A stretch of 64,000 nt of DNA, from IMG/VR virus record IMGVR_UViG_3300028556_000001, positions 1 through 64,000 of that record, one strand, 5' to 3'. Position 1 is the stretch's first letter. The number at the start of each line of letters is the position of its first letter. Origin of the DNA: a virus. The translations under genes were made by a program, and so were the position numbers. Under the pieces are notes generated by a model. That model worked only from the letters and a program-made list of their open reading frames with translations, was not told where the DNA came from and did no database searches. Shown here in pieces: positions 1 to 64,000 of the stretch.

Positions 1-2
1 AG

Positions 3-1082
3 GTTCCGTATGCGCTCTCCAACGGGTCAGCCAAGCGCGGTGACGCCCTTTCCGCCACGAGATTCAAATGGCTGATTGACGAACTCGCCAAATCCACCCC
101 CTACGACAACTATCTGCTTGTCCGCGACGACCTTCTGATTCTCCAGCATTCCGTCCTGAAAGACTTGTCGGTCAATGGGGTGTGGGCCAAGTTCCCTGAC
201 GCCGAGGAAATGAAGGACGTGCGCCCGATGGCGGCTCTTCCGCTCTACCTCTCCCGCGTCATCCTCGAAAAGCTCGCCGCCGCCGAAGGCCCGCGCAAGG
301 ACGAGATTACATGGTCTGCCTACCTTTGCCGACTCCTACAAGACAAGGTGATTCCGCACTACGGCAATCTCATCAAATACGCCTATGTCGCGGAACCGTA
401 TGTGCAGGGCCGGGATGAAACAGGGATGATTGACGCAGTTCGGCGCGGAGCGGTCTTCCTGCAAGGCATCAACTCGCCGCGACTTCTCCAGATGGCGGCG
501 GCAGTATTCGACCAGATACACGAGGTAGTCAAAACCGTCAGGCCCCAGCGCGAGATTATGAACTCGCAGCCCTTCGGCCCACCGTCGCCACCCTTCAAGA
601 ACGCCGCCGAAGCCACCCGTCGCATTCAAGCCCCGCAAGGCGCACGCATGACGGATACTCTGCAACCTCAAGTCAATCTTCCCATCAACCAGCCCGTGTC
701 GGCTCAGGTTCGCCCAACCTTCACGGACGTTCGCCAAGGCATTCCCGAAGGGCAGATTCCCGCGCCAATGGCATCCTTCGCAGGCCAGCCCCCTCCAGCC
801 GGACTGACGCTCCAGCAGGCTCAGGCAAGGGCGGCACAAGAGAATCCGCAGGCCCAGCAAGCAGGACAAGCTGCCCAAGTCCCCACCATTGGCAACATCC
901 CGGCTGACCCTGCGGGCGCAGGCACACCGCCCCCGAAAGGCGTTCCCGCCCCCGCATCCCTGAATGTCTCGACCGGCCCAAGGCCCACTCCGGCGTCAAA
1001 AACCGCCCAAGGAGCCACGGAAGCACCCGCATCCGCATCATCCAAGACAGAACCCGCTATCGCCGTTTCTGCTGGCAAATAG
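3..1082 (+). CDS. Unknown phage protein, 5' end outside window
   Basis: The frame is open from base 3 with no stop before TAG at 1080-1082, so this is the 3' part (about 359 codons) of a longer gene; the internal TTG at 165 need not be a start. The first 190 or so residues look globular and helical, while the last 165 are a low-complexity tail rich in Pro, Gln and Ala. The next gene follows after 10 bases with a strong AGGAGG. I do not recognise the family. If the molecule is circular, this could be the C-terminus of the portal, since a gene just after the terminase runs off the other edge and no portal was found elsewhere. That is inference from gene order only. Confidence 0.7.
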   Translation, partial: VPYALSNGSAKRGDALSATRFKWLIDELAKSTPYDNYLLVRDDLLILQHSVLKDLSVNGVWAKFPDAEEMKDVRPMAALPLYLSRVILEKLAAAEGPRKDEITWSAYLCRLLQDKVIPHYGNLIKYAYVAEPYVQGRDETGMIDAVRRGAVFLQGINSPRLLQMAAAVFDQIHEVVKTVRPQREIMNSQPFGPPSPPFKNAAEATRRIQAPQGARMTDTLQPQVNLPINQPVSAQVRPTFTDVRQGIPEGQIPAPMASFAGQPPPAGLTLQQAQARAAQENPQAQQAGQAAQVPTIGNIPADPAGAGTPPPKGVPAPASLNVSTGPRPTPASKTAQGATEAPASASSKTEPAIAVSAGK

Positions 1083-1092
1083 GAGGCCATTT

Positions 1093-1380
1093 ATGCCATG
1101 CACCGACTGGAATAGGAGTAGTGATTGTTCAGAAGTCTGTTCAGAAATTAAGAGTCGCTTAGACGCGGTTACGCATAACCTATGCTCTCTTTGCGCCCAT
1201 ATAGAGTCAGTGGGAATGCTTCATTTATTACAGGAAACAGAAGGAAGCCTGTTGGCTTGGTGGGAGGAGCATAAGATTTTGGACGCGGCTCGATTGGCAA
1301 TCGAGAAACAACACAAGACATTGGAAGATTTGCGTCGCGATGCGCTTGCGAAACTCTCCCAAGAAGAACGAAACCTATGA
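1093..1380 (+). CDS. Hypothetical 95-residue Cys-containing protein
   Basis: The start at 1093 is set by a consensus AGGAGG at 1081-1086. An in-frame upstream extension would lie inside the preceding gene. The N-terminal half has five Cys (CTDW, DCSEVCSE, NLCSLCAH) and the C-terminal half is charged and helical. Its stop overlaps the next start (ATGA at 1377-1380), so the two are probably translationally coupled. Base composition turns clearly AT-richer here and in the next gene than in the flanking genes, hinting at separate acquisition. Function unknown. Confidence 0.75.
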   Translation: MPCTDWNRSSDCSEVCSEIKSRLDAVTHNLCSLCAHIESVGMLHLLQETEGSLLAWWEEHKILDAARLAIEKQHKTLEDLRRDALAKLSQEERNL

Positions 1381-2006
1381 GTGAGACAAAACCAGATTGG
1401 AAGGATTCCAGAATCGCCAATTTAAAGAGGTGGATTGACCTCATGGAGAAATCCATGAGCGACCATCCCCTTGTCATCGTGCGAAACAAGCTCAAGGAGA
1501 TGTTTTGCACACAGCAATGGACGAAAGTGAAAAAGGCAGCAATGCAGCCAAGAAGCATCGGGAGTGAATCCGACTTTCGACGTGACCCAAATTTCCACTT
1601 CAGTTTGATTACTCATCCGAACTTGCCCAACGGATGCAAGTTGAAGTCCTTTATTATTCGCAAGGAGGTTAGTGGAAGTGGCATGAATTATCGTTCTATT
1701 TTCACCCATCCCGATAACTTTCAGTCAATTAAAACGACTCCATCATATAACGATATTGATGCTAGAGTCTATTTTACTCTAACGAAGAAAAATAAAAAGA
1801 AGGCGCATTTAGACGCATCAAAGGACATCGCTAAAGCGGCTTCGTTTCATAGCGTAAAAGCAGCATTTGAATTTATTGAGGAATATGGCATACAAGATTG
1901 CCAAGTCATCGCCACGGCCTCCGAGCTTTACGAACGGTCGTTTCTGCCCAAGCCGACAGTTGCGCCGAAACCCAAGAAGTCGAAGAAGTCATGTTCGTCC
2001 AACTGA
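1377..2006 (+). CDS. Hypothetical 209-residue protein
   Basis: Starts by ATGA overlap with the previous gene. It is lysine-rich and ends in a basic Lys/Ser tail (KPKKSKKSCSSN). The middle (1550-1900) is AT-rich compared with the virion genes. The last 16 bases overlap the next gene in another frame. I recognise no domain. Its place between two small genes upstream of the glycan cluster gives no firm clue. Confidence 0.75.
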   Translation: MSETKPDWKDSRIANLKRWIDLMEKSMSDHPLVIVRNKLKEMFCTQQWTKVKKAAMQPRSIGSESDFRRDPNFHFSLITHPNLPNGCKLKSFIIRKEVSGSGMNYRSIFTHPDNFQSIKTTPSYNDIDARVYFTLTKKNKKKAHLDASKDIAKAASFHSVKAAFEFIEEYGIQDCQVIATASELYERSFLPKPTVAPKPKKSKKSCSSN

Positions 2007-2410
2007 CGCCAACTTGGCCAGTCCTCGTTGAAGCCCTTGACGGCAAGCCCGGAGGTAAAGGCACTGCCGTAGCCGTCATAGACTACTCCGAGAACCATCA
2101 TCTCATCTTCGTCGTCACAATGGACGACACGGGCGAGTTCTGGTGCGTGCCGAACACCCGGATGAAGGCGCAACGGAATTGGACGATGGGCAGGCCGGAT
2201 AAGGAATTAAAACCATTGCCGGAGTTGAAGCCTGAAATGTTTGTGGATAAGCCTAGGCCATTTTGCTGCGAGGAATGCGGGAAGGACTTGAATCGCCCGC
2301 GAGTTACCGTTTATCGCGCACCAGATTCCGCCACCCCATTTTGTTCCAAGAAATGCTGCAAAAATTATGAGAAGAATCTGGATATTCCTTTGGCGAAACT
2401 TCACCCATGA
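1991..2410 (+). CDS. Small protein with C-terminal four-Cys zinc-binding motif
   Basis: ATG at 1991 is chosen because upstream in-frame starts lie deep within the preceding gene. The N-terminal half (about 75 residues) looks like a compact beta domain. The C-terminal part holds CCEECGK, then about 22 residues, then FCSKKCCKN: two Cys pairs as in treble-clef or FCS-like zinc fingers. It overlaps the next start (ATGA at 2407-2410). A binding or adaptor role is plausible, but no specific function can be assigned. Confidence 0.7.
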   Translation: MFVQLTPTWPVLVEALDGKPGGKGTAVAVIDYSENHHLIFVVTMDDTGEFWCVPNTRMKAQRNWTMGRPDKELKPLPELKPEMFVDKPRPFCCEECGKDLNRPRVTVYRAPDSATPFCSKKCCKNYEKNLDIPLAKLHP

Positions 2411-3732
2411 CCGCGCTCGCCGACCACATTCCTTCCTTTTCCGCCCAAGGAGTCCTGCACACGGACATCCCGAATGAAACCCTGTCCGGCAACTACGTCA
2501 AATTCAACGGCAGCATCATAGACTGGGAAGGCCGCAGGCTCATGGGCTACCGCCGCTACGACCTCAAGCATGGGCGAACCAACCTCGCCATCTCGGAACT
2601 CGGCGCGGACTGGATGCCCACCGGCAATCACTGGATACCGAGCTTCCCAACCCCACTCGGCAACGAACGCTTTGAGGACGTGCGCCTCTTCATCCACAAA
2701 GACCGCCTCTGGATGTCCTGCTCGGAGGTCTATGACAAGGCGAACTCTAAATACTGGCGGTGCAATCAGAGATGCTACCGGCTGGACAAGAACTTCAACC
2801 CCGACCGCGACCTCAAAATCCAAGTCGGCAGGAACTTCGTGGAAACCGAGAAGAATTGGATGTTTTTCTCCTCTGGCGACCAACTCTACTTCATCTACGA
2901 CATCACGAACGCCCATGTCTATCGGGTGAACGACGAAACCGGGGCGGTCTTGGGCAAATGGGAGGGGCAGAGGTTCAAGTGGCCGTTCGGCCATATGCGG
3001 GGTGGCACCGCGCCCATCAGACTCGCCGACAACACCTTCCTGACCTTCATTCACTCCTCCACCGACTCGGCCTCGAATCACCAGTGGCTCAAGCGCAGAT
3101 ATTCCATGTCAGCGGCGACCTTCTCCGCCACGGAACCCTTCCAAGTCCTGACGCTCTCACGGGAACCTATCCTCTACGGCACGCGCCACGAACCCTACTG
3201 CGGGTCGGGCAACTCTACTTGCATCTTCCCCTCCGGCATCATCCACGACGGCCCGGCATGGCACGTCTCCTGCGGGGTAAATGACACCCTCTCCACTGTC
3301 CTACACCTACACCAAGACCAGATTTTCAAGAACATGGTGGCTGCCGGGGAGTTCTACCGAGACCCGCGCACGTTCTGGCTAACGAGCCACCCCCGTGCCA
3401 TCCTCTGCACGGCAGCCCCGGAATACGACTGGCAACACGGCCTGATGAGTAAGCGGCGCAGAAATACCCACCTGTGGTCAACGGCTGACGTATTTGCCAT
3501 ACGGGACTTGCGGAGCGACCCAAGGATGGAGGAGATAACGGCCAAGGAGTATGAGGAGTTGATGCCGAAACAAATTCGTTCAAGTGTGCTTGTGAATCGC
3601 GCGGATATAGCTAAGATGTATGAATCTCCCGCAGGCACCAAGACAGGCAAAATCTTCCCCGGCACCACCCGCATTCTTCCCGGTCAAAACCAACCACCAA
3701 CCTCCAAGGCAATAGCCACGGTAAAATACTGA
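2407..3732 (+). CDS. Beta-propeller protein, GH130-like (glycoside hydrolase/phosphorylase fold)
   Basis: 441 residues with propeller-like blades: repeated beta segments and the motif ERFEDVRLF near residue 90, resembling the E-D-x-R signature of GH130 and related five-bladed propellers. Further blade motifs are GGTAPIRL and WHVSCGVNDT. No signal peptide is seen. It is the first gene of a run of sugar-modifying enzymes (GT11, GT25, GT2-like, FkbM), which fits trimming or building of a glycan. The family call rests on motif resemblance only; a catalytically inactive binding propeller is the main alternative. Confidence 0.55.
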   Translation: MTALADHIPSFSAQGVLHTDIPNETLSGNYVKFNGSIIDWEGRRLMGYRRYDLKHGRTNLAISELGADWMPTGNHWIPSFPTPLGNERFEDVRLFIHKDRLWMSCSEVYDKANSKYWRCNQRCYRLDKNFNPDRDLKIQVGRNFVETEKNWMFFSSGDQLYFIYDITNAHVYRVNDETGAVLGKWEGQRFKWPFGHMRGGTAPIRLADNTFLTFIHSSTDSASNHQWLKRRYSMSAATFSATEPFQVLTLSREPILYGTRHEPYCGSGNSTCIFPSGIIHDGPAWHVSCGVNDTLSTVLHLHQDQIFKNMVAAGEFYRDPRTFWLTSHPRAILCTAAPEYDWQHGLMSKRRRNTHLWSTADVFAIRDLRSDPRMEEITAKEYEELMPKQIRSSVLVNRADIAKMYESPAGTKTGKIFPGTTRILPGQNQPPTSKAIATVKY

Positions 3733-3733
3733 A

Positions 3734-4336
3734 ATGAACGAATCATTAACAGCACCATTGGTTGGGGAATTTGTTGAGTTCCCAAAAATCGCCCGCCTTT
3801 CTCGTGAAGTAATAATTAGTGAGAAAATTGACGGCACCAACGGGCAAATCTACATCGGCGAAGATGGCGAGTTCTTTGTCGGCAGCCGCACTCGTTGGAT
3901 TACGCCATCTGAAGACAATTACGGATTTGCGAAGTGGTGCTTTGAAAACCGCGATGAATTGCTCAAACTTGGCCCCGGTCGTCATTTTGGCGAATGGTGG
4001 GGCGGCGGCATTCAACGGGGATACGGACTTCCCAAAGGAGAAAAGCGATTCAGTCTTTTTAATTCCTCTCGCTGGCGTAAGCAGGGAGATGGAAAGCCGA
4101 TGCTGGACAAGCAGCAGTTTTGCCCAGACTGTTGCTATGTTGTTCCTGAACTCTACCGGGGGATATTTTCTTCTGAGGAATGCGACTACGCCGTTGCCGC
4201 ATTGCGGATTTCTGGAAGCGTCGCCGCCCCCGGATTTATGAAGCCAGAGGGAATTATTTGTTACCATACGGCTGCTGGTATCAGTTTTAAGAAAACCATC
4301 GAAAAAGACGAATCTCCAAAATCAATATCACCATGA
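3734..4336 (+). CDS. RNA ligase-like nucleotidyltransferase domain protein
   Basis: 200 residues. Lys31 lies in KIDGTN, the motif I (KxDGxx) of covalent nucleotidyltransferases, where the lysine takes AMP. FGEWWGGG near residue 80 and KRFSLFN near residue 103 match motifs III and IIIa of the RNA_ligase family. The C-terminal motifs IV and V are less clear, and the protein is short against full RNA ligases (about 330 residues), so it may be a minimal catalytic domain. It starts one base after the propeller stop and overlaps the methyltransferase by ATGA. RNA repair or ligation is the family role; its place among glycan genes is odd. Confidence 0.75.
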   Translation: MNESLTAPLVGEFVEFPKIARLSREVIISEKIDGTNGQIYIGEDGEFFVGSRTRWITPSEDNYGFAKWCFENRDELLKLGPGRHFGEWWGGGIQRGYGLPKGEKRFSLFNSSRWRKQGDGKPMLDKQQFCPDCCYVVPELYRGIFSSEECDYAVAALRISGSVAAPGFMKPEGIICYHTAAGISFKKTIEKDESPKSISP

Positions 4337-5193
4337 CACTCGAACAAGCGATTTCCGCCTACATTCCGCAAATGCCCGGCTGGTCAACGCCGGAGAAGTG
4401 CCAAATTTTGGCCGATTGCATCCTCTCAACCAAATGTAAGTTGAGCGTGGAAATCGGGGTCTTCGCTGGACGTGGACTCATTGCAATGGGCATGGCTCAC
4501 CGGGAACTGCACCACCGTGGTGTCGAAGGCACCTACGCGACGGGCGTTGACCCTCTCCTAGCCGCCCCATGCCTTGAGGGTGATGGCCATTCCAATTTGG
4601 ACGTGGAGTTCTGGAACGACCAAGACAAGCTCGACCAGATGCACGCCTACTGCCTGAATGCCATCGAAGGCCCGAACTCCCACCACATCGCGGAATGGTG
4701 CAGGTTTCTCAGGATGCGCTCGGACGAGGCGGTTAAGCTCTTCGCCGACAGCTCCATCGGGGTCTTGCATCAGGACTCCAATCACTCCGAGAAGATTTCC
4801 TGCGACGAGGTGGCGCGGTGGGCACCGAAGATGCTGCTTGGTTCCTTCTGGGCCATTGATGATTCTGACGACCAACGCCAAGTCAAAGCGATGCAGATGC
4901 TACTCGATTACGGTTTCGTAGAGGTCAAGGACGCTGGCAAGTGGAAATTGTATCGTCTAGACAGCCGGAAGGTGGTGAACCCGGAGCCGCCAGTAGAGCC
5001 ACAGGTGGCTGAGATGCAGGTTCTCACAACAGACAGCACGCTTACACTGCCAGCCGAACCCACGCCCGACTCGGTTCCTTCCGTGCCTGACCCTACGCCA
5101 GAACCCAGCAATCCCGTCGAGCCGCCAGCCGAACCCGTCGCTCCCGCTCAGGAACAGACCTTGCAGCCGGAGGCCGTAAGTGAAGGGACGTAA
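4333..5193 (+). CDS. Class I SAM-dependent methyltransferase with Pro/Glu-rich tail
   Basis: 286 residues. SVEIGVFAGRG near residue 40 is the glycine-rich SAM-binding motif I, GVDPL follows as motif II, and IGVLHQDSNHSEK near residue 140 resembles the acidic and His segment of Methyltransf_24-type enzymes. The last 70 or so residues are a disordered repeat rich in Pro, Glu and Val. It sits between the RNA-ligase-like gene and the glycosyltransferases and overlaps the next gene (GTG start at 5180). Sugar or small-molecule O-methylation is likely, substrate unknown. Confidence 0.75.
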   Translation: MTLEQAISAYIPQMPGWSTPEKCQILADCILSTKCKLSVEIGVFAGRGLIAMGMAHRELHHRGVEGTYATGVDPLLAAPCLEGDGHSNLDVEFWNDQDKLDQMHAYCLNAIEGPNSHHIAEWCRFLRMRSDEAVKLFADSSIGVLHQDSNHSEKISCDEVARWAPKMLLGSFWAIDDSDDQRQVKAMQMLLDYGFVEVKDAGKWKLYRLDSRKVVNPEPPVEPQVAEMQVLTTDSTLTLPAEPTPDSVPSVPDPTPEPSNPVEPPAEPVAPAQEQTLQPEAVSEGT

Positions 5194-5395
5194 TCCAGTT
5201 TATCGCGGTGGCCCCAAGGACGGAGAGCAACTTCGTCCCTTTGAGGACAAGCATCCTACTGTCTCTATTCTCCATGAGGACGGCCCTAATGCCGTCGCTC
5301 AGTATGACCTCGCGCCGGGTGGTAGTGTCTGGAGGTTCAAGGGACGGCTCACCAAGGGTTCGCCGAAGAAAATGCAAAGAAAGAAAAATTCATAA
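5180..5395 (+). CDS. Hypothetical basic 71-residue protein
   Basis: GTG start at 5180 lies inside the 3' end of the methyltransferase gene and the reading frame ends at TAA 5393-5395. The pattern YRGGPKDGEQL...VAQYDLA...VWRFKGRL looks like a small beta-rich protein, with a Lys/Arg-rich tail. About 86 bases follow before the fucosyltransferase start. Function unknown; the conserved-looking PxDGE stretch supports a real gene. Confidence 0.6.
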   Translation: MKGRNPVYRGGPKDGEQLRPFEDKHPTVSILHEDGPNAVAQYDLAPGGSVWRFKGRLTKGSPKKMQRKKNS

Positions 5396-5481
5396 AAAAG
5401 AAGTTTTCAGAGTCGAAAAAATCCCCCTAGGCGTCAAGTCAAAACCCGTCAAAATCCAAACTTTAACAGACAACTCTGTCT

Positions 5482-6219
5482 ATGTCCGCAGTCAATGTCC
5501 ATCTCATGGGAGGTCTAGGAAATCGCTTGTTCCAATACTGCGCGGCCCGCGCCTACGCCGAGAAATACGGCTACACCCTGCACGTTCCCGAATCGGTGCT
5601 GGACAAGATTTTCGACATTGACCATCCCCGCCCCACCCAAGACCTTCCCCGTTTGAACGAGGACACCGCCAATGGTCAAGAAGGGGGACTCTACGGCTAC
5701 TTTCAAAACCAGAAGTCCATTGACTTATACACGAGGACGAAGGCCCGTGGGTGGCTACGATTTAGGCCGGAAATTTTGGACATGATGAGTGAAACCCACA
5801 GATTCCCGCTTGTGATTCATAGGCGTGCTGGAGATTATAGAGCCTTAGGGTATCCAATTCCTTCATACAAATCATACGATAATGCTCTTCGTGAGAATTT
5901 CCGAGAAGACATGGGGGTTCATTTGGTTAGTGATGAGTTTCCATCAAAGGCCAGAAAATCACCTAATATAGTTATTCAACTCCAAGATGAGATTTCATTT
6001 CTTCCTGATTTCTTCGTGATGATGTATGCTGATGTCTTATTTCGCGCCAACTCCACCTTCAGTTGGTGGGCACACGTTCTAGGACGGGACGACCAGCGCA
6101 TCTTCTCACCCGTGATAGACGGTAAGGGCGGTGGAGAAGTGGATTGTGGGTTTGTGGAGGGCAACCATCCGAAGTTTTGTGAGCTACCCGGAATAACCGA
6201 CCTTCATCTCGCCCCATGA
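5482..6219 (+). CDS. Alpha-1,2-fucosyltransferase-like glycosyltransferase (GT11)
   Basis: 245 residues. The N-terminus MGGLGNRLFQYCAARAYAEK is the classic GT11 start (GGLGNQxFQxAxA), and VIHRRAGDYR near residue 112 is the HxRRxD motif that binds GDP-fucose. ANSTFSWWAHVLG near residue 190 matches the conserved NSTFSWWxA motif. The length is short for the family (about 290), with the central part reduced. It would transfer fucose from GDP-fucose to a galactose-type acceptor. It overlaps FkbM by ATGA. Confidence 0.9.
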   Translation: MSAVNVHLMGGLGNRLFQYCAARAYAEKYGYTLHVPESVLDKIFDIDHPRPTQDLPRLNEDTANGQEGGLYGYFQNQKSIDLYTRTKARGWLRFRPEILDMMSETHRFPLVIHRRAGDYRALGYPIPSYKSYDNALRENFREDMGVHLVSDEFPSKARKSPNIVIQLQDEISFLPDFFVMMYADVLFRANSTFSWWAHVLGRDDQRIFSPVIDGKGGGEVDCGFVEGNHPKFCELPGITDLHLAP

Positions 6220-6755
6220 ATTTCAAATCATACTCTCAAATTGGTCAGGATAAATGGGTTTTCGACCTCATCGGCGAGAAGGGAACATTCCTCGACATCG
6301 GAGCCTCCCACCCTACAGAGTTGAGTAACACAAAAGGATTAGAGGAGATTGGCTGGTCTGGGATTTGCGTGGAGGTCGAGCATTCCATGTGTGACCTACT
6401 CCGTGCCCAAAGAAAGGCCATGATTATCGAGGAGGACGCCACCAAGATAGACTGGCGGAAATACTTTTCGCCGCACATAAACCAACACGAGATAGACTAT
6501 CTTTCGCTCGACATAGACGCCGCCACACTTGATGCCCTCCAGAACCTCCCCCTCCAGTGGATGAAATTCAAGGTTATCACGGTCGAGCATGACGCCTACC
6601 GGATGCCACCGGAGTTCCGGGACGGCATTCGGGAAATTCTCACCCGCAACTACTACTACCTCGTCAGGCCGGACGTGTGCTGCACGCCCGGAATGCCGAT
6701 GGAGGATTGGTGGACAACGCCAGAACTTGCCGATAAAACAAGGAATCTTCCATGA
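6216..6755 (+). CDS. FkbM-family methyltransferase
   Basis: 179 residues. SQIGQDKWVFD and TFLDIGASHP carry the FkbM start and SAM motif I; GICVEVEHSM gives the acidic motif II; DYLSLDIDAATL and VITVEHDAYR are the C-terminal motifs of the family. FkbM proteins usually O-methylate sugars or polyketides, and this one sits between a GT11 and a GT25 gene, so sugar methylation is the likely job. ATGA overlaps join it to both neighbours. Confidence 0.9.
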   Translation: MNFKSYSQIGQDKWVFDLIGEKGTFLDIGASHPTELSNTKGLEEIGWSGICVEVEHSMCDLLRAQRKAMIIEEDATKIDWRKYFSPHINQHEIDYLSLDIDAATLDALQNLPLQWMKFKVITVEHDAYRMPPEFRDGIREILTRNYYYLVRPDVCCTPGMPMEDWWTTPELADKTRNLP

Positions 6756-7420
6756 AAATCAATGACTATTTCGACGGGGTGTATTGCATAAACCTTCCGA
6801 GCCGTGCCGACCGCCGCAAGCACGCCGAGGAACAGTTTAACAAGCACGGCCTGAATGTGAGGTTCTGTGATGGCATTCCGGGAGATAGTTTTAGGGACAT
6901 TCGAGGTGGGGATACAGATTATGACCGGGGATTCCGCGGGAACATGGGATGCACCGCTAGTCATCGAGCCATCCTAGACATGATTGCCAGAGAGGGATGC
7001 CATCGGGGACTCGTATTCGAGGATGATGTTGAGTTTGTTACAGATGACCTCCAACGGGATTTTGCGGCATGGATTAGTGAGGTTCCGCAGGACTGGCAGA
7101 TGCTCTACTTGGGGGGCTCGTTTCAAGAAGACCCACTCTACCGAGTGAGTGCTCACGTCGTCCGCACGAGAGACATGATGACCACCAGCAGTTACGCTGT
7201 GACTGGCGCAGCAGCCAAACACATTGCGCCCCATGTTTGCGGAGTAGGCCCAATAGACTCCATATACCAACAATTCAACCGGGAACTCCCTACATACATC
7301 TTTACCCCTAGGCTTGCAGTGCAATACGAGAATATGTCAGATATTCAAAGTAGGGTGATGAATAACTCAATGAGTATGCTCGACGCCGGACACTTAAATA
7401 GACTTGATAAAAAAACATGA
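6752..7420 (+). CDS. Glycosyltransferase family 25 (LPS-type)
   Basis: 222 residues. YCINLPSRADRRKH at the N-terminus and GNMGCTASHRAILDMI near residue 65 are hallmark GT25 motifs (INLxxxxxRR; GxxGCxxSH). LVFEDDVEFV near residue 90 is the acidic E-D-D metal-binding motif. GT25 enzymes add galactose or glucose to LPS or protein glycans. Overlaps with both neighbours show it belongs to the same operon. Confidence 0.92.
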   Translation: MKINDYFDGVYCINLPSRADRRKHAEEQFNKHGLNVRFCDGIPGDSFRDIRGGDTDYDRGFRGNMGCTASHRAILDMIAREGCHRGLVFEDDVEFVTDDLQRDFAAWISEVPQDWQMLYLGGSFQEDPLYRVSAHVVRTRDMMTTSSYAVTGAAAKHIAPHVCGVGPIDSIYQQFNRELPTYIFTPRLAVQYENMSDIQSRVMNNSMSMLDAGHLNRLDKKT

Positions 7421-8346
7421 GCAACTGGACTATATGTTTCGTTACCAACCGTCAGATTTGCGGGATGGATTGGTTTGCGGATGCGCTTTGCCGCCAATGC
7501 CCCGACGGGAATTTCCCGCAGGTAATCATTGTGGACTCCGTTTCATGGAGACTCGACCCCGAGATGCGTAAAATCGAATGGGCAAATGCCGTTAAGGGGC
7601 GGTTTGAATATACGCTTACCACCCCTAAGCCGACCGTCTGGCAAGGGCCGCACCGTCTGACCACGCAGGACTACTTCGCGCCATCCAATGCCCGCAATAC
7701 TGGCATACTGCTTTGCAAAACCTCCTACCTCTACTTTATTGATGATGTCTCGGTGATGCTCCCCGGCTTTCTCGACAACGTGAGGCACGCCGCACAGCAC
7801 GGCTACATCATGGGGGGGTCTTACAAAAAGGTCTTTGAATTGAAAGTTCGTAACGGCCTGATTGAATCATGCCGTGAGCACGCCGGGGGAGTTGACTCGC
7901 GGTGGAGCAGGGGTTCCGACAGCGGGATTGTGCCCCTCAATGGCGGTTCCCTGTTTGGTTGTTCGTGCGGATTCCCGATTGAAGCTCTTTTACAAGTTGG
8001 CGGCTATGATGAGATGTGTGACTCCCAAGGCGCAGAGGATTATAGCCTCGGAATCGCTCTCGAAAAGCACGGCTACAAGCTATTTTACAATAGAAACGCC
8101 TGCACCTACGAAAGTGAAGAATTGCATGGTCAGCTTCCCGTGATGAAGCGGATTATCAAGCCCGGCAACCCTGACGCTTCGCACGTCCATCTTAATCGCC
8201 TGCTGGCCGACCCGCGCCCGGTAGCTAATACAAAGTATTTCAATATCCGCGAATTGCGCCAGAAGATTCTCGCCGGGGAGCCATTCCCGATACCAACCGA
8301 GCCTTCGCGCCATTGGTTTGACTCCGAACCACTTGCCCTAATGTGA
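7417..8346 (+). CDS. GT2-like glycosyltransferase
   Basis: 309 residues. LYFIDDVSVMLPGF near residue 105 is a DxD-type metal and nucleotide-sugar site. GGSLFGCSCGFPIEALLQVGGYDE near residue 170 and SQGAEDYSLGIALEKHGYK near residue 210 match the C-terminal acceptor-side motifs (GGYDE, EDxxLG) of GT2/GT27 proteins. It starts by ATGA overlap with the GT25 gene and is the last gene of the cluster. Confidence 0.8.
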   Translation: MSNWTICFVTNRQICGMDWFADALCRQCPDGNFPQVIIVDSVSWRLDPEMRKIEWANAVKGRFEYTLTTPKPTVWQGPHRLTTQDYFAPSNARNTGILLCKTSYLYFIDDVSVMLPGFLDNVRHAAQHGYIMGGSYKKVFELKVRNGLIESCREHAGGVDSRWSRGSDSGIVPLNGGSLFGCSCGFPIEALLQVGGYDEMCDSQGAEDYSLGIALEKHGYKLFYNRNACTYESEELHGQLPVMKRIIKPGNPDASHVHLNRLLADPRPVANTKYFNIRELRQKILAGEPFPIPTEPSRHWFDSEPLALM

Positions 8347-8393
8347 TTCTTGACAATCTAGGGCGTTTCACTCAAATTTAACCCATCCAGCCC

Positions 8394-9413
8394 ATGAATC
8401 ACGCCGTCCTCGAATTGCAACCGCCGCCGTTTAATCGCCTAGCCGCGAGGATGCGCGAGCCGCAGACTTGGGCTTTGCTGATTGGCTTGTTTGCCGCGTC
8501 TTTCGTCGCCATGTGGCTTGCGGGGTGTTCCGCCGTCAGCTACTCGCCCCCGGTCTTGGGCGGCGGGTATTCCGAGGTGACGACCATCAAGCGCGAGATG
8601 GCCACCGACGCCAAGGGCAACCTGACGCCGGGAAATCTGACCATCGTTACCCAGCGGAATCTCCAGCAGAGCCAGAATGCCAAGACCCCCTCCACCCTGT
8701 CGAGCAAGGGGTTGGATTACGCCTTTGGCATCGGGGCCGACAATACGCACGCCCGCGAACTCTCGCCGGAGGAAGCGGTATCGCTGGGGACGACGACCCC
8801 CGCAACCGTTACGATTCCGCCGCCACCGGATTACACGAAATACATCCTCATCGGCGCGGGCATCTTGATTACCCTGATTGGCGTTGGCCTCGCCGGAGCC
8901 TCGGCCTACCCCGCATTCATCCTCTTTGCGCCTCTCCTGCGCTCCATTGGCACGGACTTTGGCATCTTTGGGGCCGCACTCATCCTTGTGGGGGTCTTTA
9001 CCAAGGAGCTAGAAGGACTGGTTTGGTTCCTTGGGGCTGGAATTGTCATCGTGCTGATTTACGTGGCCTACACTAAGCTCTCGGCCCACAAAGCTACCCT
9101 GACTGCCGCCGCCACCTCAAACACCGCCTCCACGACCACGACGACCTCTACAACGGCCTCGCCCGCAGCCTCTACAACGGTTTTGCCTATATCCGTAGCC
9201 TCACCCCTTGCTTCGGACGCTGCCACGGCCCTAAAGAACGTGGAAGCGGGCCTATCTGCGGTTGCCGCTAAGGTGGAATCGCTGATTTCAACCCCCAAGC
9301 CAGCCGTCGCCACCGTAACCCCGGTTGCCGCCGTTGTCGTATCCTCCACTCCAGCCTCTTCCTTGGCCACCCCTGCGCCGTTGACTCCTTCAGACGCCGC
9401 CCCCCAACCCTAA
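8394..9413 (+). CDS. Membrane protein with lipobox-like N-terminus and Ala/Thr-rich tail
   Basis: 339 residues. Residues 26-46 form a hydrophobic segment ending AMWLAGCS, close to a lipobox, followed by a soluble part and then three probable membrane spans at about 146-225 (YILIGAGILITLIGVGLAG and two more). The last 110 residues are low-complexity Ala/Thr/Ser/Pro. It is followed with a one-base overlap by a second membrane-anchored gene. A role in lysis or envelope attachment is possible for such a pair in a phage, but nothing in the sequence proves it. Confidence 0.75.
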   Translation: MNHAVLELQPPPFNRLAARMREPQTWALLIGLFAASFVAMWLAGCSAVSYSPPVLGGGYSEVTTIKREMATDAKGNLTPGNLTIVTQRNLQQSQNAKTPSTLSSKGLDYAFGIGADNTHARELSPEEAVSLGTTTPATVTIPPPPDYTKYILIGAGILITLIGVGLAGASAYPAFILFAPLLRSIGTDFGIFGAALILVGVFTKELEGLVWFLGAGIVIVLIYVAYTKLSAHKATLTAAATSNTASTTTTTSTTASPAASTTVLPISVASPLASDAATALKNVEAGLSAVAAKVESLISTPKPAVATVTPVAAVVVSSTPASSLATPAPLTPSDAAPQP

Positions 9414-9775
9414 TGGGCGGAACCCCCATAGAGAAATTCTTCGCCAAATGGGGTATAACCATTGCTGGCGGTTTGCTTATCGCCATGCTCTGTGGCGCGG
9501 CAGACAAGGTTTACACGACCGTCATGCAGACGAGCATCACGCAGACAAAATTGGACAACGTGGAGGTGCTACTGACGAAACTTGAGGAAGGACAAACCAA
9601 TTTGTATAGAACCCTCTCGGAGTGGAGGTCAGCCACCGACCAGCGATTAACAGCCCTCGAACAACACAACACCGACCAGCAGCAGAACAATACCGAGCAG
9701 CATTTTAACAACGCGGCCCAGAAGCAAAATAACACCGACCAGCAACAGAACTCCGCCGCCGCCAACTTGAAATAA
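9413..9775 (+). CDS. Single-span protein with Gln/Asn-rich coiled-coil tail
   Basis: 120 residues: one N-terminal membrane segment (about 12-30), then a predicted coiled coil, then a repetitive polar tail built on HNTDQQQNN/TEQHFNN units. A spanin- or holin-like helper of the preceding membrane protein is a possible reading; there is no diagnostic motif. This is the last gene before the transposon at 9834. Confidence 0.7.
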   Translation: MGGTPIEKFFAKWGITIAGGLLIAMLCGAADKVYTTVMQTSITQTKLDNVEVLLTKLEEGQTNLYRTLSEWRSATDQRLTALEQHNTDQQQNNTEQHFNNAAQKQNNTDQQQNSAAANLK

Positions 9776-9787
9776 GTCGCACTCGTT

Positions 9788-9833
9788 CTAGGCTCGGTGC
9801 GCTGATAGCCAGATTCTTTCCTCCTGCTCTTTG
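9788..9833 (-). pseudogene. 3' fragment of a gene split by the dinD transposon
   Basis: Read on the minus strand from the outer edge of the element, these bases encode KEQEERIWLSAHRA followed by TAG. The 5' part lies on the other side of the element (11973-12121), and joining the two flanks directly keeps the frame (..ERWRIF-KEQEERIW..). No target duplication is seen. Confidence 0.45.
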
Positions 9834-9882
9834 GGTAGTGGTACAGTTTGCCCTCCGAATGCGTCAGAAACCCTCCATTGCC

Positions 9883-10740
9883 CTACTTTTTCGGGCCGTC
9901 AATCTTCTTGATTTCACGGTGCGACGACTTTAGACGCTTTTGCACGCTCTTTATATCTTCGGCGGGAGCCAAATGTTCTGGCGGCGTACCACCGATTTTG
10001 ACAATGGCTTGACGAACTTCCCGGCCAACATTTTCGGCGGCGTTTTCTAGATTGGCTTGTCCGCGTATTTTTTCTGCTTTGATTTTGTCCTCGGTCTGCG
10101 TGACACGGAAAAGATTGGCCGCAAGCTCTGTCTTGCCCATGAATTCCAGCGGGGATCGACCGTCAGGGATTCCCTTTCTCTGGCGGATTTTCCACAAATC
10201 CATATTATAAAGCCCGCGATAACCTGCATTTTGAAAAAATGGATAATTAGTTACGCCAGATACAGCCGCTATACCCGATAGTGCCCGCTCATGCTCTGAA
10301 ACCTCGCCGCGAATTGCTACGCGTTCAACCCCGTCCGCCTGTTCCAAGGACATCTGGCAAGCCTCAGCCCACCTAGCAAAATAGACTTGCGCCTGTGCAA
10401 CTTGAGGTTTTTTCGGGTCTCCATTCATTGCCGCCAAGTAGCAGGCAAAGCGTGAAAGTTTGTAGTCCTGAACGGTCTTCCCTGCCACGTCCCTTGAAGT
10501 CTGGATAATATTATCCATGACGGGTATATTTAGGCTCATAAGTGCAGCCATAGCTTTTTCGATGGATTTGCGAAAGCCTTGCAAACTTTCGTATCCTAGA
10601 AGACTTGCCAAGTCAGATGCCCACCAAAAAAGAAACCCGTTCGTATTAGAAAGGGCTTCAAATCCGGCCTTGTGTGGAGCAGTTGGCTCCAATTGAAAGG
10701 GACTATCGCCGGAGGCTTCGCTGGGGGTGTCTTCGCTCAC
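9883..10740 (-). CDS. dinD: DinD family DNA-damage-inducible protein
   Basis: 285 residues, GTG start at 10740. The N-terminal BRO-like part has DLASLLGYESLQGF and LSRFACYLAAMNGDPKKPQVAQAQVYFA. The C-terminal half has FFQNAGYRGLYNM, IRQRKG, MGKTELAANLFRVTQTEDK and VGREVRQAIVKIGGTPPE, which track DinD of E. coli closely over full length. DinD inhibits RecA filaments in E. coli; here the gene is transposon cargo placed directly after a transposase remnant. Transcription probably comes from the remnant's promoter at 10918-10946. Confidence 0.93.
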   Translation of the reverse strand: MSEDTPSEASGDSPFQLEPTAPHKAGFEALSNTNGFLFWWASDLASLLGYESLQGFRKSIEKAMAALMSLNIPVMDNIIQTSRDVAGKTVQDYKLSRFACYLAAMNGDPKKPQVAQAQVYFARWAEACQMSLEQADGVERVAIRGEVSEHERALSGIAAVSGVTNYPFFQNAGYRGLYNMDLWKIRQRKGIPDGRSPLEFMGKTELAANLFRVTQTEDKIKAEKIRGQANLENAAENVGREVRQAIVKIGGTPPEHLAPAEDIKSVQKRLKSSHREIKKIDGPKK

Positions 10741-10781
10741 GCATTGAGACTAACACCGGATATAGTTGCGGCAACATCTTT

Positions 10782-10911
10782 TTATGCCGCCTTTTCCTGT
10801 GCGTCTAGTAGGGCGATAATGTCAACTACCTCCCAGATTTTCGTTGCGACCCCTGCCTTCGCAGAGGCAGGCTATGACGCGGGCGCGTTGGTCTTGGCTT
10901 AATTGGTTCAT
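10782..10911 (-). pseudogene. IS1-type transposase, internally deleted (N- and C-terminal ends only)
   Basis: The minus-strand ATG at 10911 opens MNQLSQDQRARVIACLCEG, matching the start of IS1-family transposases in this window (FDKQVSIVSALAEG). It then meets, in another frame, AGVATKIWEVVDIIALLD and TAA at 10784, which matches the family C-terminus (AMAAG followed by a short acidic tail). About 230 central codons including the DDE residues are missing. The junction lies in a small hairpin (CCTGCCT..AGGCAGG). A good promoter remains upstream, and dinD follows 42 bases later. Confidence 0.8.
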
Positions 10912-10917
10912 GGTGTC

Positions 10918-10946
10918 AAATTAGCTTATTATGCTTGCTATGTCAA
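10918..10946 (-). promoter_or_regulatory. Sigma70-type promoter upstream of transposase remnant and dinD
   Basis: On the minus strand TTGACA (10946-10941), a 17-base spacer and TAATTT (10923-10918). The -10 lies only 6 bases from the remnant's ATG, so the transcript may be leaderless for that frame and serve chiefly dinD. Confidence 0.6.
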
Positions 10947-11006
10947 GGGGGTATTTTAAGAAAAATGCCGCCCGGTTTTTACGCCGGACGGCACGCCTAT
11001 GTAGGA

Positions 11007-11231
11007 CTAGACTTTCCGCCAGATGGGGATGCCGCTACCAGGAGGCGCATATTGAATGCGACCTGTACGCGGGTTTCTCACCCGTTTGACGATGGCGACC
11101 AGTTTATAGCCGGGTCTGGGCTTGGGTTGGATAACCATTGTGGATATCCGGGCAAAACCCATTGACAACCGTGGCCGCTGATGCGATAATTCTAGTGATT
11201 GCTGAACTATCGCGGCGGCTTGTCCGGTCAT
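11007..11231 (-). CDS. Small basic protein in element D
   Basis: Up to 74 residues from ATG 11231; an internal start (MVIQPKPRPGYKL) would give 43 residues. The C-terminal part GYKLVAIVKRVRNPRTGRIQYAPP looks like a compact basic beta domain (KLV..RVRxPRTGR), a style common in small proteins next to mobile elements. Start uncertain; function unknown. Confidence 0.45.
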   Translation of the reverse strand: MTGQAAAIVQQSLELSHQRPRLSMGFARISTMVIQPKPRPGYKLVAIVKRVRNPRTGRIQYAPPGSGIPIWRKV

Positions 11232-11308
11232 ACGGATGGGTTCGCCCGGAAAGTCTTAGACCCCGGCGTGTTTCAAGCACGGCACGGGGTTTTTCGTAAA
11301 TTTGTGCT

Positions 11309-11770
11309 TTAGCCGGGTACCACTTCCTCCTCCTCGTCCTCAGCGACAGCCGGAATTGGTGGCGGCGGGTTTGCGACCGCCTCGGCTGGTTTGGTTGAAG
11401 TGCGTTTGTATCGAGTAGCACCGGGATACCATTCTGCAAGCCCCCATGTATCGGTATTGGGGACTTTAATGAAAGCGGGATTCTTACCTAGCGCAATCGC
11501 CACGTTACGAGCGGCTATCACACTATCCTTGTTGTCGAATTGGTAGCCGCCCGCCTTCATAGAGTCATAAAGTGTTTCCAGCGAAATTGCGCTCAATCCC
11601 CGCGACTTCCCGGCTTGCAGTATTTCTCGTACAACCGTTGCAAGTGGTCGGCCAAAATATTGGTCTGGTCGCGTCACCCCGCCTGTCGATTGAGATAATT
11701 CAATGTCAGCGTAAATCGGTGGCGCACCTGCCGCCGAGCAAAGCTCATTGACCAATTTCTTTTTGGACAC
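11309..11770 (-). CDS. Winged-helix (HARE-HTH-like) protein in element D
   Basis: 153 residues. Residues about 45-120 (TVVREILQAG...SAISLETLYDSMKAGGYQF...AARNVAIALGKNPAFIKV...WGLAEWYPG) follow the pattern of HARE-type winged helices, in which a helix pair is followed by a 'GYxF' wing and a short beta hairpin. The C-terminus is a Pro/Glu tail (EDEEEEVVPG). DNA binding is inferred from the fold guess. It overlaps the end of the KGG-type frame just upstream. Confidence 0.55.
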   Translation of the reverse strand: MSKKKLVNELCSAAGAPPIYADIELSQSTGGVTRPDQYFGRPLATVVREILQAGKSRGLSAISLETLYDSMKAGGYQFDNKDSVIAARNVAIALGKNPAFIKVPNTDTWGLAEWYPGATRYKRTSTKPAEAVANPPPPIPAVAEDEEEEVVPG

Positions 11771-11898
11771 AAGCTATTGCTGGCCCTAACCTGTCCGCCT
11801 TTGACCGCGCTGGCCTTTGGCTCTGGCGGCGGCGGTACTACACCTGTGGCACGTTGAACCACGTCAAAGGCAATCTGGGCAAAGTCTCGTTTCGGCAT
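11674..11898 (-). pseudogene. Degenerate KGG/histone-like small gene
   Basis: ATG at 11898 opens MPKRDFAQIAFDVVQRATG, a typical start of short phage and transposon proteins that end in KGGxARAxxLxPKxR. Here VKGGQVRASNSLCPKRNW is recognisable, but the frame then runs as a shadow inside the winged-helix gene. Probably a truncated or frameshifted gene whose 3' part was replaced. Confidence 0.4.
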
Positions 11899-11947
11899 AG
11901 CCCCAACATATCATGCTTGCTGCCCAATTCCAGTCCAAAGCCGGGTT

Positions 11948-12121
11948 TTATAATTCAAACTGTACCACTACCAAAATTCGCCATCGCTCGCGAGCTTCCG
12001 GTGGCATCGCCATCAGGCATTTAATCGCAGCGTCGTATAGCGGCTTCATCTTAGCGCGAAACTCTAGGCATCCGGGCGGCAAGTCTTCGTCGCGGATGAT
12101 GAATGATGGAGGAGGTTTCAT
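11948..12121 (-). pseudogene. Hypothetical gene truncated by element D
   Basis: ATG at 12121 opens MKPPPSFIIRDEDLPPG; the native sequence runs to ERWRI at the element edge (11973). The last residues VVVQFEL and TAA come from the transposon's inverted repeat. The lost C-terminus can be read on the far side at 9788-9833. Function unknown. Confidence 0.6.
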
Positions 12122-12180
12122 TGAAAGTAGTGCTGGGGCCGCTACGGCGAGTCTTGCATCGCCCTGCCTCGGCCTTGCGG

Positions 12181-12244
12181 TAAGGGAGTTTACAAAACAG
12201 CCCCCAGCAAAGTAAGGGAGTTCTAATGAGTGACCCCAGCAAAG
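12181..12244. repeat. 32-bp tandem duplication
   Basis: TAAGGGAGTT at 12181 and 12213, and CCCCAGCAAAG at 12202 and 12234: each pair is spaced exactly 32 bp, showing two copies of a 32-bp unit in the gap between two minus-strand genes. Confidence 0.75.
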
Positions 12245-12283
12245 GGAAAGTGAATGGCGCGGCAGGTGGATTGGCAAGCGGGA

Positions 12284-12646
12284 TTATGTGCATTCGTTGA
12301 GTTGTTTCAATTCGATGGTTATGGAATCTTCAGGGCCGTCTATGGCGCGGATAAACATTTCAGGAACTACCTGCCTGCAATCGTCCACGGGCATGGATTG
12401 TAGCATCAGCAATTCCCGAGAGCATCCCGTCGGCGTCTCGCCGTCGCTTATCAGCACACACGACCGTAACGCTGAGACGATAGCGAGGACTAGGCTCTCC
12501 TGAAACCTTTGCTTTTTTGGCGCGGTTATCAGCCGACCCCGGCACAGCATCTTTCCGTTTTTGAAACTTGGGACGGGGCCGAGTCCTTTTAGCTGAATCG
12601 TCAGCGTCCCGGTGGACAGGTTGAGGGTTGCGTGGAATTGGCTCAT
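12284..12646 (-). CDS. Hypothetical protein, possibly RusA-like
   Basis: 120 residues. LGPVPSFKNGKMLCRGRLITAPKKQRFQES near the N-terminus and MPVDDCRQVVPEMFIRA near the C-terminus resemble the edges of RusA-type Holliday junction resolvases (VPSxKN; DDxxxxVxE), but the central Asp cluster is not in this frame. The frame overlapping it at 12360-12767 contains DKRRRDADGML, so one of them may be a shadow or a frameshift may exist. Nuclease activity is therefore unproven. Confidence 0.55.
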   Translation of the reverse strand: MSQFHATLNLSTGTLTIQLKGLGPVPSFKNGKMLCRGRLITAPKKQRFQESLVLAIVSALRSCVLISDGETPTGCSRELLMLQSMPVDDCRQVVPEMFIRAIDGPEDSITIELKQLNECT

Positions 12647-12767
12647 AAGAATCAGGGTAGGGGTCGGGAATGATTGGATGCTTGCGTAGCTCAGGCGGCA
12701 AAAACTTGCGTTTAGCCGCCATCCTCGCCTCGTGCAGCGCGATGTCGTTGTCAGTCCAGCCTTTCAT
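12360..12767 (-). CDS. Hypothetical protein overlapping 12284-12646
   Basis: ATG at 12767. The first 40 residues (MKGWTDNDIALHEARMAAKRKFLPPELRKHP) look like a genuine helical leader; the rest overlaps the next gene in another frame and is Lys/Arg/Pro-rich, then YRLSVTVVCADKRRRDADGML. Either a real overlapping gene or the 5' end of a frameshifted RusA-like gene. Confidence 0.4.
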   Translation of the reverse strand: MKGWTDNDIALHEARMAAKRKFLPPELRKHPIIPDPYPDSYEPIPRNPQPVHRDADDSAKRTRPRPKFQKRKDAVPGSADNRAKKAKVSGEPSPRYRLSVTVVCADKRRRDADGMLSGIADATIHARGRLQAGSS

Positions 12768-13048
12768 GGATATACGCCTCCCCATGTTTTAACCCAGTGA
12801 ATGCGGATTGGTATGCACGGAAGCAAGCAAATCCAAAGGGTGAAATCACGGAACGAATCGCGCCTCCAGAATGCGCCAATCCACAAATCCTCAATCTTCC
12901 AGCACAGGCTCAAAGAGAGCTTATTTGAACAAATTAGCGGTAAACCAGCTTTGTTTGTTTCGACATTCTCCCACTTGATTCGCGTGAGTATAATGCGTTT
13001 TTCAGATGGAGCCAAGTTTGGCTTCCATTGGATGCGTATGGTTTTCAT
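12764..13048 (-). CDS. Hypothetical 94-residue Trp-rich protein
   Basis: Starts MKTIRIQWKPNLAP and ends with a 4-base overlap onto the next start at 12767. Contains many Trp, Ile and Leu and one strongly hydrophobic stretch (FTLWICLLPCIPIRIHW) that could be a membrane segment. Same operon as its neighbours. Function unknown. Confidence 0.55.
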   Translation of the reverse strand: MKTIRIQWKPNLAPSEKRIILTRIKWENVETNKAGLPLICSNKLSLSLCWKIEDLWIGAFWRRDSFRDFTLWICLLPCIPIRIHWVKTWGGVYP

Positions 13049-13051
13049 AGG

Positions 13052-13324
13052 TTAAACTTTGTTCTGCTCCTCAATCAGCTTGGCGATTTCGTAATCGGTG
13101 AGGCGGCGGTAGAGGAGTCCATGTTTGCATTGACCAGCGAAGAATCCCGCCAACAACGAAATTGGCCCAAGTAAGGCAAATACAGAGCAATACTTTCTGG
13201 CTTTTTTCTCCGATACGTCATCAAGCCCATAGCAGATATGCGTTAGGTGCGCGTAAAAGAATCCATAGTCCAGCACCCCGCAGGCGACGTAGGACAGGAA
13301 GAGGAGGATGAGCGGGAGGGTCAT
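13052..13324 (-). CDS. Small membrane protein, two spans
   Basis: 90 residues with hydrophobic segments at about 1-22 (MTLPLILLFLSYVACGVLDYGFF) and 45-62 (YCSVFALLGPISLLAGFFAG), then a charged tail. Start overlaps the upstream stop (ATGA at 13321-13324). No family recognised. Confidence 0.7.
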   Translation of the reverse strand: MTLPLILLFLSYVACGVLDYGFFYAHLTHICYGLDDVSEKKARKYCSVFALLGPISLLAGFFAGQCKHGLLYRRLTDYEIAKLIEEQNKV

Positions 13325-13470
13325 GGCTTCTTGCTTAGGAGTGCAACGTTCAAGCTATCGGGTTTACGGGAGGCGAAAGCGCAAAGGAGTTCACGCTCCG
13401 CGCTTTTCCTTGTTATGTGGGTCATCACAACAAGCTGAAAGCGGTGGCATTTCATTTTTGGTTTAGGCAT
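13321..13470 (-). CDS. Hypothetical 49-residue basic protein
   Basis: ATG at 13470 is preceded by GGAGAA; the protein MPKPKMKCHRFQLVVMTHITR... ends TGA overlapping the next start. Rich in Lys and Arg. Position and coupling support a real gene. Confidence 0.6.
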   Translation of the reverse strand: MPKPKMKCHRFQLVVMTHITRKSAERELLCAFASRKPDSLNVALLSKKP

Positions 13471-13497
13471 AAATTCTCCTCGGTTGGTGCGGGGGGG

Positions 13498-13707
13498 TTA
13501 TTTCTTCAATGTTTCTTCCTTAAATGATTTGAAGTGGCAAACGATATTGACCATCATAGCAAATTCCTTGGAGCCTTCCTCAAGTTGTTCGGGTAGGAGA
13601 TTCATGTCGTAAAGTAGGCTTTGCACAATCATCTCATCGTTGATGAAATCACGCAACTCTTGCAGTTGCTTTTTGACTAACTCCGGCATCTTAGGATGGT
13701 CACTCAC
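13498..13707 (-). CDS. Hypothetical 69-residue helical protein
   Basis: GTG at 13707 overlaps the TGA of the upstream gene. Mostly acidic helices (MPELVKKQLQELRDFINDEMIVQ...FAMMVNIVCHFKSFKEE). No domain recognised. Confidence 0.65.
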   Translation of the reverse strand: MSDHPKMPELVKKQLQELRDFINDEMIVQSLLYDMNLLPEQLEEGSKEFAMMVNIVCHFKSFKEETLKK

Positions 13708-14579
13708 GCTCCCCCTCCCTTCGGCGGCTCGACTTGGGGGATTCTGGCCCAATGGGTTATCACGGAATCGGCCATGCCGTATTTGTTCATTTCGTTATAG
13801 GTTCCCGTAACTTGCATTTTACGGTCTTCGCGCCACCACAAAACAACTTCGTTAGCCAACGGCATCTTCCCGCTCTCCACCGGGAACCACTCGACGGCAA
13901 TGGGCTTGGGTTTTCTTTCATCGGAAATAATGTTCCCTGCGGAGTCGTATATAACTCTTCCGCTCCAGTCTAGAGGCTGCGGAGCCTGCCGCTTGCGATA
14001 CCGGAATACGGGGAGTTTTTTCTGGCCATCTGCTACGGGCCTCCATACGCTCCATCCTTCGCTAGTCATCTCCTCGTCCTTGGTTAGCTCCTCGGAAGCG
14101 GGCGTGAGCTTGCGGCGATACATATTTTCTGCGTTGATAGCACCAACTTCCCGCCCTTGGATTCCACAAGGATGCCAGCCGCCGTAGATTTTTAATTCGT
14201 CACCGATGATTGTGGTTTCTCCTTTCTCTAGCAGCCTATACCCATTCCCAACTTGGTCAATAGATAGGCCATCGGGATTATGACCCGGAGCTTTTACGAA
14301 ATAGTCTTTTGGATTCGAGCTAGGATTCTGATTTTTCCCAAAGCACCCCACGCCCAACTCCCGCGCAAAGTGCAGGTTCAGAATGCGGGCGACAGATTTA
14401 TGCGTAGCCGGTTCGGTTCTTGGAGAAACCATCAGGTTTGCGCTATCTATGCCAGTGATTCTTTCTGGCGACTCGACTACAAATGGCAAGTTGTAGGTAA
14501 AGCCCGCAACAGTGCATTCCTTCCCCTTCAGCCACTCCGCAAGCTGCGCGTCGGTGGGGTTGTGTGCGGCGGGGGTCAT
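13704..14579 (-). CDS. Hypothetical 291-residue protein
   Basis: Largest gene of the minus-strand cluster; coupled to both neighbours by 4-base overlaps. No clear motif. The C-terminal part (VEWFPVESGKMPLANEVVLWWREDRKMQVTG) ending in ITHWARIPQVEPP resembles the short 'DUF551-like' pattern (WxPVExxxP...H.W) seen in many phage accessory proteins. Function unknown. Confidence 0.7.
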   Translation of the reverse strand: MTPAAHNPTDAQLAEWLKGKECTVAGFTYNLPFVVESPERITGIDSANLMVSPRTEPATHKSVARILNLHFARELGVGCFGKNQNPSSNPKDYFVKAPGHNPDGLSIDQVGNGYRLLEKGETTIIGDELKIYGGWHPCGIQGREVGAINAENMYRRKLTPASEELTKDEEMTSEGWSVWRPVADGQKKLPVFRYRKRQAPQPLDWSGRVIYDSAGNIISDERKPKPIAVEWFPVESGKMPLANEVVLWWREDRKMQVTGTYNEMNKYGMADSVITHWARIPQVEPPKGGGA

Positions 14580-14809
14580 GGCGATTTCTTTCTCTTGGAT
14601 GGGAGGATGGTGATGGCGCGGGCCAGCCTCGACTTACGCCGGATAAACCCCTTCTTTTCAAGGGCAATCAGAGGGCGCAGGATGGCGTGCGTGCTTTTGA
14701 ACCCGAAAAATTTGGTCATTTCAATGATGCTTGGGCAATAGCCGTTGTCGGATTGAAAGAGAACGAGGAAGGCCAGCACCCGTTTTTGCAGGGGAGAAAT
14801 CGCTCTCAT
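14576..14809 (-). CDS. LexA-type winged-helix regulator (DNA-binding domain only)
   Basis: 77 residues from ATG 14809. ISPLQKRVLAFLVLFQSDNGYCPSIIEMTKFFGFKSTHAILRPLIALEKKGFIRR matches the LexA N-terminal domain (LTxxQxxVLxFI...G.xPSxxEIAxxxGxxSxxAVxxHLxxLExKGxIxR). There is no protease or dimerisation part. As first gene of the minus-strand operon, with about 340 bases of gap to the capsid gene on the other strand, it is a candidate switch regulator. Confidence 0.8.
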   Translation of the reverse strand: MRAISPLQKRVLAFLVLFQSDNGYCPSIIEMTKFFGFKSTHAILRPLIALEKKGFIRRKSRLARAITILPSKRKKSP

Positions 14810-15152
14810 GTTGCCATTATTTACACCATCTGCGCGGGAATGCAAGTGGCGCATGAAGATTTTTCGTTGATTTATTTCCCTGTTTCTCCACAATCCTGCC
14901 ACAGAGGGCGAGTATCAGACCGTCCACCCTCCGGTCAGGCTTATCAGTCCCGCAGCCGGGGACGACCCAGAAGACAAGACCGCGAAGGTCAAGCGAGGCG
15001 TAAAACCCTAGGCTCTCCGCCCCCTGAGCCACGGATAATCCGCCGTCCATACCGGGACGGGAAGAACAATCGCCCAGCGGGACGCCTGCCAAGATACTCA
15101 CTCCGATAGATTGGCGTAGGAAAGTCAGTCGGGCACAGACGGAACTTTCCAC
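14810..15152. other. Gap between LexA-like gene and capsid gene
   Basis: About 340 bases between divergent transcription units. Promoters for both directions must lie here, but no consensus pair stands out. A short plus frame at 14880-15013 (ending AGDDPEDKTAKVKRGVKP) lacks a good start and is not called. Confidence 0.4.
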
Positions 15153-16391
15153 ATGTCTCAATCCACCATTGACCATTGCCAACTCACCCCCGCTGACTGG
15201 AACGACCTCCTACCGGAGCAGATTCCGCAGTGGCAGGTAATCAATCAGGCGTATATTGCCTTGTCCGACCCCTACACGAATGCCTTGGACGGCGGCACCT
15301 TCCCGGCGAACATGGGCCAACAGATTCGCACGCTGATTCCCGGTCGCCCGGTGATGAACCAGAGCTACACCCGCCCGGCATTCTCCCCGTGGCTGAACAA
15401 CGCTTGCGGCGTCTCCGGCCCCATCGCACAACCCTCCAACAACGCCTACGAGACGACCCCGGCGTATATGACGGGACGCTCGGAACTCTTGTGCGTGGCT
15501 CAGACCTACGACCAAGTTCTGCAAACCCTTGGTATCTACATTGATACCATGAAGAAAGGCCTGTATGAATTGAACTTGATTGACGCCCGCATCAATTACC
15601 ACGACCTCTCCGGCCTCAAGTTCGTGGCGAACACCGCAGGCAATATCGGCACCCTCCTGACGGGCGACTTCCTCTCCATCTCCACGCCCTACAACTGGGG
15701 CTACGGGCTCCCGAACGCCTACATGTCGTGGCAGGCCCTCCTCGCCATTATGAACGAGATGCGGAACCGGGTGCGCGACATCGAACTCTGGCCCGGCTCG
15801 GCTGACGGGATGTTCGCGGGCATCTTCTCCTACGAGCAAATCGAAATCTTCCGCAACACGGGCGACATCAAGTCGGACGTGCAATCGGCCATCAAAGGCT
15901 CCTACGACGACGCGAAGAAGGCTGAATGGCGTTACTCGTGGATTGAATACCCCTACCGGGGCATCCAGTTCGGCATTGACCAGCAGCCCCTCCGCTTCAA
16001 CGCCATCAACGCGGACGGCTCCCCGGCCTTCATTGACCCGTATATCACGGAACCCGCCACCTTCGGCTACAACAACGTGGTGAATCCGAACTGGCAAATC
16101 GCCCTCTACGAAATCGGCTTCCTCCTGACGAAGAACACCCTTCGCAAGCTGGTGCCGGAAGACTACACGGGCGAGGCCCAAGCGGTGTTCCCCCACCAGT
16201 TCTGGAACGGCGAACTCCACTGGATTAACAACAAGGACATGGGTTGCAATCCCCGTGGTGAGTTCGGCTACTTCGACTACATGTTCGTCCGCGCCTACCA
16301 GCCGCTCCGCACTTGGGGCATCTGCGCCATCGCCTACCAGCGTTGCCAGACCGACATCGGGCTGCAAACCTGCGCTAAGGAAACCTCGTAG
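15153..16391 (+). CDS. Probable major capsid protein
   Basis: 412 residues, abundant aromatic and Pro/Gly content, no signal peptide. It is first in the virion module and is followed by a strong hairpin, as is common after capsid genes needing high expression. Motifs: the N-terminal helix, a long central domain (ELNLIDARINYHDLSGLKFVANTAGNIGTLLTG) and the C-terminal PRGEFGYFDYMFVRAYQPLRTWG. Size and position fit an HK97-type capsid, but no direct family motif was recognised. Confidence 0.6.
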   Translation: MSQSTIDHCQLTPADWNDLLPEQIPQWQVINQAYIALSDPYTNALDGGTFPANMGQQIRTLIPGRPVMNQSYTRPAFSPWLNNACGVSGPIAQPSNNAYETTPAYMTGRSELLCVAQTYDQVLQTLGIYIDTMKKGLYELNLIDARINYHDLSGLKFVANTAGNIGTLLTGDFLSISTPYNWGYGLPNAYMSWQALLAIMNEMRNRVRDIELWPGSADGMFAGIFSYEQIEIFRNTGDIKSDVQSAIKGSYDDAKKAEWRYSWIEYPYRGIQFGIDQQPLRFNAINADGSPAFIDPYITEPATFGYNNVVNPNWQIALYEIGFLLTKNTLRKLVPEDYTGEAQAVFPHQFWNGELHWINNKDMGCNPRGEFGYFDYMFVRAYQPLRTWGICAIAYQRCQTDIGLQTCAKETS

Positions 16392-16413
16392 TTCATCCTC
16401 TGTCTCCTTGGCC

Positions 16414-16442
16414 CTCCTACGGGGCGCAAACGCCCCTAGGAG
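16414..16442 (+). terminator. Strong hairpin after capsid gene
   Basis: CTCCTA-C-GGGGCG, loop CAAA, CGCCCC-TAGGAG: a 12-bp GC-rich stem with one bulged C. No T-run follows, so it may act as a partial terminator or 3' stabiliser. Confidence 0.7.
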
Positions 16443-16463
16443 CGGTCGGGAAGGCGGAACCCT

Positions 16464-16805
16464 ATGGCTGCCGTCCAACCTGACGATACCCTCGACACAG
16501 CCTTGGCGAAACTGCTGATTCTGTCGGGCGGAACTTGGGCCTCAGACGACAACATCAACACCCTGCTCCGCAAAATCCTTGTCCAGCAGGGCGGAATCAA
16601 GAAACCGGAATACCTCGACACCAACGACATCTTCTGGCGCAAAATCCTCATCAATGCCGCAACCGAAATGGCCGCAGCCGATGACACTGACTTCACTTAC
16701 GCCTACAAAATCCTCCTCGGTGAAGCCGGAGCATTCTCTCCCTCATCGGTGGATACCCTCGTCACTTTGACCAAGAAACTCGTCCTCAACAACGACCCCC
16801 TTTAA
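16464..16805 (+). CDS. Hypothetical small virion-module protein
   Basis: 113 residues, helical, with an internal repeat-like pattern around the motif LLRKILVQQGGIKK / FWRKILINAA / YKILLGEAGA. Lies between the capsid gene and the first LamG protein, 1 base before the latter. Possibly a head or tail accessory protein. Confidence 0.7.
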   Translation: MAAVQPDDTLDTALAKLLILSGGTWASDDNINTLLRKILVQQGGIKKPEYLDTNDIFWRKILINAATEMAAADDTDFTYAYKILLGEAGAFSPSSVDTLVTLTKKLVLNNDPL

Positions 16806-16806
16806 C

Positions 16807-18378
16807 ATGGCCCTTGACCTCACCTACGACGCCACCCAATCCCCGGTCTTCAATAACAAGAACGTGTTGAATCAGATTGGCGTGCCGGGGGATAATACAA
16901 CGGCAACCGGGGGCGATACCCCGGAAATCATCCAAGCCAAGGCCACCACCGCGCTTCTGAATGTCGTGGAAACAGGCGGGGGTGGAGGCGGGGGTAGTCC
17001 TACGGGTGCGGCTGGCGGCGATTTGACGGGCACCTACCCGAATCCGACCATAAAGCCGTCCGTCAATCTTTTAGGCGTTCCAACAATTACGACAACTCCG
17101 GCATTTGGGGATAGCACCACCAAGATTGCGGACACCGCGTTCGTGCAGGCTGCTACCGCCGCCATAGTCTCCAGCAGCTCCCCTTACGTGCCGATGAATG
17201 GTCTGTTTTATCAGTTTAACAACACGACCGGAGGCAACGCCTCTCTAGCCGGGAACACCGCACAGTTGAGCTTCCCCGATAACAAGGTGACTTTCGAGTT
17301 GCGCTTCTGGATTGATAGCTTCACTGGCAACTTCACCCTGATGGACAAATACTTGTCTGGTGCTGGGCAGCGTGAATACCACATTGACATCAACACGGAT
17401 GGTTCGCTCGCGCTCTCCCTCGGGACGGGGTCGGCTGGATTTGGCTTCACTACGGCGGCGGGGACATTTGTGACGGGTCAATGGTATCACATGGCCATAC
17501 CGATTAGCGGGACGGGCGCATCTGCGGCCACCGGTTATGTCAACGGCGTGTCCATTCCGGTTATTGGAAGTGCCGGATGGACGGGATTCCCGACTAACGG
17601 GAGTGCTCCCATTAACGTTGGGGGTGACTGGACAGCCGACTTCCCCGGCGTGATTTCCATTTGCCGGGTGTGGAATCGGGCCCTGTCAGCCGCACAAATC
17701 ACCCAACTCTATCTTGGCGCACCCATCGAATTGTCCGACCAATGGGGCAATCAGACGACGCAGGCATCAGGAACGCTCAAGGGCGTGCAACGGTATCGCA
17801 TTGTCAACTTCGTGGCGGGGGATAACTTTTCCAACCTCGGGGCCACGAATGCCACAGGCAATGAGTTTGTTTGCTCCGGGTTGGGCACGCAGACGCCGAC
17901 GACTTGGACAAACGGCAGCACCCTGAAGCCCATCGGCGTAATTCTCGACCTTGAGCCCAACGGCATCCAGCCGTCGCCGGGCCAGTGGCTCGACCATTCC
18001 TCCAACCAGATTAACTTCCTGCAAGGCGCACCCTCCAATGTTCCGGGTAGCAAGGAAATAAACTACATTTTCTCTTCTAAATTCGTGTGGACTCTCACGG
18101 CCTCCGGGTATCTTGGGGGTTCCAACCGCATTGTCGTTCCGGCCAACTTTATGATAGAGAGCTTGGTGGCCAATGCTGGGAGTTTGGCGGGGGCAACGAA
18201 ACAGATTTCACTCGGCAATACATCCGGGGATGTTTCCTATGGAACGTGGACGGTGGCGAACGGCATTCAGGTTTTGAGCGTGCTGAAATATGCCGACACC
18301 CAGATTCTCTACATAACCTTTGCCGCCGGATTGACCGGAACCATTGTTTTCACCGTCAAAGGATATACCACCTCATAA
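16807..18378 (+). CDS. Tail fibre or decoration protein with LamG-like domain
   Basis: 523 residues. GGGGGGG linker at about 57-63 is followed by AAGGDLTGTYPNPTI, a motif frequent in phage fibre shafts. Residues about 133-310 form a concanavalin/LamG domain (VTFELRFWID..., GQWYHMAIPISG, GVISICRVWNRALSAAQI). The C-terminal 200 residues are beta-rich. LamG domains bind carbohydrate, so host-surface or glycan binding is likely. Confidence 0.75.
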   Translation: MALDLTYDATQSPVFNNKNVLNQIGVPGDNTTATGGDTPEIIQAKATTALLNVVETGGGGGGGSPTGAAGGDLTGTYPNPTIKPSVNLLGVPTITTTPAFGDSTTKIADTAFVQAATAAIVSSSSPYVPMNGLFYQFNNTTGGNASLAGNTAQLSFPDNKVTFELRFWIDSFTGNFTLMDKYLSGAGQREYHIDINTDGSLALSLGTGSAGFGFTTAAGTFVTGQWYHMAIPISGTGASAATGYVNGVSIPVIGSAGWTGFPTNGSAPINVGGDWTADFPGVISICRVWNRALSAAQITQLYLGAPIELSDQWGNQTTQASGTLKGVQRYRIVNFVAGDNFSNLGATNATGNEFVCSGLGTQTPTTWTNGSTLKPIGVILDLEPNGIQPSPGQWLDHSSNQINFLQGAPSNVPGSKEINYIFSSKFVWTLTASGYLGGSNRIVVPANFMIESLVANAGSLAGATKQISLGNTSGDVSYGTWTVANGIQVLSVLKYADTQILYITFAAGLTGTIVFTVKGYTTS

Positions 18379-18379
18379 T

Positions 18380-19681
18380 ATGGCTATTTTAAACAATTCC
18401 ATGACATCAGCGTCTCTGGCGACGCCCACCCCGTCTTCATATTGCTTGGCGTTTGACGGCACACAGAACTATACGACGACCCCAGCCAGCAACGCCTTTT
18501 CTCCGGCAGGGTCTTTCACGCTGGAAATGTGGCTTAATACCAACGATTCTCCCAGTATTGCCATGGGCAACTGGAACGGCAGCAATAAGGGGGTTTTCAT
18601 GGAAGCTACGGGGAGCGCGGGCTCCTCCACTCCGCCGGGGTATTTTCGGTGCGGGATGCAATTTACGACCCAAGGATTTTTGGAAATCCTCTATCCTTGG
18701 TCGTGGGCTGCCGGATGGAACCACTGGGCTTTAGTGTGGAACTCAAGTGCGGCTGGGGTCTATCTCTATCAGAATGGCCAACAGGTAGCTATGTCTCCCA
18801 ATTTTCATATTGGAGATTCCCTCGTCACCTCCCCAACGGCCTTTACCCTTGGCCAGATAAACAGCGGATTCGGTTATGCTGCATTTAGCATCGGGCCGGT
18901 GCGCCTGTCCAACACCGCCCGTTATCAAAACAGCTTTCTCCCGGCTTCCTCATGGCCGAGCGATGCAAACACTGTTTTTGTCTATAACATGGCCGCGGGA
19001 CTGGGCACGACACTCGTGGACGACACAGGCAACCACAATGGCACCCTTACAGGTTCCCCGTTGCCGACATGGAGTAATTTTCCGCTCGCCGTGGGGATTT
19101 CCTCGCCCAACGGGGTTTCTTTTGGGGGCGGCCTTTTTAACAATCTACTCTGCGGGGGACTTACGGCCAACTCCACTTCCAGCGTGGAATCCAGCGCTTC
19201 CACGGGCAGCTTCACGCAATACATCGCAGACGTGTTGGATGCGCCATCAATTGACCCCAACCAACGCCTGTTTTACGCCAGCGACGGAACCTCGATAATG
19301 ATGGACTATAGTTCGGCTCCCCTCATTTACTATGCCGACGGCTTGACTCCATTTTTTGACGGCTCCAACAGCAACCTTAATGCGGACAATGGCAACATTT
19401 TCCTAAACTTGAGTGGTAATGTCATCGCCGATTGTGGAGTGGATGGTCATTTTTGCTTGGATGTGGCCAATCGCATCCTTTACGCCGACGACGGCACGAC
19501 CCATGCGCTGGATTTTTCCAGCCCCAGCGTGGCAACTTTTGGAGCTACCATAGGGATTGCGGGAACGAGTGGGCCGGGGGCTTCCGTGGGCACGTTGACC
19601 AACGCTCCGTCTGTGGGCAATCCGACTGCGTGGGTTCCCTTTCAATTCAATGGCGTGACCAAGCACTTTCCCGCTTGGTAG
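18380..19681 (+). CDS. Second LamG-domain fibre-type protein
   Basis: 433 residues from ATG 18380, two bases after the previous stop. Residues about 20-200 form a LamG fold (FSPAGSFTLEMWLNTN, WNHWALVWNSS, YLYQNGQQVA, ISIGPVRLSNTARY-like). The C-terminus (ASVGTLTNAPSVGNPTAW) resembles a fibre tip with repeated YADDGT segments. Paired with the preceding LamG protein, probably for surface adhesion. Confidence 0.72.
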   Translation: MAILNNSMTSASLATPTPSSYCLAFDGTQNYTTTPASNAFSPAGSFTLEMWLNTNDSPSIAMGNWNGSNKGVFMEATGSAGSSTPPGYFRCGMQFTTQGFLEILYPWSWAAGWNHWALVWNSSAAGVYLYQNGQQVAMSPNFHIGDSLVTSPTAFTLGQINSGFGYAAFSIGPVRLSNTARYQNSFLPASSWPSDANTVFVYNMAAGLGTTLVDDTGNHNGTLTGSPLPTWSNFPLAVGISSPNGVSFGGGLFNNLLCGGLTANSTSSVESSASTGSFTQYIADVLDAPSIDPNQRLFYASDGTSIMMDYSSAPLIYYADGLTPFFDGSNSNLNADNGNIFLNLSGNVIADCGVDGHFCLDVANRILYADDGTTHALDFSSPSVATFGATIGIAGTSGPGASVGTLTNAPSVGNPTAWVPFQFNGVTKHFPAW

Positions 19682-19691
19682 CCTTTCAAAT

Positions 19692-20021
19692 ATGACTCCA
19701 AACAACTACATCAAAACCAGTGGAAACTGGTATTTCCCAACTCCAAATCGTTCCACGGTTCCGGGGCCCAACGGCACCATCCTCACAGGTGGCACCGTGC
19801 TCAATCCGGTGACTGACGCCGGACAGGTGGCCGCATTGGAATCGGCACTCGCCTCCATTGACCCCATTCCGGCGGGAGCGGTCATAAGCACCCAAGGAGT
19901 GCAGGGGCAAATGACCGCGTCGCAGGATTCACCTCCGCTTTATTCCATCCTCCGTGGAGTGGCGTATGTCAATTATGCGGACACCAACGGCAAAAACAGT
20001 TCCATCAGGAAACAACTCTAA
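19692..20021 (+). CDS. Hypothetical 109-residue virion-module protein
   Basis: Starts MTPNNYIKTSGNWYFPTP shortly after the second LamG gene. Beta-rich with Pro/Gly; no recognised domain. Lies 18 bases before the Ig-like gene. Confidence 0.6.
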   Translation: MTPNNYIKTSGNWYFPTPNRSTVPGPNGTILTGGTVLNPVTDAGQVAALESALASIDPIPAGAVISTQGVQGQMTASQDSPPLYSILRGVAYVNYADTNGKNSSIRKQL

Positions 20022-20039
20022 CCCGTAGCCGGGCAATCC

Positions 20040-21353
20040 ATGACGCCCGAATCCGAGCGTATAGACAACTGTTGCTGCAACCCCTGTGGGTTCCCCAACA
20101 ATCAATTTCCGCTTGGACAGCCCCCCCGCCGCAGGAACCGCCAGTGTGCCGACCCCGCGCAATTCATCGGGCCGCTTAATCAATGCGTGGAGATTCCCTT
20201 CTTTGGGAACGACCAGCAGGTTGCGGTTGCCGGATGTTCTTCCGGGGCCGGGGATGATGTGACAGTCGGAGTTGGCTCCAACACCGTATTCTCACACGAA
20301 AGCGTGGATGACGCCAATGTTGCGGCCTACGAATACGCCCTGCAATCGGCAGAAGCGCAAGTCCAGTGCAACAACCAGTTCTTCTCCGCCGCCCAAACCG
20401 CTAACGCGGTGTGTCCCAACGGCCAAGTCCAGCAATACACTTCCCCTGTGGGAGCGTATGTCTCGCAGGTCTCGCAAGTGGACGCCGACACCCAAGCCTA
20501 TAATCTGGCGTTTGCCAAGGCCCAATCATTGTGCGGCCAGACCGAGGCTCCGTCATTTACCCAGCAGCCATCTTCCGTCTCCATTTTTCAGGGACAATCC
20601 GCCACCCTGACCGTGCAAGTTCTCGCCATTCCAGCCGCCGCCTATCAGTGGTTTTCGGGGCACGCAGGAGACGCCTCCAGTCCTATTCCGGGGGCCACCG
20701 GCAGCACTTACATCACCCCCTTGCTTTCCTCCACGGCCTTCTATTGGGTCATGGCCACGAATGCTGCCGGGAGTGTCAACTCCAGCACGGCCACGGTGAC
20801 GGTCGCTTCTCCGGCCATTCAAACCCAACCAACCGGAGGTTCGACCCCCGCCACGCCATCCGGGGTATTTACCCTATCCGTGGTCGTTTCTGGCGCGGTC
20901 AATCCGACCTATCAGTGGTATGTTGGTCTGTCCGGTAACACCTCATCACCCATTGGAGGAGCGACGGGAAGCACCTATAACGCGCCCACAAGCAGCCTTG
21001 GGTCAGTCAATTACTGGGTGCAGTTCACCAACGCCTACGCGCAGTTGAACTCCACGACGGCGACAGTGACGGCCACCGCCAATCCGCCAGTCATTTCCTC
21101 GGTCTTTTGCACGCCACCCAACCCGTCACCCGATGGCTCCTGCCTGTTTACGGTAGTGGCGACAGGGGTGGGCACACTGGCCTACCAGTGGTATCAGGGG
21201 GTTTCGGGGGCGACGACCACTCCCGTTGGCTTCAACCAAAACACCTATACCGTGGACGTGCCTCTAAGTGGCTCCTTCCCGGTCTGGTGTCGAGTTACCG
21301 GCCCCTATGGTTCCGCCGACTCCACCACCGTTTACCCCTGCATCGGCTGTTAA
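20040..21353 (+). CDS. Virion protein with DUF5977-like region and three Ig-like repeats
   Basis: 437 residues. The N-terminal Cys-rich part includes CPNGQ...YVSQVSQVDADTQAYNLAFAKAQSLC, close to the DUF5977 pattern. Three Ig-like repeats follow at about residues 175-260, 262-350 and 352-437, each with a TYQWYxGxxGxxSSPIxGATxSTY core. Ig-like domains on phage virions usually bind carbohydrates weakly. Its stop overlaps the next start (TAATG). Confidence 0.8.
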   Translation: MTPESERIDNCCCNPCGFPNNQFPLGQPPRRRNRQCADPAQFIGPLNQCVEIPFFGNDQQVAVAGCSSGAGDDVTVGVGSNTVFSHESVDDANVAAYEYALQSAEAQVQCNNQFFSAAQTANAVCPNGQVQQYTSPVGAYVSQVSQVDADTQAYNLAFAKAQSLCGQTEAPSFTQQPSSVSIFQGQSATLTVQVLAIPAAAYQWFSGHAGDASSPIPGATGSTYITPLLSSTAFYWVMATNAAGSVNSSTATVTVASPAIQTQPTGGSTPATPSGVFTLSVVVSGAVNPTYQWYVGLSGNTSSPIGGATGSTYNAPTSSLGSVNYWVQFTNAYAQLNSTTATVTATANPPVISSVFCTPPNPSPDGSCLFTVVATGVGTLAYQWYQGVSGATTTPVGFNQNTYTVDVPLSGSFPVWCRVTGPYGSADSTTVYPCIGC

Positions 21354-22777
21354 TGATAGCCTCACCCAGACCTCCGACCGCCCATCCCAATGCGGGCTTC
21401 ATTCCCTTCACGCCCAAATGTGTGGAGGTGCCTTATGCGTCCCCTCCTGCCGGGCCGAAAGTCTATATCACGGGGCCGGACATCTCTTCAGGGCCGAACG
21501 ATGTTCCATGTGGAACATCCTACCCCTACGACCCGCGTAACTTCTCGCTCCTACAGGGAGGCATAGGCTCGAACCAGAACTCGCCCCTCTACGGCAATCG
21601 CTTTGTGCAAGTAGATGAGGTTTGTGCCGCCAATCCGCTCCTGAGCCGAATTGTCGCAGTTCCCCTCAACACCTTCTACGGGACTTCTCAGGCGCAGGCC
21701 GATGCCTTGGCGACTCTCGCTGCCACACAGAAAGCCCTGTATCTCCTTCAGCAGCAGGGCTGCAAGGATGTGTTATTCGCCAATACCGACCAGTCCTTTA
21801 CCGCAACCTGCCAACCGGGAACCATTGGTGATGCCGTTACCGTCACTATTCCACAAGGCAGTTACTTCTCCCCAATTTCACAGGCTGCGGCAGATGCCTT
21901 GGCTGCAACCGTGGCCCACCAACAGGCTCTTGCCGGGCTTTCCTGCACCCAAGTCCAACTCCCGCAAATCCAGCTTCAACCCGTGGGAGGCCAAATTAAC
22001 TCCGGGCAGACCTTTACCCTGTTCTCCGCCGCCTCCGGCGTCCCGGCCCCGACCTATCAGTGGTATCTCGGCAATTCCGGCGACCAGAGCCAGCCCATTG
22101 TCGGAGCAAACTTCCCGGCCTATACGACCCTCGCGCTTTTGCTTACAAGCTCGTTTTGGGTGCAGGCCGTGAATGCCTATGGGTCGGCCAATTCCAATAC
22201 GGCTACGGTCATTGTAGGGGCCGCGCCGACCGCGCCTGTCATCGTCTCCGCCCCGTCAGGCGGAACCGTAAAGCAACCCTCGTCCTTCACTCTCTCGGTC
22301 GTGGCCATTGGGACGCCCACTCTGACCTACCAGTGGTATCTCGGTTTTACGGGAGACACCACGCAGCCCGTTGCAGGAGCGACCAACAATTCCTACACGA
22401 TTACGACCAATACGGCCACTCCCGGCTCCTATAATTACTGGGTGAAGGTGACGAATGGCCTCGGTTCCACCAACAGCCCGACTGCCGTGGTCGTGATTCA
22501 AAACAACCCCCCGACCGTGGTGGTGACGTGGATACCTCTCTTTCCGCACCCCAGCACGCCCTTCACCCTCACGGCCTCGGTCTCCGGTATTGGGGTTCTC
22601 GGCTACCAGTGGTATGTCGGTCTCTCTGGCGATACATCCAGCCCTATCGTTGGTGCCACCAACTCCAGTCTCCCGCGCACCGCCGGAGGGCCCGGGACAG
22701 AACATTTCTGGTGTCAAGTTGCTGGTCTCTACGGGAATGGCAATTCCAACACCGCCAGCGTAATTGTCCAACCATGA
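21353..22777 (+). CDS. Virion protein with DUF5977-like region and three Ig-like repeats, paralogue
   Basis: 474 residues, start ATG at 21353. Same architecture as the preceding gene: DUF5977-like segments (FTATCQPGTIGDAVTVTIPQGSYFSPISQAAADALA), then three Ig-like repeats with TYQWYLGxxGDxxQPIVGA cores. The repeats are shared with the neighbour, so tandem duplication is likely. Probably a decoration or receptor-binding protein. Confidence 0.8.
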   Translation: MIASPRPPTAHPNAGFIPFTPKCVEVPYASPPAGPKVYITGPDISSGPNDVPCGTSYPYDPRNFSLLQGGIGSNQNSPLYGNRFVQVDEVCAANPLLSRIVAVPLNTFYGTSQAQADALATLAATQKALYLLQQQGCKDVLFANTDQSFTATCQPGTIGDAVTVTIPQGSYFSPISQAAADALAATVAHQQALAGLSCTQVQLPQIQLQPVGGQINSGQTFTLFSAASGVPAPTYQWYLGNSGDQSQPIVGANFPAYTTLALLLTSSFWVQAVNAYGSANSNTATVIVGAAPTAPVIVSAPSGGTVKQPSSFTLSVVAIGTPTLTYQWYLGFTGDTTQPVAGATNNSYTITTNTATPGSYNYWVKVTNGLGSTNSPTAVVVIQNNPPTVVVTWIPLFPHPSTPFTLTASVSGIGVLGYQWYVGLSGDTSSPIVGATNSSLPRTAGGPGTEHFWCQVAGLYGNGNSNTASVIVQP

Positions 22778-23127
22778 CTGCTCGCAGACTAAGCCGCGCC
22801 GAACTTCCCGCCGTCTATGAATCGCCGGGGAATGTCTCCGTGCGTAACCATCCGCCCTCCGTGGGCATGATGGCGGTGAATCTCATACGCTCGATTGGCA
22901 CCGTGGCTTACGAAGCGGCGGTCAATGGCCTGCCCGTGGATGTTCCCGATGCCATCTTCGACCAGCGCATTGCGGTCTGCCAAGGGTGCTCTCACTTCGA
23001 CCGCCTTGGAGGAAAGTGCAACATCTGTGGCTGTTCCGCCAAGCGCAAGATGCGCCTCTCGGCCATGAAGTGCCCACTCCCCACCCCCAAGTGGAAAGCA
23101 TGGGACGGCAAAAGCTCGACAATTTAA
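22774..23127 (+). CDS. Small zinc-ribbon protein
   Basis: 117 residues from ATG at 22774 (overlap with the previous TGA). The C-terminal part has CQGCSHFDRLGGKCNICGC, a four-to-five-Cys zinc site, then KCPLPTPKW. This arrangement is common in small proteins within phage tail-fibre regions. Function unknown. Confidence 0.75.
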   Translation: MTARRLSRAELPAVYESPGNVSVRNHPPSVGMMAVNLIRSIGTVAYEAAVNGLPVDVPDAIFDQRIAVCQGCSHFDRLGGKCNICGCSAKRKMRLSAMKCPLPTPKWKAWDGKSSTI

Positions 23128-23166
23128 CGCCAAACCGTTAATCCTCAATCAACCCTCAATTCACCT

Positions 23167-23568
23167 ATGAAAAACTCGTCCACGTCAGGTCTGAAATGGA
23201 TGCCGCTGGGCTCCAAGCCCAAGATGTCCACCGACAGCGCGGCTCCCGCGCCGCCGAAACCGCATTACCCAATGCTCTCCGTCACCCACGAAATGCCCGC
23301 GTCCAAGCCCGATGCCGGGCATCCGATTCCGATGGGCATGTCGCACATGATGGTCAAGGTCAACAAGGTCGGCCACAAGGTCAACCCGGATGGCTCGACC
23401 ACGCACGACATGGAGGTGCATGAAATGGCTCCCGTGGCGATGGACAGTTCGCCCAAGTCCGCGCCGTCTTCTCCCCAGCCCGTGCCGCAGATGAAGTCCG
23501 CGATGGATGGAGTCGAGCAGGCGGTGAAGGACAAGATGCAGGCCAAAATGCGGGCGAGAATGGGTTAA
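23167..23568 (+). CDS. Hypothetical Met/Pro/Lys-rich protein
   Basis: 133 residues, low complexity: SKPKMSTDSAAPAPPKPHYPML, MGMSHMMVKVNKVGHKVNPDGS, then a helical C-terminus ending MQAKMRARMG. The middle (HMMVKVNKVGHKVNPDGSTTHDMEVHE) looks like a small beta unit. Disordered linker or scaffold-like role possible; unproven. Confidence 0.6.
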   Translation: MKNSSTSGLKWMPLGSKPKMSTDSAAPAPPKPHYPMLSVTHEMPASKPDAGHPIPMGMSHMMVKVNKVGHKVNPDGSTTHDMEVHEMAPVAMDSSPKSAPSSPQPVPQMKSAMDGVEQAVKDKMQAKMRARMG

Positions 23569-23574
23569 TTTCCT

Positions 23575-24585
23575 ATGATTGTCAGCGACGTTTGGTATGA
23601 TGCGAGGGACATCTTCGGGAACTGCAATCCCGATGTTCTCTTGGCACGCATATCCGACGCCATCGAATTGCTGTCAGCCAAGGCGAGTCCCGGCTGGGAT
23701 GCGAACCTAGCGGAAATGTCGCTCTGCACCTGTGAGTCGTATGTCACCCTCCCCTACGATGTCGGCACGCCCCTCGCAGTCTCGGCCAACGGTGTTCCGA
23801 GCATTGCGCGGGACAAGTGGTATATCTACCACATCAACGGCACGGGGCCGAAAGGCTGGGTTCCGGCGGGGTTTTGGGACGACGCGGGAGAGCGGCCCAT
23901 CATCCGCGAAATCAAAGTCCCCTCCAAGCTCCTTGTAACCCTCCAATTCGCCACCGACCAGAACAAGGCATTCTGGGTGTATGGCACGGACATCAACGGC
24001 ACGCCGCTTATCACGCTCAATCAGGACGGGACGACCACGCCGGGCATCAACCTGCTTCAGAATTACAATCCGGCGGTGGCGACCGACGTGTATGTAAAAT
24101 GGATTGACCGGATTGTGCGTGAGCCGACCAACGGGTTCGTGAAGCTCTGGGCGGTGGATACCGTGGACAACCTCGGAACCCTGCTGGGCCACTATGAGCC
24201 GCAGGAGACGCAGCCGATGTATCGGCGTGTGAGGTTCCCCTGCAAATCCCAGATACGGATGCGTTACCGTCGCAAGACTCTTCGGGTTTCGGGCCTCAAC
24301 GACTTCATCCCCTTGGACTCCCGCTTCGCCCTCCAGATGATGATGCAGGCGGTGTTCTACTACCGGAACAAGAACTTCGCGGAGGCCGCGCCCTTTGAAA
24401 TCAAGGCCGTGCAGTTCGCTCAGGAGGAGCAGAAAGCGAGGAACGCCATTTCCGGCATAGGCATGCAAGTGAATGTCTGCGACGGAGCGCAGAATGCGAG
24501 TCTCTATGGGTATCCCGCCTCGGACACCGTAGGGTATCCGGGAGGCTACGGCCCCTACTATGGAGGCTCCGGTTACGGAGGTTAG
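23575..24585 (+). CDS. Probable head-tail adaptor (tail tubular protein A-like)
   Basis: 336 residues. Helical C-terminal part (FALQMMMQAVFYYRNKNFAEAAPFEIKAVQFAQEEQKAR) and position directly before a nozzle-like propeller protein fit the gp11/gp12 pair of podoviruses. N-terminal helices (DARDIFGNCNPDVLLARISDAIELL) match the adaptor start. The last 35 residues are Gly/Tyr-rich and disordered. Role by position and pattern, not by a diagnostic motif. Confidence 0.6.
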   Translation: MIVSDVWYDARDIFGNCNPDVLLARISDAIELLSAKASPGWDANLAEMSLCTCESYVTLPYDVGTPLAVSANGVPSIARDKWYIYHINGTGPKGWVPAGFWDDAGERPIIREIKVPSKLLVTLQFATDQNKAFWVYGTDINGTPLITLNQDGTTTPGINLLQNYNPAVATDVYVKWIDRIVREPTNGFVKLWAVDTVDNLGTLLGHYEPQETQPMYRRVRFPCKSQIRMRYRRKTLRVSGLNDFIPLDSRFALQMMMQAVFYYRNKNFAEAAPFEIKAVQFAQEEQKARNAISGIGMQVNVCDGAQNASLYGYPASDTVGYPGGYGPYYGGSGYGG

Positions 24586-24587
24586 CC

Positions 24588-26576
24588 ATGCCCGCAGCCG
24601 CACCCATTACCGGACAAGTGGAGGATGGAGCCTTCTATTTCGGGGGTGGCATGGACTCCTGCACGAACCCCCTGCAACTCACGCAGGACAAGTATGTCTT
24701 TGGCGAGAACGTAAGCTGCCGGGGTGGACTACTTCAAAACCGTCCGGGTTACGCCTCCATTTTTGGACTGCCGTGCGGGAATCTCCAAGGTTTCTTTTTC
24801 TTCCAGCCCTTCAACGGCCATCCCCAATTTCTCGCCGCCGTGGACGGCCTCATCTACGTCAGCCCCGCGCCCTTCACTTCGTATTACCAGATTCCGGGCA
24901 TCAAGTTCTACGCCAAAGCCAAGTATATCGCATGGGCGCAGTGTGTCCAGACAGCCACCTATGACGCGGATGGCAAGAAAACCATTTTGAATCCCCCCGT
25001 GCCGATGGTCGTCATGCAGGATGGGTTTTCCAGAGCGGCCTACTGGGATGGCGGACAGGGACGGCACTTGAATCCCACTCCCTCCGGCGTGACCGACCCG
25101 ACCTCCGGGGATGTCATCGTCGCACCCGGCACTTACGAGACCGTCATGGGCCTGTGGATGGCATGGGCCGGAAACAGACTGTGGGTTTCACGCGGGAATC
25201 AGGTGTTCGCTTCCGACATCGGCGACCCCCTGCATTTCTCGGAACAGGTCTATCTCTCGAACCTCAACAGCTTCTCCTTCCCTGACACCGTAACGGGACT
25301 GGTGCAACCCTACGCCGACGCCTCACTCATCATCTTCACCAACCGCACCTTCTCTTTCTTGCAAGCCGGGATTCAGGACAGGACGCAATGGGCAACCACG
25401 AATGACTTTCAAGTGGATTACTATTGGACGGGCTGCGTGTCCCATCGTTCCATCGCCCGCCAAGGAGGGTTGACGTGGTGGTATTCTCCCGGTGGCTGGA
25501 TAAACCTGAATCAAGCCCAGAGCCAGACCATCAACTCCATCGTGCAATACGCTGACCAGCCGATGGCGTATTCCAAGTATTACCTGTCCCCGGATTTAAC
25601 GGGCGTAGCTTCCTGCGCGTTCGAGCAGTATATTGTGCTCTCGGTTCCGTCCGGGGATGTAAAGAACAGCCACACTTGGGCCTTGGACTTCTCCCAGCCG
25701 AATAATCAATACACACCGCCAAGATGGGAAGGCATCTGGACAGGCACGCGCCCCGTGGAGTGGGGGGCCGGGGTCGTCAATGGCAAGCAGCGGTGTTTCT
25801 ACGCCTCCTGTGATTATGATGGGGTGAATCGCATTTGGGAGGCATTTCTGCCGGACAGGACGGACAATGGCCAGCCCATTACTTGCGCGGTGCAGCATCG
25901 GTATTTCAATTTTGCGCTCGCCAACCCCGACAATCTCAAGGACTTCCTGTTCTACCGGCTGGAGATTGCGGAGATGCTGGGCACGGTGGATATTCTCGGC
26001 ATGTTCGCGGGCACAAAAGGAGCCTACCAGAAAAACCTGACCAAGCGCATGAACGCCACGACGGGGATTTTCGGTGCGGTTTCGCCGTTGAACGCCAAAC
26101 AAACCCTGTTGGGCTACAAGCCACAAACTCGCCTCATCTCCTCGACCAACACCGACAACAATGACACGGAATGCAATCAGTGTGGAGTGGAGTCGCCAAT
26201 TTATTCGTGGTATCGGGACAGGGCATTCTCGCCCCTGATTATCTGGTCGGGGAGGATGGGGTTGCAGGGCATCCGTCTGTTTGCCAACGCCATCTCCTAC
26301 GACAAGCAGCAGGGTATTTGTGAGGAGGACGAGAACCAGCCGCACACCCTGAATACGTTTGGCTGCGAGGCATTGCAGTTGGATGTCACGACCGCCAATT
26401 TCACCACCTACACCTCGACGGCCACCGTCACCCAAGGTTGCCCCACGGGAGCCTACGGCACCGCCCCCATGCCGGGAACCGCGACCGCTTCCTCGATTAT
26501 TTCACAGGAGAACGCCGCTCTTCTGGCTGTGCTGCAAGCCTCTCAGGATGCCGCCGACCGTCTCCAATGCTATTAG
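24588..26576 (+). CDS. Probable tail nozzle protein (tail tubular protein B-like)
   Basis: 662 residues. The N-terminus DGAFYFGGGMDSCTNPLQLTQDKYVFGENVSCRGG is typical of nozzle propellers (GGxxSxxxPxxLxxxQxxxxxNxxxxxGG), and blade motifs recur (LIIFTNRTFSFLQ; SIARQGGLTWWYSPGGW). It starts two bases after the adaptor. It would close the short tail. Confidence 0.7.
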   Translation: MPAAAPITGQVEDGAFYFGGGMDSCTNPLQLTQDKYVFGENVSCRGGLLQNRPGYASIFGLPCGNLQGFFFFQPFNGHPQFLAAVDGLIYVSPAPFTSYYQIPGIKFYAKAKYIAWAQCVQTATYDADGKKTILNPPVPMVVMQDGFSRAAYWDGGQGRHLNPTPSGVTDPTSGDVIVAPGTYETVMGLWMAWAGNRLWVSRGNQVFASDIGDPLHFSEQVYLSNLNSFSFPDTVTGLVQPYADASLIIFTNRTFSFLQAGIQDRTQWATTNDFQVDYYWTGCVSHRSIARQGGLTWWYSPGGWINLNQAQSQTINSIVQYADQPMAYSKYYLSPDLTGVASCAFEQYIVLSVPSGDVKNSHTWALDFSQPNNQYTPPRWEGIWTGTRPVEWGAGVVNGKQRCFYASCDYDGVNRIWEAFLPDRTDNGQPITCAVQHRYFNFALANPDNLKDFLFYRLEIAEMLGTVDILGMFAGTKGAYQKNLTKRMNATTGIFGAVSPLNAKQTLLGYKPQTRLISSTNTDNNDTECNQCGVESPIYSWYRDRAFSPLIIWSGRMGLQGIRLFANAISYDKQQGICEEDENQPHTLNTFGCEALQLDVTTANFTTYTSTATVTQGCPTGAYGTAPMPGTATASSIISQENAALLAVLQASQDAADRLQCY

Positions 26577-26624
26577 TCTCGCTTATACATTGCATTTTAT
26601 TTTTCTTTTCGCAGAATACACCCC

Positions 26625-27677
26625 ATGGCAACCGCCCAACCCGTTCCCCTGCAATGTGTCGTAGGCTCTGTGCCTCCGAATTGGAGTGGTGACGCGCAGG
26701 CATTGGCGAACCTGCTGGGGTCAATTCTTCAGTTCTATTTGGAGACGGGGAGTTCGACCTTCATCATCGGCGGTTCGCAGCCCACCTCCAATCAAGGCCC
26801 ATGGCTCAAGGACGGAACAACGTGGTATGTCTGGAATGACGCGCTCGCCACTTACGTTCCCGCGACCATCCCGCAAGCCTCTCTCCGCTATATTATTTCT
26901 CCGACCGCACCCGACCCCGCTGTTTACGATTTGTGGTTCCAGACAAACGCCTCCACAGGGACGCCCATCTCCATCAATCACTTTAACGCCGGGCAGTGGG
27001 TGGCCTTCGGAGCCAACTGGAGCGCACTCGTCGGCGCACCCGGCGCACTTCTCCCCTCGGTTCCGGGTTTTGGCACCACCGGGCAAAGACCATCGCCGGG
27101 CACAATCTTTCAGGTCTATTACGACACGACATTGCGAATGCCGCTCGTCATCAACAGCGACGGGAATTACGTTGGCTACGGGGACGTGGTGAGTTTTGGG
27201 CCGACGACCGGGTATCCCGTCAACCCCCAACAGAATCAGAGATTTCGTGACACCACGCTCAATATAGATGTGATTTTCTACTCCGGGTCATGGCATACGG
27301 TGGATGGTTGTCCGGGGGATGTGAAGACGGTGAAGGCTGCGACCTTGGCGGCGGCACTCGCGCAGAACCCCGGCTGGGTGCAGGACACGGCTTCGATTGA
27401 CCGTCTGATTATCGGGGCGGGCAACCTCTACGCCTACAATGCCACCGGGGGCGCGACGAGTGCAACCCTCACGGCAGCCAATCTTCCCTCCACACTCCCA
27501 ATTACCATTCCCGGATTCGGCACTAACGGGGTAGTGACTCCGACAGAATTTAACCTCACTAATTCCGCTTCCAACCCCGGAACGGGAGCCGCGACCATGA
27601 GCATTACCGGGGCTTCTTCTACCCCCGTTCCCACCCTGCCGCCCTACATCGCGTATTGGACTCTCGTGAAAAGCTAG
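26625..27677 (+). CDS. Tail fibre-type protein
   Basis: 350 residues. N-terminus SVPPNWSGDAQALANLLGSILQFYLE looks like an attachment helix; the middle contains WLKDGTTWYVWNDALATYVPATI and repeated RYIISPTAPDP-like and GTTGQRPSPGT strands; the C-terminus ends in a beta-rich tip. Typical of fibre or collar-like phage proteins next to the nozzle. Confidence 0.6.
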   Translation: MATAQPVPLQCVVGSVPPNWSGDAQALANLLGSILQFYLETGSSTFIIGGSQPTSNQGPWLKDGTTWYVWNDALATYVPATIPQASLRYIISPTAPDPAVYDLWFQTNASTGTPISINHFNAGQWVAFGANWSALVGAPGALLPSVPGFGTTGQRPSPGTIFQVYYDTTLRMPLVINSDGNYVGYGDVVSFGPTTGYPVNPQQNQRFRDTTLNIDVIFYSGSWHTVDGCPGDVKTVKAATLAAALAQNPGWVQDTASIDRLIIGAGNLYAYNATGGATSATLTAANLPSTLPITIPGFGTNGVVTPTEFNLTNSASNPGTGAATMSITGASSTPVPTLPPYIAYWTLVKS

Positions 27678-27679
27678 TC

Positions 27680-28081
27680 ATGTCGAATGAAATTCATTTC
27701 AACACCGCGCTCAATCTCTACCAACGGAACGGACTGGAAAAAGTCTTCTGGACGCAACTGGCGTGGCATTTTTCTTACGCTTATGTTTTCTCCACTCCCG
27801 ATTATTTTGTCCAGTTTCACCCGTGGGAGCACGACCGCGAGCACGCCGCAGACGGCGATGCGCCCGTCCCCCTCGCCGACGCCGACTGCTGGTATATGCA
27901 GGTCGTCGCCGGAGACCTCCGCAAATTTGTGCTGGCAGTCGAGAGCAACCCGGACATCCCCAGACTCCCGTTCGTGGCAAGCCACCGAATGCGGACGATT
28001 GCTGGCCGGGCATCCTTCCATACCCGTTGCTGGCCTTACGACCTTTTCCTCCAACACTTAAAACTTCACCTACCAAAATAA
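27680..28081 (+). CDS. Hypothetical 133-residue virion-module protein
   Basis: Starts MSNEIHFNTALNLYQRNG two bases after the previous stop and ends 4 bases before the next ATG. Rich in His, Trp and Phe (FTHWSYAYVFSTPDYFVQFHPWEHDREH-like). No signal peptide or known motif; probably structural or chaperone, unknown. Confidence 0.65.
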   Translation: MSNEIHFNTALNLYQRNGLEKVFWTQLAWHFSYAYVFSTPDYFVQFHPWEHDREHAADGDAPVPLADADCWYMQVVAGDLRKFVLAVESNPDIPRLPFVASHRMRTIAGRASFHTRCWPYDLFLQHLKLHLPK

Positions 28082-28085
28082 TCCC

Positions 28086-29048
28086 ATGGGCGGCGGCGGC
28101 ACAGCATCCTACTCTCCAGTCAACCTCACCACGTTGGAAAACTTGGTGTCGGGACAGGCAGCGAAAAACCTGCCTGCCTCCCAGCAGTTGCAGCAGCAAT
28201 ACAATCCCGCGCTCTGGCAGGCCCAGCAGTCCGGGCAGTCCGCGCTTTCCTCGCTCGTTCCGCAGGCCACCACGACAGGCACACTCGCCACTCAGGGAGC
28301 CAATGCGGTTGCCGGTTCTCTGGGGTATAATCCTCAGACCATCACGATGCCGACGCTGGCGGCGAATCCGATACAGGCCCAGACGAACAATTTGGTCGCC
28401 CAGAGGCTCCAGAACCCCGGCGCACTACCTTGGGACGTTCGCAACCAACTCGTGCAGCAGGGGGCTTCGCAGGCGGGTCAGACGGGCACGCTAAATGGGA
28501 GTGGTGGCCAGAACATCTCGGACGCCGCACTCGGCCTCAACAGCCTTAGCCTCTCGAATGCCAATATCGGCCTCGGCAACACCGTAGGCCAGCAGAATCA
28601 GGCACTCGCCCAGCAGCAGCAGGGGTTGAATGTCGCCACACAGGGGCAGAATGTGGGGTATGGCCTCCAGAATCAAAGCCGGTTGCCGGTGGCGGCATCG
28701 GCCCTCACCCAAGGTTACGGGCAGTCCCTTTCCCCCCTCTATTTCTCGCAAGGACTTGGCCTGCCGCAATCCGGCATAGACCCCGGTGCGCTGGGTTCGG
28801 CTTACGTCGCCAATCAGAATGCCATGAATCAGTTTGCCCAGCAGCAGGCCGCGAATCAGACGGCGCAGAACAATGCGTGGCTCGGCTTTGGGGGCGGATT
28901 ATTGGGTGCCCTCGGTTCCGGGCTGGCCTTGAGCGGGGCATTCGGCGGCTCGACGCCAACCAACAGTTATGGCGGAGCAGGCTCAACGCCGATTTTGAGT
29001 GGAGCGTCATCCATCAATCCCTATGCCGGAGGGTATTCCTTCCATTAA
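28086..29048 (+). CDS. Gln/Ala-rich internal virion-type protein
   Basis: 320 residues, about 20% Gln, with long helical stretches (NTVGQQNQALAQQQQGLNVATQGQ) and a hydrophobic Gly-rich segment near residue 275 (WLGFGGGLLGALGSGLALSGAFGG) that could insert in membrane. The pattern and position match small ejection proteins of short-tailed phages. Inference. Confidence 0.6.
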   Translation: MGGGGTASYSPVNLTTLENLVSGQAAKNLPASQQLQQQYNPALWQAQQSGQSALSSLVPQATTTGTLATQGANAVAGSLGYNPQTITMPTLAANPIQAQTNNLVAQRLQNPGALPWDVRNQLVQQGASQAGQTGTLNGSGGQNISDAALGLNSLSLSNANIGLGNTVGQQNQALAQQQQGLNVATQGQNVGYGLQNQSRLPVAASALTQGYGQSLSPLYFSQGLGLPQSGIDPGALGSAYVANQNAMNQFAQQQAANQTAQNNAWLGFGGGLLGALGSGLALSGAFGGSTPTNSYGGAGSTPILSGASSINPYAGGYSFH

Positions 29049-29051
29049 GTC

Positions 29052-30095
29052 ATGCCCGACATCACCAGCACCTCCGGTTTCGGCCTGCAAGACTTTCCCC
29101 GCTATCCGGGGTTTGAGAATCCGAATTTCTTTGCCCTCGACCCCTCGCGGATATTGCAGGGGTTTAATCAGGGATTAGACACCACGAGCAATGCCGCGAC
29201 GATGGTGGACAGAATCCGGGCGGCAAATGCACAGGCCCAACTACAGACGGGACAGGCCGGAGCGCAACTTGGCCTCCTCCCGCAGCAAACGGCCTTAGCC
29301 TCTCAGCAGCTTGGGGCGCAATCTCAGCTTCTTCCCCTCCAAACCGCAGCCACTCAAGGGGGTCTGCAAAACACCGCGACCGGAGAGCAGTTGCAGCAGA
29401 CAGGATTGAATCAGTCACGGCAGCAACTTGCGGAGTTCGGCAACCTTCTGAAAATTAACGACCAAGTAAAGAACTTGCCGGATGGGGGCGCGACCATCCT
29501 TAATCCGCAGACACTTGCCCAGATTCAGGCCCTCTCCAAGGCTTCCCAGCTTACGGGTGGACTGACCCCGACATTCGAGCAGTTCCAAGCCGCCCCCGGA
29601 AATTTTGCGAAGATAGCTGACATCAATTCCCAGATTGCCCAGCGCGGGGCGGAAGCGGCCAAGAATCAGGCCCTCGCCCTCGCCCTGCCGCCCTACTACA
29701 ACGCCCGCGCCAACGACATGAACGCACAGGGAGCGCAGCGGATGAATTATAGCTCGTTGAATAAGGCGGCATCAGACGCGGGGCTGAACCTGAATGACTA
29801 CGTGAACTGGGATGCCTATAATTCCGCGATGCAGCAGTGGGATGACAACGGACAAAAGGGTGTTCCGCCCCAGCAGCAGAATTATCTCGGCCCGGAATTT
29901 CAGACCGACCTTCAGGACGCGCAGGCCAAGATGGAAAAACTGAAACACCCCAAGAGTTCGACGGATATTGACCTGACGGGAGGCTTGGGGAGTTCACGCT
30001 CCGCTCCCACCTCCGGCAACACATCCACGCCGGGTAACACCTTCAACTTCAGCATCCTTCCCAGCGGCCAGACTTCGTTCACGCCCGCGCAGTAA
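29052..30095 (+). CDS. Second Gln/Ala-rich internal virion-type protein
   Basis: 347 residues, four bases after the previous stop. Coiled-coil and Gln-rich repeats (QLGLLPQQTALASQQLGAQSQLLPLQ), a helical centre and a Ser/Thr/Pro tail. Likely part of the same ejection set as its neighbours. Confidence 0.6.
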   Translation: MPDITSTSGFGLQDFPRYPGFENPNFFALDPSRILQGFNQGLDTTSNAATMVDRIRAANAQAQLQTGQAGAQLGLLPQQTALASQQLGAQSQLLPLQTAATQGGLQNTATGEQLQQTGLNQSRQQLAEFGNLLKINDQVKNLPDGGATILNPQTLAQIQALSKASQLTGGLTPTFEQFQAAPGNFAKIADINSQIAQRGAEAAKNQALALALPPYYNARANDMNAQGAQRMNYSSLNKAASDAGLNLNDYVNWDAYNSAMQQWDDNGQKGVPPQQQNYLGPEFQTDLQDAQAKMEKLKHPKSSTDIDLTGGLGSSRSAPTSGNTSTPGNTFNFSILPSGQTSFTPAQ

Positions 30096-30130
30096 ATTGA
30101 CATTCACCGAAAAAGGAGCAAGATAAGCGT

Positions 30131-33100
30131 GTGCCCTCCTACGGCGTCAATCTTCCCGGCGGTCAGTCCATCACTCTGAATGGAGACTCTCCACCCACGG
30201 CTGCCGTGGTCATGGACTTTCTTCAGCAGCATGGCTTACCCCAGAGCGTGCCCGTCACGCAGGCCGCACAAGTAGGGAAACAGCTTCCGGTCGGAACCCG
30301 TTTCGTGACGCGGGGAGGAGATGTTTCCGCTGGCGAGAATGGCGTGCAACCCGTGATTGTGGCCAAGGGCGGTCGAGTTCTTCCCTATTCCCCGCCAGCC
30401 CAGAACGCGGCCCTTCAGGGATTGATTTCGCACCCAGACCTCACGGACGACCAGCGCAAGCAGATAGTCCAAGCGTATGCCGATGACTTCACGCGGGGAA
30501 TTGAGTTACCGCCCTCGGCAGCCCGTTCCCTGATAGACCATTTCGTCACGTCAGCCACGGCCCCCGGCTCCATTGCCACTTCCCGGCCTCCGGTCTCTGC
30601 CAACTCCACTACTCTAACCGGACTGACGCCGGATGGACAGTTGGCCCAGCCGGAAGTTCCCGCAGGCTCCAATCTTTTCACCCAAGCCGCCTCCGCTCAA
30701 GCTACGTCTGTCTCCCCCAGCCAACTGACGGTGCCAAACAATCTCGTGGAGGACAGGGTGAATGAAGCAAAGCGGCTGGCCCGACAGGACTCAACGCAGG
30801 CCGATACATGGGCGCAGAAATTGGGCGCAACGGTGGGCGAATTGGGCGGTGGGGTGGCCTACAATCCGGCTCTTGCCGCTACCCCCGTAGGGCCGGAAGC
30901 GGAAGGCGCGGCCCTGCTTTCCCGTGCTGGCCTGACCGCATTGGGCAGGCAAGCAGCCATCTTGGGTGGTGCAGGGGTGGCGCAATCGGCCCTCCAAGAC
31001 CAGCCTGCGAGAATCGCGCTCGGCGAGCAAAACGGCTTCGACATCGGGCAGGCGTTGGCGTCGGGGGCGCAGTTTGGGGCCGGGGCCGCTGGGGTGAAAC
31101 TGCTTGGACACGGCATAGCTGCCTTGACCGACCGCGCCTTTAAGCCTGCATTGCCTCTACAACCGCCCGTGGCCGCACCGGAAGCTCCGGCCCCTATCCA
31201 GACACCCCCAGCACCCGAAACCCCTCCCTCCGGCCCTTCCAGCCCCGTTCCTGCGCCTGCCCCGTCCCCTATCCCCACTCCCGCAGCCCTGAATGCCACG
31301 GCAGAGGGTGGATTATTGCCACAAGGCACGCCCGCGACCATTCAAGTTTCACCGCCTCCTGCTACCGCACCTTTACCACAACCTGAAACCGCCATCCCAG
31401 AACCCAATGAACCAACCAAAGTATCCGTTCTACAAAACGACCTCGGCGTGGCTTCGCAAAGCCCGCTTATCACAGCCGCGAGTAACGTTAGAGCACGCGC
31501 AGCAGCAAGCGCAGCGAACAATGGGCGCGGATTTCCGGGCACGCTCGATGAAGCCCTCGCCGTCAAAAGCCTGAGCGACCAAGCCAACCTGTCAGGCAGA
31601 GTGACGCCCCCGGCTGACTTCACAGCCTCCGGCGGGGAGCATGATGCGTGGTTCGACCCCCAATCCAATCGCTACTTCAAAACCACCCGACCGGGCGACT
31701 ACGGCAAGAACGCCTCCGGGGTGGGGATTGCCCGGCCCTCGGACTACCTTGAACGGCTGGCTCTCACCAACTCCATCTTTGGCGACGACATCAAGGTTGA
31801 AGGCACGCTCGGACACGGGGACGACCTCCAGATTGTGACTTCCCAGCCCTACGTTGACGGCGTGGCGGCATCCAAGCCGGAGATAAAATCTTTCATGGAA
31901 GCTAAGGGACTGGAGCAGGTCAACCCTACGACCTACGTTAATCGCCAGACGGGGATTGTGGTTGGGGATGCCAAGCCCAAGAACGTGCTGGCCACCAAGG
32001 ACGGCTCACTTTTCCCGATAGACGTGCAGGTTCAGAAGCTCGCGCCGGAAGCGGTGGAGAAGCTTTATCCTCCGAAGCCACGGAAGGAAGGTGGGGCACA
32101 GACGCAGCCCCAAGTTCAAGCCCAGCAACTCCTCCCCGTTGGCGGGGAATCGCCCGCGCCCCTGAGAGTGAGACTTCAGAATCGCATGGCAGCCTTAGAC
32201 GCTCAAATGGCCGCGCACGAGGACGCTTTCGATACCGCCAAGGGCAAGGAATTTGACAAACTTGCCGAAGAGCATACCGCAATGGAGAAGGAGAGGAACC
32301 AAGTGGCTGACCGGATTGAGCATTTGCAGACGGCGGAAATAGCCGGACGGCCACAACCGCCGATTGCGCCCGTAAGGCCATGGGAGCAGGCATTGGCAGA
32401 GGAACGTGCCGCTAAACCCGCAGAACCAGAAGAGCCCAAGCGCGGATTTAACACCCCGGAAGAAGCTGCCGTCATAGAGCAGAAAAAGCACGCCGCCGCA
32501 CAGGAAGAAGCCCTGAAAAACCTTCCTCCAATTAAGCGCGGAGAGGAATTGGTCTATCTGCGCCGACCGTATTCCCCGCAATGGGGCACAAACGCCATCT
32601 GGAAGCCCACTTCCGGCAAGCTCATCAAACTGGAGGCACTTCCGAAGTATAATTTTGTCTTAAGCAAGGACGGCAACACATGGGAGGTTTCCGAGTTCGC
32701 CACTGGACGGCGCATTGCGGGATATGAGCCGACTCGTGCTGCGGTGATTGCCAAGGCCGAGGAGATTATTAAAAAAGCCGGGGTCAAGAAATTTGAACAA
32801 TCAGTCCGAGACGCTCTTAAAACCACGCCCTCCAAGCCCAATTTAGAACCACCCACCACCCAAGGAGGACAACCCAATGCCACTACCCAAATCCGGCAGC
32901 CAGAAATCGCTGCAAGCCAGTTTCCACGACCTGAGACACGGCCCGCAATTCCAGCGAACCAAGAGCAAGTTCGGGCTCAAGAAGGCCGTAGCCCAGATGG
33001 AGGCGGCAGCCCTCAGCAACCAGCGCAAGTTTCTGCACAAGCCCCATCGTCAAGCGGGCCTGCGGAAGCCGCACTTTCCGTAAAGCCCGAAGCCGTGCTC

Positions 33101-36100
33101 TACAAGGAGCCACAGGTCAAGCTCACGCTCCCCAAGGACGCGACCGGCATCTCCCTCACGAACGAGAAGGGTCTAAGGAAATTCTACACCAAGGCAGAAT
33201 TGGAGAAAAGCAACATCCTGCAAGGTTCGCCCGTGAAGGATGTGCAGCCCGCTCGCATGGTGGGCGGGAAGGTGCAGGGCGTGAAGGGCGATGTGGGGGT
33301 TGCGCCAAAAGCCCTAACCAGCAAGACACCGGGAGAGATTTTGGGGTTCGGGGCCAGAATCAAGGCCATGCCACCCGACGAAACTCCCATCGCCAACACC
33401 CCGGAAGAGGTGAGCACCCTCCAAGCCACCTATACGCCGGGTCTGCCTGCGGGAACTTCCGTGGCACAGGGGGTTAAGTCCCTTCTCCTGCCCTCCTCCA
33501 AGAGCGCAGGCCATCTCCGTGCCGCTGAAGACTTGGGGGGCAAACTGGGAGCCATGAATCGCCGCTCCGAGGCGTCTGCCTCTCAGCTAAAGCCATCCGA
33601 AAAGTTGTTCGACCGTTTGGGCGTTCACAATGAGAAGCTGCCACCCGAAAAGAATCCGGGCATCCAATTCATGTCCGACTTGTCGCAAGGCCGCGAGGTT
33701 GACCCGAAGTTCAAGGCGGCGGCGGATTTGGTGGACAGGCAGTTTACGGACAGGCTGGAGAAGCTGGAAGCTGCCGGAGCACCCTTGCAGACCATCCGCG
33801 AGAACTACTTTCCCGGCATGTGGACGCGGGAGTCCAGAATGGCGTTCAACGCTGCGATGGAGAAGGCCAAGGCGGAAGGGATTATCGGCGAGGACTTCGA
33901 CGCCAATTTAGCCACGCCAGCTCAGAAAGCCTACATCAAGGGAACGGTGGATGAGTTCCTGAAGAACGGCACCGCGAGCGACAAGGACATGTTGCAATAC
34001 CTGACGCGCTCCCCGCTCAAGGGGAAGGAATCCTTTCGCAAGGGGAAGGTCTTTGACGACATTATGACCGGCGCGGAACTTGGCCTGCGCCCCATTTCCA
34101 GCAATCCCATTGACCTCGTGAAAGGCAAGCTGGCGGAAATGGACAGGTCAATCATGGCGAATGAGTTTTTCCAGCAGCAAAAATCCAAGGGCAAACTCCA
34201 GACGATAAGCCCCTACGAGCAGGTTCCTGACGGCTGGCAGAAGGTGAATGACAAATACGGCACCATCTACGGCCCTCCGACCGTGAAGGTCGCGGAGCAC
34301 GTGGACAAGGCGGTTTACGAGGGACTACTGGATGCGGCCAAGCGGCTTGGGGTGTCCCACCAGCGGTTAATGAAGCTCCCGGCGAAACGCGCCCTCGGCC
34401 TGTCCTTTCAGGGCCAGAACAAAATCCTCTCCAAATTCGGCACCGAAACGTCCGTCATCGCCCATGAACTCGGCCACCAGCTTGACGAGAAATACGACCT
34501 CTGGAACAATCTCCTGAAGCGCGATTCCGGCAAAGGCTTTGCTCCCGGTCGCTCGGAACTACGCAACATTGCCGACCTGACGGGTGAAAGAGGGGGTAAT
34601 CCCCGCTCCCAGAATGAGAAAATCGCCCAAGTCCTCGAAGCCTACGTTCATTCGCCGGAGAAGATGCAGGAGGTGGCCCCGAGAGTGTTCAAATGGTTCG
34701 ACAACTTCATCAAGTCAAAACCGGAACTCAAGGGCATTGCGGACATCAAGCCGGGCATCGAACTCAAAAAGCTGGAGGGCGAAAAATACGTCGGGCTGCC
34801 CATTCTCGGCTATCGGATTGTCCCCAATGAAGTCGGCGACATCCTAAATAACTACCTCTCGTCCTCGCTCTACAACAATCCCTATTTCGGCAAGCTCTAC
34901 AAAGGCTGGATGGCGACAGCCAACGTCCTGAATCAATCGCAGTTGGGGGTTGGCTCGGCTTTTCACGCCGGGTTCACCACGGGAGACGCCCAAGTGTCGG
35001 CGAATGCCAACCTCCTGAAAGACCTGTATGGCGTGGCGCGAGGCAACCGCACACTGGCAGACCTTGGCAACTCGGCCAAGAATGCGGCTACGGCCTCCAT
35101 CGGCACGGCCTACAAGGGCGACAAGGTGCTCAACGCATGGAGAAATCCGGATGGCGTCATTGACCCCAAGTTGGCTCAGGTGGTGAAGGCGGCGGAACTG
35201 GCCGGAGCCGGGTTTAAGATGGAGCCGGGGTTGAATACCGAGCAGTCCTCGAAGCTCTACCGCGATTGGTTTTCCGGGCATCCGATTAAGGCCGCTCTGC
35301 GCTCCCCGGTGGCGGCAACCGAGCTAATGGCGAAGCCCATCATGGACTACCTTGTGCCGCGCCAGAAGGCCGGGGTGTTCGCGGACTTGGCGAACCGCAT
35401 CATTGAGCAGAATCCCGGCAAGCCGTTGGAGGATTTGGCTCCGCAATTCCGGCAGGCATGGAACCGGGTGGACGCCCGCTTGGGACAGGTGAGATACAAC
35501 CGCCTGTTTATGAATAACACGGCGAAGAACGTCATGCAGGGGCTTGTCCGCGCTCCCGGCTGGTCGGGCGGCACGATTGCAGAGATTGGGGGAGCCTTCC
35601 CTGACGCCGCGCACTTCTTCTCGGAATGGGCCAGAACCGGCAAAGCCCCGGAGAACATCCCCGACCGGGTGGCTTACGTTGCCTCTCTGCTTACCACGGT
35701 CGCGGCCATTTCGGGAGCCTTGACCTATGCATTCACCGGGCAAGCCCCCAAGGGACTCGACTACCTCGCCTTCCGCACGGGCGAAAAAGACCAGCACGGG
35801 AATGACAAGAGATTCATGCTGCCGACGTATGTCAAGGACATCCTCGCCTACACTTCCCAACCCGGAACCACGTTGCTCAATAAGGCCCACCCCCTCATCG
35901 GAGCCATCTCCCAACTCGCGCACAACAAGGACTACTATGGGTATGAAATCCACGACCCCAACGCCAGCTACGGGGCGCAAGCCGGACAGATTGGAAAATA
36001 CGTCCTGAGCAACTTCATCCCCTTCTGGATACGCGGAGCGCAGAAGGCCCAGAGTGGTGCAGGCGGGGCGGTGGCGTCCTATTTCGGCGTCATGCCCGCA

Positions 36101-36724
36101 CCCAATTACATCTCCCAGTCCACGCTCCAGAACCGCATCGAACAACTCTTTGGCGAGCGCACGGGTGAACCCCTGAAGCCTTACGAGCAGCAATTCGCAC
36201 CCAAGCGGGCCACCGACCCAGCCGGACTCTACACCTACCTCTTTAACCGCCTACCATCGTCAGACAAGCAGGCACTCTACAAGACCATGACGCCGGAGGA
36301 GAAGTCGCAGTATGAATTGCCGATGGCGCGACAGGAGGAGATTGATGCCCAGCAGAAACGTTCCCAATCCGTCCACGATATTTACGACGCCTACGCCAAG
36401 ACCCCGGACTCCGGCAAACAAGCCTTCCTCCAACACGCCTTCCAATCCGGCCAGATACCGCACGACCCGCAGAATCCTGCCAAGGCCGACCCGCAGTTCC
36501 AGCAGGCCTTCTCCCGTCTCCATCAAGCCGCCCAGCTAGATGGACAGGGCAAGCAGTTGAAGTCCTTGGGGGTTACGGACGGCTCCCGCGCCAAGGAAAT
36601 GCTGCGAATCATCCTCCAGACCCCACAGGCCGACCGGCCAGCGTTACAGCAGCGGTGGGAGTCTGACAAGGTGTTGACCCCGGCGGTGGCGCAGCAGATT
36701 CGGCAACTGGCGGGGAGTCAGTAG
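30131..36724 (+). CDS. Giant polyvalent or ejection protein with kinase-like and zinc-peptidase domains
   Basis: 2197 residues, GTG start. After a disordered Pro-rich part, residues about 500-640 (HDAWFDPQSNRYFKTTRPGDYG ... GIVVGDAKPKNVLATKDGSLFPIDVQV) resemble the Ser/Thr kinase-like domain of polyvalent proteins, including a D-x-K-x-x-N-V-L catalytic-type loop. Residues 1445-1449 are HELGH within VIAHELGHQLDEKYD, a zincin metallopeptidase motif, with a later Glu-rich helix (EKIAQVLEAYVHSPE) that could hold the third ligand. A hydrophobic segment lies near 1850-1870. Such proteins are thought to enter the host with phage DNA and modify host targets. Its place after two Gln-rich ejection-type genes supports that. 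Confidence 0.8.
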   Translation: MPSYGVNLPGGQSITLNGDSPPTAAVVMDFLQQHGLPQSVPVTQAAQVGKQLPVGTRFVTRGGDVSAGENGVQPVIVAKGGRVLPYSPPAQNAALQGLISHPDLTDDQRKQIVQAYADDFTRGIELPPSAARSLIDHFVTSATAPGSIATSRPPVSANSTTLTGLTPDGQLAQPEVPAGSNLFTQAASAQATSVSPSQLTVPNNLVEDRVNEAKRLARQDSTQADTWAQKLGATVGELGGGVAYNPALAATPVGPEAEGAALLSRAGLTALGRQAAILGGAGVAQSALQDQPARIALGEQNGFDIGQALASGAQFGAGAAGVKLLGHGIAALTDRAFKPALPLQPPVAAPEAPAPIQTPPAPETPPSGPSSPVPAPAPSPIPTPAALNATAEGGLLPQGTPATIQVSPPPATAPLPQPETAIPEPNEPTKVSVLQNDLGVASQSPLITAASNVRARAAASAANNGRGFPGTLDEALAVKSLSDQANLSGRVTPPADFTASGGEHDAWFDPQSNRYFKTTRPGDYGKNASGVGIARPSDYLERLALTNSIFGDDIKVEGTLGHGDDLQIVTSQPYVDGVAASKPEIKSFMEAKGLEQVNPTTYVNRQTGIVVGDAKPKNVLATKDGSLFPIDVQVQKLAPEAVEKLYPPKPRKEGGAQTQPQVQAQQLLPVGGESPAPLRVRLQNRMAALDAQMAAHEDAFDTAKGKEFDKLAEEHTAMEKERNQVADRIEHLQTAEIAGRPQPPIAPVRPWEQALAEERAAKPAEPEEPKRGFNTPEEAAVIEQKKHAAAQEEALKNLPPIKRGEELVYLRRPYSPQWGTNAIWKPTSGKLIKLEALPKYNFVLSKDGNTWEVSEFATGRRIAGYEPTRAAVIAKAEEIIKKAGVKKFEQSVRDALKTTPSKPNLEPPTTQGGQPNATTQIRQPEIAASQFPRPETRPAIPANQEQVRAQEGRSPDGGGSPQQPAQVSAQAPSSSGPAEAALSVKPEAVLYKEPQVKLTLPKDATGISLTNEKGLRKFYTKAELEKSNILQGSPVKDVQPARMVGGKVQGVKGDVGVAPKALTSKTPGEILGFGARIKAMPPDETPIANTPEEVSTLQATYTPGLPAGTSVAQGVKSLLLPSSKSAGHLRAAEDLGGKLGAMNRRSEASASQLKPSEKLFDRLGVHNEKLPPEKNPGIQFMSDLSQGREVDPKFKAAADLVDRQFTDRLEKLEAAGAPLQTIRENYFPGMWTRESRMAFNAAMEKAKAEGIIGEDFDANLATPAQKAYIKGTVDEFLKNGTASDKDMLQYLTRSPLKGKESFRKGKVFDDIMTGAELGLRPISSNPIDLVKGKLAEMDRSIMANEFFQQQKSKGKLQTISPYEQVPDGWQKVNDKYGTIYGPPTVKVAEHVDKAVYEGLLDAAKRLGVSHQRLMKLPAKRALGLSFQGQNKILSKFGTETSVIAHELGHQLDEKYDLWNNLLKRDSGKGFAPGRSELRNIADLTGERGGNPRSQNEKIAQVLEAYVHSPEKMQEVAPRVFKWFDNFIKSKPELKGIADIKPGIELKKLEGEKYVGLPILGYRIVPNEVGDILNNYLSSSLYNNPYFGKLYKGWMATANVLNQSQLGVGSAFHAGFTTGDAQVSANANLLKDLYGVARGNRTLADLGNSAKNAATASIGTAYKGDKVLNAWRNPDGVIDPKLAQVVKAAELAGAGFKMEPGLNTEQSSKLYRDWFSGHPIKAALRSPVAATELMAKPIMDYLVPRQKAGVFADLANRIIEQNPGKPLEDLAPQFRQAWNRVDARLGQVRYNRLFMNNTAKNVMQGLVRAPGWSGGTIAEIGGAFPDAAHFFSEWARTGKAPENIPDRVAYVASLLTTVAAISGALTYAFTGQAPKGLDYLAFRTGEKDQHGNDKRFMLPTYVKDILAYTSQPGTTLLNKAHPLIGAISQLAHNKDYYGYEIHDPNASYGAQAGQIGKYVLSNFIPFWIRGAQKAQSGAGGAVASYFGVMPAPNYISQSTLQNRIEQLFGERTGEPLKPYEQQFAPKRATDPAGLYTYLFNRLPSSDKQALYKTMTPEEKSQYELPMARQEEIDAQQKRSQSVHDIYDAYAKTPDSGKQAFLQHAFQSGQIPHDPQNPAKADPQFQQAFSRLHQAAQLDGQGKQLKSLGVTDGSRAKEMLRIILQTPQADRPALQQRWESDKVLTPAVAQQIRQLAGSQ

Positions 36725-36725
36725 G

Positions 36726-37103
36726 CTACGGTTTGTAATTCTTCGCCATTGTAGCGATGTATTTCCGGCCCGCGTCCTGTTCCTTCCCTGTCAGCTTCCA
36801 TTTCTTCATGTCCACGATATTTTTAATGGCCGTGGAAACCAAGGCAGCCAGACGGCGGGGTTCGATGGCGTCAAGTTCCCATGAAGAATTTCCGAATCGC
36901 CGGATATAGGAAGCGGCGCGGCTATCCGTTATTTTGGCCGGATTTTCAGGAGGTTTCATTTCCTCCACTTGGCTCATGTTCAAGGCCAGCCGATTCACCT
37001 GCAATCCAGAATCTTCGTTTGGCAATCGTCCAAGGGGAATGTTCAGGAATGTTTCCAATCGGTCGGCCACATCCCGTGTCATGTCAATGCCACTAGGGTC
37101 GTG
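36726..37103 (-). pseudogene. TOPRIM (TopoVI-A-like) gene, 3' part, split by transposon
   Basis: Frame continues the 5' part at 43265-43830. After the target site it reads SGIDMTRDVADRLETFLN and runs to TAG at 36726-36728. It supplies the region after the TOPRIM DxD motif (GDHDP-SGIDM) plus a C-terminal helical domain (IKNIVDMKKWKLT...). Separated from its 5' part by a 6.2-kb nested insertion, so neither piece is likely functional. Confidence 0.85.
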
Positions 37104-37155
37104 GGTACTGTCCGGTTATGACCACTGACTTTTTACAATCGGCTCTTTCCGGCCT

Positions 37156-37449
37156 TTACTTCTTGGCCTCGGACATGACATAGGCCCGGACTGCGGTGAG
37201 CGGGGAGATGACTGGGGGCAACTCCAGCACGGCAATGGCGTTGCTACCCTTGTCATGGTCATAGGCCCATGCGTAGCAGCGGGAGGCTTGGGGATGGCCT
37301 ACCAGAGCGAACACTTCCACGTCTCCCTCCCAGACCGGGCGACCTTGGAACGTCTCCACCACAGGAACCGTCTCCAGATGCTTGGAATCGGCCCCGTGGA
37401 CGCTCTTAATGGCTTTCTGGAGGTGCGCTAGGTAGTGCTCGCGGTTCAT
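37156..37449 (-). CDS. Transposase-coupled accessory protein (orf97) of element A
   Basis: 97 residues; ATG at 37449 overlaps the transposase TGA (ATGA), so it is translationally coupled. Sequence HYLAHLQKAIKSVHGADSKHLETVPVVETFQGRPVWEGDVEVF is clearly homologous to the protein after the transposase of element B (41920-42222): YLAHLQKAIKK, ETVKVVEAF, W-GDVEVF, ASRCYAWA. No known domain. Conservation in the same position in both elements suggests a role in transposition or its control. Confidence 0.85.
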   Translation of the reverse strand: MNREHYLAHLQKAIKSVHGADSKHLETVPVVETFQGRPVWEGDVEVFALVGHPQASRCYAWAYDHDKGSNAIAVLELPPVISPLTAVRAYVMSEAKK

Positions 37450-38279
37450 TGCTGGTAGGAGAAGAAAACGAGGTCTTTGACGGTAAGGGGTGAACGCTCG
37501 ACGCCAGCAGCCATCGCCGGAGTGCAACGGATTGTGCCGTGGAATTTCACGAGGTTGTAATAGGCGAAGTGCAGGGCGACGGCAGCCTTAAAATTCTCCA
37601 GCTTCTTGCTAAACCCGTTCGTCAAGCGGGCAAAACGGCGGCAGTGCATCCGCACCGTATGATTCTGCTTCTCGACAAAGGACGTGGAAATCTTGGTGGG
37701 GTCAGGACGGCCCACGAGCATGGCCTTGTCCACCTTAACCACGGCAGGAGGGCTATACCTACGCTGTTCCGCCGATTCCGGCGATGCGAACTGCTTTACA
37801 ATCTGCCCGTAGTCAATCCCCACGCCCCAAGTTGTCTCCACCGCCGGGGCGTAGTGAATCAGGCCATCCGTCGAAAGCTGAATGCGCTTCGTCAGCCGCA
37901 TGGAGAGGTCACTAAGGAAAAGGTTCGTGCTTTTGTAGTCCCGTTTGCCGACATGGAAGGCCGGGACGAGCTTCGTTTCAGCATCGAGGGCGACGAAGGT
38001 GTAGGCGTCCCCGTAACCCTGTTTAAAGTCCTCCGGCAAGCAGTTTGCCTGCTTCTTGTTGATGAAGGCCCAAAGTTCGTCGGCCTCCAGCCGTTCACAG
38101 GACAGGTTACGCATGCGGTCGTCTAGGTAGGCCGCGCAGCCTTCGCCGACGCGCTTGCCGACGTTCATCACGGTTTCCTTGTCCACGTCGAGCATACGGC
38201 TGATGCCCCGGATGCTGGAGCCTTCCGCGAGGGCGGACACAATGGAGACTTGCTTGTCGAATGAGAGGTGGTTGCTCAT
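37446..38279 (-). CDS. IS1-family transposase, element A
   Basis: 277 residues. Helix-turn-helix at the N-terminus (IVSALAEGSSIRGISRMLDVDKETVMNVGKRVG). Catalytic DDE: D67 in ADELW, D in LSTDGLIHY near residue 145, and E in SFVEKQNHTVRMH near residue 205. C-terminus is TPAMAAGVERSP. Unlike E. coli IS1 it is a single unbroken frame (no InsA/InsB frameshift). Expression is from a promoter overlapping that of the divergent RHH gene. Confidence 0.92.
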   Translation of the reverse strand: MSNHLSFDKQVSIVSALAEGSSIRGISRMLDVDKETVMNVGKRVGEGCAAYLDDRMRNLSCERLEADELWAFINKKQANCLPEDFKQGYGDAYTFVALDAETKLVPAFHVGKRDYKSTNLFLSDLSMRLTKRIQLSTDGLIHYAPAVETTWGVGIDYGQIVKQFASPESAEQRRYSPPAVVKVDKAMLVGRPDPTKISTSFVEKQNHTVRMHCRRFARLTNGFSKKLENFKAAVALHFAYYNLVKFHGTIRCTPAMAAGVERSPLTVKDLVFFSYQQ

Positions 38280-38295
38280 GGGTCGTTTTTGATTG

Positions 38296-38332
38296 TTGAC
38301 TTAAATGTAATACATCAATACCATTTCGTCAA
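38296..38332. promoter_or_regulatory. Face-to-face overlapping promoters with operator-like palindrome, element A
   Basis: Plus strand: TTGACT (38296-38301), 17 bases, TACCAT (38319-38324) toward the RHH gene. Minus strand: TTGACG (38332-38327), 17 bases, TACATT (38309-38304) toward the transposase. Between them lies the near-palindrome ATGTAATACAT (38305-38315), a likely RHH operator. Confidence 0.7.
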
Positions 38333-38345
38333 CAATTATTTTTGT

Positions 38346-38543
38346 ATGACAGAAAAGAAAAAAAGAGGCAGACCAAAGGTATCCCCGGACAAATTCAAAC
38401 AGCCGGGGGTATCCTTTCGCCTAAGCCCAGAGGAGTCTGCCGTACTTAGAGCAGCCTCTACCCTTAGTTCCCAATCGGTCTCCGAATGGTCGAGAAAAGT
38501 GTTGCTTTTAGAAGCGGAAAGATTATTGTCAGACCGAAAATGA
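38346..38543 (+). CDS. Ribbon-helix-helix regulator, element A
   Basis: 65 residues. After a GRPKVSP lead, VSFRLSPEESAVLRAASTLSSQSVSEWSRKVLLLEAERL follows the RHH pattern: a short beta strand (VSFRL) and two helices ending SEWxR. Similar to the shorter RHH protein of element B (40868-41038). Probably represses the divergent transposase and itself. Start at ATG 38346 agrees with the promoter. Confidence 0.8.
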   Translation: MTEKKKRGRPKVSPDKFKQPGVSFRLSPEESAVLRAASTLSSQSVSEWSRKVLLLEAERLLSDRK

Positions 38544-38544
38544 A

Positions 38545-38618
38545 TGGAGCCGGACGGATTCGAGCCGACATCTCCCAACTGTAAAGGACGGGCGGTTTGC
38601 CGATTAACCTACGGCCCC
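38545..38618 (-). tRNA. tRNA-like gene, anticodon most simply UUA (uncertain)
   Basis: 74 bases fold as a tRNA: acceptor GGGGCCG/CGGCTCC (7 bp, one G-U) with discriminator A, D stem GGTT/AACC, T arm GTCGG-CTCGAAT-CCGTC (one T-T mismatch). The anticodon stem CCGTC/GTTGG has one mismatch around loop CTTTACA, whose positions 34-36 are TTA (ochre-type). Base 37 is C and 54 is C, both unusual, and an off-register reading would give TAC (Val). It starts 1 base after the RHH stop. Possibly a decayed or suppressor tRNA. Confidence 0.55.
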
Positions 38619-38646
38619 AGCATTTTCAGACTAAGAAGTAGTCCCT

Positions 38647-38697
38647 CAACCCGTACGGCCCTCCTATCAGGGTAAAAGCCGTACGGGTTGTGCCTTT
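38647..38697 (+). terminator. Hairpin terminator after RHH gene
   Basis: Perfect 13-bp inverted repeat CAACCCGTACGGC (38647-38659) and GCCGTACGGGTTG (38678-38690), then TGCCTTTTAT. Likely ends the plus-strand RHH transcript. Confidence 0.6.
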
Positions 38698-38776
38698 TAT
38701 ATATGCCGCGCTAAGTTTCGCTGGGACAACGACTTGCGCTTTATTTTATCACCATAAATTTAGAAATAGAAGGTGG

Positions 38777-39172
38777 TTATTCCACCAAAGACCACTTGCC
38801 GTCTTTGAACTGGAAAATATTAGAATTACTAGACAGGGCTACACCGAAACCATCGCGAGAAGTTACCTTGGGATTTTTGGATTGTACGTAATCCCATAGC
38901 TCGTCTCGGGTCATCGGCCTTCCGGTTGATTTTAGGGCTTCTATCGCCAATTCCTTGCTGCTCTTCATTCGCTCCAAAGGCTCACGAATGAGTTTAGAAA
39001 TTTTTGCCAAGTTCATATGTTCGTCCGATGGGAAAACGTCCCGTGGGTCAAGCATGTCGGCTGCTTGCCGCAAACGCTTTACTTCGGCTTCCATGCGGTC
39101 GGCTTCCATACGCATACCATAAGCGTATCGCTTAGAGGCAGGTGGAGGAGGTGGTGGTGGATTGGGTTTCAC
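38777..39172 (-). CDS. Winged-helix-type cargo protein of element A
   Basis: 131 residues. N-terminal Pro-rich MKPNPPPPPPPASKR, then a coiled-coil stretch (MRMEADRMEAEVKRLRQAADML) and a C-terminal winged-helix-like domain: LAIEALKSTGRPMTRDELWDYVQSKNPKVTSRDGFGVALSSNSNIFQFKDGKWSLVE. It resembles the fold suggested for the gene in element D at 11309-11770. DNA binding is inferred. Confidence 0.65.
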   Translation of the reverse strand: MKPNPPPPPPPASKRYAYGMRMEADRMEAEVKRLRQAADMLDPRDVFPSDEHMNLAKISKLIREPLERMKSSKELAIEALKSTGRPMTRDELWDYVQSKNPKVTSRDGFGVALSSNSNIFQFKDGKWSLVE

Positions 39173-39348
39173 GAGCCAACCATAAGGATAGCTCTATCCT
39201 ATGTCAATGGCCTATTTTACCCTCTAAAAGTGCTCAAATGCGCTCGTATGACTCTAGCCGCGCTTCTAGAGGGGTTTGGCCTTGTCGTGTTCTGAGGGGC
39301 CATTGGTAGTGTCCTAATTTGGAATGACCCCCAAGCTCAATACCCCCA

Positions 39349-39576
39349 CTAATTGCTCCACAATCTTACCACGCTACTGCAATACTTACTCATACCGGCC
39401 TGATTTGTCGCCGTCATGGGTTTGTTGTGGAAAACAACGGCGTGTCGTCCTTCGCACTCAAAATCAAACCGATATAGGCCCTCACATCCGTCTGGCGTAT
39501 TACAGGGCCCTTTCAATGGGCCAATGCCGAAAGAATCTTCGCCGAATTTTATGTTTGGCAGAATAGGATGAGCCAT
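39349..39576 (-). CDS. Hypothetical 75-residue protein in element B
   Basis: Read leftward toward the element end: MAHPILPNIKFGEDSFGIGPLKG ... VVFHNKPMTATNQAGM. Contains a C-N-C pair (PCNTPDGCEG). Lies downstream of the trpC-like gene on the same strand. May be a small cargo gene or a chance frame. Confidence 0.4.
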   Translation of the reverse strand: MAHPILPNIKFGEDSFGIGPLKGPCNTPDGCEGLYRFDFECEGRHAVVFHNKPMTATNQAGMSKYCSSVVRLWSN

Positions 39577-39666
39577 TCCAACACTAGGTCATGTTTGTTG
39601 GATAAACTCAAGCCCGCTTACTTACTTCATAGCCCTAGTAGCTATCACATGTTTTACCGCACAGAT

Positions 39667-40527
39667 TTAGGCGGAAACTGGCTCCCGCTTAAAGCGGGTA
39701 ACGCCTGTATGTTGCAGGCTCACCTTCTCAAATGCTTCCAGCTCGGCGCGAATACCGATGGGTGACTTGAGTAGTGATGTGCCGATAAGCGCAGCGTCAA
39801 ACCCCATTTCCATAACTTTGGCAAAGTTTTGCGGATTGATGCCGCTCTCGGCCACCTTAACACAATCCCTGGGAAGCTTACTGATTAGATTAAACGCACC
39901 AAGCACTGTGGTAAAATCTCCGCCCGTTAAACGACTCAGGGCAAAGCGAATGTCTCCATCGAAATTGCGACTGTTAATGCCGCAAATCTCCACGTCTTTA
40001 GGTAGCGTCAGGATTTGGTCCTCGCTGCGAACTTCGCAAAGAACATGCAGACCTAGGCTCCTCGCAAAAGAGTGTAGTTTCTGAAAATCTTCTGGGCTAA
40101 GAATATCAGGATGCGCCATTAGTAAGATTGCGTCTGCTCCGAATGCACGAGCCTCTAAAACCTGATACTCGTCTATAATGAAATCCTTTCTGAGAATTGG
40201 TTTGGAAATCACCTTTCTCACGCTTTTGATTGATTCAACTATCATCCCAAAATGCAGCTTATTTGTGAGCACCGAAACGGCGTGAACTATCTTGGACTCT
40301 TGATAGGCGTAAGGAGATTCCTGAACCAATCGTGGATTCATCATTCCCGCGCTGGGAGATTTGACTTTAATCTCAGCAATTATCCCACCTCCGCGAACAG
40401 CCTCTTTAAAGTCAAGGACTGGGGGAGCGTTCTTTAGCCAACGCTCTAACACCGTGGAAGGTCTAATCCTTTTAGCATCAGCGACTTGCTGGCGCACACC
40501 GATAAGAATTTCGTGAATGATGTCCAT
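39667..40527 (-). CDS. trpC: Indole-3-glycerol-phosphate synthase-like protein (TrpC family), transposon cargo
   Basis: 286 residues, close to the usual 260-270. Barrel motifs in order: IIAEIKVKSPSAG (usual AEIKxxSPS), VLTNKLHFGM (usual VLTDxxFFxG), ILRKDFIIDEYQVLEARAFGADAILLM (well kept), LCEVRSEDQ (usual LVEVH), ICGINSRNF (usual GINNRNL), VAESGI, ALIGTSLL. Catalytic Lys and Glu residues are mostly present, with changes at positions 2, 5 and 7. TrpC closes the indole ring in tryptophan synthesis. Finding it alone as IS1-transposon cargo is unusual. Confidence 0.85.
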   Translation of the reverse strand: MDIIHEILIGVRQQVADAKRIRPSTVLERWLKNAPPVLDFKEAVRGGGIIAEIKVKSPSAGMMNPRLVQESPYAYQESKIVHAVSVLTNKLHFGMIVESIKSVRKVISKPILRKDFIIDEYQVLEARAFGADAILLMAHPDILSPEDFQKLHSFARSLGLHVLCEVRSEDQILTLPKDVEICGINSRNFDGDIRFALSRLTGGDFTTVLGAFNLISKLPRDCVKVAESGINPQNFAKVMEMGFDAALIGTSLLKSPIGIRAELEAFEKVSLQHTGVTRFKREPVSA

Positions 40528-40540
40528 ATTGCGAAGGATT

Positions 40541-40813
40541 CTAGTAAGCAGCTAGGCAATAGACAGCAGCAACCTTCTCAGGGAACAGGGCGTCACCTGT
40601 TGGCATGAACCGGGCCATGACGACACGAGGGGTTTGATGAGTTGAGAGGTTGTTTGCCAATAAACCATCGAACTCCTCCTGAGTCAAGCCCTCGTAGAAC
40701 AGGGTGATTTCAGACAATGGAATACCATCTTTGGCTGCATTTTGGCGCACCAAATCGAGGTCAACCCCATGCTGATTTTTCATGTCCTTTTGGAGCCCAA
40801 GAAAAGCTTTCAT
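40541..40813 (-). CDS. Hypothetical 90-residue cargo protein of element B
   Basis: Starts MKAFLGLQKDMKNQHGVDLDLVRQNAAKDGIPLSEI, ends 13 bases before the trpC-like start, so probably in the same transcript. Helical, with no recognised domain. Could be a small enzyme partner or unrelated. Confidence 0.6.
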   Translation of the reverse strand: MKAFLGLQKDMKNQHGVDLDLVRQNAAKDGIPLSEITLFYEGLTQEEFDGLLANNLSTHQTPRVVMARFMPTGDALFPEKVAAVYCLAAY

Positions 40814-40867
40814 CCGCTTGGGTCAAGCACTTTTTGTGCCTCGATGCGCCTTGTTGCTCCCGTCTCC

Positions 40868-41038
40868 TTATTGAGATAAAATCGAGAATCTGACCCATTC
40901 CGAGAGGTCTTTACCTTCCGCCCGGGCCTTGGCCTCGACCTGCTCCCTCTCCGCCTCGGTCAGGCGAATCTGAAGGTTTACAGACCTAGCTGCCCCCTTG
41001 GGGAGCTTTGGCCTGCCTAGGGTTTTCTTTATTGTCAT
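40868..41038 (-). CDS. Ribbon-helix-helix regulator, element B
   Basis: 56 residues from ATG 41038: GRPKLPKGAARSVNLQIRLTEAEREQVEAKARAEGKDLSEWVRFSIL, the CopG/RHH pattern with a beta strand NLQIRLT and two helices ending SEWVR. Counterpart of the regulator in element A (GRPK lead; SEW-R). Divergent from the transposase. Confidence 0.82.
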   Translation of the reverse strand: MTIKKTLGRPKLPKGAARSVNLQIRLTEAEREQVEAKARAEGKDLSEWVRFSILSQ

Positions 41039-41050
41039 GCAAAAAAGATG

Positions 41051-41086
41051 TTGACGTAAGCATATTACTGCATTACGGTAAGTCAA
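41051..41086. promoter_or_regulatory. Face-to-face overlapping promoters, element B
   Basis: Plus: TTGACG (41051-41056), 17 bases, TACGGT (41074-41079) to the transposase. Minus: TTGACT (41086-41081), 17 bases, ATGCTT (41063-41058) to the RHH gene. Same geometry as in element A. CGTAA...TTACG arms could be the operator. Confidence 0.65.
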
Positions 41087-41101
41087 TAATCAAATTCAGC
41101 C

Positions 41102-41923
41102 ATGCCAAACGTCCTCCCATTCGATAAACAGGTCAACATCGTCGCCATGCTCGCGGAAGGCGCGTCCATTCGTGGGGTCGAGCGCATTACCGGGGTTCAT
41201 CGGGATACCATCATGCGCCTTGGGGCGAAGGTGGGGAATGCCTGCGCTGACTTCATGGACACCCGCCTGCGTGACCTTACCTGCCAGCGGGTCGAGATAG
41301 ACGAGCTTTGGGGCTTCATCGCCAAGAAGAACGCCGGATGCCTGCCGGAAGAGCTTAGGAACGGCCTTGGGGACGTTTACACCTACGTCGCCTTAGATGC
41401 GGACACAAAACTGATTCCGACCTTCCATGTCGGCAAGCGCGACGAGATGAACACCGTGGCCTTTGTGGAAGACCTGCGGAGCCGGATGCGGACGCGGATT
41501 GAACTCTCTTCTGACGGATGGCGTGCTTACGCTGGCGCGGTGGACAAGGTTTTCGGATGCGAAGTGGACTACGGACAAAACGTAAAAGTTTTCGCTTCGC
41601 CGGAGAAGACCGAAGAGCGCAGATACAGCCCGCCAAAAATCAGCAAAATTGAGCGTTCGTCCCTTATCGGGGAGCCGGAGAATATCTCGACATCCTTGGT
41701 GGAAAAGCAGAATCATACCGTGAGAATGCACTGCCGCCGTCTGGCTCGTCTTACCAACGCTTTCAGCAAAAAACTCGACAACTTTAAGTCTGCCGTGGCC
41801 CTCCACTTTGCGTATTACAACTTCGTCAAGTTTCACCGCACCATCCGCATGACTCCGGCGATGGCCGCTGGCGTGGAGCAATCACCCCTAGAAGTCGCTA
41901 ACCTCGTTGAACTAGCCCGATGA
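41102..41923 (+). CDS. IS1-family transposase, element B
   Basis: 273 residues, homologous to the element A transposase over full length. HTH IVAMLAEGASIRGVERITGVHRDTIMRLG; catalytic D67 in IDELW, D in LSSDGWRAY near residue 140, E in SLVEKQNHTVRMH near residue 200; C-terminus TPAMAAGVEQSPLE. Unbroken frame. Stop overlaps the next ATG (41920-41923). Confidence 0.93.
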   Translation: MPNVLPFDKQVNIVAMLAEGASIRGVERITGVHRDTIMRLGAKVGNACADFMDTRLRDLTCQRVEIDELWGFIAKKNAGCLPEELRNGLGDVYTYVALDADTKLIPTFHVGKRDEMNTVAFVEDLRSRMRTRIELSSDGWRAYAGAVDKVFGCEVDYGQNVKVFASPEKTEERRYSPPKISKIERSSLIGEPENISTSLVEKQNHTVRMHCRRLARLTNAFSKKLDNFKSAVALHFAYYNFVKFHRTIRMTPAMAAGVEQSPLEVANLVELAR

Positions 41924-42222
41924 CTCACCCCGAGTATCTAGCGCATCTCCAGAAGGCCATTAAAAAGACCTTTGGGCTGGAGTCTGAATACGTCGAGACG
42001 GTCAAGGTGGTTGAGGCATTCAGGGGCAAAGTCATTTGGGACGGTGACGTAGAGGTTTTCACGGTCAAACACCCCGAGGCGTCCCGTTGCTACGCATGGG
42101 CGCATGACATAGAGACAGGCTCCCACTCCCTTGTCGTGCTGGGGCGTCCGCCTATCAAGTCCGCCCTAGATGCTGTCAGGGCTGCGCTTGTGACCGAAGG
42201 CAGACGCCAATCCAGTAACTAG
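41920..42222 (+). CDS. Transposase-coupled accessory protein (orf100) of element B
   Basis: 100 residues, coupled by ATGA. Homologue of the 97-residue protein of element A (YLAHLQKAIKK, ETVKVVEAF, WDGDVEVF, EASRCYAWA). No known domain. A 110-base tail to the element end follows. Confidence 0.88.
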   Translation: MTHPEYLAHLQKAIKKTFGLESEYVETVKVVEAFRGKVIWDGDVEVFTVKHPEASRCYAWAHDIETGSHSLVVLGRPPIKSALDAVRAALVTEGRRQSSN

Positions 42223-42340
42223 GCATCCCGCACTTGTTATAAATCGTTTAACTTCTGTTGCCGGGCAATCCATCTCCCACAGTAACCGTCAAGCTTCTTT
42301 CCAATAGTCACCGCTCAAATTAGGACACTACCGGGGCCAT

Positions 42341-43162
42341 TCATTCCACAATCCTTGAGGTTATTTCCACGTCTCCATGACTCGTTTTCCATTTCACGAT
42401 TAAATCAATCTTCACCGGGCGGCAGTTTTGCGACCCGACAATGTAGTGAAAGACATAGAACGCGCCTCCTACTGCTTTGAAATTGTGAGTAGGATTACCG
42501 GGAGACAGAAAGTTTTTTGTGGGTGTAAGTAAGTCGCCAGTGTGGGATACGACCAAGGCGTCTAGATATTCCACACAACCCTCATTAACATTGCGTTCAA
42601 GTGGATCTGGACTGCCTGCTTTTTCCGTAGCGCAGTCGAAGGTCAAATCGAGGTTTTCCCCTATGTAGCTTTTTGCACCTTCAAATCCCAGCATCCTACC
42701 AAAGCATTTTTGTATGCCACCAATTCCCTTAGTCCCCACTCTTATTCTATAGTAATCGGTGTCTAATTTTCTTTCACAAATAAAAGTTCTGCTGCTTGTC
42801 CAATTACCAAACTGCAACGGAGTGTTTGGTCTGTAGCAACCCGTGTCTTTTTGGTCGAAGAATAAATCTAGCTGCGGTTTTGACTCCAGTATGTTTATCT
42901 TTTCTAGAAGTTGATAGTGGAATCTATAGGCCGACTCCAAGAGTGCCCCAAAGAATAAGATGCAACAAATGATAGCACCCCAAAATGACGCCCATCCGGG
43001 AGCGGTGAGCAGCGTATAAAGGCTCCCTAAAAACAATAGCCCAAAGGCCCATCGTGCCTTCATGGTCTCCCTCCGTTCGACCGCATCCGAAAAGATGGAT
43101 GAAAAATAGGAGGTTCGACTTGGGGGCTCTTTCTCTGCTGTCGGAGATTTCTTGCGAGCCAT
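42341..43162 (-). CDS. Membrane-anchored cargo protein of element A
   Basis: 273 residues from ATG 43162 (a longer frame starts at 43228 in the element end and is unlikely). A double membrane segment lies at about 33-75 (RWAFGLLFLGSLYTLLTAPGWASFWGAIICCILFFGALL), then a soluble domain with strands (SSRTFICERKLDTDYYRIRVGTKG; LDLTFDCATE). Its TGA is at 42341-42343, directly at the insertion point of element B. Function unknown. Confidence 0.65.
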   Translation of the reverse strand: MARKKSPTAEKEPPSRTSYFSSIFSDAVERRETMKARWAFGLLFLGSLYTLLTAPGWASFWGAIICCILFFGALLESAYRFHYQLLEKINILESKPQLDLFFDQKDTGCYRPNTPLQFGNWTSSRTFICERKLDTDYYRIRVGTKGIGGIQKCFGRMLGFEGAKSYIGENLDLTFDCATEKAGSPDPLERNVNEGCVEYLDALVVSHTGDLLTPTKNFLSPGNPTHNFKAVGGAFYVFHYIVGSQNCRPVKIDLIVKWKTSHGDVEITSRIVE

Positions 43163-43264
43163 AGACCCAGAGCATGATAATGGATGCCGAGGTGGTAAAG
43201 CCTCAAGCGGAACGCCTGTAATCCCCATTTGTAAAAATGGGGTGCCTCATAACCGGACACTACC

Positions 43265-43830
43265 GGGTCGTGGTCGCCCAAATATAAAACGTAAAGCTCC
43301 TTTTCCTGTTCTGCGGCCTTGAGGAAACGCTTACTAGCCTCATACATTGCGCTGGATGAGGAATAACCTTTGTTCGCCGTGAACGGCACATCCCATTCCG
43401 AGCAGACTGGAATCAGGACGCCTTCCAATGCCTGCTTCTCCACCATAACCTCCATGTAACATGGCTGATTCGCCCAGCGGTCAACGCGAAACTGAGTTGC
43501 GGCGGTGTGTAAAATGTCGGCAGGCGAAGACCAATGGGGGTTCTCGACCGTCTCACGTCCCCGGTCTTTGATAACATCCCAGTCAATGCGCCCAGCCATG
43601 CGAGCATCTGAAACCAGATTGCCAACATTCTTATAGCTGCGTTCCGTATTCTCCACGATGTTGCGGCTGACAAGCTGGTAGTAAAGCTGGCGAAGGCTCA
43701 AGTCGTATCCCGCCTCGACGTATTCAGTCAAGATTCCATTGATAGTTCCAATCATACCAACCGCTTCAGAACCAAAGTTCTTTTCGATGAATTGTTCTCT
43801 CACATGAACACATTTACCCACTTCCTGCAA
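43265..43830 (-). pseudogene. TOPRIM (TopoVI-A-like) gene, 5' part, split by transposon
   Basis: Winged-helix part: LSLRQLYYQLVSRNIVENTERSYKNVGNLVSDARMAGRIDWDVIKDRGRE, matching the 5Y-CAP domain of Spo11/TopoVI-A. TOPRIM part: VEKQALEGVLIPVCSEWD...NKGYSSSSAMYEA...YVLYLGDHDP, with the acidic Glu and DxD motif. The frame is cut within GDHDP by element A; the remainder is at 36726-37103. Joining the pieces over the 8-bp duplication gives about 310 residues with GDHDPSGIDM intact. Confidence 0.88.
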
Positions 43831-43891
43831 TTCCGCAAGTGAGGGAGAGAGATTTATGCTGGCGTGCTCTGGCTCGCAATCCGCAAGGGGC

Positions 43892-44263
43892 TTAGTAGGG
43901 CTTCATCTCCTTTTGGGCGACAAAGGACTCAATCTGGTCGCGCAGAGACTCCACCTCGCGTTCCAGTTGGTGAACCCGGATTTCTAAGGGAATTTTCACG
44001 GGGCGTTCCTCCTCGACGGCGGAATCCTCTCTGGGGGTGGGAATGGGCTTGGGGCGTTTCACCTTCCGCACAACGGCATTGGCCGACTCAAACCGTTCCT
44101 TCGTCACCTCACTACCAACCAGCCTAGACATCCAGCCGTGAGTCAGGGGCCAGCCAATTCCAAGGGCGCGGGCATGCTTCCCGGTCGGGCAGTAGAAACG
44201 GCCCGTCCGTCCTCCCCGATGTCCGAACCAGCGAAAGCAATCCTCCTCGGTAATCCTCGGCAT
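43892..44263 (-). CDS. Hypothetical protein with C-terminal coiled coil
   Basis: 123 residues from ATG 44263. MPRITEEDCFRWFGHRGGRTGRFYCPTGKHARALGIGWPLTHG is a compact N-terminal unit; the end EIRVHQLEREVESLRDQIESFVAQK is a coiled coil. Upstream of the split TOPRIM gene on the same strand. No family recognised. Confidence 0.65.
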   Translation of the reverse strand: MPRITEEDCFRWFGHRGGRTGRFYCPTGKHARALGIGWPLTHGWMSRLVGSEVTKERFESANAVVRKVKRPKPIPTPREDSAVEEERPVKIPLEIRVHQLEREVESLRDQIESFVAQKEMKPY

Positions 44264-45113
44264 TTCCGCCAACCTACACCGATTCAGGCATTCCCGCAAT
44301 TCGGTTTATGCTGTCCGTCTCCGCTCCCAACCGGCCAGCGGTTGCTCGCTCGCGGCCAGTAGTGAGTCAGGCGGCTCTTAATGGCCTGCGCTGCGCTACG
44401 GCCTCGCCGCCATCGCCAGAACCGCCGCTCTGTGAGCGACCATCGGGAGCGGTCTGGCTGGCTTGCCCACCTCAACCAGCCAGAGGAGGGTTCGAGGCAA
44501 GCAGGTGCCCACCCATTGCGGACACCCACTTGCTTCACTGGCTTACCCACCATCCGGTCGGATGGGACATCGTGAAGGCAGACACGTTCTTCGGCCATTA
44601 GGTTCTCTGGCGGCAGGTAATTACGCCTCCTTGTGTCTGCATGGGCATCAGTCGGTTCGCGGTGATTAACCCGCTTACAACCAATAGCGCGAGGGCTACT
44701 CCCTCTTCCCCTTGCACGGCTGGCGCGACATTCCTACTGGCAGTCCCGGTATCACCCGGCTTGCACGATTCGGCGTCCTTCGCTGGTAAGTCCTAGGGCA
44801 TGGCATCGAAACAGGGTGGGCAACCCATACAATCCTGTCTCAATCGGCGACCAGTTTCATACACTGCCTCACTGGTAAGCTGGATGCTATTTACGGCTCG
44901 TCCTAGAGTCGTGATTGCGAGAATAGTAAAAGATTCCCCTTCGTCAAATAAAAACAGTGAAGGCGACCCAGATTTCTCCGAGTCGCCTCCAAAGGGACGA
45001 GTCCGTTAGCGTTTCCAGTTACTTATGAAACCAACTGAACAGAACCCCACCCTACCCCAGCTTATTCCCCATGTCAACATCGACCTTGCAGAAAAATAAA
45101 TGCAGAAATCTGC
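44264..45113. ncRNA. 0.85-kb non-coding region with many hairpins (candidate structured RNA)
   Basis: No convincing gene in either strand. Strong inverted repeats occur, such as TCTGGCTGG (44453-44461) with CCAGCCAGA (44476-44484), GCTTGCC/GGCAAGC at 44461-44500, and AAGCAGGTG/CACTTGCTT shortly after. Phages carry long structured RNAs, but no family signature is recognised here. The alternative is decayed genes. Confidence 0.35.
44961..44988 (-). terminator. Hairpin with minus-strand T-rich tail
   Basis: AGGCGAC (44961-44967) pairs with GTCGCCT (44982-44988). On the minus strand it is followed within a few bases by TGTTTTTATTTG, so it fits a minus-strand terminator. Confidence 0.5.
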
Positions 45114-45149
45114 GTGTGAACACTTGCGCGAACACAGAACTGTGGTATG
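45091..45149 (+). promoter_or_regulatory. Promoter region with GTGAACAC operator-like motif
   Basis: GAAAAATAAATGCAGAAAT (45091-45109) precedes GTGAACAC (45116-45123), the inverse of GTGTTCAC. A TTGCGC...TATGGT pair (about 45124-45149) precedes the ATG at 45157. The same A-rich element plus motif recurs at 55759-55815. Confidence 0.55.
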
Positions 45150-45156
45150 GTGGGGG

Positions 45157-45357
45157 ATGGACTCAGCAATCCCGCTCGTAGCCAAACATTCAAAAATCCT
45201 GACGATAAAACGCAGGTTCTTTCAATGCCCAAGGTGCGGCGGCGAGATGAATATGGGTGTCATGTATCTAACTTCTCCGGCGCAATACGATTGCCGTAGT
45301 TGCAAAAAATCCTCCAGCGCACGCGACATCAAAGAGAAAATCGAAGTAGAGGACTAA
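45157..45357 (+). CDS. Small zinc-ribbon protein
   Basis: 66 residues from ATG 45157 (an upstream ATG would place the operator in the gene). FQCPRCGGEMNMGVMYL...YDCRSCKK is a four-Cys zinc ribbon. First gene of the plus-strand replication/recombination group. Role unknown. Confidence 0.65.
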   Translation: MDSAIPLVAKHSKILTIKRRFFQCPRCGGEMNMGVMYLTSPAQYDCRSCKKSSSARDIKEKIEVED

Positions 45358-45415
45358 CCCCGTGACCGTCCCAGAAATCCTCTCCGACCCTTAACCCAAA
45401 ACTACACACAAATCC

Positions 45416-46192
45416 ATGCCAATCACCGTTCAAGACTGCCTCGCCAAGCTAGCCATCGGAACCAAAATTCCGAGCATCACCCTGACCGTCACCTACATCT
45501 CCTCTCTGCGCCACGGCACCGCCCGAGCCTCCGGCAAGGCATGGACGGCTCAAACGCTGCAAGCGGAAGACCAGACCGGGACAATCCAAGTGGATGTCTG
45601 GAACCACGCGGAGATTCCGCAGTTCGAGAAGGGGCAGAAATTCATCTTCACCGCCTGCAAGGTCAACTCCGGCACCGACCGCACCAAGCAGACAGTCAGG
45701 ACTATCGAAGCCTCCCAGAACTCCGGCATCGTGCCATTCGACCCACAGAACGGCCAAGAACAGCCACAGGAGGCGTCGGAACCGTCAGGGCATGACCAGA
45801 CACCCCCTCCGGCTTCCCGGCCTGCCCCAAGCCCAGCCAGACCCCCGGAAGCGCAGCCTACGCAGCCGGGCCGACCCATCCGTTCGTTCGCCGCCGCCAA
45901 GGTCGCCATCAACCGCGCCGCCAACCTCCTAGTTCTCTGCCATCGGGCCTCCGCCTACGTCGCCGACGAACTCAGTCAAGCCGCCCAAGGCGAGGACGCC
46001 CGCTCGCTCTTCATCCAGATGGCACGGGATGGCTGGCTCGACCAGATGCCGATAGGCAGGATGGAGAAGGACAAGTCCGAACCCCCGCAAAGCCCGGAAT
46101 TGCGCCGGGAGCCGAAACCGGAACCTGAATCGCTCCGTCAACCTACATCCGGGCCGTCTCACATTGACCCTGACGAGGAGCCGCCTTTTTGA
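45416..46192 (+). CDS. OB-fold single-stranded-DNA-binding-like protein
   Basis: 258 residues. N-terminal OB-like domain (SITLTVTYISSLRHGTARASGKAWTAQTLQAEDQTGTIQVDVWNH), a Pro/Gln-rich linker and the acidic tip DPDEEPPF, which matches the C-terminal tip of SSBs (DDDIPF) that recruits partners. A helical insert (about 165-225) follows the linker. It is followed by a nuclease gene, as in phage recombination modules. Confidence 0.7.
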   Translation: MPITVQDCLAKLAIGTKIPSITLTVTYISSLRHGTARASGKAWTAQTLQAEDQTGTIQVDVWNHAEIPQFEKGQKFIFTACKVNSGTDRTKQTVRTIEASQNSGIVPFDPQNGQEQPQEASEPSGHDQTPPPASRPAPSPARPPEAQPTQPGRPIRSFAAAKVAINRAANLLVLCHRASAYVADELSQAAQGEDARSLFIQMARDGWLDQMPIGRMEKDKSEPPQSPELRREPKPEPESLRQPTSGPSHIDPDEEPPF

Positions 46193-46203
46193 CCCATACC
46201 ATC

Positions 46204-46398
46204 ATGCCAATCCCAACCCAATCTCCTGAGCCGCCCGTCGCGCCACTGAAAACGAAATACCTGCACGTCCGGGTAACGGCCCCAGACCGCGCCAAGTGGA
46301 AGAGACACGCACGGGCCTGCAAGTGGTCACTCTCTGAACTGGCGGTGAATACGCTGAACACGGCTTGCGATGGCCAGACTTTCCTGCCGAACAAATAA
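46204..46398 (+). CDS. Small RHH-like DNA-binding protein
   Basis: 64 residues from ATG 46204. KYLHVRVTAPDRAKWKRHARACKWSLSELAVNTLNTAC looks like an RHH: a strand (LHVRVT) and two helices with SLSELAVN. 4 bases separate it from the next ATG. Confidence 0.65.
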   Translation: MPIPTQSPEPPVAPLKTKYLHVRVTAPDRAKWKRHARACKWSLSELAVNTLNTACDGQTFLPNK

Positions 46399-46402
46399 CG
46401 CC

Positions 46403-47209
46403 ATGTCGCTCAAACAAACGATTCAGGGGCATTGGTATCGGCTTGATGGCACAGCCGCCCACGACGCCACCCTGCGCGAGGCCCGCACCCAAAACCTCCT
46501 TCCATCTGTAACTACCGTTATTAAGCTCGTCGCGAATCAGGCCCTTGACGGCTACAAAATCAAGGAAGCCATCAAAGCCGCGTGGCGAATCCCCCGCTCC
46601 CCCGGAGAATCCGATGACGACTACGCCCAGAGAATCTTCGAGGACTCCAAGCAGCACTCCATTCAAGCCGCCGACGCCGGGACGGACATCCACGCCCAAA
46701 TCGAAACCTACAACCAATCCGTGAAGGACGGGCAGCCCAAGATTCATTTCGACATGGCCTACGAGCACCTGTGTATGCCGTGGGTCACTCACGCCTCGGA
46801 GCACATTTCCCGCATCGTGGAGGCCGAGATGGTCTTGGCCGACGCGGATATGGGGGTGGCGGGCACGACTGACCTTGTTTGTATAGACAAACGCCACGGG
46901 CTGCTCTTGGCCGACTACAAGTCCTCGGAGGTCAAGCTGGACAAGCGGACGGGGAAGAAGCGGCCCGGCTTCTGGCCCTCTTACATCTGGCAACTCGCCA
47001 CTTACGCCGAGCTCTACCGCCTGCGGGAGAAGCTGCCGGAGCCTCCCAGAGTGGCCTCCTACATCATAGACCGCTCCGAACCCGGCCTGTATGAGAAGGT
47101 CTGGTCGGTGGAGGAGCAGGCATGGGGGCTGGCGTTTATGAAGGGGCTGATTTACTGCTGGCAGGTGAACGCGAAGTATTCCCCGAAGAAGGTGGAGGCA
47201 ACGACGTGA
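46403..47209 (+). CDS. PD-(D/E)XK family exonuclease
   Basis: 268 residues from ATG 46403. VAGTTDLVCID...LLLADYKSS gives the D...(D/E)xK core (D in TTDLV, D-x-K in ADYKS); IWQLATYAELYRL near residue 205 is the QxxxY helix of RecB/Cas4-type enzymes. Next to an SSB-like gene, it probably processes DNA ends for recombination. Confidence 0.85.
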   Translation: MSLKQTIQGHWYRLDGTAAHDATLREARTQNLLPSVTTVIKLVANQALDGYKIKEAIKAAWRIPRSPGESDDDYAQRIFEDSKQHSIQAADAGTDIHAQIETYNQSVKDGQPKIHFDMAYEHLCMPWVTHASEHISRIVEAEMVLADADMGVAGTTDLVCIDKRHGLLLADYKSSEVKLDKRTGKKRPGFWPSYIWQLATYAELYRLREKLPEPPRVASYIIDRSEPGLYEKVWSVEEQAWGLAFMKGLIYCWQVNAKYSPKKVEATT

Positions 47210-47212
47210 TTC

Positions 47213-47578
47213 ATGTCCGCTACAAACCTTGGGAGCGGTCGCTGTCGGGGATTTGAATTTATGGACTGTTCCTCAAACAAAGTAAGGTATCCCAATCGTA
47301 AGGTGGCACGGAGCTTTGGGCGGAAATTAAGCGCAGCCTTCGGTAGTGAACAAACTCCTTATCACTGCCCGGAATGCGGGGAATGGCATCTCACGACGCT
47401 CAGATGGCGAAGAGAACAGGCAAAAAGAATGAGCAACGCTCGCCGCGATGAAACCCGCAGGAAGCAGTGTAAGAATTTAGCACCAGCCACCAAGACGATG
47501 CCTCTTTGGAGGGAACGTAAGCTACGGATAATGTTCGATGAGAATGGGAAGCCCGTGGAATTTCTCGACCGTATTTAA
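47213..47578 (+). CDS. Hypothetical protein with Cys-His cluster
   Basis: 121 residues. KVARSFGRKLSAAFGSEQTPYHCPECGEWHLTT is a common phage pattern (CPxCGxWHLT). The C-terminal part is basic. Its stop lies before the next ATG at 47580. Function unknown. Confidence 0.7.
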   Translation: MSATNLGSGRCRGFEFMDCSSNKVRYPNRKVARSFGRKLSAAFGSEQTPYHCPECGEWHLTTLRWRREQAKRMSNARRDETRRKQCKNLAPATKTMPLWRERKLRIMFDENGKPVEFLDRI

Positions 47579-47579
47579 C

Positions 47580-47855
47580 ATGCACGCGGAACCCTACGAT
47601 AACATCACGCGCTGGATAGTCACGAGCGAGGATGACGAGACCTGTGTTTACCTTTGTGACCTAGCTGAAGGTGATGCTGGAACCTGCACTTGTCTGGACT
47701 TCACGTGCAAGATAAACCCAGAGAACAAGCTGAACGGCACGCGCCATCAGTGCAAGCATCTGAGGGCTGCCACCGATAAGGCCAGCCGCGCCCTCCTCCA
47801 AGCCGTAATCGAGCAGGCCAAGGCTACGGACGGCCCACTGGAGTCCCAGACGTAA
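47580..47855 (+). CDS. SWIM-like zinc-finger protein
   Basis: 91 residues. CTCLDFTCKINPENKLNGTRHQCKHL fits the CxC...CxH pattern of SWIM fingers, which bind DNA or protein. The 3' end overlaps the convergent gene at 47824. Confidence 0.65.
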   Translation: MHAEPYDNITRWIVTSEDDETCVYLCDLAEGDAGTCTCLDFTCKINPENKLNGTRHQCKHLRAATDKASRALLQAVIEQAKATDGPLESQT

Positions 47856-48042
47856 TGCCCCGACTCTGGCAATAGGCCCGGTTGAGCAAGTCCAAGCCTC
47901 TTTCCAAGTCGCGTCGGATGCGTGAGGAAGCCGCTTGGCAGGGCTGTGGCGAGGCGATGAAGGCTCTGGCTATGTCAGGGCTGCCCCAGAATAGTTCGTG
48001 GTCGGGAGTATCCCCGTAGTTGGGTTCGGTGGATGTGGTCAT
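47824..48042 (-). CDS. Hypothetical 72-residue protein
   Basis: MTTSTEPNYGDTPDHELFWGSPDIARAF...; ATG at 48042 overlaps the upstream TGA. Last gene of a long minus-strand operon. No domain recognised. Confidence 0.6.
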   Translation of the reverse strand: MTTSTEPNYGDTPDHELFWGSPDIARAFIASPQPCQAASSRIRRDLERGLDLLNRAYCQSRGITSGTPVGRP

Positions 48043-48155
48043 GGTTGGGTGGGTTTGGTGAAGAGGGAGATGCCCAGCCACAGGCACGTCACGCCAAAGA
48101 CGATGACGGGCAGCGCGAGCAGGGCGGAAGAGAGGCAGGAGATTAGGAGGGTCAT
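48039..48155 (-). CDS. Small membrane peptide
   Basis: 38 residues: MTLLISCLSSALLALPVIVFGVTCLWLGISLF, almost entirely one or two hydrophobic spans. Coupled by ATGA to the next gene. Possibly a holin-size membrane peptide; unproven. Confidence 0.6.
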   Translation of the reverse strand: MTLLISCLSSALLALPVIVFGVTCLWLGISLFTKPTQP

Positions 48156-48159
48156 GGGG

Positions 48160-48405
48160 TTAAAACCAAAGTGAATCGTAGAGTTGTTTGCGGTCAGCTT
48201 TCAAAGATTCCAGCGCATCCTCCCTTGTTGGGCCTTCGCCTGAGCACTCACCCTCGGCAGGTGAACCAAAGATATTGCCGATTGGACAGGTCGCCCGCCA
48301 GATACCGCTAGGGAGTTGAGAAACCGTGGTATCGCCCATCTGCATTCCTATTTCAGAGCAGACAAACGCTTGAATCGGCTGAGGATTATCTTCCTGCTTA
48401 CTCAC
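48160..48405 (-). CDS. Hypothetical 81-residue protein
   Basis: GTG at 48405 overlaps the upstream TGA. Sequence SKQEDNPQPIQAFVCSEIGMQMGDTTVSQLPSGIW; two Cys. Function unknown. Confidence 0.6.
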   Translation of the reverse strand: MSKQEDNPQPIQAFVCSEIGMQMGDTTVSQLPSGIWRATCPIGNIFGSPAEGECSGEGPTREDALESLKADRKQLYDSLWF

Positions 48406-48983
48406 GCGACCCCCGCTTTCATGCCGGAGGTTACGGGAACCAAGGGCCGGGACTCCAGCGCGTCCATCTCGGCGTCGGTGAGTTCCTTGGGCTGGGCGTG
48501 GTTGGCTTCTATCAGCGATGCCCAAGCGAGCATGTAGGAGATGACGTGGGCGGGGTTTGTGTAATTATATAACTTCACTTCCTTTAGGCCAATAATCTTC
48601 ATAATTACCGGGTCGGCCAAAGCCTCCAGATTAGGGAAGTCCAATCCAGTCATTCCGGCATCCAGTAACTTCCGCATGAGTTCACTTATCTTGACCCCTG
48701 TTTGGGCACAGTAGTAGCCGCGTCTAGCCCAAGGCCCATTTCGACCTTTCTCAACCTTCGCGGCCTCGTGAAGCATGTTACTTTTGGTTATTAAATTCCA
48801 GACGCCATTCCTGTCGCAATTATGGACATGCTGCGCGAGTATCCCGCAATTACAGGAGGCGGAACTGACCCATTTATAATCCCCCGGCCTGTCCTGAATA
48901 TGCTTGGCGGCGGCGCGGAGGTGAACGGCGAGAGACAGTGGCCTGTCGCCCGGATTGGCTGAGTAGTAGGAGGGTGGGTTCAT
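48402..48983 (-). CDS. Hypothetical 193-residue protein
   Basis: MNPPSYYSANPGDRPLSLAVHLRAAAKHIQDRPGDYKW followed by CNCG and a helical C-terminal half. Coupled to both neighbours by short overlaps. No domain recognised. Confidence 0.65.
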   Translation of the reverse strand: MNPPSYYSANPGDRPLSLAVHLRAAAKHIQDRPGDYKWVSSASCNCGILAQHVHNCDRNGVWNLITKSNMLHEAAKVEKGRNGPWARRGYYCAQTGVKISELMRKLLDAGMTGLDFPNLEALADPVIMKIIGLKEVKLYNYTNPAHVISYMLAWASLIEANHAQPKELTDAEMDALESRPLVPVTSGMKAGVA

Positions 48984-49225
48984 GGTGTTTTAGTTAAAGA
49001 TTGTTTCTTCAGACGAAGCTTGTTGATTCTTTTTCGCAAAGCCTCTCGTCTGGCAATAAGTTTTGCATCTGGCCAAATTTCCAGCTTATATCGGTGGTAA
49101 TCCCCATCATTAGTTCCGGGTTTGCTTAGATGAACATGCAGGATTTGAGGGAACTTATTGCAATAGCCCCTTTGCCCAAAGTTAGCGACCAAAGCCGCTT
49201 GATTTTTATTTACCCAGACTTTCAC
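48980..49225 (-). CDS. Hypothetical 81-residue basic protein
   Basis: GTG at 49225 overlaps the TGA of the upstream gene. KVWVNKNQAALVANFGQRGYCNKFPQ then a Lys/Arg-rich C-terminus (RREALRKRINKLRLKKQSLTK). Possibly nucleic-acid binding; unproven. Confidence 0.6.
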   Translation of the reverse strand: MKVWVNKNQAALVANFGQRGYCNKFPQILHVHLSKPGTNDGDYHRYKLEIWPDAKLIARREALRKRINKLRLKKQSLTKTP

Positions 49226-49482
49226 AACACAACCTCCTCCAAAGCCTGCGCCAGCCGTTGCTCGTAATCCTGCTGGCACGCGGCTTGGGCTGATTTAAAA
49301 TCGCTGGCGCGGGTTTCTCCAGCCATCCCGTAAACAGTCCAAACCCAGCCATGGGGGGTTTTTAAAATCCAATACATGAAGCCGGTGTTAAATTCTCCAA
49401 GTTTGGGTTTAGACACGAAGAAAGAACCCGATTTCGAGCCTTCCCACACCAGCGGCTTAATCCTGTAGGTTTTTGGGTTCAT
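49222..49482 (-). CDS. Hypothetical 86-residue protein
   Basis: MNPKTYRIKPLVWEGSKSGSFFVSKPKLG...TVYGMAGETRASDFKSAQAACQQDYEQRL; this 'LxWxGS' start and DYEQRL end recur in many phage accessory proteins. ATGA overlap with the upstream gene. Confidence 0.65.
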   Translation of the reverse strand: MNPKTYRIKPLVWEGSKSGSFFVSKPKLGEFNTGFMYWILKTPHGWVWTVYGMAGETRASDFKSAQAACQQDYEQRLAQALEEVVL

Positions 49483-49610
49483 GGCCGGTTCCTCCAGATG
49501 AAGAGAACTACCCACATAGCTGCCGCAAGCGTAATTATGGAGACGCTTAACGTAAATGCTGCCGGGAAAATTAAATCTCCGTGGTGTGCTAGGGCGCGTA
49601 ATAGGTTCAT
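49479..49610 (-). CDS. Single-span membrane peptide
   Basis: 43 residues from ATG 49610, with hydrophobic centre LIFPAAFTLSVSIITLAAAMWVVLFIW and a short basic tail. Too short for most gene finders, but flanked by ATGA overlaps on both sides. Confidence 0.6.
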   Translation of the reverse strand: MNLLRALAHHGDLIFPAAFTLSVSIITLAAAMWVVLFIWRNRP

Positions 49611-49966
49611 GGCTGTTCGCTTTCTGTGACGGTGACGAGGCCGGAGCGGAGGAGGATTGTAAGTAGTTCTTCTCTGTGTGCGTAAAGCTCCTGTGCAGTT
49701 ACGAGCGACCGCCCGAGTTTGTGCTCGTCTTTTCCTTGAGCTTCCCATGCCTTGGCGCGACTTAGGAGTGTTTGGCACTCTCCCCACAGCGCATCGTAAG
49801 CCTCCGGCAGTGATGCGATAGCGACGCAGATACATTCGCAATTTGTGAAGGCCACCGGGGGAGCATCTTTATCTGCGCACTCAACTCGCTGAACATCGTA
49901 TTTTCCGACCGTCCACGGCCCTTTCGGCAGCCGTTCCGGGTGATAGGTGTAGGTCTTGGTTTTCAT
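49607..49966 (-). CDS. Hypothetical 119-residue protein
   Basis: MKTKTYTYHPERLPKGPWTVGKYDVQRVECADKDAPPVAFTNCECICVAIASLPEAYDAL; resembles the 'N-terminal beta, then IASLPEAYDAL helix' of many phage accessory proteins. Coupled both sides. Confidence 0.65.
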   Translation of the reverse strand: MKTKTYTYHPERLPKGPWTVGKYDVQRVECADKDAPPVAFTNCECICVAIASLPEAYDALWGECQTLLSRAKAWEAQGKDEHKLGRSLVTAQELYAHREELLTILLRSGLVTVTESEQP

Positions 49967-50943
49967 GGCTTTGTGGGGTTGGAGAGGTGGCTGAAGATGA
50001 TGCTCCTGATTTCATTTGTGAAACCGTAAATGTCATGTTTAAGGAGGAAGATATCTAGCTCCCTCGCCGCACCCTCCGCCGCCTTCTCCAGCGATGCGGC
50101 GTGCTCTTTATCAGCGTCGGCCAATCCCTTCTTGTAGTAAGCCATCAACTCCTTCGCGTGGCCTGTAATTTCATCTTGCAACTGAATAGTGCGTTCTGAT
50201 TGCTGGTGAATAATTCCCTTGAGTCGCCCAATCTCCTCCTCGTGCTTCCGCTCCATGTGGGCGCGACAGGCGTCCCAGCCTTGCTTGGTGTAGATTGGCC
50301 TCATGCTTGAATCTGGCCCGAGGTGAAAGAACGCCTTCTCAAACGCCTCATCCTCGCTGGCCGGGGACGTGGGGGGTTGGGCCAAGTCAGGCTGCGTTAA
50401 GTCGGGTTGAGATAAATCAGGTTGAGTCAAATCGTCCGTCCCCGGCGCAGGGGGTTGGTTAAAGTAGTCCTTGTTCTTTGGGTCAGTTGCCTCAACCATC
50501 GAAGGGGACGCGGGGGGCGGCTTTCCCGCGAGCGCAACCTCAAGCTCTCGTGTATCTCTCGGCGGTAAGTCAGGAGGGAATCTTCCACTCAAAATAATGC
50601 GCTCCCGCGCAGGCTCGTCGTAGCGGGCGACCAGATTATGGGCGTCCTCAATTAGAGCTTTGCATGACCACTCTCCCGTTGACTGGATTACGTTTAGAAC
50701 CTGCACGCAGCGCAATAACATCGAGCACAACTTCCGCTCCCTCTCCGACAGCGGCTCCTTAGCGGGCGGCTGCTCGGCAAGTGTTAGGGCGGCAAAGATG
50801 GCCGCGTTCTTGTGTTCAGCTTCACTGGTTTCAAAGCTCTCCGCAAATGATGGCCATGGGTAAACAGATTGTAACGCCTCATACAGCGGCCTAAGTGCCG
50901 CCGGATTCAGCGCGGGCGGGGTGGGTAGTGTAGGTTGATTCAT
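49963..50943 (-). CDS. Hypothetical 326-residue protein with TQPDL repeats and coiled coil
   Basis: An N-terminal helical domain, a central DDLTQPDLSQPDLTQPDLAQPP stretch (four 5-residue repeats), and a C-terminal coiled coil (IHQQSERTIQLQDEITGHAKELMAYYKKGLADADKEHAASLEKAAEGAA). Possible role in complex assembly. Largest gene of the operon. Confidence 0.65.
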   Translation of the reverse strand: MNQPTLPTPPALNPAALRPLYEALQSVYPWPSFAESFETSEAEHKNAAIFAALTLAEQPPAKEPLSERERKLCSMLLRCVQVLNVIQSTGEWSCKALIEDAHNLVARYDEPARERIILSGRFPPDLPPRDTRELEVALAGKPPPASPSMVEATDPKNKDYFNQPPAPGTDDLTQPDLSQPDLTQPDLAQPPTSPASEDEAFEKAFFHLGPDSSMRPIYTKQGWDACRAHMERKHEEEIGRLKGIIHQQSERTIQLQDEITGHAKELMAYYKKGLADADKEHAASLEKAAEGAARELDIFLLKHDIYGFTNEIRSIIFSHLSNPTKP

Positions 50944-51179
50944 AGCGTTATCTCCTTAATCCGTTGCAGTTTAATCCGGTTGGTGGCCGCTTCAAGCATC
51001 AGTTGTTGCACGCGCTGGGGGAGCGAGCCTTTGCCGTAGTCGCCAAGTTCCAGCCTGAGGTCTTTGACTAGCTGGCGGTAGAGCTTCGCAAAGTGGCACT
51101 GGGACTCCCGCGCCTTGACGCAGGGGGGTTTGCGCCTGCTCTTGACTCCAGCGGGCCAGTCGGGGGATGGGGTGGTCAT
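50940..51179 (-). CDS. Hypothetical 79-residue basic helical protein
   Basis: RRKPPCVKARESQCHFAKLYRQLVKDLRLELGDYGKG; overlaps the next ATG by 4 bases. Function unknown. Confidence 0.6.
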   Translation of the reverse strand: MTTPSPDWPAGVKSRRKPPCVKARESQCHFAKLYRQLVKDLRLELGDYGKGSLPQRVQQLMLEAATNRIKLQRIKEITL

Positions 51180-51466
51180 TTGCGGCTGCGTTTCTTGGGG
51201 ATGAGATTCAGCGATTCGAGCACGGCGCGGGACTTTGGCTTGTAACGCTCAAAATCACAAACGCCGTTGCCAACAAAATTCCATGCCTTATTTCTAGCGC
51301 GCCCCCAGTCGTCGTCGAACCAATACAGTGCGTTAGCCGTCATCTTGCGATACCAGACGCGCCAGAGGACTTGTCCCTTCACCGCGTATTCCGGGTTTAA
51401 AACTCGAATCCCGTCAATACGCACAGGCCGCAGGGCACGAATCGGTTTGGTCTTGGGTGTAGGCAT
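51176..51466 (-). CDS. Hypothetical 96-residue basic protein
   Basis: From ATG 51466: MPTPKTKPIRALRPVRIDGIRVLNPEYAVKGQVLWRVWYRKMTANALYWFDDDWGRAR. Basic N- and C-termini (ESLNLIPKKRSRK). Overlap with the next gene. Unknown. Confidence 0.6.
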   Translation of the reverse strand: MPTPKTKPIRALRPVRIDGIRVLNPEYAVKGQVLWRVWYRKMTANALYWFDDDWGRARNKAWNFVGNGVCDFERYKPKSRAVLESLNLIPKKRSRK

Positions 51467-51470
51467 CGGG

Positions 51471-51755
51471 TTAGGCGTTGTATGTTTTAGGGAACCAGAC
51501 CTTGAGCCACTTGCGCAGGTCGGAGGTGTTTTTAAAAGTCCCCGTGGCGACATCAACTTTATATTGGCAGAACGCAGCGCGAATGTCTCCAGCGTCGTCT
51601 CGCCAAACCGTTATGGCCCCGTTATCGTTGGCCCCGGAGACTGCGCGGGTTTTGCGTATCGCATTCAAAAAGGCCGTTACGCTATTGGCGCGTGCGGCCT
51701 TGACCATCGGGGCTTTTACGCCCGCTAGTCCCTTTAGTGTGTCAGGTGTTTTCAT
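51471..51755 (-). CDS. Hypothetical 94-residue protein
   Basis: MKTPDTLKGLAGVKAPMVKAARANSVTAFLNAIRKTRAV...; last strand FKNTSDLRKWLKVWF. Small alpha/beta pattern; no family. Confidence 0.6.
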   Translation of the reverse strand: MKTPDTLKGLAGVKAPMVKAARANSVTAFLNAIRKTRAVSGANDNGAITVWRDDAGDIRAAFCQYKVDVATGTFKNTSDLRKWLKVWFPKTYNA

Positions 51756-51766
51756 AGTGCAAATTC

Positions 51767-52153
51767 CTAGGCCAGAGGTTCGCGGGCGCGGGCGAGGAAT
51801 CTTTGAGCGTTGCTTAGGGCCGCATGATAGCGTCGGTTTTTTTTGCCCGGTAGAAAGTCCGTTGTTTTGTAGGAAGTATCCATAACAGCAACGGCTGATG
51901 TAAGTTCACCCAGCGCGGCCAAAAGCTCCTCCCGCTCGTTCACGCAGCGCAGGATGTGGGCTAGATTTCCTGCCCGTGTTTCATCGCCACAAACGGGGTC
52001 AACGCCATCGTTTAAGTCTAGGACTTTTGCTAAGTAGGCGGTGCCGCAAGACGTGAAGATATAGCCGCAGGTGCATGGGTCACTTGACCCTTTGCAATAC
52101 TTCCACGGCGTAGGCGAATGCCCCGCCGCGCTGGCTGGTGTGGTGGTTTTCAT
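51767..52153 (-). CDS. Hypothetical 128-residue Cys-rich protein
   Basis: First gene of the minus-strand operon. PTPWKYCKGSSDPCTCGYIFTSCGTAYLAKVL (five Cys) then DDVNLHILRCVNEREELLAALGELT-type helix. The pattern 'HxPxPWxxx...NAxxIxxxVNxxxxLLxAL' is common in phage accessory proteins. Confidence 0.65.
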   Translation of the reverse strand: MKTTTPASAAGHSPTPWKYCKGSSDPCTCGYIFTSCGTAYLAKVLDLNDGVDPVCGDETRAGNLAHILRCVNEREELLAALGELTSAVAVMDTSYKTTDFLPGKKNRRYHAALSNAQRFLARAREPLA

Positions 52154-52213
52154 GGTGTCGGTGGGCTGGGTGTCTGCTGTGCTTGGTTTGTTTCATGCCC
52201 TCACTCTACTCTC

Positions 52214-52355
52214 TTTGTGTTCACACGCAAGTCCCAACACGCAATTTTTTCACTTCACAGCCCAGCTAATGCCAAGACCACACAGGATAAGTTCCGCTAA
52301 TACCAAATTCAATCCCTGTCTCTGTGTTGACATCCCGGCTAGACCATGCTTTGTT
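52214..52355 (+). promoter_or_regulatory. Divergent promoter region with GTGTTCAC motif
   Basis: GTGTTCAC at 52217-52224 lies upstream of the minus operon (gene start 52153). For the plus genes: TTGACA (52327-52332), 17 bases, TTTGTT (52350-52355), upstream of ATG 52412. The motif is shared with three other promoters in the window. Confidence 0.55.
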
Positions 52356-52411
52356 ACCTGCGTTCAACATGAACAACCGACCCGCCGGACTGCGGGAATG
52401 AAAGGCACAGG

Positions 52412-52747
52412 ATGAAAATACATCACACACCAGAGAGCGCATGTAAGGTCGTGCGCGTCATGTTCGCCGGGAAAATCGCCGCCACTTGGCCGGAGTATTT
52501 CCAGCAGCAACAGGAAACCTTCCGCCTTCCTCCCACCTCGCGGGCATTGTCCGGAACTTGGTTGAACAGTCTAAAGGCTTTGATTCTCGTCCGAGAACAA
52601 TGCAACGGGATTAAACGGGCCGGAGCCAAGCCGCGCAAAATTCAATACACTGACGAGGAAATTATGGCAGCAATCGGGAAAATCATTCCCGAGCTTTTCG
52701 CGGAGTATTGGGAGGCCATCAACACTAAGGAGTTTTCCAATGTCTAA
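52412..52747 (+). CDS. Hypothetical 111-residue protein
   Basis: MKIHHTPESACKVVRVMFAGKIAATWPEYFQQQQETFRLPP..., mostly helical, no known domain. Its stop is overlapped by the next start (52740). First gene after the divergent promoter. Confidence 0.65.
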   Translation: MKIHHTPESACKVVRVMFAGKIAATWPEYFQQQQETFRLPPTSRALSGTWLNSLKALILVREQCNGIKRAGAKPRKIQYTDEEIMAAIGKIIPELFAEYWEAINTKEFSNV

Positions 52748-52934
52748 CTCCCTGCCAACCCCACCCACCAGCACGCCCGCCAAGATAGCTACTAAATCCC
52801 GCATGGGGATGCTACCTAATGGCATTGTCCGGCAGCGGCTTTACTTCGCCTTCATTGATGGCGACCAAGCGAGCAATGCACACCCAACACGAGCCAAGGC
52901 AATAGCCGAAGCCCGCAAACGCTATAACGCATGA
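52740..52934 (+). CDS. Hypothetical 64-residue protein
   Basis: MSNSLPTPPTSTPAKIATKSRMGMLPNGIVRQRLYFAFIDGDQASNAHPTRAKAIAEARKRYNA; the end 'A-AIAEARKRY' is basic and helical. ATGA overlap to the next gene. Confidence 0.65.
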   Translation: MSNSLPTPPTSTPAKIATKSRMGMLPNGIVRQRLYFAFIDGDQASNAHPTRAKAIAEARKRYNA

Positions 52935-53359
52935 GCACCCAAACCACCGCCAAGCCGTCTAGGATGCTCCCAAGTGTGCCGCAAGCATCCGACCCTATGG
53001 AGATTGTCAATAAGGCGGTAAACCGCGCACGGAGGCATCTAGCAAAGCCCCTGAAGCACTGGGAGGGGGTGACTAGCCTTCCCCTGCGTGACGCCTCCCA
53101 AGTCATTACGCCAGCCTCCTATAACCAATGCCTGCCAGAAGTGGAAAAGAAGTCCACCATCCACTTCACCGTCCCGCGCTCGACTAAGACGCGATGGGTG
53201 AAGGCGGCGAGGGGGAGACGGCTGGAGGATTGGATTGTGGACATCATCACCCATGCCGTTGACTGCACGGATGCGCTGAATGGGAATTTTAAAAAGGATG
53301 CCATCCGCTTCCCCAAGGAAATGAACTGGCCGCCACGGGTAACGAGGATAGACCCATGA
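52931..53359 (+). CDS. Hypothetical RHH-like protein
   Basis: 142 residues. The segment TIHFTVPRSTKTRWVKAARGRRLEDWIVDIITHAVD resembles an RHH: strand (IHFTVPRST), helix, turn and helix (LEDWIVDIITHA). Followed by an overlapping LuxR-type gene, so it may be a regulatory pair. Confidence 0.65.
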   Translation: MSTQTTAKPSRMLPSVPQASDPMEIVNKAVNRARRHLAKPLKHWEGVTSLPLRDASQVITPASYNQCLPEVEKKSTIHFTVPRSTKTRWVKAARGRRLEDWIVDIITHAVDCTDALNGNFKKDAIRFPKEMNWPPRVTRIDP

Positions 53360-53679
53360 CCCCCCAACTCCTCGACGCCGTGAGATGCCTGCACGGCCTG
53401 TGCCGCCAGCGTGATGGCACGATTACCGTCAGCCTCATGGACTGGCAGAGGCTACAACGCTGCCTGACTGCGCTGGATTCGCCCAAGGCACTCCCCGCCC
53501 TCACCGACAAGCAGTCACGAGTTGTTCACCTCATTTCCCAAAGCATGACGAGCAAGGCCATTGCGGGAATCTTGGGGGTCTCCATCAAGACGGTGGAGAA
53601 GCACCGGCAGGCGGCGATGGACAAGCTGGGAATCCATGACGTGGCGGGATTAACGCGGTGGGTGTTGACAAATCAGTGA
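53356..53679 (+). CDS. LuxR/GerE-type HTH protein
   Basis: 107 residues. LTDKQSRVVHLISQSMTSKAIAGILGVSIKTVEKHRQAAMDKLGIHDVAGLTRW is the full LuxR C-terminal HTH (LTxRExxVLxLxAxGxSxKEIAxxLxxSxxTVxxHxxxIxxKLG). The N-terminal 45 residues are short and show no sensor domain. Likely a phage transcription activator, candidate to bind the GTGTTCAC motif. Confidence 0.9.
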   Translation: MTPQLLDAVRCLHGLCRQRDGTITVSLMDWQRLQRCLTALDSPKALPALTDKQSRVVHLISQSMTSKAIAGILGVSIKTVEKHRQAAMDKLGIHDVAGLTRWVLTNQ

Positions 53680-53818
53680 AGCTGGGTGAGGTTAGGGAAT
53701 GAAATCGGCACTGCCTCACTTTGACCGCTGCCCCCTCTGGCACGATGCCAGACGGCTCCCGGTCGGGGAGCAAGGGGACGCTGGTTAAGATGATTGTCGC
53801 CTGAGCTTAGAGAGTGGG

Positions 53819-54346
53819 TTACTTGTCCTCCGGTTTGGATTGTTGCGTCGGGGGTGGTGGCGTGTCTATGGGCTTCCATTTCGAAAAAGCCAACCCCAGA
53901 AGTCGAACGGGACATAAACCGACGACTTTTAGCAGTGCTAGCATCGCCCTCGGTTCGGTATATGGAGGCATTAGGAATGCTAGACGCAAAAAAATTATCA
54001 TACCCGCGCTCGCAGAGATGCAAAATGCCACTCCTGTGGCGATGCCGAAGTGGAAGAATATACAAACGCAAGCGATTACGAAAACTAGCTGAAAGAAAAA
54101 GTAATCACATGCCCCCTCCCGTGAGTAATGCGGACGAAGCCCCAAGAGGATAAAAAACGGGATGCCAAACGCGAAAATAAAGAGGGCGACGGTAGGTGGA
54201 ATGTCCAGCTTTTCGAGTGGGAGCATTTGAACGACAACAACAATCGAAGTCCCGGCCATAATGCGGCTATTTTGAGACATTGCGCGGAGGGCATTTAGAG
54301 CCTTGAGGGCCTCAAGTGCTTCCGCCTTCTCCGCATCTTCCATCAC
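53819..54346 (-). CDS. Membrane protein, cargo of element C
   Basis: 175 residues. Four probable spans between 25 and 130 (IMAGTSIVVVVQML, VALFIFAFGIPFFILLGL, FFQLVFVIACVCIFFHFG, VAFCISASAGMIIFLRLAF). ATG at 54346 overlaps the stop of the transposase remnant by ATGA, just as orf97 and orf100 do in A and B. Different fold from those, so the gene after the transposase appears interchangeable. Confidence 0.7.
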   Translation of the reverse strand: MMEDAEKAEALEALKALNALRAMSQNSRIMAGTSIVVVVQMLPLEKLDIPPTVALFIFAFGIPFFILLGLRPHYSREGACDYFFFQLVFVIACVCIFFHFGIATGVAFCISASAGMIIFLRLAFLMPPYTEPRAMLALLKVVGLCPVRLLGLAFSKWKPIDTPPPPTQQSKPEDK

Positions 54347-54447
54347 GCCGCTTTAGCTGCGCCCTTGGCGTCTAGCAACCCGATAACGTCACTCAATTCC
54401 CAAACTGTCTTAGAGATTCCCGCAGCCATTGCCGGGGTGCAACGAAG
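54343..54447 (-). pseudogene. IS1-type transposase C-terminal remnant
   Basis: RCTPAMAAGISKTVWELSDVIGLLDAKGAAKAA to TGA at 54345-54343. Matches the C-terminus of elements A/B (RCTPAMAAGVE..; TPAMAAGVE..) and that of the element D remnant (WEVVDIIALLD). Upstream, the catalytic domain is replaced by unrelated G-rich DNA. Confidence 0.8.
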
Positions 54448-54548
54448 GGAGGCAGGAAAGGCGGGAAGGCTCGGGCGGCTGCGCTGACGCCGGAGAGACG
54501 CAGGGAGATAGCGAGGATGGGCGGGAAGGCTGGAGGGAGAGGGCGGAA

Positions 54549-54947
54549 GTGAAACCAGATTATCCGCAACCCGACTTTCGGGAAGACATCCGAGCTTGGT
54601 ATGCCGGGAGCAAGGGAGCGGATTTATCATCCGAAAAGCAGCGGACGGCGTTGCGGGTATTGCTGGCCGTTAAGTATCCTGACGAGGACACCACAAACCT
54701 ACGGGCTGATTGCATCCTGCACGTGCGGCAATACGTGCGGAGTCAGCCGCCCGTTGCGCCGCTCGGGCTTCTGCAAAAAGCAGACGGCCCATTGATTTTC
54801 CCCATGACCGAAAGTGTAGCGGTTGCATTGCATGACCTCGTTGAAAGAGGCATGTCTGTGCCCACTTTGCTAGGGATGGTGAAATTCGTGGCAGAAATCG
54901 AAGGGCGAACAGGCAGGAATCCCGCACCAGAACATCCCCAAGGGTAA
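54549..54947 (+). CDS. Hypothetical 132-residue protein in element C
   Basis: From GTG 54549: VKPDYPQPDFREDIRAWYAGSKGADLSSEKQRTALRVLLAVKYPDEDTTNLRADCILHVRQYV. Helical. Lies opposite in direction to the membrane gene. Cargo or host-derived; function unknown. Confidence 0.6.
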   Translation: MKPDYPQPDFREDIRAWYAGSKGADLSSEKQRTALRVLLAVKYPDEDTTNLRADCILHVRQYVRSQPPVAPLGLLQKADGPLIFPMTESVAVALHDLVERGMSVPTLLGMVKFVAEIEGRTGRNPAPEHPQG

Positions 54948-55098
54948 TCGGCTTATCGTCTTCGTCCGCCATCCCCACACCTTAAACTGAGGCAGTGCCG
55001 AATGTCAACCCTCAGACGATGTTTCCAGCATGAGCGACCGTAATACTCCGCATAAGTCAGGCTAATAGGATGGAAGGGGATGAAGATGGGGCTTGCGG

Positions 55099-55110
55099 TT
55101 GTGTTCACAA
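55099..55110. promoter_or_regulatory. TTGTGTTCACAA operator-like palindrome
   Basis: TTGTG-TT-CACAA, a perfect 5+5 inverted repeat about an AT centre, upstream of the gene at 55183. The core GTGTTCAC matches motifs at 45116, 52217 and 55808. Confidence 0.6.
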
Positions 55111-55182
55111 TGGAGGATTGTGCGGGCATCCGAAACGGATGACCGACCCGGCGGAACCGGGAATGCAAGGAGAGAAAAGACC

Positions 55183-55677
55183 ATGAACACACAGACACAA
55201 AGCAAATTGCCGACTTCGATTCTGACGAAGAACCAAGTTAAGACCTTTGGCCCTAAATTCTACCGCGAAGGCGGGTGCGACTACCGAATCACCGCGAAGG
55301 TCCGTTATGACGACCAGTGCGGGAACGGTCATAATTCCTTCGGCATTACTGCGGAGATTGACCGCAAGGAGCGCGGTAGCTGGCGCGACGATAGCTGTGG
55401 ATGCTGTCACGATGAAGTTGCCAAGCACTTCCCCGAGCTCGCGCCCTTCCTTAAATGGCACCTGACTTCTTCCGATGGTCCCATGCACTACGTCGCAAAT
55501 ACGGAACACTGGGTGAGCGAGCGCAACATGAAGCACGCTCGTTCGACTGCCGTCTGGCCGGAAGCTACCGATGAGGAGCTTTGCACATTGGATTTAAGGG
55601 AGGTCTTACTAGCTCGCCTTCCCGCTCTCATGGCGGAATTTAAGACGGCCATGGAATCGCTGGGATTCACCTACTAA
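55183..55677 (+). CDS. Hypothetical 164-residue protein
   Basis: From ATG 55183: MNTQTQSKLPTSILTKNQVKTFGPKFYREGGCDYRITAKVRYDDQCGNGHNSFGITAEID; CGCCHDEVAKHFPELAPFLKWHL. Cys/His cluster CGCCHD suggests metal binding. Terminator follows. Unknown function, but a pattern often annotated 'hypothetical' in environmental phages. Confidence 0.7.
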   Translation: MNTQTQSKLPTSILTKNQVKTFGPKFYREGGCDYRITAKVRYDDQCGNGHNSFGITAEIDRKERGSWRDDSCGCCHDEVAKHFPELAPFLKWHLTSSDGPMHYVANTEHWVSERNMKHARSTAVWPEATDEELCTLDLREVLLARLPALMAEFKTAMESLGFTY

Positions 55678-55702
55678 CCCAGCCAATCCGCCCGCAGGTT
55701 CT

Positions 55703-55740
55703 ACCCGCTCAGGCTTCACGGTCTGGCGGGTTTTTCTTTT
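55703..55740 (+). terminator. Rho-independent terminator
   Basis: ACCCGC (55703-55708) pairs with GCGGGT (55726-55731), followed by TTTTCTTTT. Just after the gene ending at 55677. Confidence 0.7.
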
Positions 55741-55758
55741 GGGCGGATTCTAGGGGCT

Positions 55759-55815
55759 GAAAATAAATGCAAATAGTGTGTTGACAAGCGGAGGGAGATA
55801 GGCTTTTGTGAACAC
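55759..55815 (+). promoter_or_regulatory. Promoter with GTGAACAC motif over the -10
   Basis: GAAAATAAATGCAAAT element (55759-55774), TTGACA (55781-55786), 17 bases, TTTTGT (55804-55809), and the motif GTGAACAC at 55808-55815 overlapping the -10. The A-rich element is shared with 45091-45109. Confidence 0.6.
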
Positions 55816-55870
55816 ACTCAAAACGAGTAACCGGCTGGGGTTATCCAGCAAAGAAAGGACGAGATAGAAC

Positions 55871-56317
55871 ATGAATAAGCAAACCTCGAAAGTGTATCAA
55901 CAATTCCGCTCTGCGGGATTTACCGCCAAGGATTCACTGTCCAACGCCAAAACCCTGATTGACTTCCAGCAAGCGGAGTCGGCGGGATTGGTTCGCATCA
56001 TTGCGGAGCCGGAGCAGGAAAGTTATTTTGCTGTGTTTGGCGAACCAGAAGGCTACGAAGGCCGAAACGGAAAGCGGGTGAGTGCAGAGCAGGAACGCAA
56101 GGAACTAGAGGCGCAACTGGATGACCTCGGTTGCTGGTGCGTGCAGGCCGAGGTCAAGGATGCACAAGGCGAATGGCAGCAAGTGGAATCGGTGGGAATG
56201 TGCTCGGGATACCAAGACCCATGCTCACCCTTTGAAAACTGCTACGCCATTGGCTTCATGCGCGTGGCCCTTAATCATATTCCCCAAGACGGCCAACATG
56301 ATGATGTTGCCGCGTAA
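55871..56317 (+). CDS. Hypothetical 148-residue protein
   Basis: MNKQTSKVYQQFRSAGFTAKDSLSNAKTLIDFQQAESAGLVRIIAEPEQESYFAVFGEPEGY; a helix then beta segments, CWCVQAEVKD..., ends DVAA. No recognised family. Preceded by a clear promoter and followed by a terminator, so a single-gene unit. Confidence 0.7.
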   Translation: MNKQTSKVYQQFRSAGFTAKDSLSNAKTLIDFQQAESAGLVRIIAEPEQESYFAVFGEPEGYEGRNGKRVSAEQERKELEAQLDDLGCWCVQAEVKDAQGEWQQVESVGMCSGYQDPCSPFENCYAIGFMRVALNHIPQDGQHDDVAA

Positions 56318-56342
56318 CCCACCGCCCAATCCCAACACCTTC

Positions 56343-56380
56343 AACCCTCCCTCCTTAACAGGTCGGAGGGTTTGCTGTTT
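56343..56380 (+). terminator. Rho-independent terminator
   Basis: AACCCTCC (56343-56350) pairs with GGAGGGTT (56365-56372), then TGCTGTTT. Confidence 0.65.
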
Positions 56381-56680
56381 CTGGAGGCTGGGGGTTCAGG
56401 ATGAACGCCAGCACGCCCTAGAGCCTGCCGAGAACGGGCGCAGAGAGGCCGGGGCAAGCCGAGGGCATGGAGCGTAACAGGCAGGCCGGGAAGAGCCCGA
56501 GAAGCCGACAAAGAATGCGTGAGACCCACAAGCAATAGAAAGGAGAGAACCAAGGGACAGGCCAGAGAGCCAACGGCGTCTGTGCCTGTGGGGCTGGAAC
56601 ATGGGCTTGGGGCTGGGAGGGTTTGGAGGCTCAGGCCCAGAGGACACACAGAGGGAGGCTGGGGGCAGGCCGGGTGGGGA
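56381..56680. other. Purine-rich non-coding stretch
   Basis: About 300 bases with a G- and A-rich plus strand and no supported gene. It mirrors the C-rich plus strand at 57.37-57.9 kb, so base skew reverses across the small gene at 56861-57157. Confidence 0.5.
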
Positions 56681-56718
56681 TTGTTAGCTAGTTGTTAGGA
56701 TGTTGTTAGGATGCTAAC
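56681..56718 (+). repeat. Three 11-bp iterons (TTGTTAG)
   Basis: TTGTTAG at 56681, 56692 and 56703, each exactly 11 bases apart, followed by the inverted CTAACAT. One helical-turn spacing suggests binding of a protein array, such as an operator or replication initiator site, upstream of the gene at 56861. Confidence 0.65.
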
Positions 56719-56825
56719 ATCTTTTGGTGGGCTGGAAACCAGACTGCAAAGCAGACGAGTTGCACTTACATTGCATTTGCATTGCAGTTTGTGGCAGGCG
56801 GGATTTGGGCTGGGCTGGAAAATTG

Positions 56826-56850
56826 TTGACTCTAACGTTAAAACGTTTAA
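56826..56850 (+). promoter_or_regulatory. -35 box and paired AACGTT palindromes
   Basis: TTGACT (56826-56831) followed by AACGTT at 56834 and 56842 (8-base spacing) just before ATG 56861. Likely operator or promoter site. Confidence 0.5.
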
Positions 56851-56860
56851 ACCATCAAAA

Positions 56861-57157
56861 ATGGCCTTTCGTCGGTCAACGGTCGCCCAAATCCCTCGCA
56901 TGAAGCTTGCAGTTGACCTGCCTGCTCCAGTGTTTGAGGCTCTGCGTAGCTGGTGCGCCTCGCAAGACAGGCCGTTGAGCATGAGGGAGGGCATCTGCGT
57001 GTGCATTGAAGGACTTGTCGGCAAGGTCAAGCTTGTAGAGCCTGAAATTAAGTTCAAACCTGTGGTGGTCAGCAACTTAGTGGCTGCATCAACGCAAGCC
57101 GTAAAACCCCAAACCGACGAGTTTGACCAGAGAACGATTGTGCCAGACGCGCAATAA
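56861..57157 (+). CDS. Hypothetical 98-residue protein (possible regulator)
   Basis: From ATG 56861: MAFRRSTVAQIPRMKLAVDLPAPVFEALRSWCASQDRPLSMREGICVCIEGLVGKV. The pattern KLAVDLPAPVFEALRSWC..., with a strand then helices, is RHH-like. Preceded by iterons and paired palindromes, it may be a plasmid- or phage-type regulator of its own locus. Confidence 0.55.
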   Translation: MAFRRSTVAQIPRMKLAVDLPAPVFEALRSWCASQDRPLSMREGICVCIEGLVGKVKLVEPEIKFKPVVVSNLVAASTQAVKPQTDEFDQRTIVPDAQ

Positions 57158-57968
57158 TGGCCCTAGGAGCCATCCTGATTGTGGGGTCTGATAGAGGAGA
57201 TAGGCTGAATCGCTGACGCTGCACAGAGGCAAAGGGAATGAGGTTGGCGTGGATTTAGGACGGTCGGGAGAACCCGGTTTGCCCATCCTTTCCTGCCCAT
57301 CCCTGAAAGACTAGACATAATAATTACTGTGCGTGCATGTTGAACGTGGCTTAATACCGTTAGGCTCTCCCTGTGAACAACCTGTCAGCAACCCGAACAA
57401 CCCCGCCCCCAGCCCAGCACCTCCAGACCCCACCACCCCACCCCCACCACCACCCCGGTCTGACCCCTCCCGGTCAAAGGAATGCACCCCATCTTTCTTA
57501 CGCACCCCCGATACTAAAAATTCAGGAACACTGCTCGGAGCACCACCACCGGGGTAGGGGGATTCTTACCTTACCCTATCTGGGTCTTTCTTACGCACAG
57601 CCACCACTAATTTTTCCACCACTGCCTCCCTCTCGCCCCACTACCCAGTATGGCACCTTTCCATCTCCACCCACGCTGTTCATTCTTACGCACACCCGGC
57701 ATTGATTTTTGTGATTTTCCTCAACGGTAGTCGCCCCCCAGCCCAGTTCGGCTTGGCCCACTTCCCCCGCTTCAAGTCGCCCTACCCCCTTGGCCTGCTT
57801 AAACCAGTCCATGCGGTTCAGTCCGCCCTACCACCCCCCTTACCCATTTTGTTCTCCACCCCCCACTCCGGTCTTTATTGGGCCACCCGCCTTTTATTTT
57901 TCGGCCCCTCAGTCACTCTCTTGCCCCTGCTTTACATCAGAGGATTACGGGCGGTCGGGGGCGGTCGG
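57158..57968. other. Origin-like non-coding region with 11-bp repeats
   Basis: 0.8 kb without a supported gene and with a strongly C-rich plus strand. TTCTTACGCAC occurs at 57495, 57588 and 57683 (93 and 95 bases apart), each followed about 10-18 bases later by an A/T block (ACTAAAAATT, CACTAATTTTT, ATTGATTTTT). A partial copy (TTCTTACCTTAC) lies at about 57563. Not a CRISPR: intervals are not alike and the repeat is short. Confidence 0.5.
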
Positions 57969-58223
57969 TTACGGCTTGTCCTTCTCCAGTAGCCGTGCGT
58001 AGTCTTCCCATGTCTTCAGCGGGGCTTCCGGCTGGAGTTGTTCGTTGTAGGTCTCGACGTAGGCGTCCCACTCCTGCCGGGAGTTGCAGATTCGCGGGAA
58101 GGACTCAATGAACTCCACGACGACGAAGGGTTGGGACTCGCGCTCGCCGGGCGCATCCATCTGCTCCATGCGGTAGAAGACGGTTACGCCGGGGCCGTGG
58201 GCGAAGTATTTTTCGCGGGTCAT
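57969..58223 (-). CDS. Hypothetical 84-residue protein (paralogue of 60727-60963)
   Basis: MTREKYFAHGPGVTVFYRMEQMD..., sharing FxHGPGVxxxFxRE with the gene at 60727-60963 and a C-terminal YARLLE/YREILE helix. Start overlaps the upstream TGA. Small accessory protein of unknown function. Confidence 0.7.
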   Translation of the reverse strand: MTREKYFAHGPGVTVFYRMEQMDAPGERESQPFVVVEFIESFPRICNSRQEWDAYVETYNEQLQPEAPLKTWEDYARLLEKDKP

Positions 58224-58525
58224 AGGGGATAGACAACTTTGGCGGGTTGCAGTGTTTTCATTTCGTCGTTTATGGCTTTATATTCGGCGTCGTCTGCCGG
58301 GCAGATAAGCGTGTCTGGGTATTTTGTGAACAGGGTATTGAACCAGTCAATCCATGCGGCGTCGCAGGCCGACCTTTGCTCATCGGTGGGCCTGCCTTTC
58401 CTGCAAATTTCACGGTAATCCAATTCAAATTGATGCACGCACATGCAGAATTTCCACCTCCGCAAGTCGTTGTAGGGCGTCGCCTCCAGCAAATTCCACA
58501 TCTCCTGCGTGGTTTTTACGTTCAT
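58220..58525 (-). CDS. Hypothetical 101-residue protein
   Basis: From ATG 58525 (overlap with upstream TGA): MNVKTTQEMWNLLEATPYNDLRRWKFCMCVHQFELDYREIC...; helical. Unknown function. Confidence 0.65.
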   Translation of the reverse strand: MNVKTTQEMWNLLEATPYNDLRRWKFCMCVHQFELDYREICRKGRPTDEQRSACDAAWIDWFNTLFTKYPDTLICPADDAEYKAINDEMKTLQPAKVVYPL

Positions 58526-58929
58526 GGTGGCGGCTCCTGCATCTTGGCCTTCCATTCCTGCATCTCGACCGCGTAGGTTTCATTCAGCCAGTCCTGAAAG
58601 GAGACTCCGATGGGCACGACCGCGAGCGATACCTGCTGCTGATACTCGTCGGACTTGTCCTTGAACCACGCCTCCATCGGAGCCTTCCAAGAAGGCCAGA
58701 TGGCCTGCCTGTCGGCGTTCCTGACGACGTAGCGGTGGAGCGGGTCAACCCCCAGAATCTCCTTGGCCGCTTGAACCGCCAGCTTCAGCGTGGCGTGTGT
58801 GGATGCCTCGCGCTCGACCAGTATCTTGCCGAGCTCGGGGTGCTCCATCATCTCCTCACGCATGACGGAGAAGCAGGGGAAGGCCAGTGTTTGTGGAGAG
58901 TCTGAATCCATCTCTTTATCCTCCATCAT
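58522..58929 (-). CDS. Hypothetical 135-residue protein (paralogue of 59499-59936)
   Basis: Mostly helical with YVVRNADRQAIWPSWKAPMEAWFKDK; the gene at 59499-59936 has YVLTIADRDGRMVVWPEDTKAMERQF in a similar place. First gene of a three-gene minus unit. Unknown function. Confidence 0.65.
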   Translation of the reverse strand: MMEDKEMDSDSPQTLAFPCFSVMREEMMEHPELGKILVEREASTHATLKLAVQAAKEILGVDPLHRYVVRNADRQAIWPSWKAPMEAWFKDKSDEYQQQVSLAVVPIGVSFQDWLNETYAVEMQEWKAKMQEPPP

Positions 58930-58986
58930 CCCCTTCTATTTGTCAAACCGGGTTGCGTTTTTTCTGGAGGTGGATAAGTTGCTAAA

Positions 58987-59220
58987 ATGGAGAACAAGGA
59001 GCTGGAGGAACTGGTCAAAAAGCGCATCAACGAACTAGGGGAGCACTGGGACGCAATTCAGTTCATGGCCACCCGCTTGGGCAAGAACGGCGAGACTGAG
59101 GATATGTTCTGGGGCGTCGGCAACCAATATGCCAGAGAGGGCTTAATAATGGAATTGGTCAAGCGCGACTGGGCCGAGGAAGCGGCTCACTGGATAAAAA
59201 AGAAACAGGATGCCGAATGA
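58987..59220 (+). CDS. Hypothetical 77-residue helical protein
   Basis: MENKELEELVKKRINELGEHWDAIQFMATRLGKNGETEDMFWGVGNQYAREGLIMELVKRDW; overlaps the HNH gene start by ATGA. Unknown function. Confidence 0.65.
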   Translation: MENKELEELVKKRINELGEHWDAIQFMATRLGKNGETEDMFWGVGNQYAREGLIMELVKRDWAEEAAHWIKKKQDAE

Positions 59221-59519
59221 AACGCAGCCCACTCAAAAGAACCACAGGACTCCGCCGCTCCTCGCGCCTCAATCGCGTGTCGCCCAAGCGCAGGAAGCAA
59301 CTGGCCGACTATACAAAACTCCGGCGGGAATTTCTGGAGACGCACATGCGCTGTATGGTGGGTGACTGCACGAACTTAGCCGAGGAAATCCATCACATGG
59401 GGTATCGCAATGGAGCCCGATTAAACGACGTTTCCAAATTCCTCGCCACCTGCAAGCAGCACCACAACGCGATTCACCGAAACCCGGCATGGGCACGCTC
59501 ACACGGGTTTCTCGTCTAG
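59217..59519 (+). CDS. HNH-type endonuclease-like protein
   Basis: 100 residues. CMVGDC..AEEIHHMGYRNG...LATCKQHHNAIHRNPAWARSHGFL follows the Cys2-HH...C-HH..H layout of HNH/NinG-like nucleases. N-terminus is basic (KRSPLKRTTGLRRSSRLNR). Its place shortly before the terminase genes fits the HNH proteins that help packaging. Confidence 0.75.
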   Translation: MKRSPLKRTTGLRRSSRLNRVSPKRRKQLADYTKLRREFLETHMRCMVGDCTNLAEEIHHMGYRNGARLNDVSKFLATCKQHHNAIHRNPAWARSHGFLV

Positions 59520-59936
59520 CCCCTGCTCTTTCGCCATCTCCTCAAGCTGCTTCTCGACCGCCTCATCATTCTGGTGAATCCAAGCGTGTAACTCCGGCTT
59601 GTGCTGCTCAATCCACGCATCGAACGCCAACATCCCCGACTCCCGCGTCTCCAGCGCCTTTGACTTGTATTGGTAGAGAAAGGTGTCCCACGCCTCGATA
59701 AACTGCCGCTCCATTGCCTTCGTGTCCTCCGGCCAGACCACCATGCGGCCATCCCTGTCCGCTATCGTCAGGACATACCGCTTGGCCGGGTCTTCCCGGC
59801 TGGCGTTCTGACACCAGCGGATTGTGTCCTCCAGCGAGTCGGTGCAGGCCCGGCGGTTGAACTTCATCCGCAGGCCGAGGATGTTTTCGTCGCAGACTAC
59901 TTCGTCCACGATGAGGAACGGGAAGGGCGGTGTCAT
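59499..59936 (-). CDS. Hypothetical 145-residue protein (paralogue of 58522-58929)
   Basis: Contains YVLTIADRDGRMVVWPEDTKAMERQFIEAWDTF; the ADR...WP pattern is shared with the gene at 58522-58929. 3' end overlaps the HNH gene on the other strand. Unknown function. Confidence 0.65.
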   Translation of the reverse strand: MTPPFPFLIVDEVVCDENILGLRMKFNRRACTDSLEDTIRWCQNASREDPAKRYVLTIADRDGRMVVWPEDTKAMERQFIEAWDTFLYQYKSKALETRESGMLAFDAWIEQHKPELHAWIHQNDEAVEKQLEEMAKEQGLDEKPV

Positions 59937-60112
59937 TTAAAAACCGATTGTAGTTGAGTATTAAGCCATCCCCTAAACGTAGACATCCAGCGCGGCCCCC
60001 AATACCAGCGCGAACGGCCAAGTGCATAGGCCGTGTACCAAATCATCTCTCGTGTTATCTGTTCGTTAAATTCGAACTTCTCGCAGGCTTTAATTGTTTC
60101 TTTGTAATTCAT
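59933..60112 (-). CDS. Hypothetical 59-residue protein
   Basis: ATG 60112 overlaps the upstream TGA and the stop overlaps the next ATG. MNYKETIKACEKFEFNEQITREMIWYTAYALGRSRWYWGPRW; Trp/Tyr-rich. Real by coupling. Confidence 0.6.
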   Translation of the reverse strand: MNYKETIKACEKFEFNEQITREMIWYTAYALGRSRWYWGPRWMSTFRGWLNTQLQSVFK

Positions 60113-60291
60113 TGGGATTTCTGTTTTCGTTTCAGTTGGCGACGAAGGGATTTGAGTTCGGCTTGCAGGCGCATGGCCTCGTAGAATGCCGAGGGCGCAG
60201 AGATTGACGCTCTGCGTAAATTTACATCAGCCTCTTCCTGATAGAATCGGGAGGTGTGAATTAGGGCTTTGGTTTTCCGGGTTGCGCTCAC
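60109..60291 (-). CDS. Hypothetical 60-residue basic protein
   Basis: GTG at 60291 overlaps the upstream TGA. SATRKTKALIHTSRFYQEEADVNLRRASISAPSAFYEAMRLQAELKSLRRQLKRKQK; helical and basic C-terminus. Confidence 0.6.
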   Translation of the reverse strand: MSATRKTKALIHTSRFYQEEADVNLRRASISAPSAFYEAMRLQAELKSLRRQLKRKQKSQ

Positions 60292-60533
60292 GGCTTGGCC
60301 TCCAAGTAGAAATACCATTCATCCACCAGCTTGCCGCTCTCGTCAACCACTTCCTTGCGCTGGTATTTATGGTGGCTGATGGACACGCCGTTGACAACCA
60401 CGGGCGTCCAATGCTGGTGCGCGGGCATGACGGTCAAGGTCTGGCCTGCCAGCGGCCCACCGATGAAGCGCACCGGCCTTTCGACCAAGTAGAAAGCCGG
60501 GTCTGTGACGTTGGCTAGGAGTGTTGCGGTCAT
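60288..60533 (-). CDS. Hypothetical 81-residue protein
   Basis: MTATLLANVTDPAFYLVERPVRFIGGPLAGQTLTVMPAHQHWTPVVVNGVSISHHKYQRKEV; GGPLAGQ pattern with beta strands is common in phage accessory proteins. Unknown function. Confidence 0.65.
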   Translation of the reverse strand: MTATLLANVTDPAFYLVERPVRFIGGPLAGQTLTVMPAHQHWTPVVVNGVSISHHKYQRKEVVDESGKLVDEWYFYLEAKP

Positions 60534-60730
60534 GCGTATGGGCCTTCTATTACCAGCGTAAAATTACAAAAATAACCATCTGGACTTGTTCCGTTTGGAA
60601 AAATAGAATGCAGACGCTCGCCATATTCTTTGATGTTCTGATTTATGGCTTTAGCAAGGTTGGAATCATAATTTTCACCCAAGTATCGCTCCACTGTAAT
60701 TGTTGCGATTCTATATTTTGGAGATTTCAT
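60530..60730 (-). CDS. Hypothetical 66-residue protein
   Basis: ATG at 60730 (MKSPKYRIATITVERYLGENYDSNL) overlaps the upstream TGA; a start further upstream would be inside the previous gene. Beta then helix. Unknown function. Confidence 0.6.
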   Translation of the reverse strand: MKSPKYRIATITVERYLGENYDSNLAKAINQNIKEYGERLHSIFPNGTSPDGYFCNFTLVIEGPYA

Positions 60731-60963
60731 TTTCCGCCCTCCAGTATCTCCCGATAGCCGTCCCACGACAGCAAGCCAACCTCATGTTCCATGACCAGAT
60801 TTTCCACCAGCCGCCATGCGTCCCATGCTCGCGGGAAGGTAAAGGTCTTTTCATCGCAGATGATGGCTTCAATCACGGTCTTTCGGGGTTCGCGGTGAAA
60901 TAGAATCTCCACGCCGGGGCCGTGCGGAAAGGACAAAGATTCAGGATTGGGAGGCATTGGCAA
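60727..60963 (-). CDS. Hypothetical 78-residue protein (paralogue of 57969-58223)
   Basis: MPMPPNPESLSFPHGPGVEILFHREPRKTVIEAIICDEKTF; HGPGVxxLFxRE and YREILE recall the gene at 57969-58223. Unknown function. Confidence 0.65.
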   Translation of the reverse strand: MPMPPNPESLSFPHGPGVEILFHREPRKTVIEAIICDEKTFTFPRAWDAWRLVENLVMEHEVGLLSWDGYREILEGGK

Positions 60964-61264
60964 AGTTTCTCGGAATCAAGGTGCGGGTTATTGGCTGGCC
61001 GGAATGACTGGCATAGGGGTCATTTCGGGAAATCGCGCCAATGGTTTCGGGAATATCAAATTGTGGCATTTCCGCCCAATGAGTTACTTTTGAATTTGTA
61101 TATTTGGACATTTCTGCGAGTTTTCCGGTCGCGGTAAAGTGGCCGGGCAATCCCGGCTCAACATGGCCGAGACACTGTAAACAAAACACCAAATTCTTGT
61201 CAGGGTCTGGCTCGCGGCCACAATCAATCTCATGCCAATCTAAGTTATCTTCCATGCTCGCCAC
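60941..61264 (-). CDS. Hypothetical 107-residue protein
   Basis: Start 61264 (or 61255). DLVFCLQCLGHVEPGLPGHFTA-type segment has a Cys pair, C-terminal part is Pro-rich. Overlaps the next gene by 23 bases. First gene of the minus operon. Unknown function. Confidence 0.6.
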   Translation of the reverse strand: MASMEDNLDWHEIDCGREPDPDKNLVFCLQCLGHVEPGLPGHFTATGKLAEMSKYTNSKVTHWAEMPQFDIPETIGAISRNDPYASHSGQPITRTLIPRNFANASQS

Positions 61265-61332
61265 CCTACCACATCTTCGGACTTCCGCAAGTCAGGCTCG
61301 ACTTTTTCCTCCAACCAGCCATTCTCCGGGGT

Positions 61333-61785
61333 ATGTCCAGTGAGTTAGCCCAGCCGCCAGCCATCCCCGCCACCCTCGAAATTCACGGAACCATCGTCAG
61401 GACTCTGGCAGGAAAGGCCGTTTCCGTGCCCGCAGAGGGGTCTTCGACGGAAATGGCTATCCGGGCATCGGGACACTCCCTCCTGTCGCTCCTAGACCAA
61501 GTGGAAGCCCATTACGCCGATGCCTTGGAGCACTGGGGGGGCGACCTCAAGGACTACCCACTGTCGTCCAAAGCCATTCGTGACCTTGCCGCCGCCAAAG
61601 TGGAGGTTATCAACGCCCTGAAGGACACCGGCACCCCGGCCAAGAAGCCGCCCGGCAAATCCCCGCAGAACATGGTGCAACTCGCCCAGAGCCGGACAAC
61701 CACCTTGGACGAGGATGGGAAGGTCAAAACCCAAGTTGAGGAGCGCACCGTCACCGGCCCGGCGGAGAAGGTCATGCCACAATAG
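61333..61785 (+). CDS. Possible terminase small subunit
   Basis: 150 residues, two bases before the large subunit. SGHSLLSLLDQVEAHYADALEHWGGDLKDYPLSSKAIRDLAAAKVEVINALKDT is helical, and the tail is disordered and basic. Position fits the small subunit; there is no family motif seen. Confidence 0.5.
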   Translation: MSSELAQPPAIPATLEIHGTIVRTLAGKAVSVPAEGSSTEMAIRASGHSLLSLLDQVEAHYADALEHWGGDLKDYPLSSKAIRDLAAAKVEVINALKDTGTPAKKPPGKSPQNMVQLAQSRTTTLDEDGKVKTQVEERTVTGPAEKVMPQ

Positions 61786-61787
61786 CG

Positions 61788-63794
61788 ATGTATCCCTACC
61801 AGAAATATGACAAGGTTCACGAAATCATCGTCAACCTAGAGAACCCCGACCGCTGGATGGAGGCCGGGAATTACATTCTGGTCAACTTGTGTGGGCAACC
61901 CCCACTCGCCCAGAATGAGCAGGATGGCAAGGAGGCCTGTAACGCGCACTTCTTTTCCCTCTTGGACAACGACAACTACCTCATGGCTGCGGTCATGGCG
62001 TGGGGGCTGGATGGGTTCGACCCAAGGCCCAAGTGTGTGCGGCGGATTTTTAAGGCCATTAAGGACGAAAACAAGCTGATGCTGCAAGGAGCTTCGAGTC
62101 TCAGTAAAACATTCAGTGCATCCGTTTGGATTCTCCTGGACTGGTGCCGCGACCCGGAACACACCGCCGTCCGCTTGGCGAGTATGTCCGAGATGCATTT
62201 GAAGAACAATCTCTTCTCCTCCATTATTCGTCTGTGGCGAAGCTCGGCCATTAAGTTGCCGGGTCAGGCTTCTGCCGCGCTCTTTCTCGGCCTTGACCCC
62301 AACTCGGGAAACTCCTGTATTCGCGGCATCACCTTCCCGAAGGACGACAACATCACTGGGCGATTCCTGTCCTTCAAGTTCTACAATCGGACGCCCGTTC
62401 ACCCGGTATTCGGCAAGACTTCCCGTCTGCGAATCTTTCTGGATGAGTTCAATAAAATTTCCCCCGGCGTTATCCGTGACTTAAACTCGGTCGTGGCCTC
62501 CATGTTCGACAAGGAGCACATTAAAATCATCACTGCCTACAATCCCGCCGACACCTCGCACGCGAGCTATCAACTGGCGGAGCCGGAAGTGGGTTGGGGC
62601 GGTGTTGACCCGGACAAGGACTGGCGGTGGAAGTCCAAGAGAGGAGGCTGGCAGATAGAGCGGCTGGACGGAATGCAGTGCGAGAACGTTATTGAAAACA
62701 AAGTCCTCTACCCCGGCTTCTTGACCAAGGAAGCCTACGACGGGTATCAGACGCACGGGGACAATTCCGCCGACTACTGGACATACGGACGGGGCTGGTT
62801 CCCCATGACCGGGGCGCACAACACCATCATCAACCTGCACTCCCTGAACGTCGCCAAGCGTATTCCGATTTACCTCAAGAACGTGACGGAAATGGCGTCC
62901 GTTGACACGGCCATGATAAATGACAAGACGTGGTTCACGAAATATCGTTACGGTCAGGCGATAGGCTGGATAAAACAGAACGGGGAGAAAGAGTATTTTG
63001 GCGGCGACATCAACAAGCAGGAGATTCGCTGGATTGTTTATCTGGACGATTGGGCCATAATCCCCGGCGCAAAGGATGAATGGGAACTCGCCGGAGCCAT
63101 CGCCGAAACGTGTAAATCCCATAACGTCGCCCCCAAGTGGACAGCCGTGGATGCGACAGGGGCCGGACATGCCATCAAGAACGCGCTATTGCGTATCTTT
63201 GGGGACGTATTTGGCGTGAACTGGGTGGAAGGCTGTTCGGACAAGAAGATGGTTTTGGAGGACACGGAAGGGCCGGAGGGCAACTACTCCACGGTCAACT
63301 GCGAGATGTGGTTTACTTTCAAACGCTGGATTGAGGGCGGCATTATCTTCATCAACCCCAAACTCGATACCGAGAAGCTATTTGACCAGCTTACGACGAG
63401 GCGGCAACGGGCCAACAAAGTTAGCGCAGGCAAAGTGCAGGTGGAATCAAAGGCCGAGTGGCGCAGTCGGGCCGGACATGGAGAGTCGCCGGACGCTGCC
63501 GATTCCGCAATCCAAATCACGCAGCTTATCCGTCACCGCCATGAAATTATCCCCTCCATCGGCAAAGCTGCCGTGGATGCCAAAGCCGCCACCGCGTCAG
63601 GCCGCACCGTCTGGGATGAATGGAGAGAGAGGTTTAAACCAACGGAAACCGAGAACTGGAAAAAACATGGCGTGGAGGACAACCAGCCGGACGACCCGGA
63701 AAACGACGTGCAGAACGAGTCGTGGTCTATCGAACAGGAGTTGGGGGGTTCGTCACCAGCCGACGAAGAGGAGGAGGTTTTCCCAACATGGTAA
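61788..63794 (+). CDS. Terminase large subunit
   Basis: 668 residues. Walker A-like GASSLSKT at 101-108 (Ser replaces the usual Gly before Lys), Walker B LRIFLDE with D219 and E220, and a C-terminal RNase H-type nuclease with acidic residues in ASVDTAMI, WTAVDATG and SPDAADSA. Packages phage DNA into heads. The stop (TAA 63792-63794) overlaps the next ATG. Confidence 0.9.
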   Translation: MYPYQKYDKVHEIIVNLENPDRWMEAGNYILVNLCGQPPLAQNEQDGKEACNAHFFSLLDNDNYLMAAVMAWGLDGFDPRPKCVRRIFKAIKDENKLMLQGASSLSKTFSASVWILLDWCRDPEHTAVRLASMSEMHLKNNLFSSIIRLWRSSAIKLPGQASAALFLGLDPNSGNSCIRGITFPKDDNITGRFLSFKFYNRTPVHPVFGKTSRLRIFLDEFNKISPGVIRDLNSVVASMFDKEHIKIITAYNPADTSHASYQLAEPEVGWGGVDPDKDWRWKSKRGGWQIERLDGMQCENVIENKVLYPGFLTKEAYDGYQTHGDNSADYWTYGRGWFPMTGAHNTIINLHSLNVAKRIPIYLKNVTEMASVDTAMINDKTWFTKYRYGQAIGWIKQNGEKEYFGGDINKQEIRWIVYLDDWAIIPGAKDEWELAGAIAETCKSHNVAPKWTAVDATGAGHAIKNALLRIFGDVFGVNWVEGCSDKKMVLEDTEGPEGNYSTVNCEMWFTFKRWIEGGIIFINPKLDTEKLFDQLTTRRQRANKVSAGKVQVESKAEWRSRAGHGESPDAADSAIQITQLIRHRHEIIPSIGKAAVDAKAATASGRTVWDEWRERFKPTETENWKKHGVEDNQPDDPENDVQNESWSIEQELGGSSPADEEEEVFPTW

Positions 63795-64000
63795 GGAGAA
63801 TCAAACGCCAGAACGTGCTCCTCCCGCGCCAGAAGTGGAAGGTCAGAGTTGACGGCGTGGAATACGAGGATTGGGACATCGAGGCCATCGTGGAGCGCGT
63901 GACGGCCTTTCGGGTGGCCAACCGGGAGTCCGCTGACGACGTTGCCGACGAAGTGGAGCGTCAGTTGTGCGAGCAGTATCCCATGTATGCCGAGGAATTA
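63788..64000 (+). CDS. Unknown protein after terminase, 3' end outside window
   Basis: ATG at 63788 lies within the end of the terminase gene; the frame is open for 71 codons to the window edge: MVRRIKRQNVLLPRQKWKVRVDGVEYEDWDIEAIVERVTAFR. Unknown; next to the terminase so a portal or small accessory gene is possible. Confidence 0.7.
   Translation, partial: MVRRIKRQNVLLPRQKWKVRVDGVEYEDWDIEAIVERVTAFRVANRESADDVADEVERQLCEQYPMYAEEL

Follow-up and report, generated by a model that had tools for sequence, protein, structure and literature searches.

Insertion sequences are usually regarded as transposase-only parasites. IS1 members with a single open reading frame exist, and passenger genes are well known in the IS1595 family. 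Transporter insertion sequences (tIS) with passengers have been reported in several IS families (PMC3129680; PMC7986276), the IS6 family having a single member with passenger cargo (PMC7986276). Tn7-like transposons carry defence cargo, and cargo is present in 96% of their members (PMC8649781).

The window analysed here, the first 64,000 nucleotides of the IMG/VR virus record IMGVR_UViG_3300028556_000001, holds four elements, A to D. Our reading, to which we give as a whole a probability of about 0.87, is that the intact A and B and the decayed C and D belong to a widespread group of IS1-related DDE transposons whose cargo is a regular feature, is swapped and may serve persistence. As in tIS, passengers unrelated to transposition lie within intact IS ends, but what is occasional in tIS is in this group the rule, recurrent and exchanged. 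The group resembles Tn7-like transposons in that nearly all members carry cargo, with many toxin-antitoxin (TA) or defence systems and exchange across hosts; it differs from them by its single small transposase, its 8-bp target site duplication (TSD) and its length of about 3 kb. Multi-gene transposition machinery was not seen, and no TnsABC-type transposition protein was found among the Pfam matches of the cargo. Searches of an open-access library yielded no prior description of a cargo-carrying IS1-like group, consistent with the novelty proposed in the initial annotation, although subscription papers, preprints and ISfinder entries, which lie outside that scope, could still hold one.

Elements A to D in the window

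Element A (37104..43264, transposase on the minus strand) ends in the inverted repeats GGTACTGTCCGGTTATGA and GGTAGTGTCCGGTTATGA and is flanked on both sides by GGGTCGTG (8/8; left copy 37096..37103, right copy 43265..43272). It measures 6161 bp with the nested element B, or 3124 bp minus B and one copy of B's duplication. Element B (39305..42332, plus strand, 3028 bp) has GGTAGTGTCCTAATTTG at both ends and lies inside A between two copies of GGGGCCATT (9/9; 39296..39304 and 42333..42341). The 8-bp and 9-bp duplications initially proposed for these two intact elements were thus both exact, and from the duplications and the nesting we infer that the elements were recently mobile.

The transposases of A (277 aa; 37446..38279, minus strand; NF033558, E 1e-13, below cut-off) and B (273 aa; 41102..41923, plus strand; NF033558, E 3e-15, below cut-off) are 62% identical, and the IS1-like A protein has the DDE residues. 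Each is ATGA-coupled to an accessory gene of the same family, orf97 in A (37156..37449, minus strand; family HMM, E 1e-37; AlphaFold model of the family) and orf100 in B (41920..42222, plus strand; HMM, E 1.5e-39). Each also has a divergent ribbon-helix-helix (RHH) gene, at 38346..38543 (plus strand, start inferred) in A and at 40868..41041 (minus strand; PF21983, E 1.5e-7) in B. The cargo of A includes a 131-aa coiled-coil and HARE-HTH winged-helix protein (38777..39172, minus strand; PF05066, E 2e-4, below cut-off) and a predicted membrane protein of 295 aa matching no family (42341..43228, minus strand). That of B comprises an indole-3-glycerol-phosphate-synthase-like (TrpC-like) protein (39667..40527, minus strand; PF00218, E 5e-45), found again in element L095 (E 2e-36), and a 90-aa ORF of no assigned family (40541..40813, minus strand).

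A predicted topoisomerase-like phage gene is interrupted by element A, its N-terminal part lying at 43273..43830 (minus strand; phrog_6247, E 2e-66) and its C-terminal part at 36726..37103 (minus strand). When A was removed in silico, the flanks joined into one continuous ORF that aligned end to end with homologues (44% to phage Phobos), and this intact empty-site ORF supports A as an inserted element. In a bulk test in which the relatives of the element were removed, ORFs spanning the join were equally common with shifted joins, and the claim of a gene target is thus limited to A.

The four members initially counted in this phage are two intact elements and two relics, C and D being without TSD. 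Element D (9834..11972, minus strand; 17/20 end match) retains transposase scraps in which N- and C-terminus are joined by a deletion (10806..10911, minus strand; HMM, E 0.002 and 0.2, respectively) and a relic of a small basic protein (11758..11892, minus strand; HMM, E 5e-6). Its cargo consists of a 153-aa winged-helix-like protein (11309..11770, minus strand), seen again in L221 (E 1e-23) and L103 (E 6e-11), and of a DinD/BRO-N protein (9883..10740, minus strand; NF008573, E 4e-63), present also in L209 (E 8e-43). Element C (53707..54999, minus strand; 16/20 end match) keeps the C-terminus only of a transposase (54346..54440, minus strand; HMM, E 6e-6), a basic-protein relic with a KGG-like repeat (54439..54528, plus strand; HMM, E 2e-7) and a 175-aa membrane protein as cargo (53819..54346, minus strand). 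The conserved arm of RHH gene, transposase and ATGA-coupled gene once ascribed to all four is found in A and B only. These two belong to subgroup I, whereas C and D are what is left of members of a second subgroup.

Transposase, ends and accessory genes of the wider group

Scanning viral contigs with the A or B protein singly gave no match, and an alignment had to be used as query. The known relatives number more than 700. The hosts of the relatives include many MAGs, and the IMG/VR contigs may include non-viral DNA. The transposase genes were mostly annotated as "IS1 family transposase" and their neighbours as hypothetical. D67, D138 and E201 (B numbering), assigned as catalytic by motif rather than structure, were present in 92/92 transposases. 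In A, B and their relatives the transposase is one continuous ORF, without the two-frame insA/insB frameshift arrangement. The best profile match of the B transposase was IS1 (NF033558, 56.6 bits, E 3e-15, under the cut-off of 100), and a match to PF03400 reached 22.0 bits against a cut-off of 24.1. The IS1 match began at model position 43-44, leaving unmatched the N-terminal part of the model, which we take to be the InsA zinc finger. The group is thus like the IS1 family in its DDE transposase with IS1 as best profile, its 8-9-bp duplications and its inverted ends starting with GG, and unlike it in scoring below the curated cut-offs, in its single ORF and in carrying cargo and accessory genes at a length of 1.3-6.2 kb. 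Membership of the IS1595 family, to which the 8-bp TSDs, the GG ends, the frequent passenger genes and the match of B to NF033547 (E 4e-6) could point, appears improbable: that match is weaker than the one to IS1 (26.9 bits under a cut-off of 75, against 56.6 bits, both being below cut-offs), and A was not among the matches listed for the IS1595 model.

Choosing ends by inverted repeat alone, we obtained 114 relatives with recognisable ends (about 17-24 bp, GGTAGTG...) and readable flanks. Exact 8-bp duplications flanked 90 of them, against 0.8 expected from swapped flanks, and exact 9-bp duplications two (B and L064). The median length was 3.1 kb (range 1.3-6.2 kb), and only one of 90 elements was shorter than 1.6 kb, so that the compact transposase-only format of IS1 does not describe the group. 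This smallest element (L163, 1323 bp) has a tRNA-like gene and a small ORF besides its transposase; no element with the same ends and a transposase only was found. In Brevundimonas phage Gurke (L003) the transposase is 32% identical and the ends are not recognisable, and distant IS1 relatives with different ends are bare, at 903 and 1186 bp.

The transposase tree was computed for 93 elements, including one (L057) that fills its contig and whose duplication is unreadable. Subgroup I has orf97 as its accessory, with or without the RHH gene, and subgroup II the small basic protein. Transposase, ends and accessory gene share one tree: the type of inverted repeat required 2 changes on the transposase tree against a shuffled mean of 27, and the accessory type 3 changes against 16. 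The accessory gene often stands at the end of the element far from the transposase. The initial annotation had seen in orf97/orf100 an exchangeable gene following the transposase; it is instead the accessory of the A/B subgroup and not cargo, and it lies directly behind the transposase in 8 of its 19 known copies. The relatives of orf97 had no sequence match in the PDB and no clear fold match, and the basic protein had no convincing match in Pfam or the PDB. The RHH protein is probably a repressor of the promoter from which the divergent transposase gene is read.

Cargo content and exchange

Nearly every element carries one to several cargo genes. The left-end accessory gene and the transposase enclose the main cargo slot, and the swappable slot first proposed, right behind the transposase, was recovered as a second, optional one. 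Of 92 elements, at least 32 have TA or defence-like cargo, recurrent types being XRE-M78/RmrA, PD-Lambda-2_B-like, RmrT, Panacea, DNA methyltransferase, Schlafen AlbA and AAA ATPase. Some cargo genes recur in pairs (PD-Lambda-2_B-like and a 160-178-aa partner; cluster c5). Cargo families are distributed on the transposase tree as if shuffled: RmrA (12 elements) required 11 changes against 11.5 after shuffling, and the PD-Lambda-2_B-like family (10 elements) 9 against 9.6. The tree was built quickly and many of its branches are weak, so that these counts are inflated, although ends and accessories nevertheless group well on it. Among 27 pairs of transposases at 70-89% identity, only three had cargo in common, and in pairs such as L033/L096 the ends, orf97 and transposase are 80-96% identical in DNA while the DNA between them is unrelated. 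Cargo was also present in 12/12 further elements with exact TSDs, drawn mostly from random genomes. A family of IS1-like cargo transposons with swappable cargo, as initially suggested, has strong support from about 100 relatives, each delimited independently.

It is unlikely that these are a few opportunistic tIS with accidental passengers, in which cargo is neither swapped nor selected by type. Several IS families do include passenger-bearing tIS (PMC3129680; PMC7986276) and 302/496 cargo ORFs, called by a simple greedy rule, were singletons, but practically every member carries cargo, the accessory genes are conserved, and the same TA/defence modules occur across many transposase lineages. 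That ordinary bare IS1 sequences lie by chance near unrelated genes and that the 3-kb elements are misread boundaries is refuted by the duplication statistics, and is also at odds with the median length and with an accessory gene that tracks the transposase phylogeny from the far end, even if annotators use the IS1 label and bare relatives exist.

In the transposon group that we favour, the transposase would bind both ends and, cutting with an 8-bp stagger, move all the DNA that they enclose; any DNA landing between the accessory gene and the transposase would thereby become mobile. Elements residing together would replace their cargo by recombining through their conserved arms, and a nested insertion, as of B in A, would bring such arms together. 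The recurrent TA and defence-like cargo suggests that the elements may be maintained through addiction or because they protect whatever carries them, including phages. Two thirds of the elements carry cargo without recognised function, and we therefore do not extend addiction or defence to most elements.

The tRNA-like RNA and the role of the group

In about 20 elements, including A, the transposase is immediately preceded on its own strand by a tRNA-like RNA, which usually lies behind a winged-helix or DUF5343-like gene and often forms the 3' end of a two-hairpin RNA. In A, the tRNA-like domain (38546..38618, minus strand; ARAGORN; Rfam tRNA) has the anticodon loop CUUUACA (UUA, ochre), the acceptor pair G3-U70 and A73, and the putative RNA includes the strong hairpin HP2 (38648..38690, minus strand) and the hairpin HP1 (38708..38739, minus strand; spacer z -4.7). 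A RybB match from Rfam in A, below threshold (E 0.036), was set aside; it corresponded to HP2. With the tRNA covariance model (gathering threshold 29), A scored 45.3 bits and L020, L066, L103, L156 and L163 were also above threshold, while L025, L028, L091, L149 and the transposase-adjacent copy of L099 were below it. The domains of subgroup I mostly have a stop anticodon (UUA or CUA), and many copies have, at the level of sequence only, the alanine-identity pair G3-U70 with A73.

One phage (L233) has the DUF5343-like gene and the RNA without a transposase, an arrangement that suggests an undescribed protein-RNA module. We see an even chance that, in a minority of elements including A, the winged-helix or DUF5343-like gene and an RNA of about 200 nt (two strong hairpins, then a tRNA-like domain at the 3' end) form such a module, which may act in addiction or against phages through stop-codon misreading or tRNA mimicry. 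As regards a readthrough target, there was no conserved extension past the stops of the transposase or the upstream gene, stop usage was mixed, and no pairing of the anticodon-loop motif was found elsewhere in the element. The best fold match of the DUF5343-like protein was BrxA (BREX), at E 0.25, and we treat it as a lead only.

With the functions that we infer for its genes and RNA, the clade acts like a compact shuttle by which TA and defence-like genes pass between bacteria, plasmids and phages. A sequence that recurs between GGTAGTG ends in elements unrelated to one another probably forms a functional unit, and delimiting elements by their ends can thus reveal new two- or three-gene defence modules, the tRNA-like RNA module being one candidate.

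Elements of the Window and the Insertion Site of A

The virus record totals 73,226 bp, of which the window covers 64 kb. Element A (37104-43264) is flanked on both sides by GGGTCGTG and contains element B (39305-42332), whose flanks are an exact 9-bp duplication, GGGGCCATT, confirming the target-site duplications proposed for both in the initial annotation. When A was removed and one copy of its duplication kept, the flanks joined into a 334-codon ORF that aligned end to end with proteins of phage Phobos (44% identity over 298 columns) and phage JG054. The insertion point lies within the motif LGDHDP-SGIDMTRD, across which the alignment to phage homologues runs, and the N-terminal half of the interrupted gene matches PHROG 6247 'DNA topoisomerase'. 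Since its flanks rejoin into a full phage ORF, A jumped into a phage gene; B entered A afterwards.

The A and B transposases (273-277 aa, 62% identical to each other) had the IS1 model as top match, with a score under its cut-off. Both elements carry a divergent ribbon-helix-helix (RHH) gene and an ATGA-coupled gene of one accessory family (orf97 in A, orf100 in B). The kinship of four elements and the conserved arm made of these genes, both suggested previously, were recovered in part: the ends of C (53707-54999) and D (9834-11972) resemble those of A and B, but these two elements lack duplications. The transposase HMM picked up only scraps of that gene in them, and each retains a portion of a small basic protein characteristic of a subgroup to which A and B do not belong.

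Delimitation and Architecture of the Group

Using tblastn, we recovered 'IS1 family transposases' of about 40% identity on alphaproteobacterial plasmids, with like ends, 8-bp duplications and different cargo. Alignment-based scans yielded at least 579 relatives in genomes and 207 in virus contigs, from which we retained the 80 best genomic and the 80 best viral matches. Judging from record titles, many of them those of MAGs, the hosts include Verrucomicrobia, Acidobacteria, several proteobacterial classes, Nitrospira, Planctomycetes, Actinomycetes, Chloroflexia, Bacteroidetes and others.

Picking ends solely for their inverted repeat and start motif, we delimited 117 distinct elements, and both flanks were present for 114 of them. 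An exact 8-bp duplication was found in 90 of these 114, versus 0.8 when right flanks were swapped among elements, and exact 9-bp duplications in B and L064. The overall end consensus was GGTAGTGkcyCARTTTGAAATTTC, and that of most of subgroup I (A/B type) GGTAGTGTCCTAATTTG. The 90 duplicated elements measured 1323-6161 bp (median 3140), and in 89 of them the DNA other than the transposase gene came to roughly 1 kb or more. A check sample, with matches mostly from randomly drawn genomes (positive: 15/190 alphaproteobacterial and 2/195 of the Verrucomicrobia phylum), added 12 elements with exact duplications, all 12 with cargo, so that the cargo-bearing nature proposed for loci with such ends was borne out.

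Bare elements (903 and 1186 bp) exist among distant IS1 relatives with different ends. In a distant IS1 branch, an Acaryochloris plasmid element (L169, 2716-6670; ends GGTAGTTAGGTGAGATTATCTCAGC, 8-bp duplication) is 3955 bp long, and cargo may thus occur there too. An unannotated divergent IS1-like transposase was also observed in the jumbo Brevundimonas phage Gurke (L003, 4001-5230), surrounded by several kb without annotated genes.

The usual order in subgroup II (C/D type) is left end, basic protein (about 80 aa), cargo, transposase and right end, with extra cargo sometimes downstream of the transposase. The accessory role in subgroup I is filled by orf97, plus RHH in some elements. The placement of orf97 immediately after the transposase held for 8 of 19 copies, the remainder having it elsewhere. 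Its predicted fold was confidently alpha-beta4-alpha (pLDDT 89.5, pTM 0.81), and no clear known relative was found.

tRNA-Like RNAs Upstream of the Transposase

Just upstream of its transposase, A carries a tRNA-like gene (in 38546-38779, minus strand), called 'tRNA-Stop' by ARAGORN and scoring 45.3 bits with Rfam tRNA. Upstream of 188 distinct transposase loci, searched to a distance of 500 nt, ARAGORN in strict mode made 22 calls, all of them on the strand of the transposase, and none in reversed sequence. The T-arm motif occurred 18 times in 52.7 kb upstream of transposases versus 8 times in the rest of the strand space searched, and a scan for structures with both an acceptor and a T stem gave 18 candidates, every one upstream on the transposase strand. 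Such genes lie just upstream of the transposase in L012, L014, L020, L022, L025, L026, L028, L030, L066, L074, L090, L091, L099, L103, L111, L149 and L163, often with a UUA/CUA anticodon and G3-U70. The anticodon was predominantly UUA (CUA in L030 and L149, judging by their loops), and several copies show the alanine identity signal, a single G-U pair at 3-70 together with A73. Other copies are Leu-, Gln- or Ser-like, the isotype being assigned by eye. A readthrough target was looked for and not found.

A same-strand cargo gene lay directly upstream in 16/20 elements with the RNA versus 32/92 without it (Fisher p 3e-4). The genes preceding the RNA either encode winged-helix proteins with a coiled coil or belong to a DUF5343-like family, the latter present in our set only alongside the RNA (5/5, p 1e-4, with lineages that are not independent), and many tRNA-like genes form the 3' end of a two-hairpin RNA that follows a winged-helix or DUF5343-like gene. 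The gap between gene and tRNA-like domain is about 116-158 nt (10 elements), and most such gaps form two strong hairpins (median z -3.8 versus -1.8 in other gaps), though not that of L020. Between L014 and L026, both sides of hairpin 1 changed in 4 of 8 pairs and none was broken. In a phage locus (L233, 6735-6910), a gene of the same DUF5343-like family is accompanied by two hairpins and a type-II cloverleaf (z -4.1; loop CUUAUAA, 3' GCCA), with no IS1-like transposase nearby; the protein-RNA module is therefore probably cargo rather than transposition machinery. In D (10911-11311, minus strand), two strong hairpins separate the winged-helix gene from the transposase scrap; no tRNA-like domain was recognised in this region, which may represent a degenerate version of the two-hairpin RNA.

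Cargo Genes and Their Exchange

Among the cargo that recurs are XRE-M78 proteins matching RmrA in 12 elements (six on viral and six on cellular contigs), a PD-Lambda-2_B-like protein in 10, RmrT in four, an HEC-04-like AAA ATPase and a DNA methyltransferase in three each, and the Panacea antitoxin in two. At least 32 of 92 elements have a member of the toxin-antitoxin (TA) or defence-like families counted, and most cargo fell outside any assigned family. We take the PADLOC names RmrA and RmrT to denote RosmerTA. On a virus contig, L091 (3821-6270) combines a methyltransferase with a restriction-enzyme match and Vsr, which together appear to be a complete type II restriction-modification system. 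In eight elements (L004, L049, L053, L057, L078, L100, L118 and L127) the PD-Lambda-2_B-like protein has an unnamed partner of 160-178 aa (cluster c5), and the pair is a candidate for a new TA or defence module of two genes. The TrpC-like (indole-3-glycerol-phosphate-synthase-like) cargo of B (39667-40527), which by eye retains the known catalytic-residue motifs, was seen again in L095 (6616-7623), both elements being phage-borne; the DinD cargo of D recurred in L209 and its winged-helix cargo in L221 and L103.

Insertion sequences with passenger genes are already known as transporter IS (PMC3129680, PMC7986276), and nearly all Tn7-like transposons carry defence cargo (PMC8649781). In the open-access library searched, we found no description of an IS1-related clade in which swapped cargo is obligatory, nor any of transposon-borne stop-anticodon tRNA-like RNAs; as this was the literature covered, the novelty of both is likely rather than proven.

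We mapped end type, accessory type and cargo on a quick transposase tree of 93 element rows, one of them (L057) without readable flanks, so that the absolute numbers of changes are rough. The tree required 2 changes of end type, where shuffling gave a mean of 27, and 3 of accessory type (16 when shuffled), versus 11 for RmrA-type cargo (shuffled 11.5) and 9 for PD-Lambda-2_B-like cargo (shuffled 9.6), most smaller cargo families behaving alike. Cargo was common to 3 of 27 transposase pairs of 70-89% identity. Between L033 and L096, DNA identity is 80-96% in the two ends, orf97 and the transposase, and the intervening DNA is unrelated; the alignment of B with L009 is confined to RHH, transposase and orf97. 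Genome G016, home of L031, has 12 matches to transposases of this group, intact and partial, and is a good place for studying cargo exchange. The swappable cargo first suspected from the window thus extends to the group: ends and accessory genes track the transposase tree, and cargo moves independently of the transposase.
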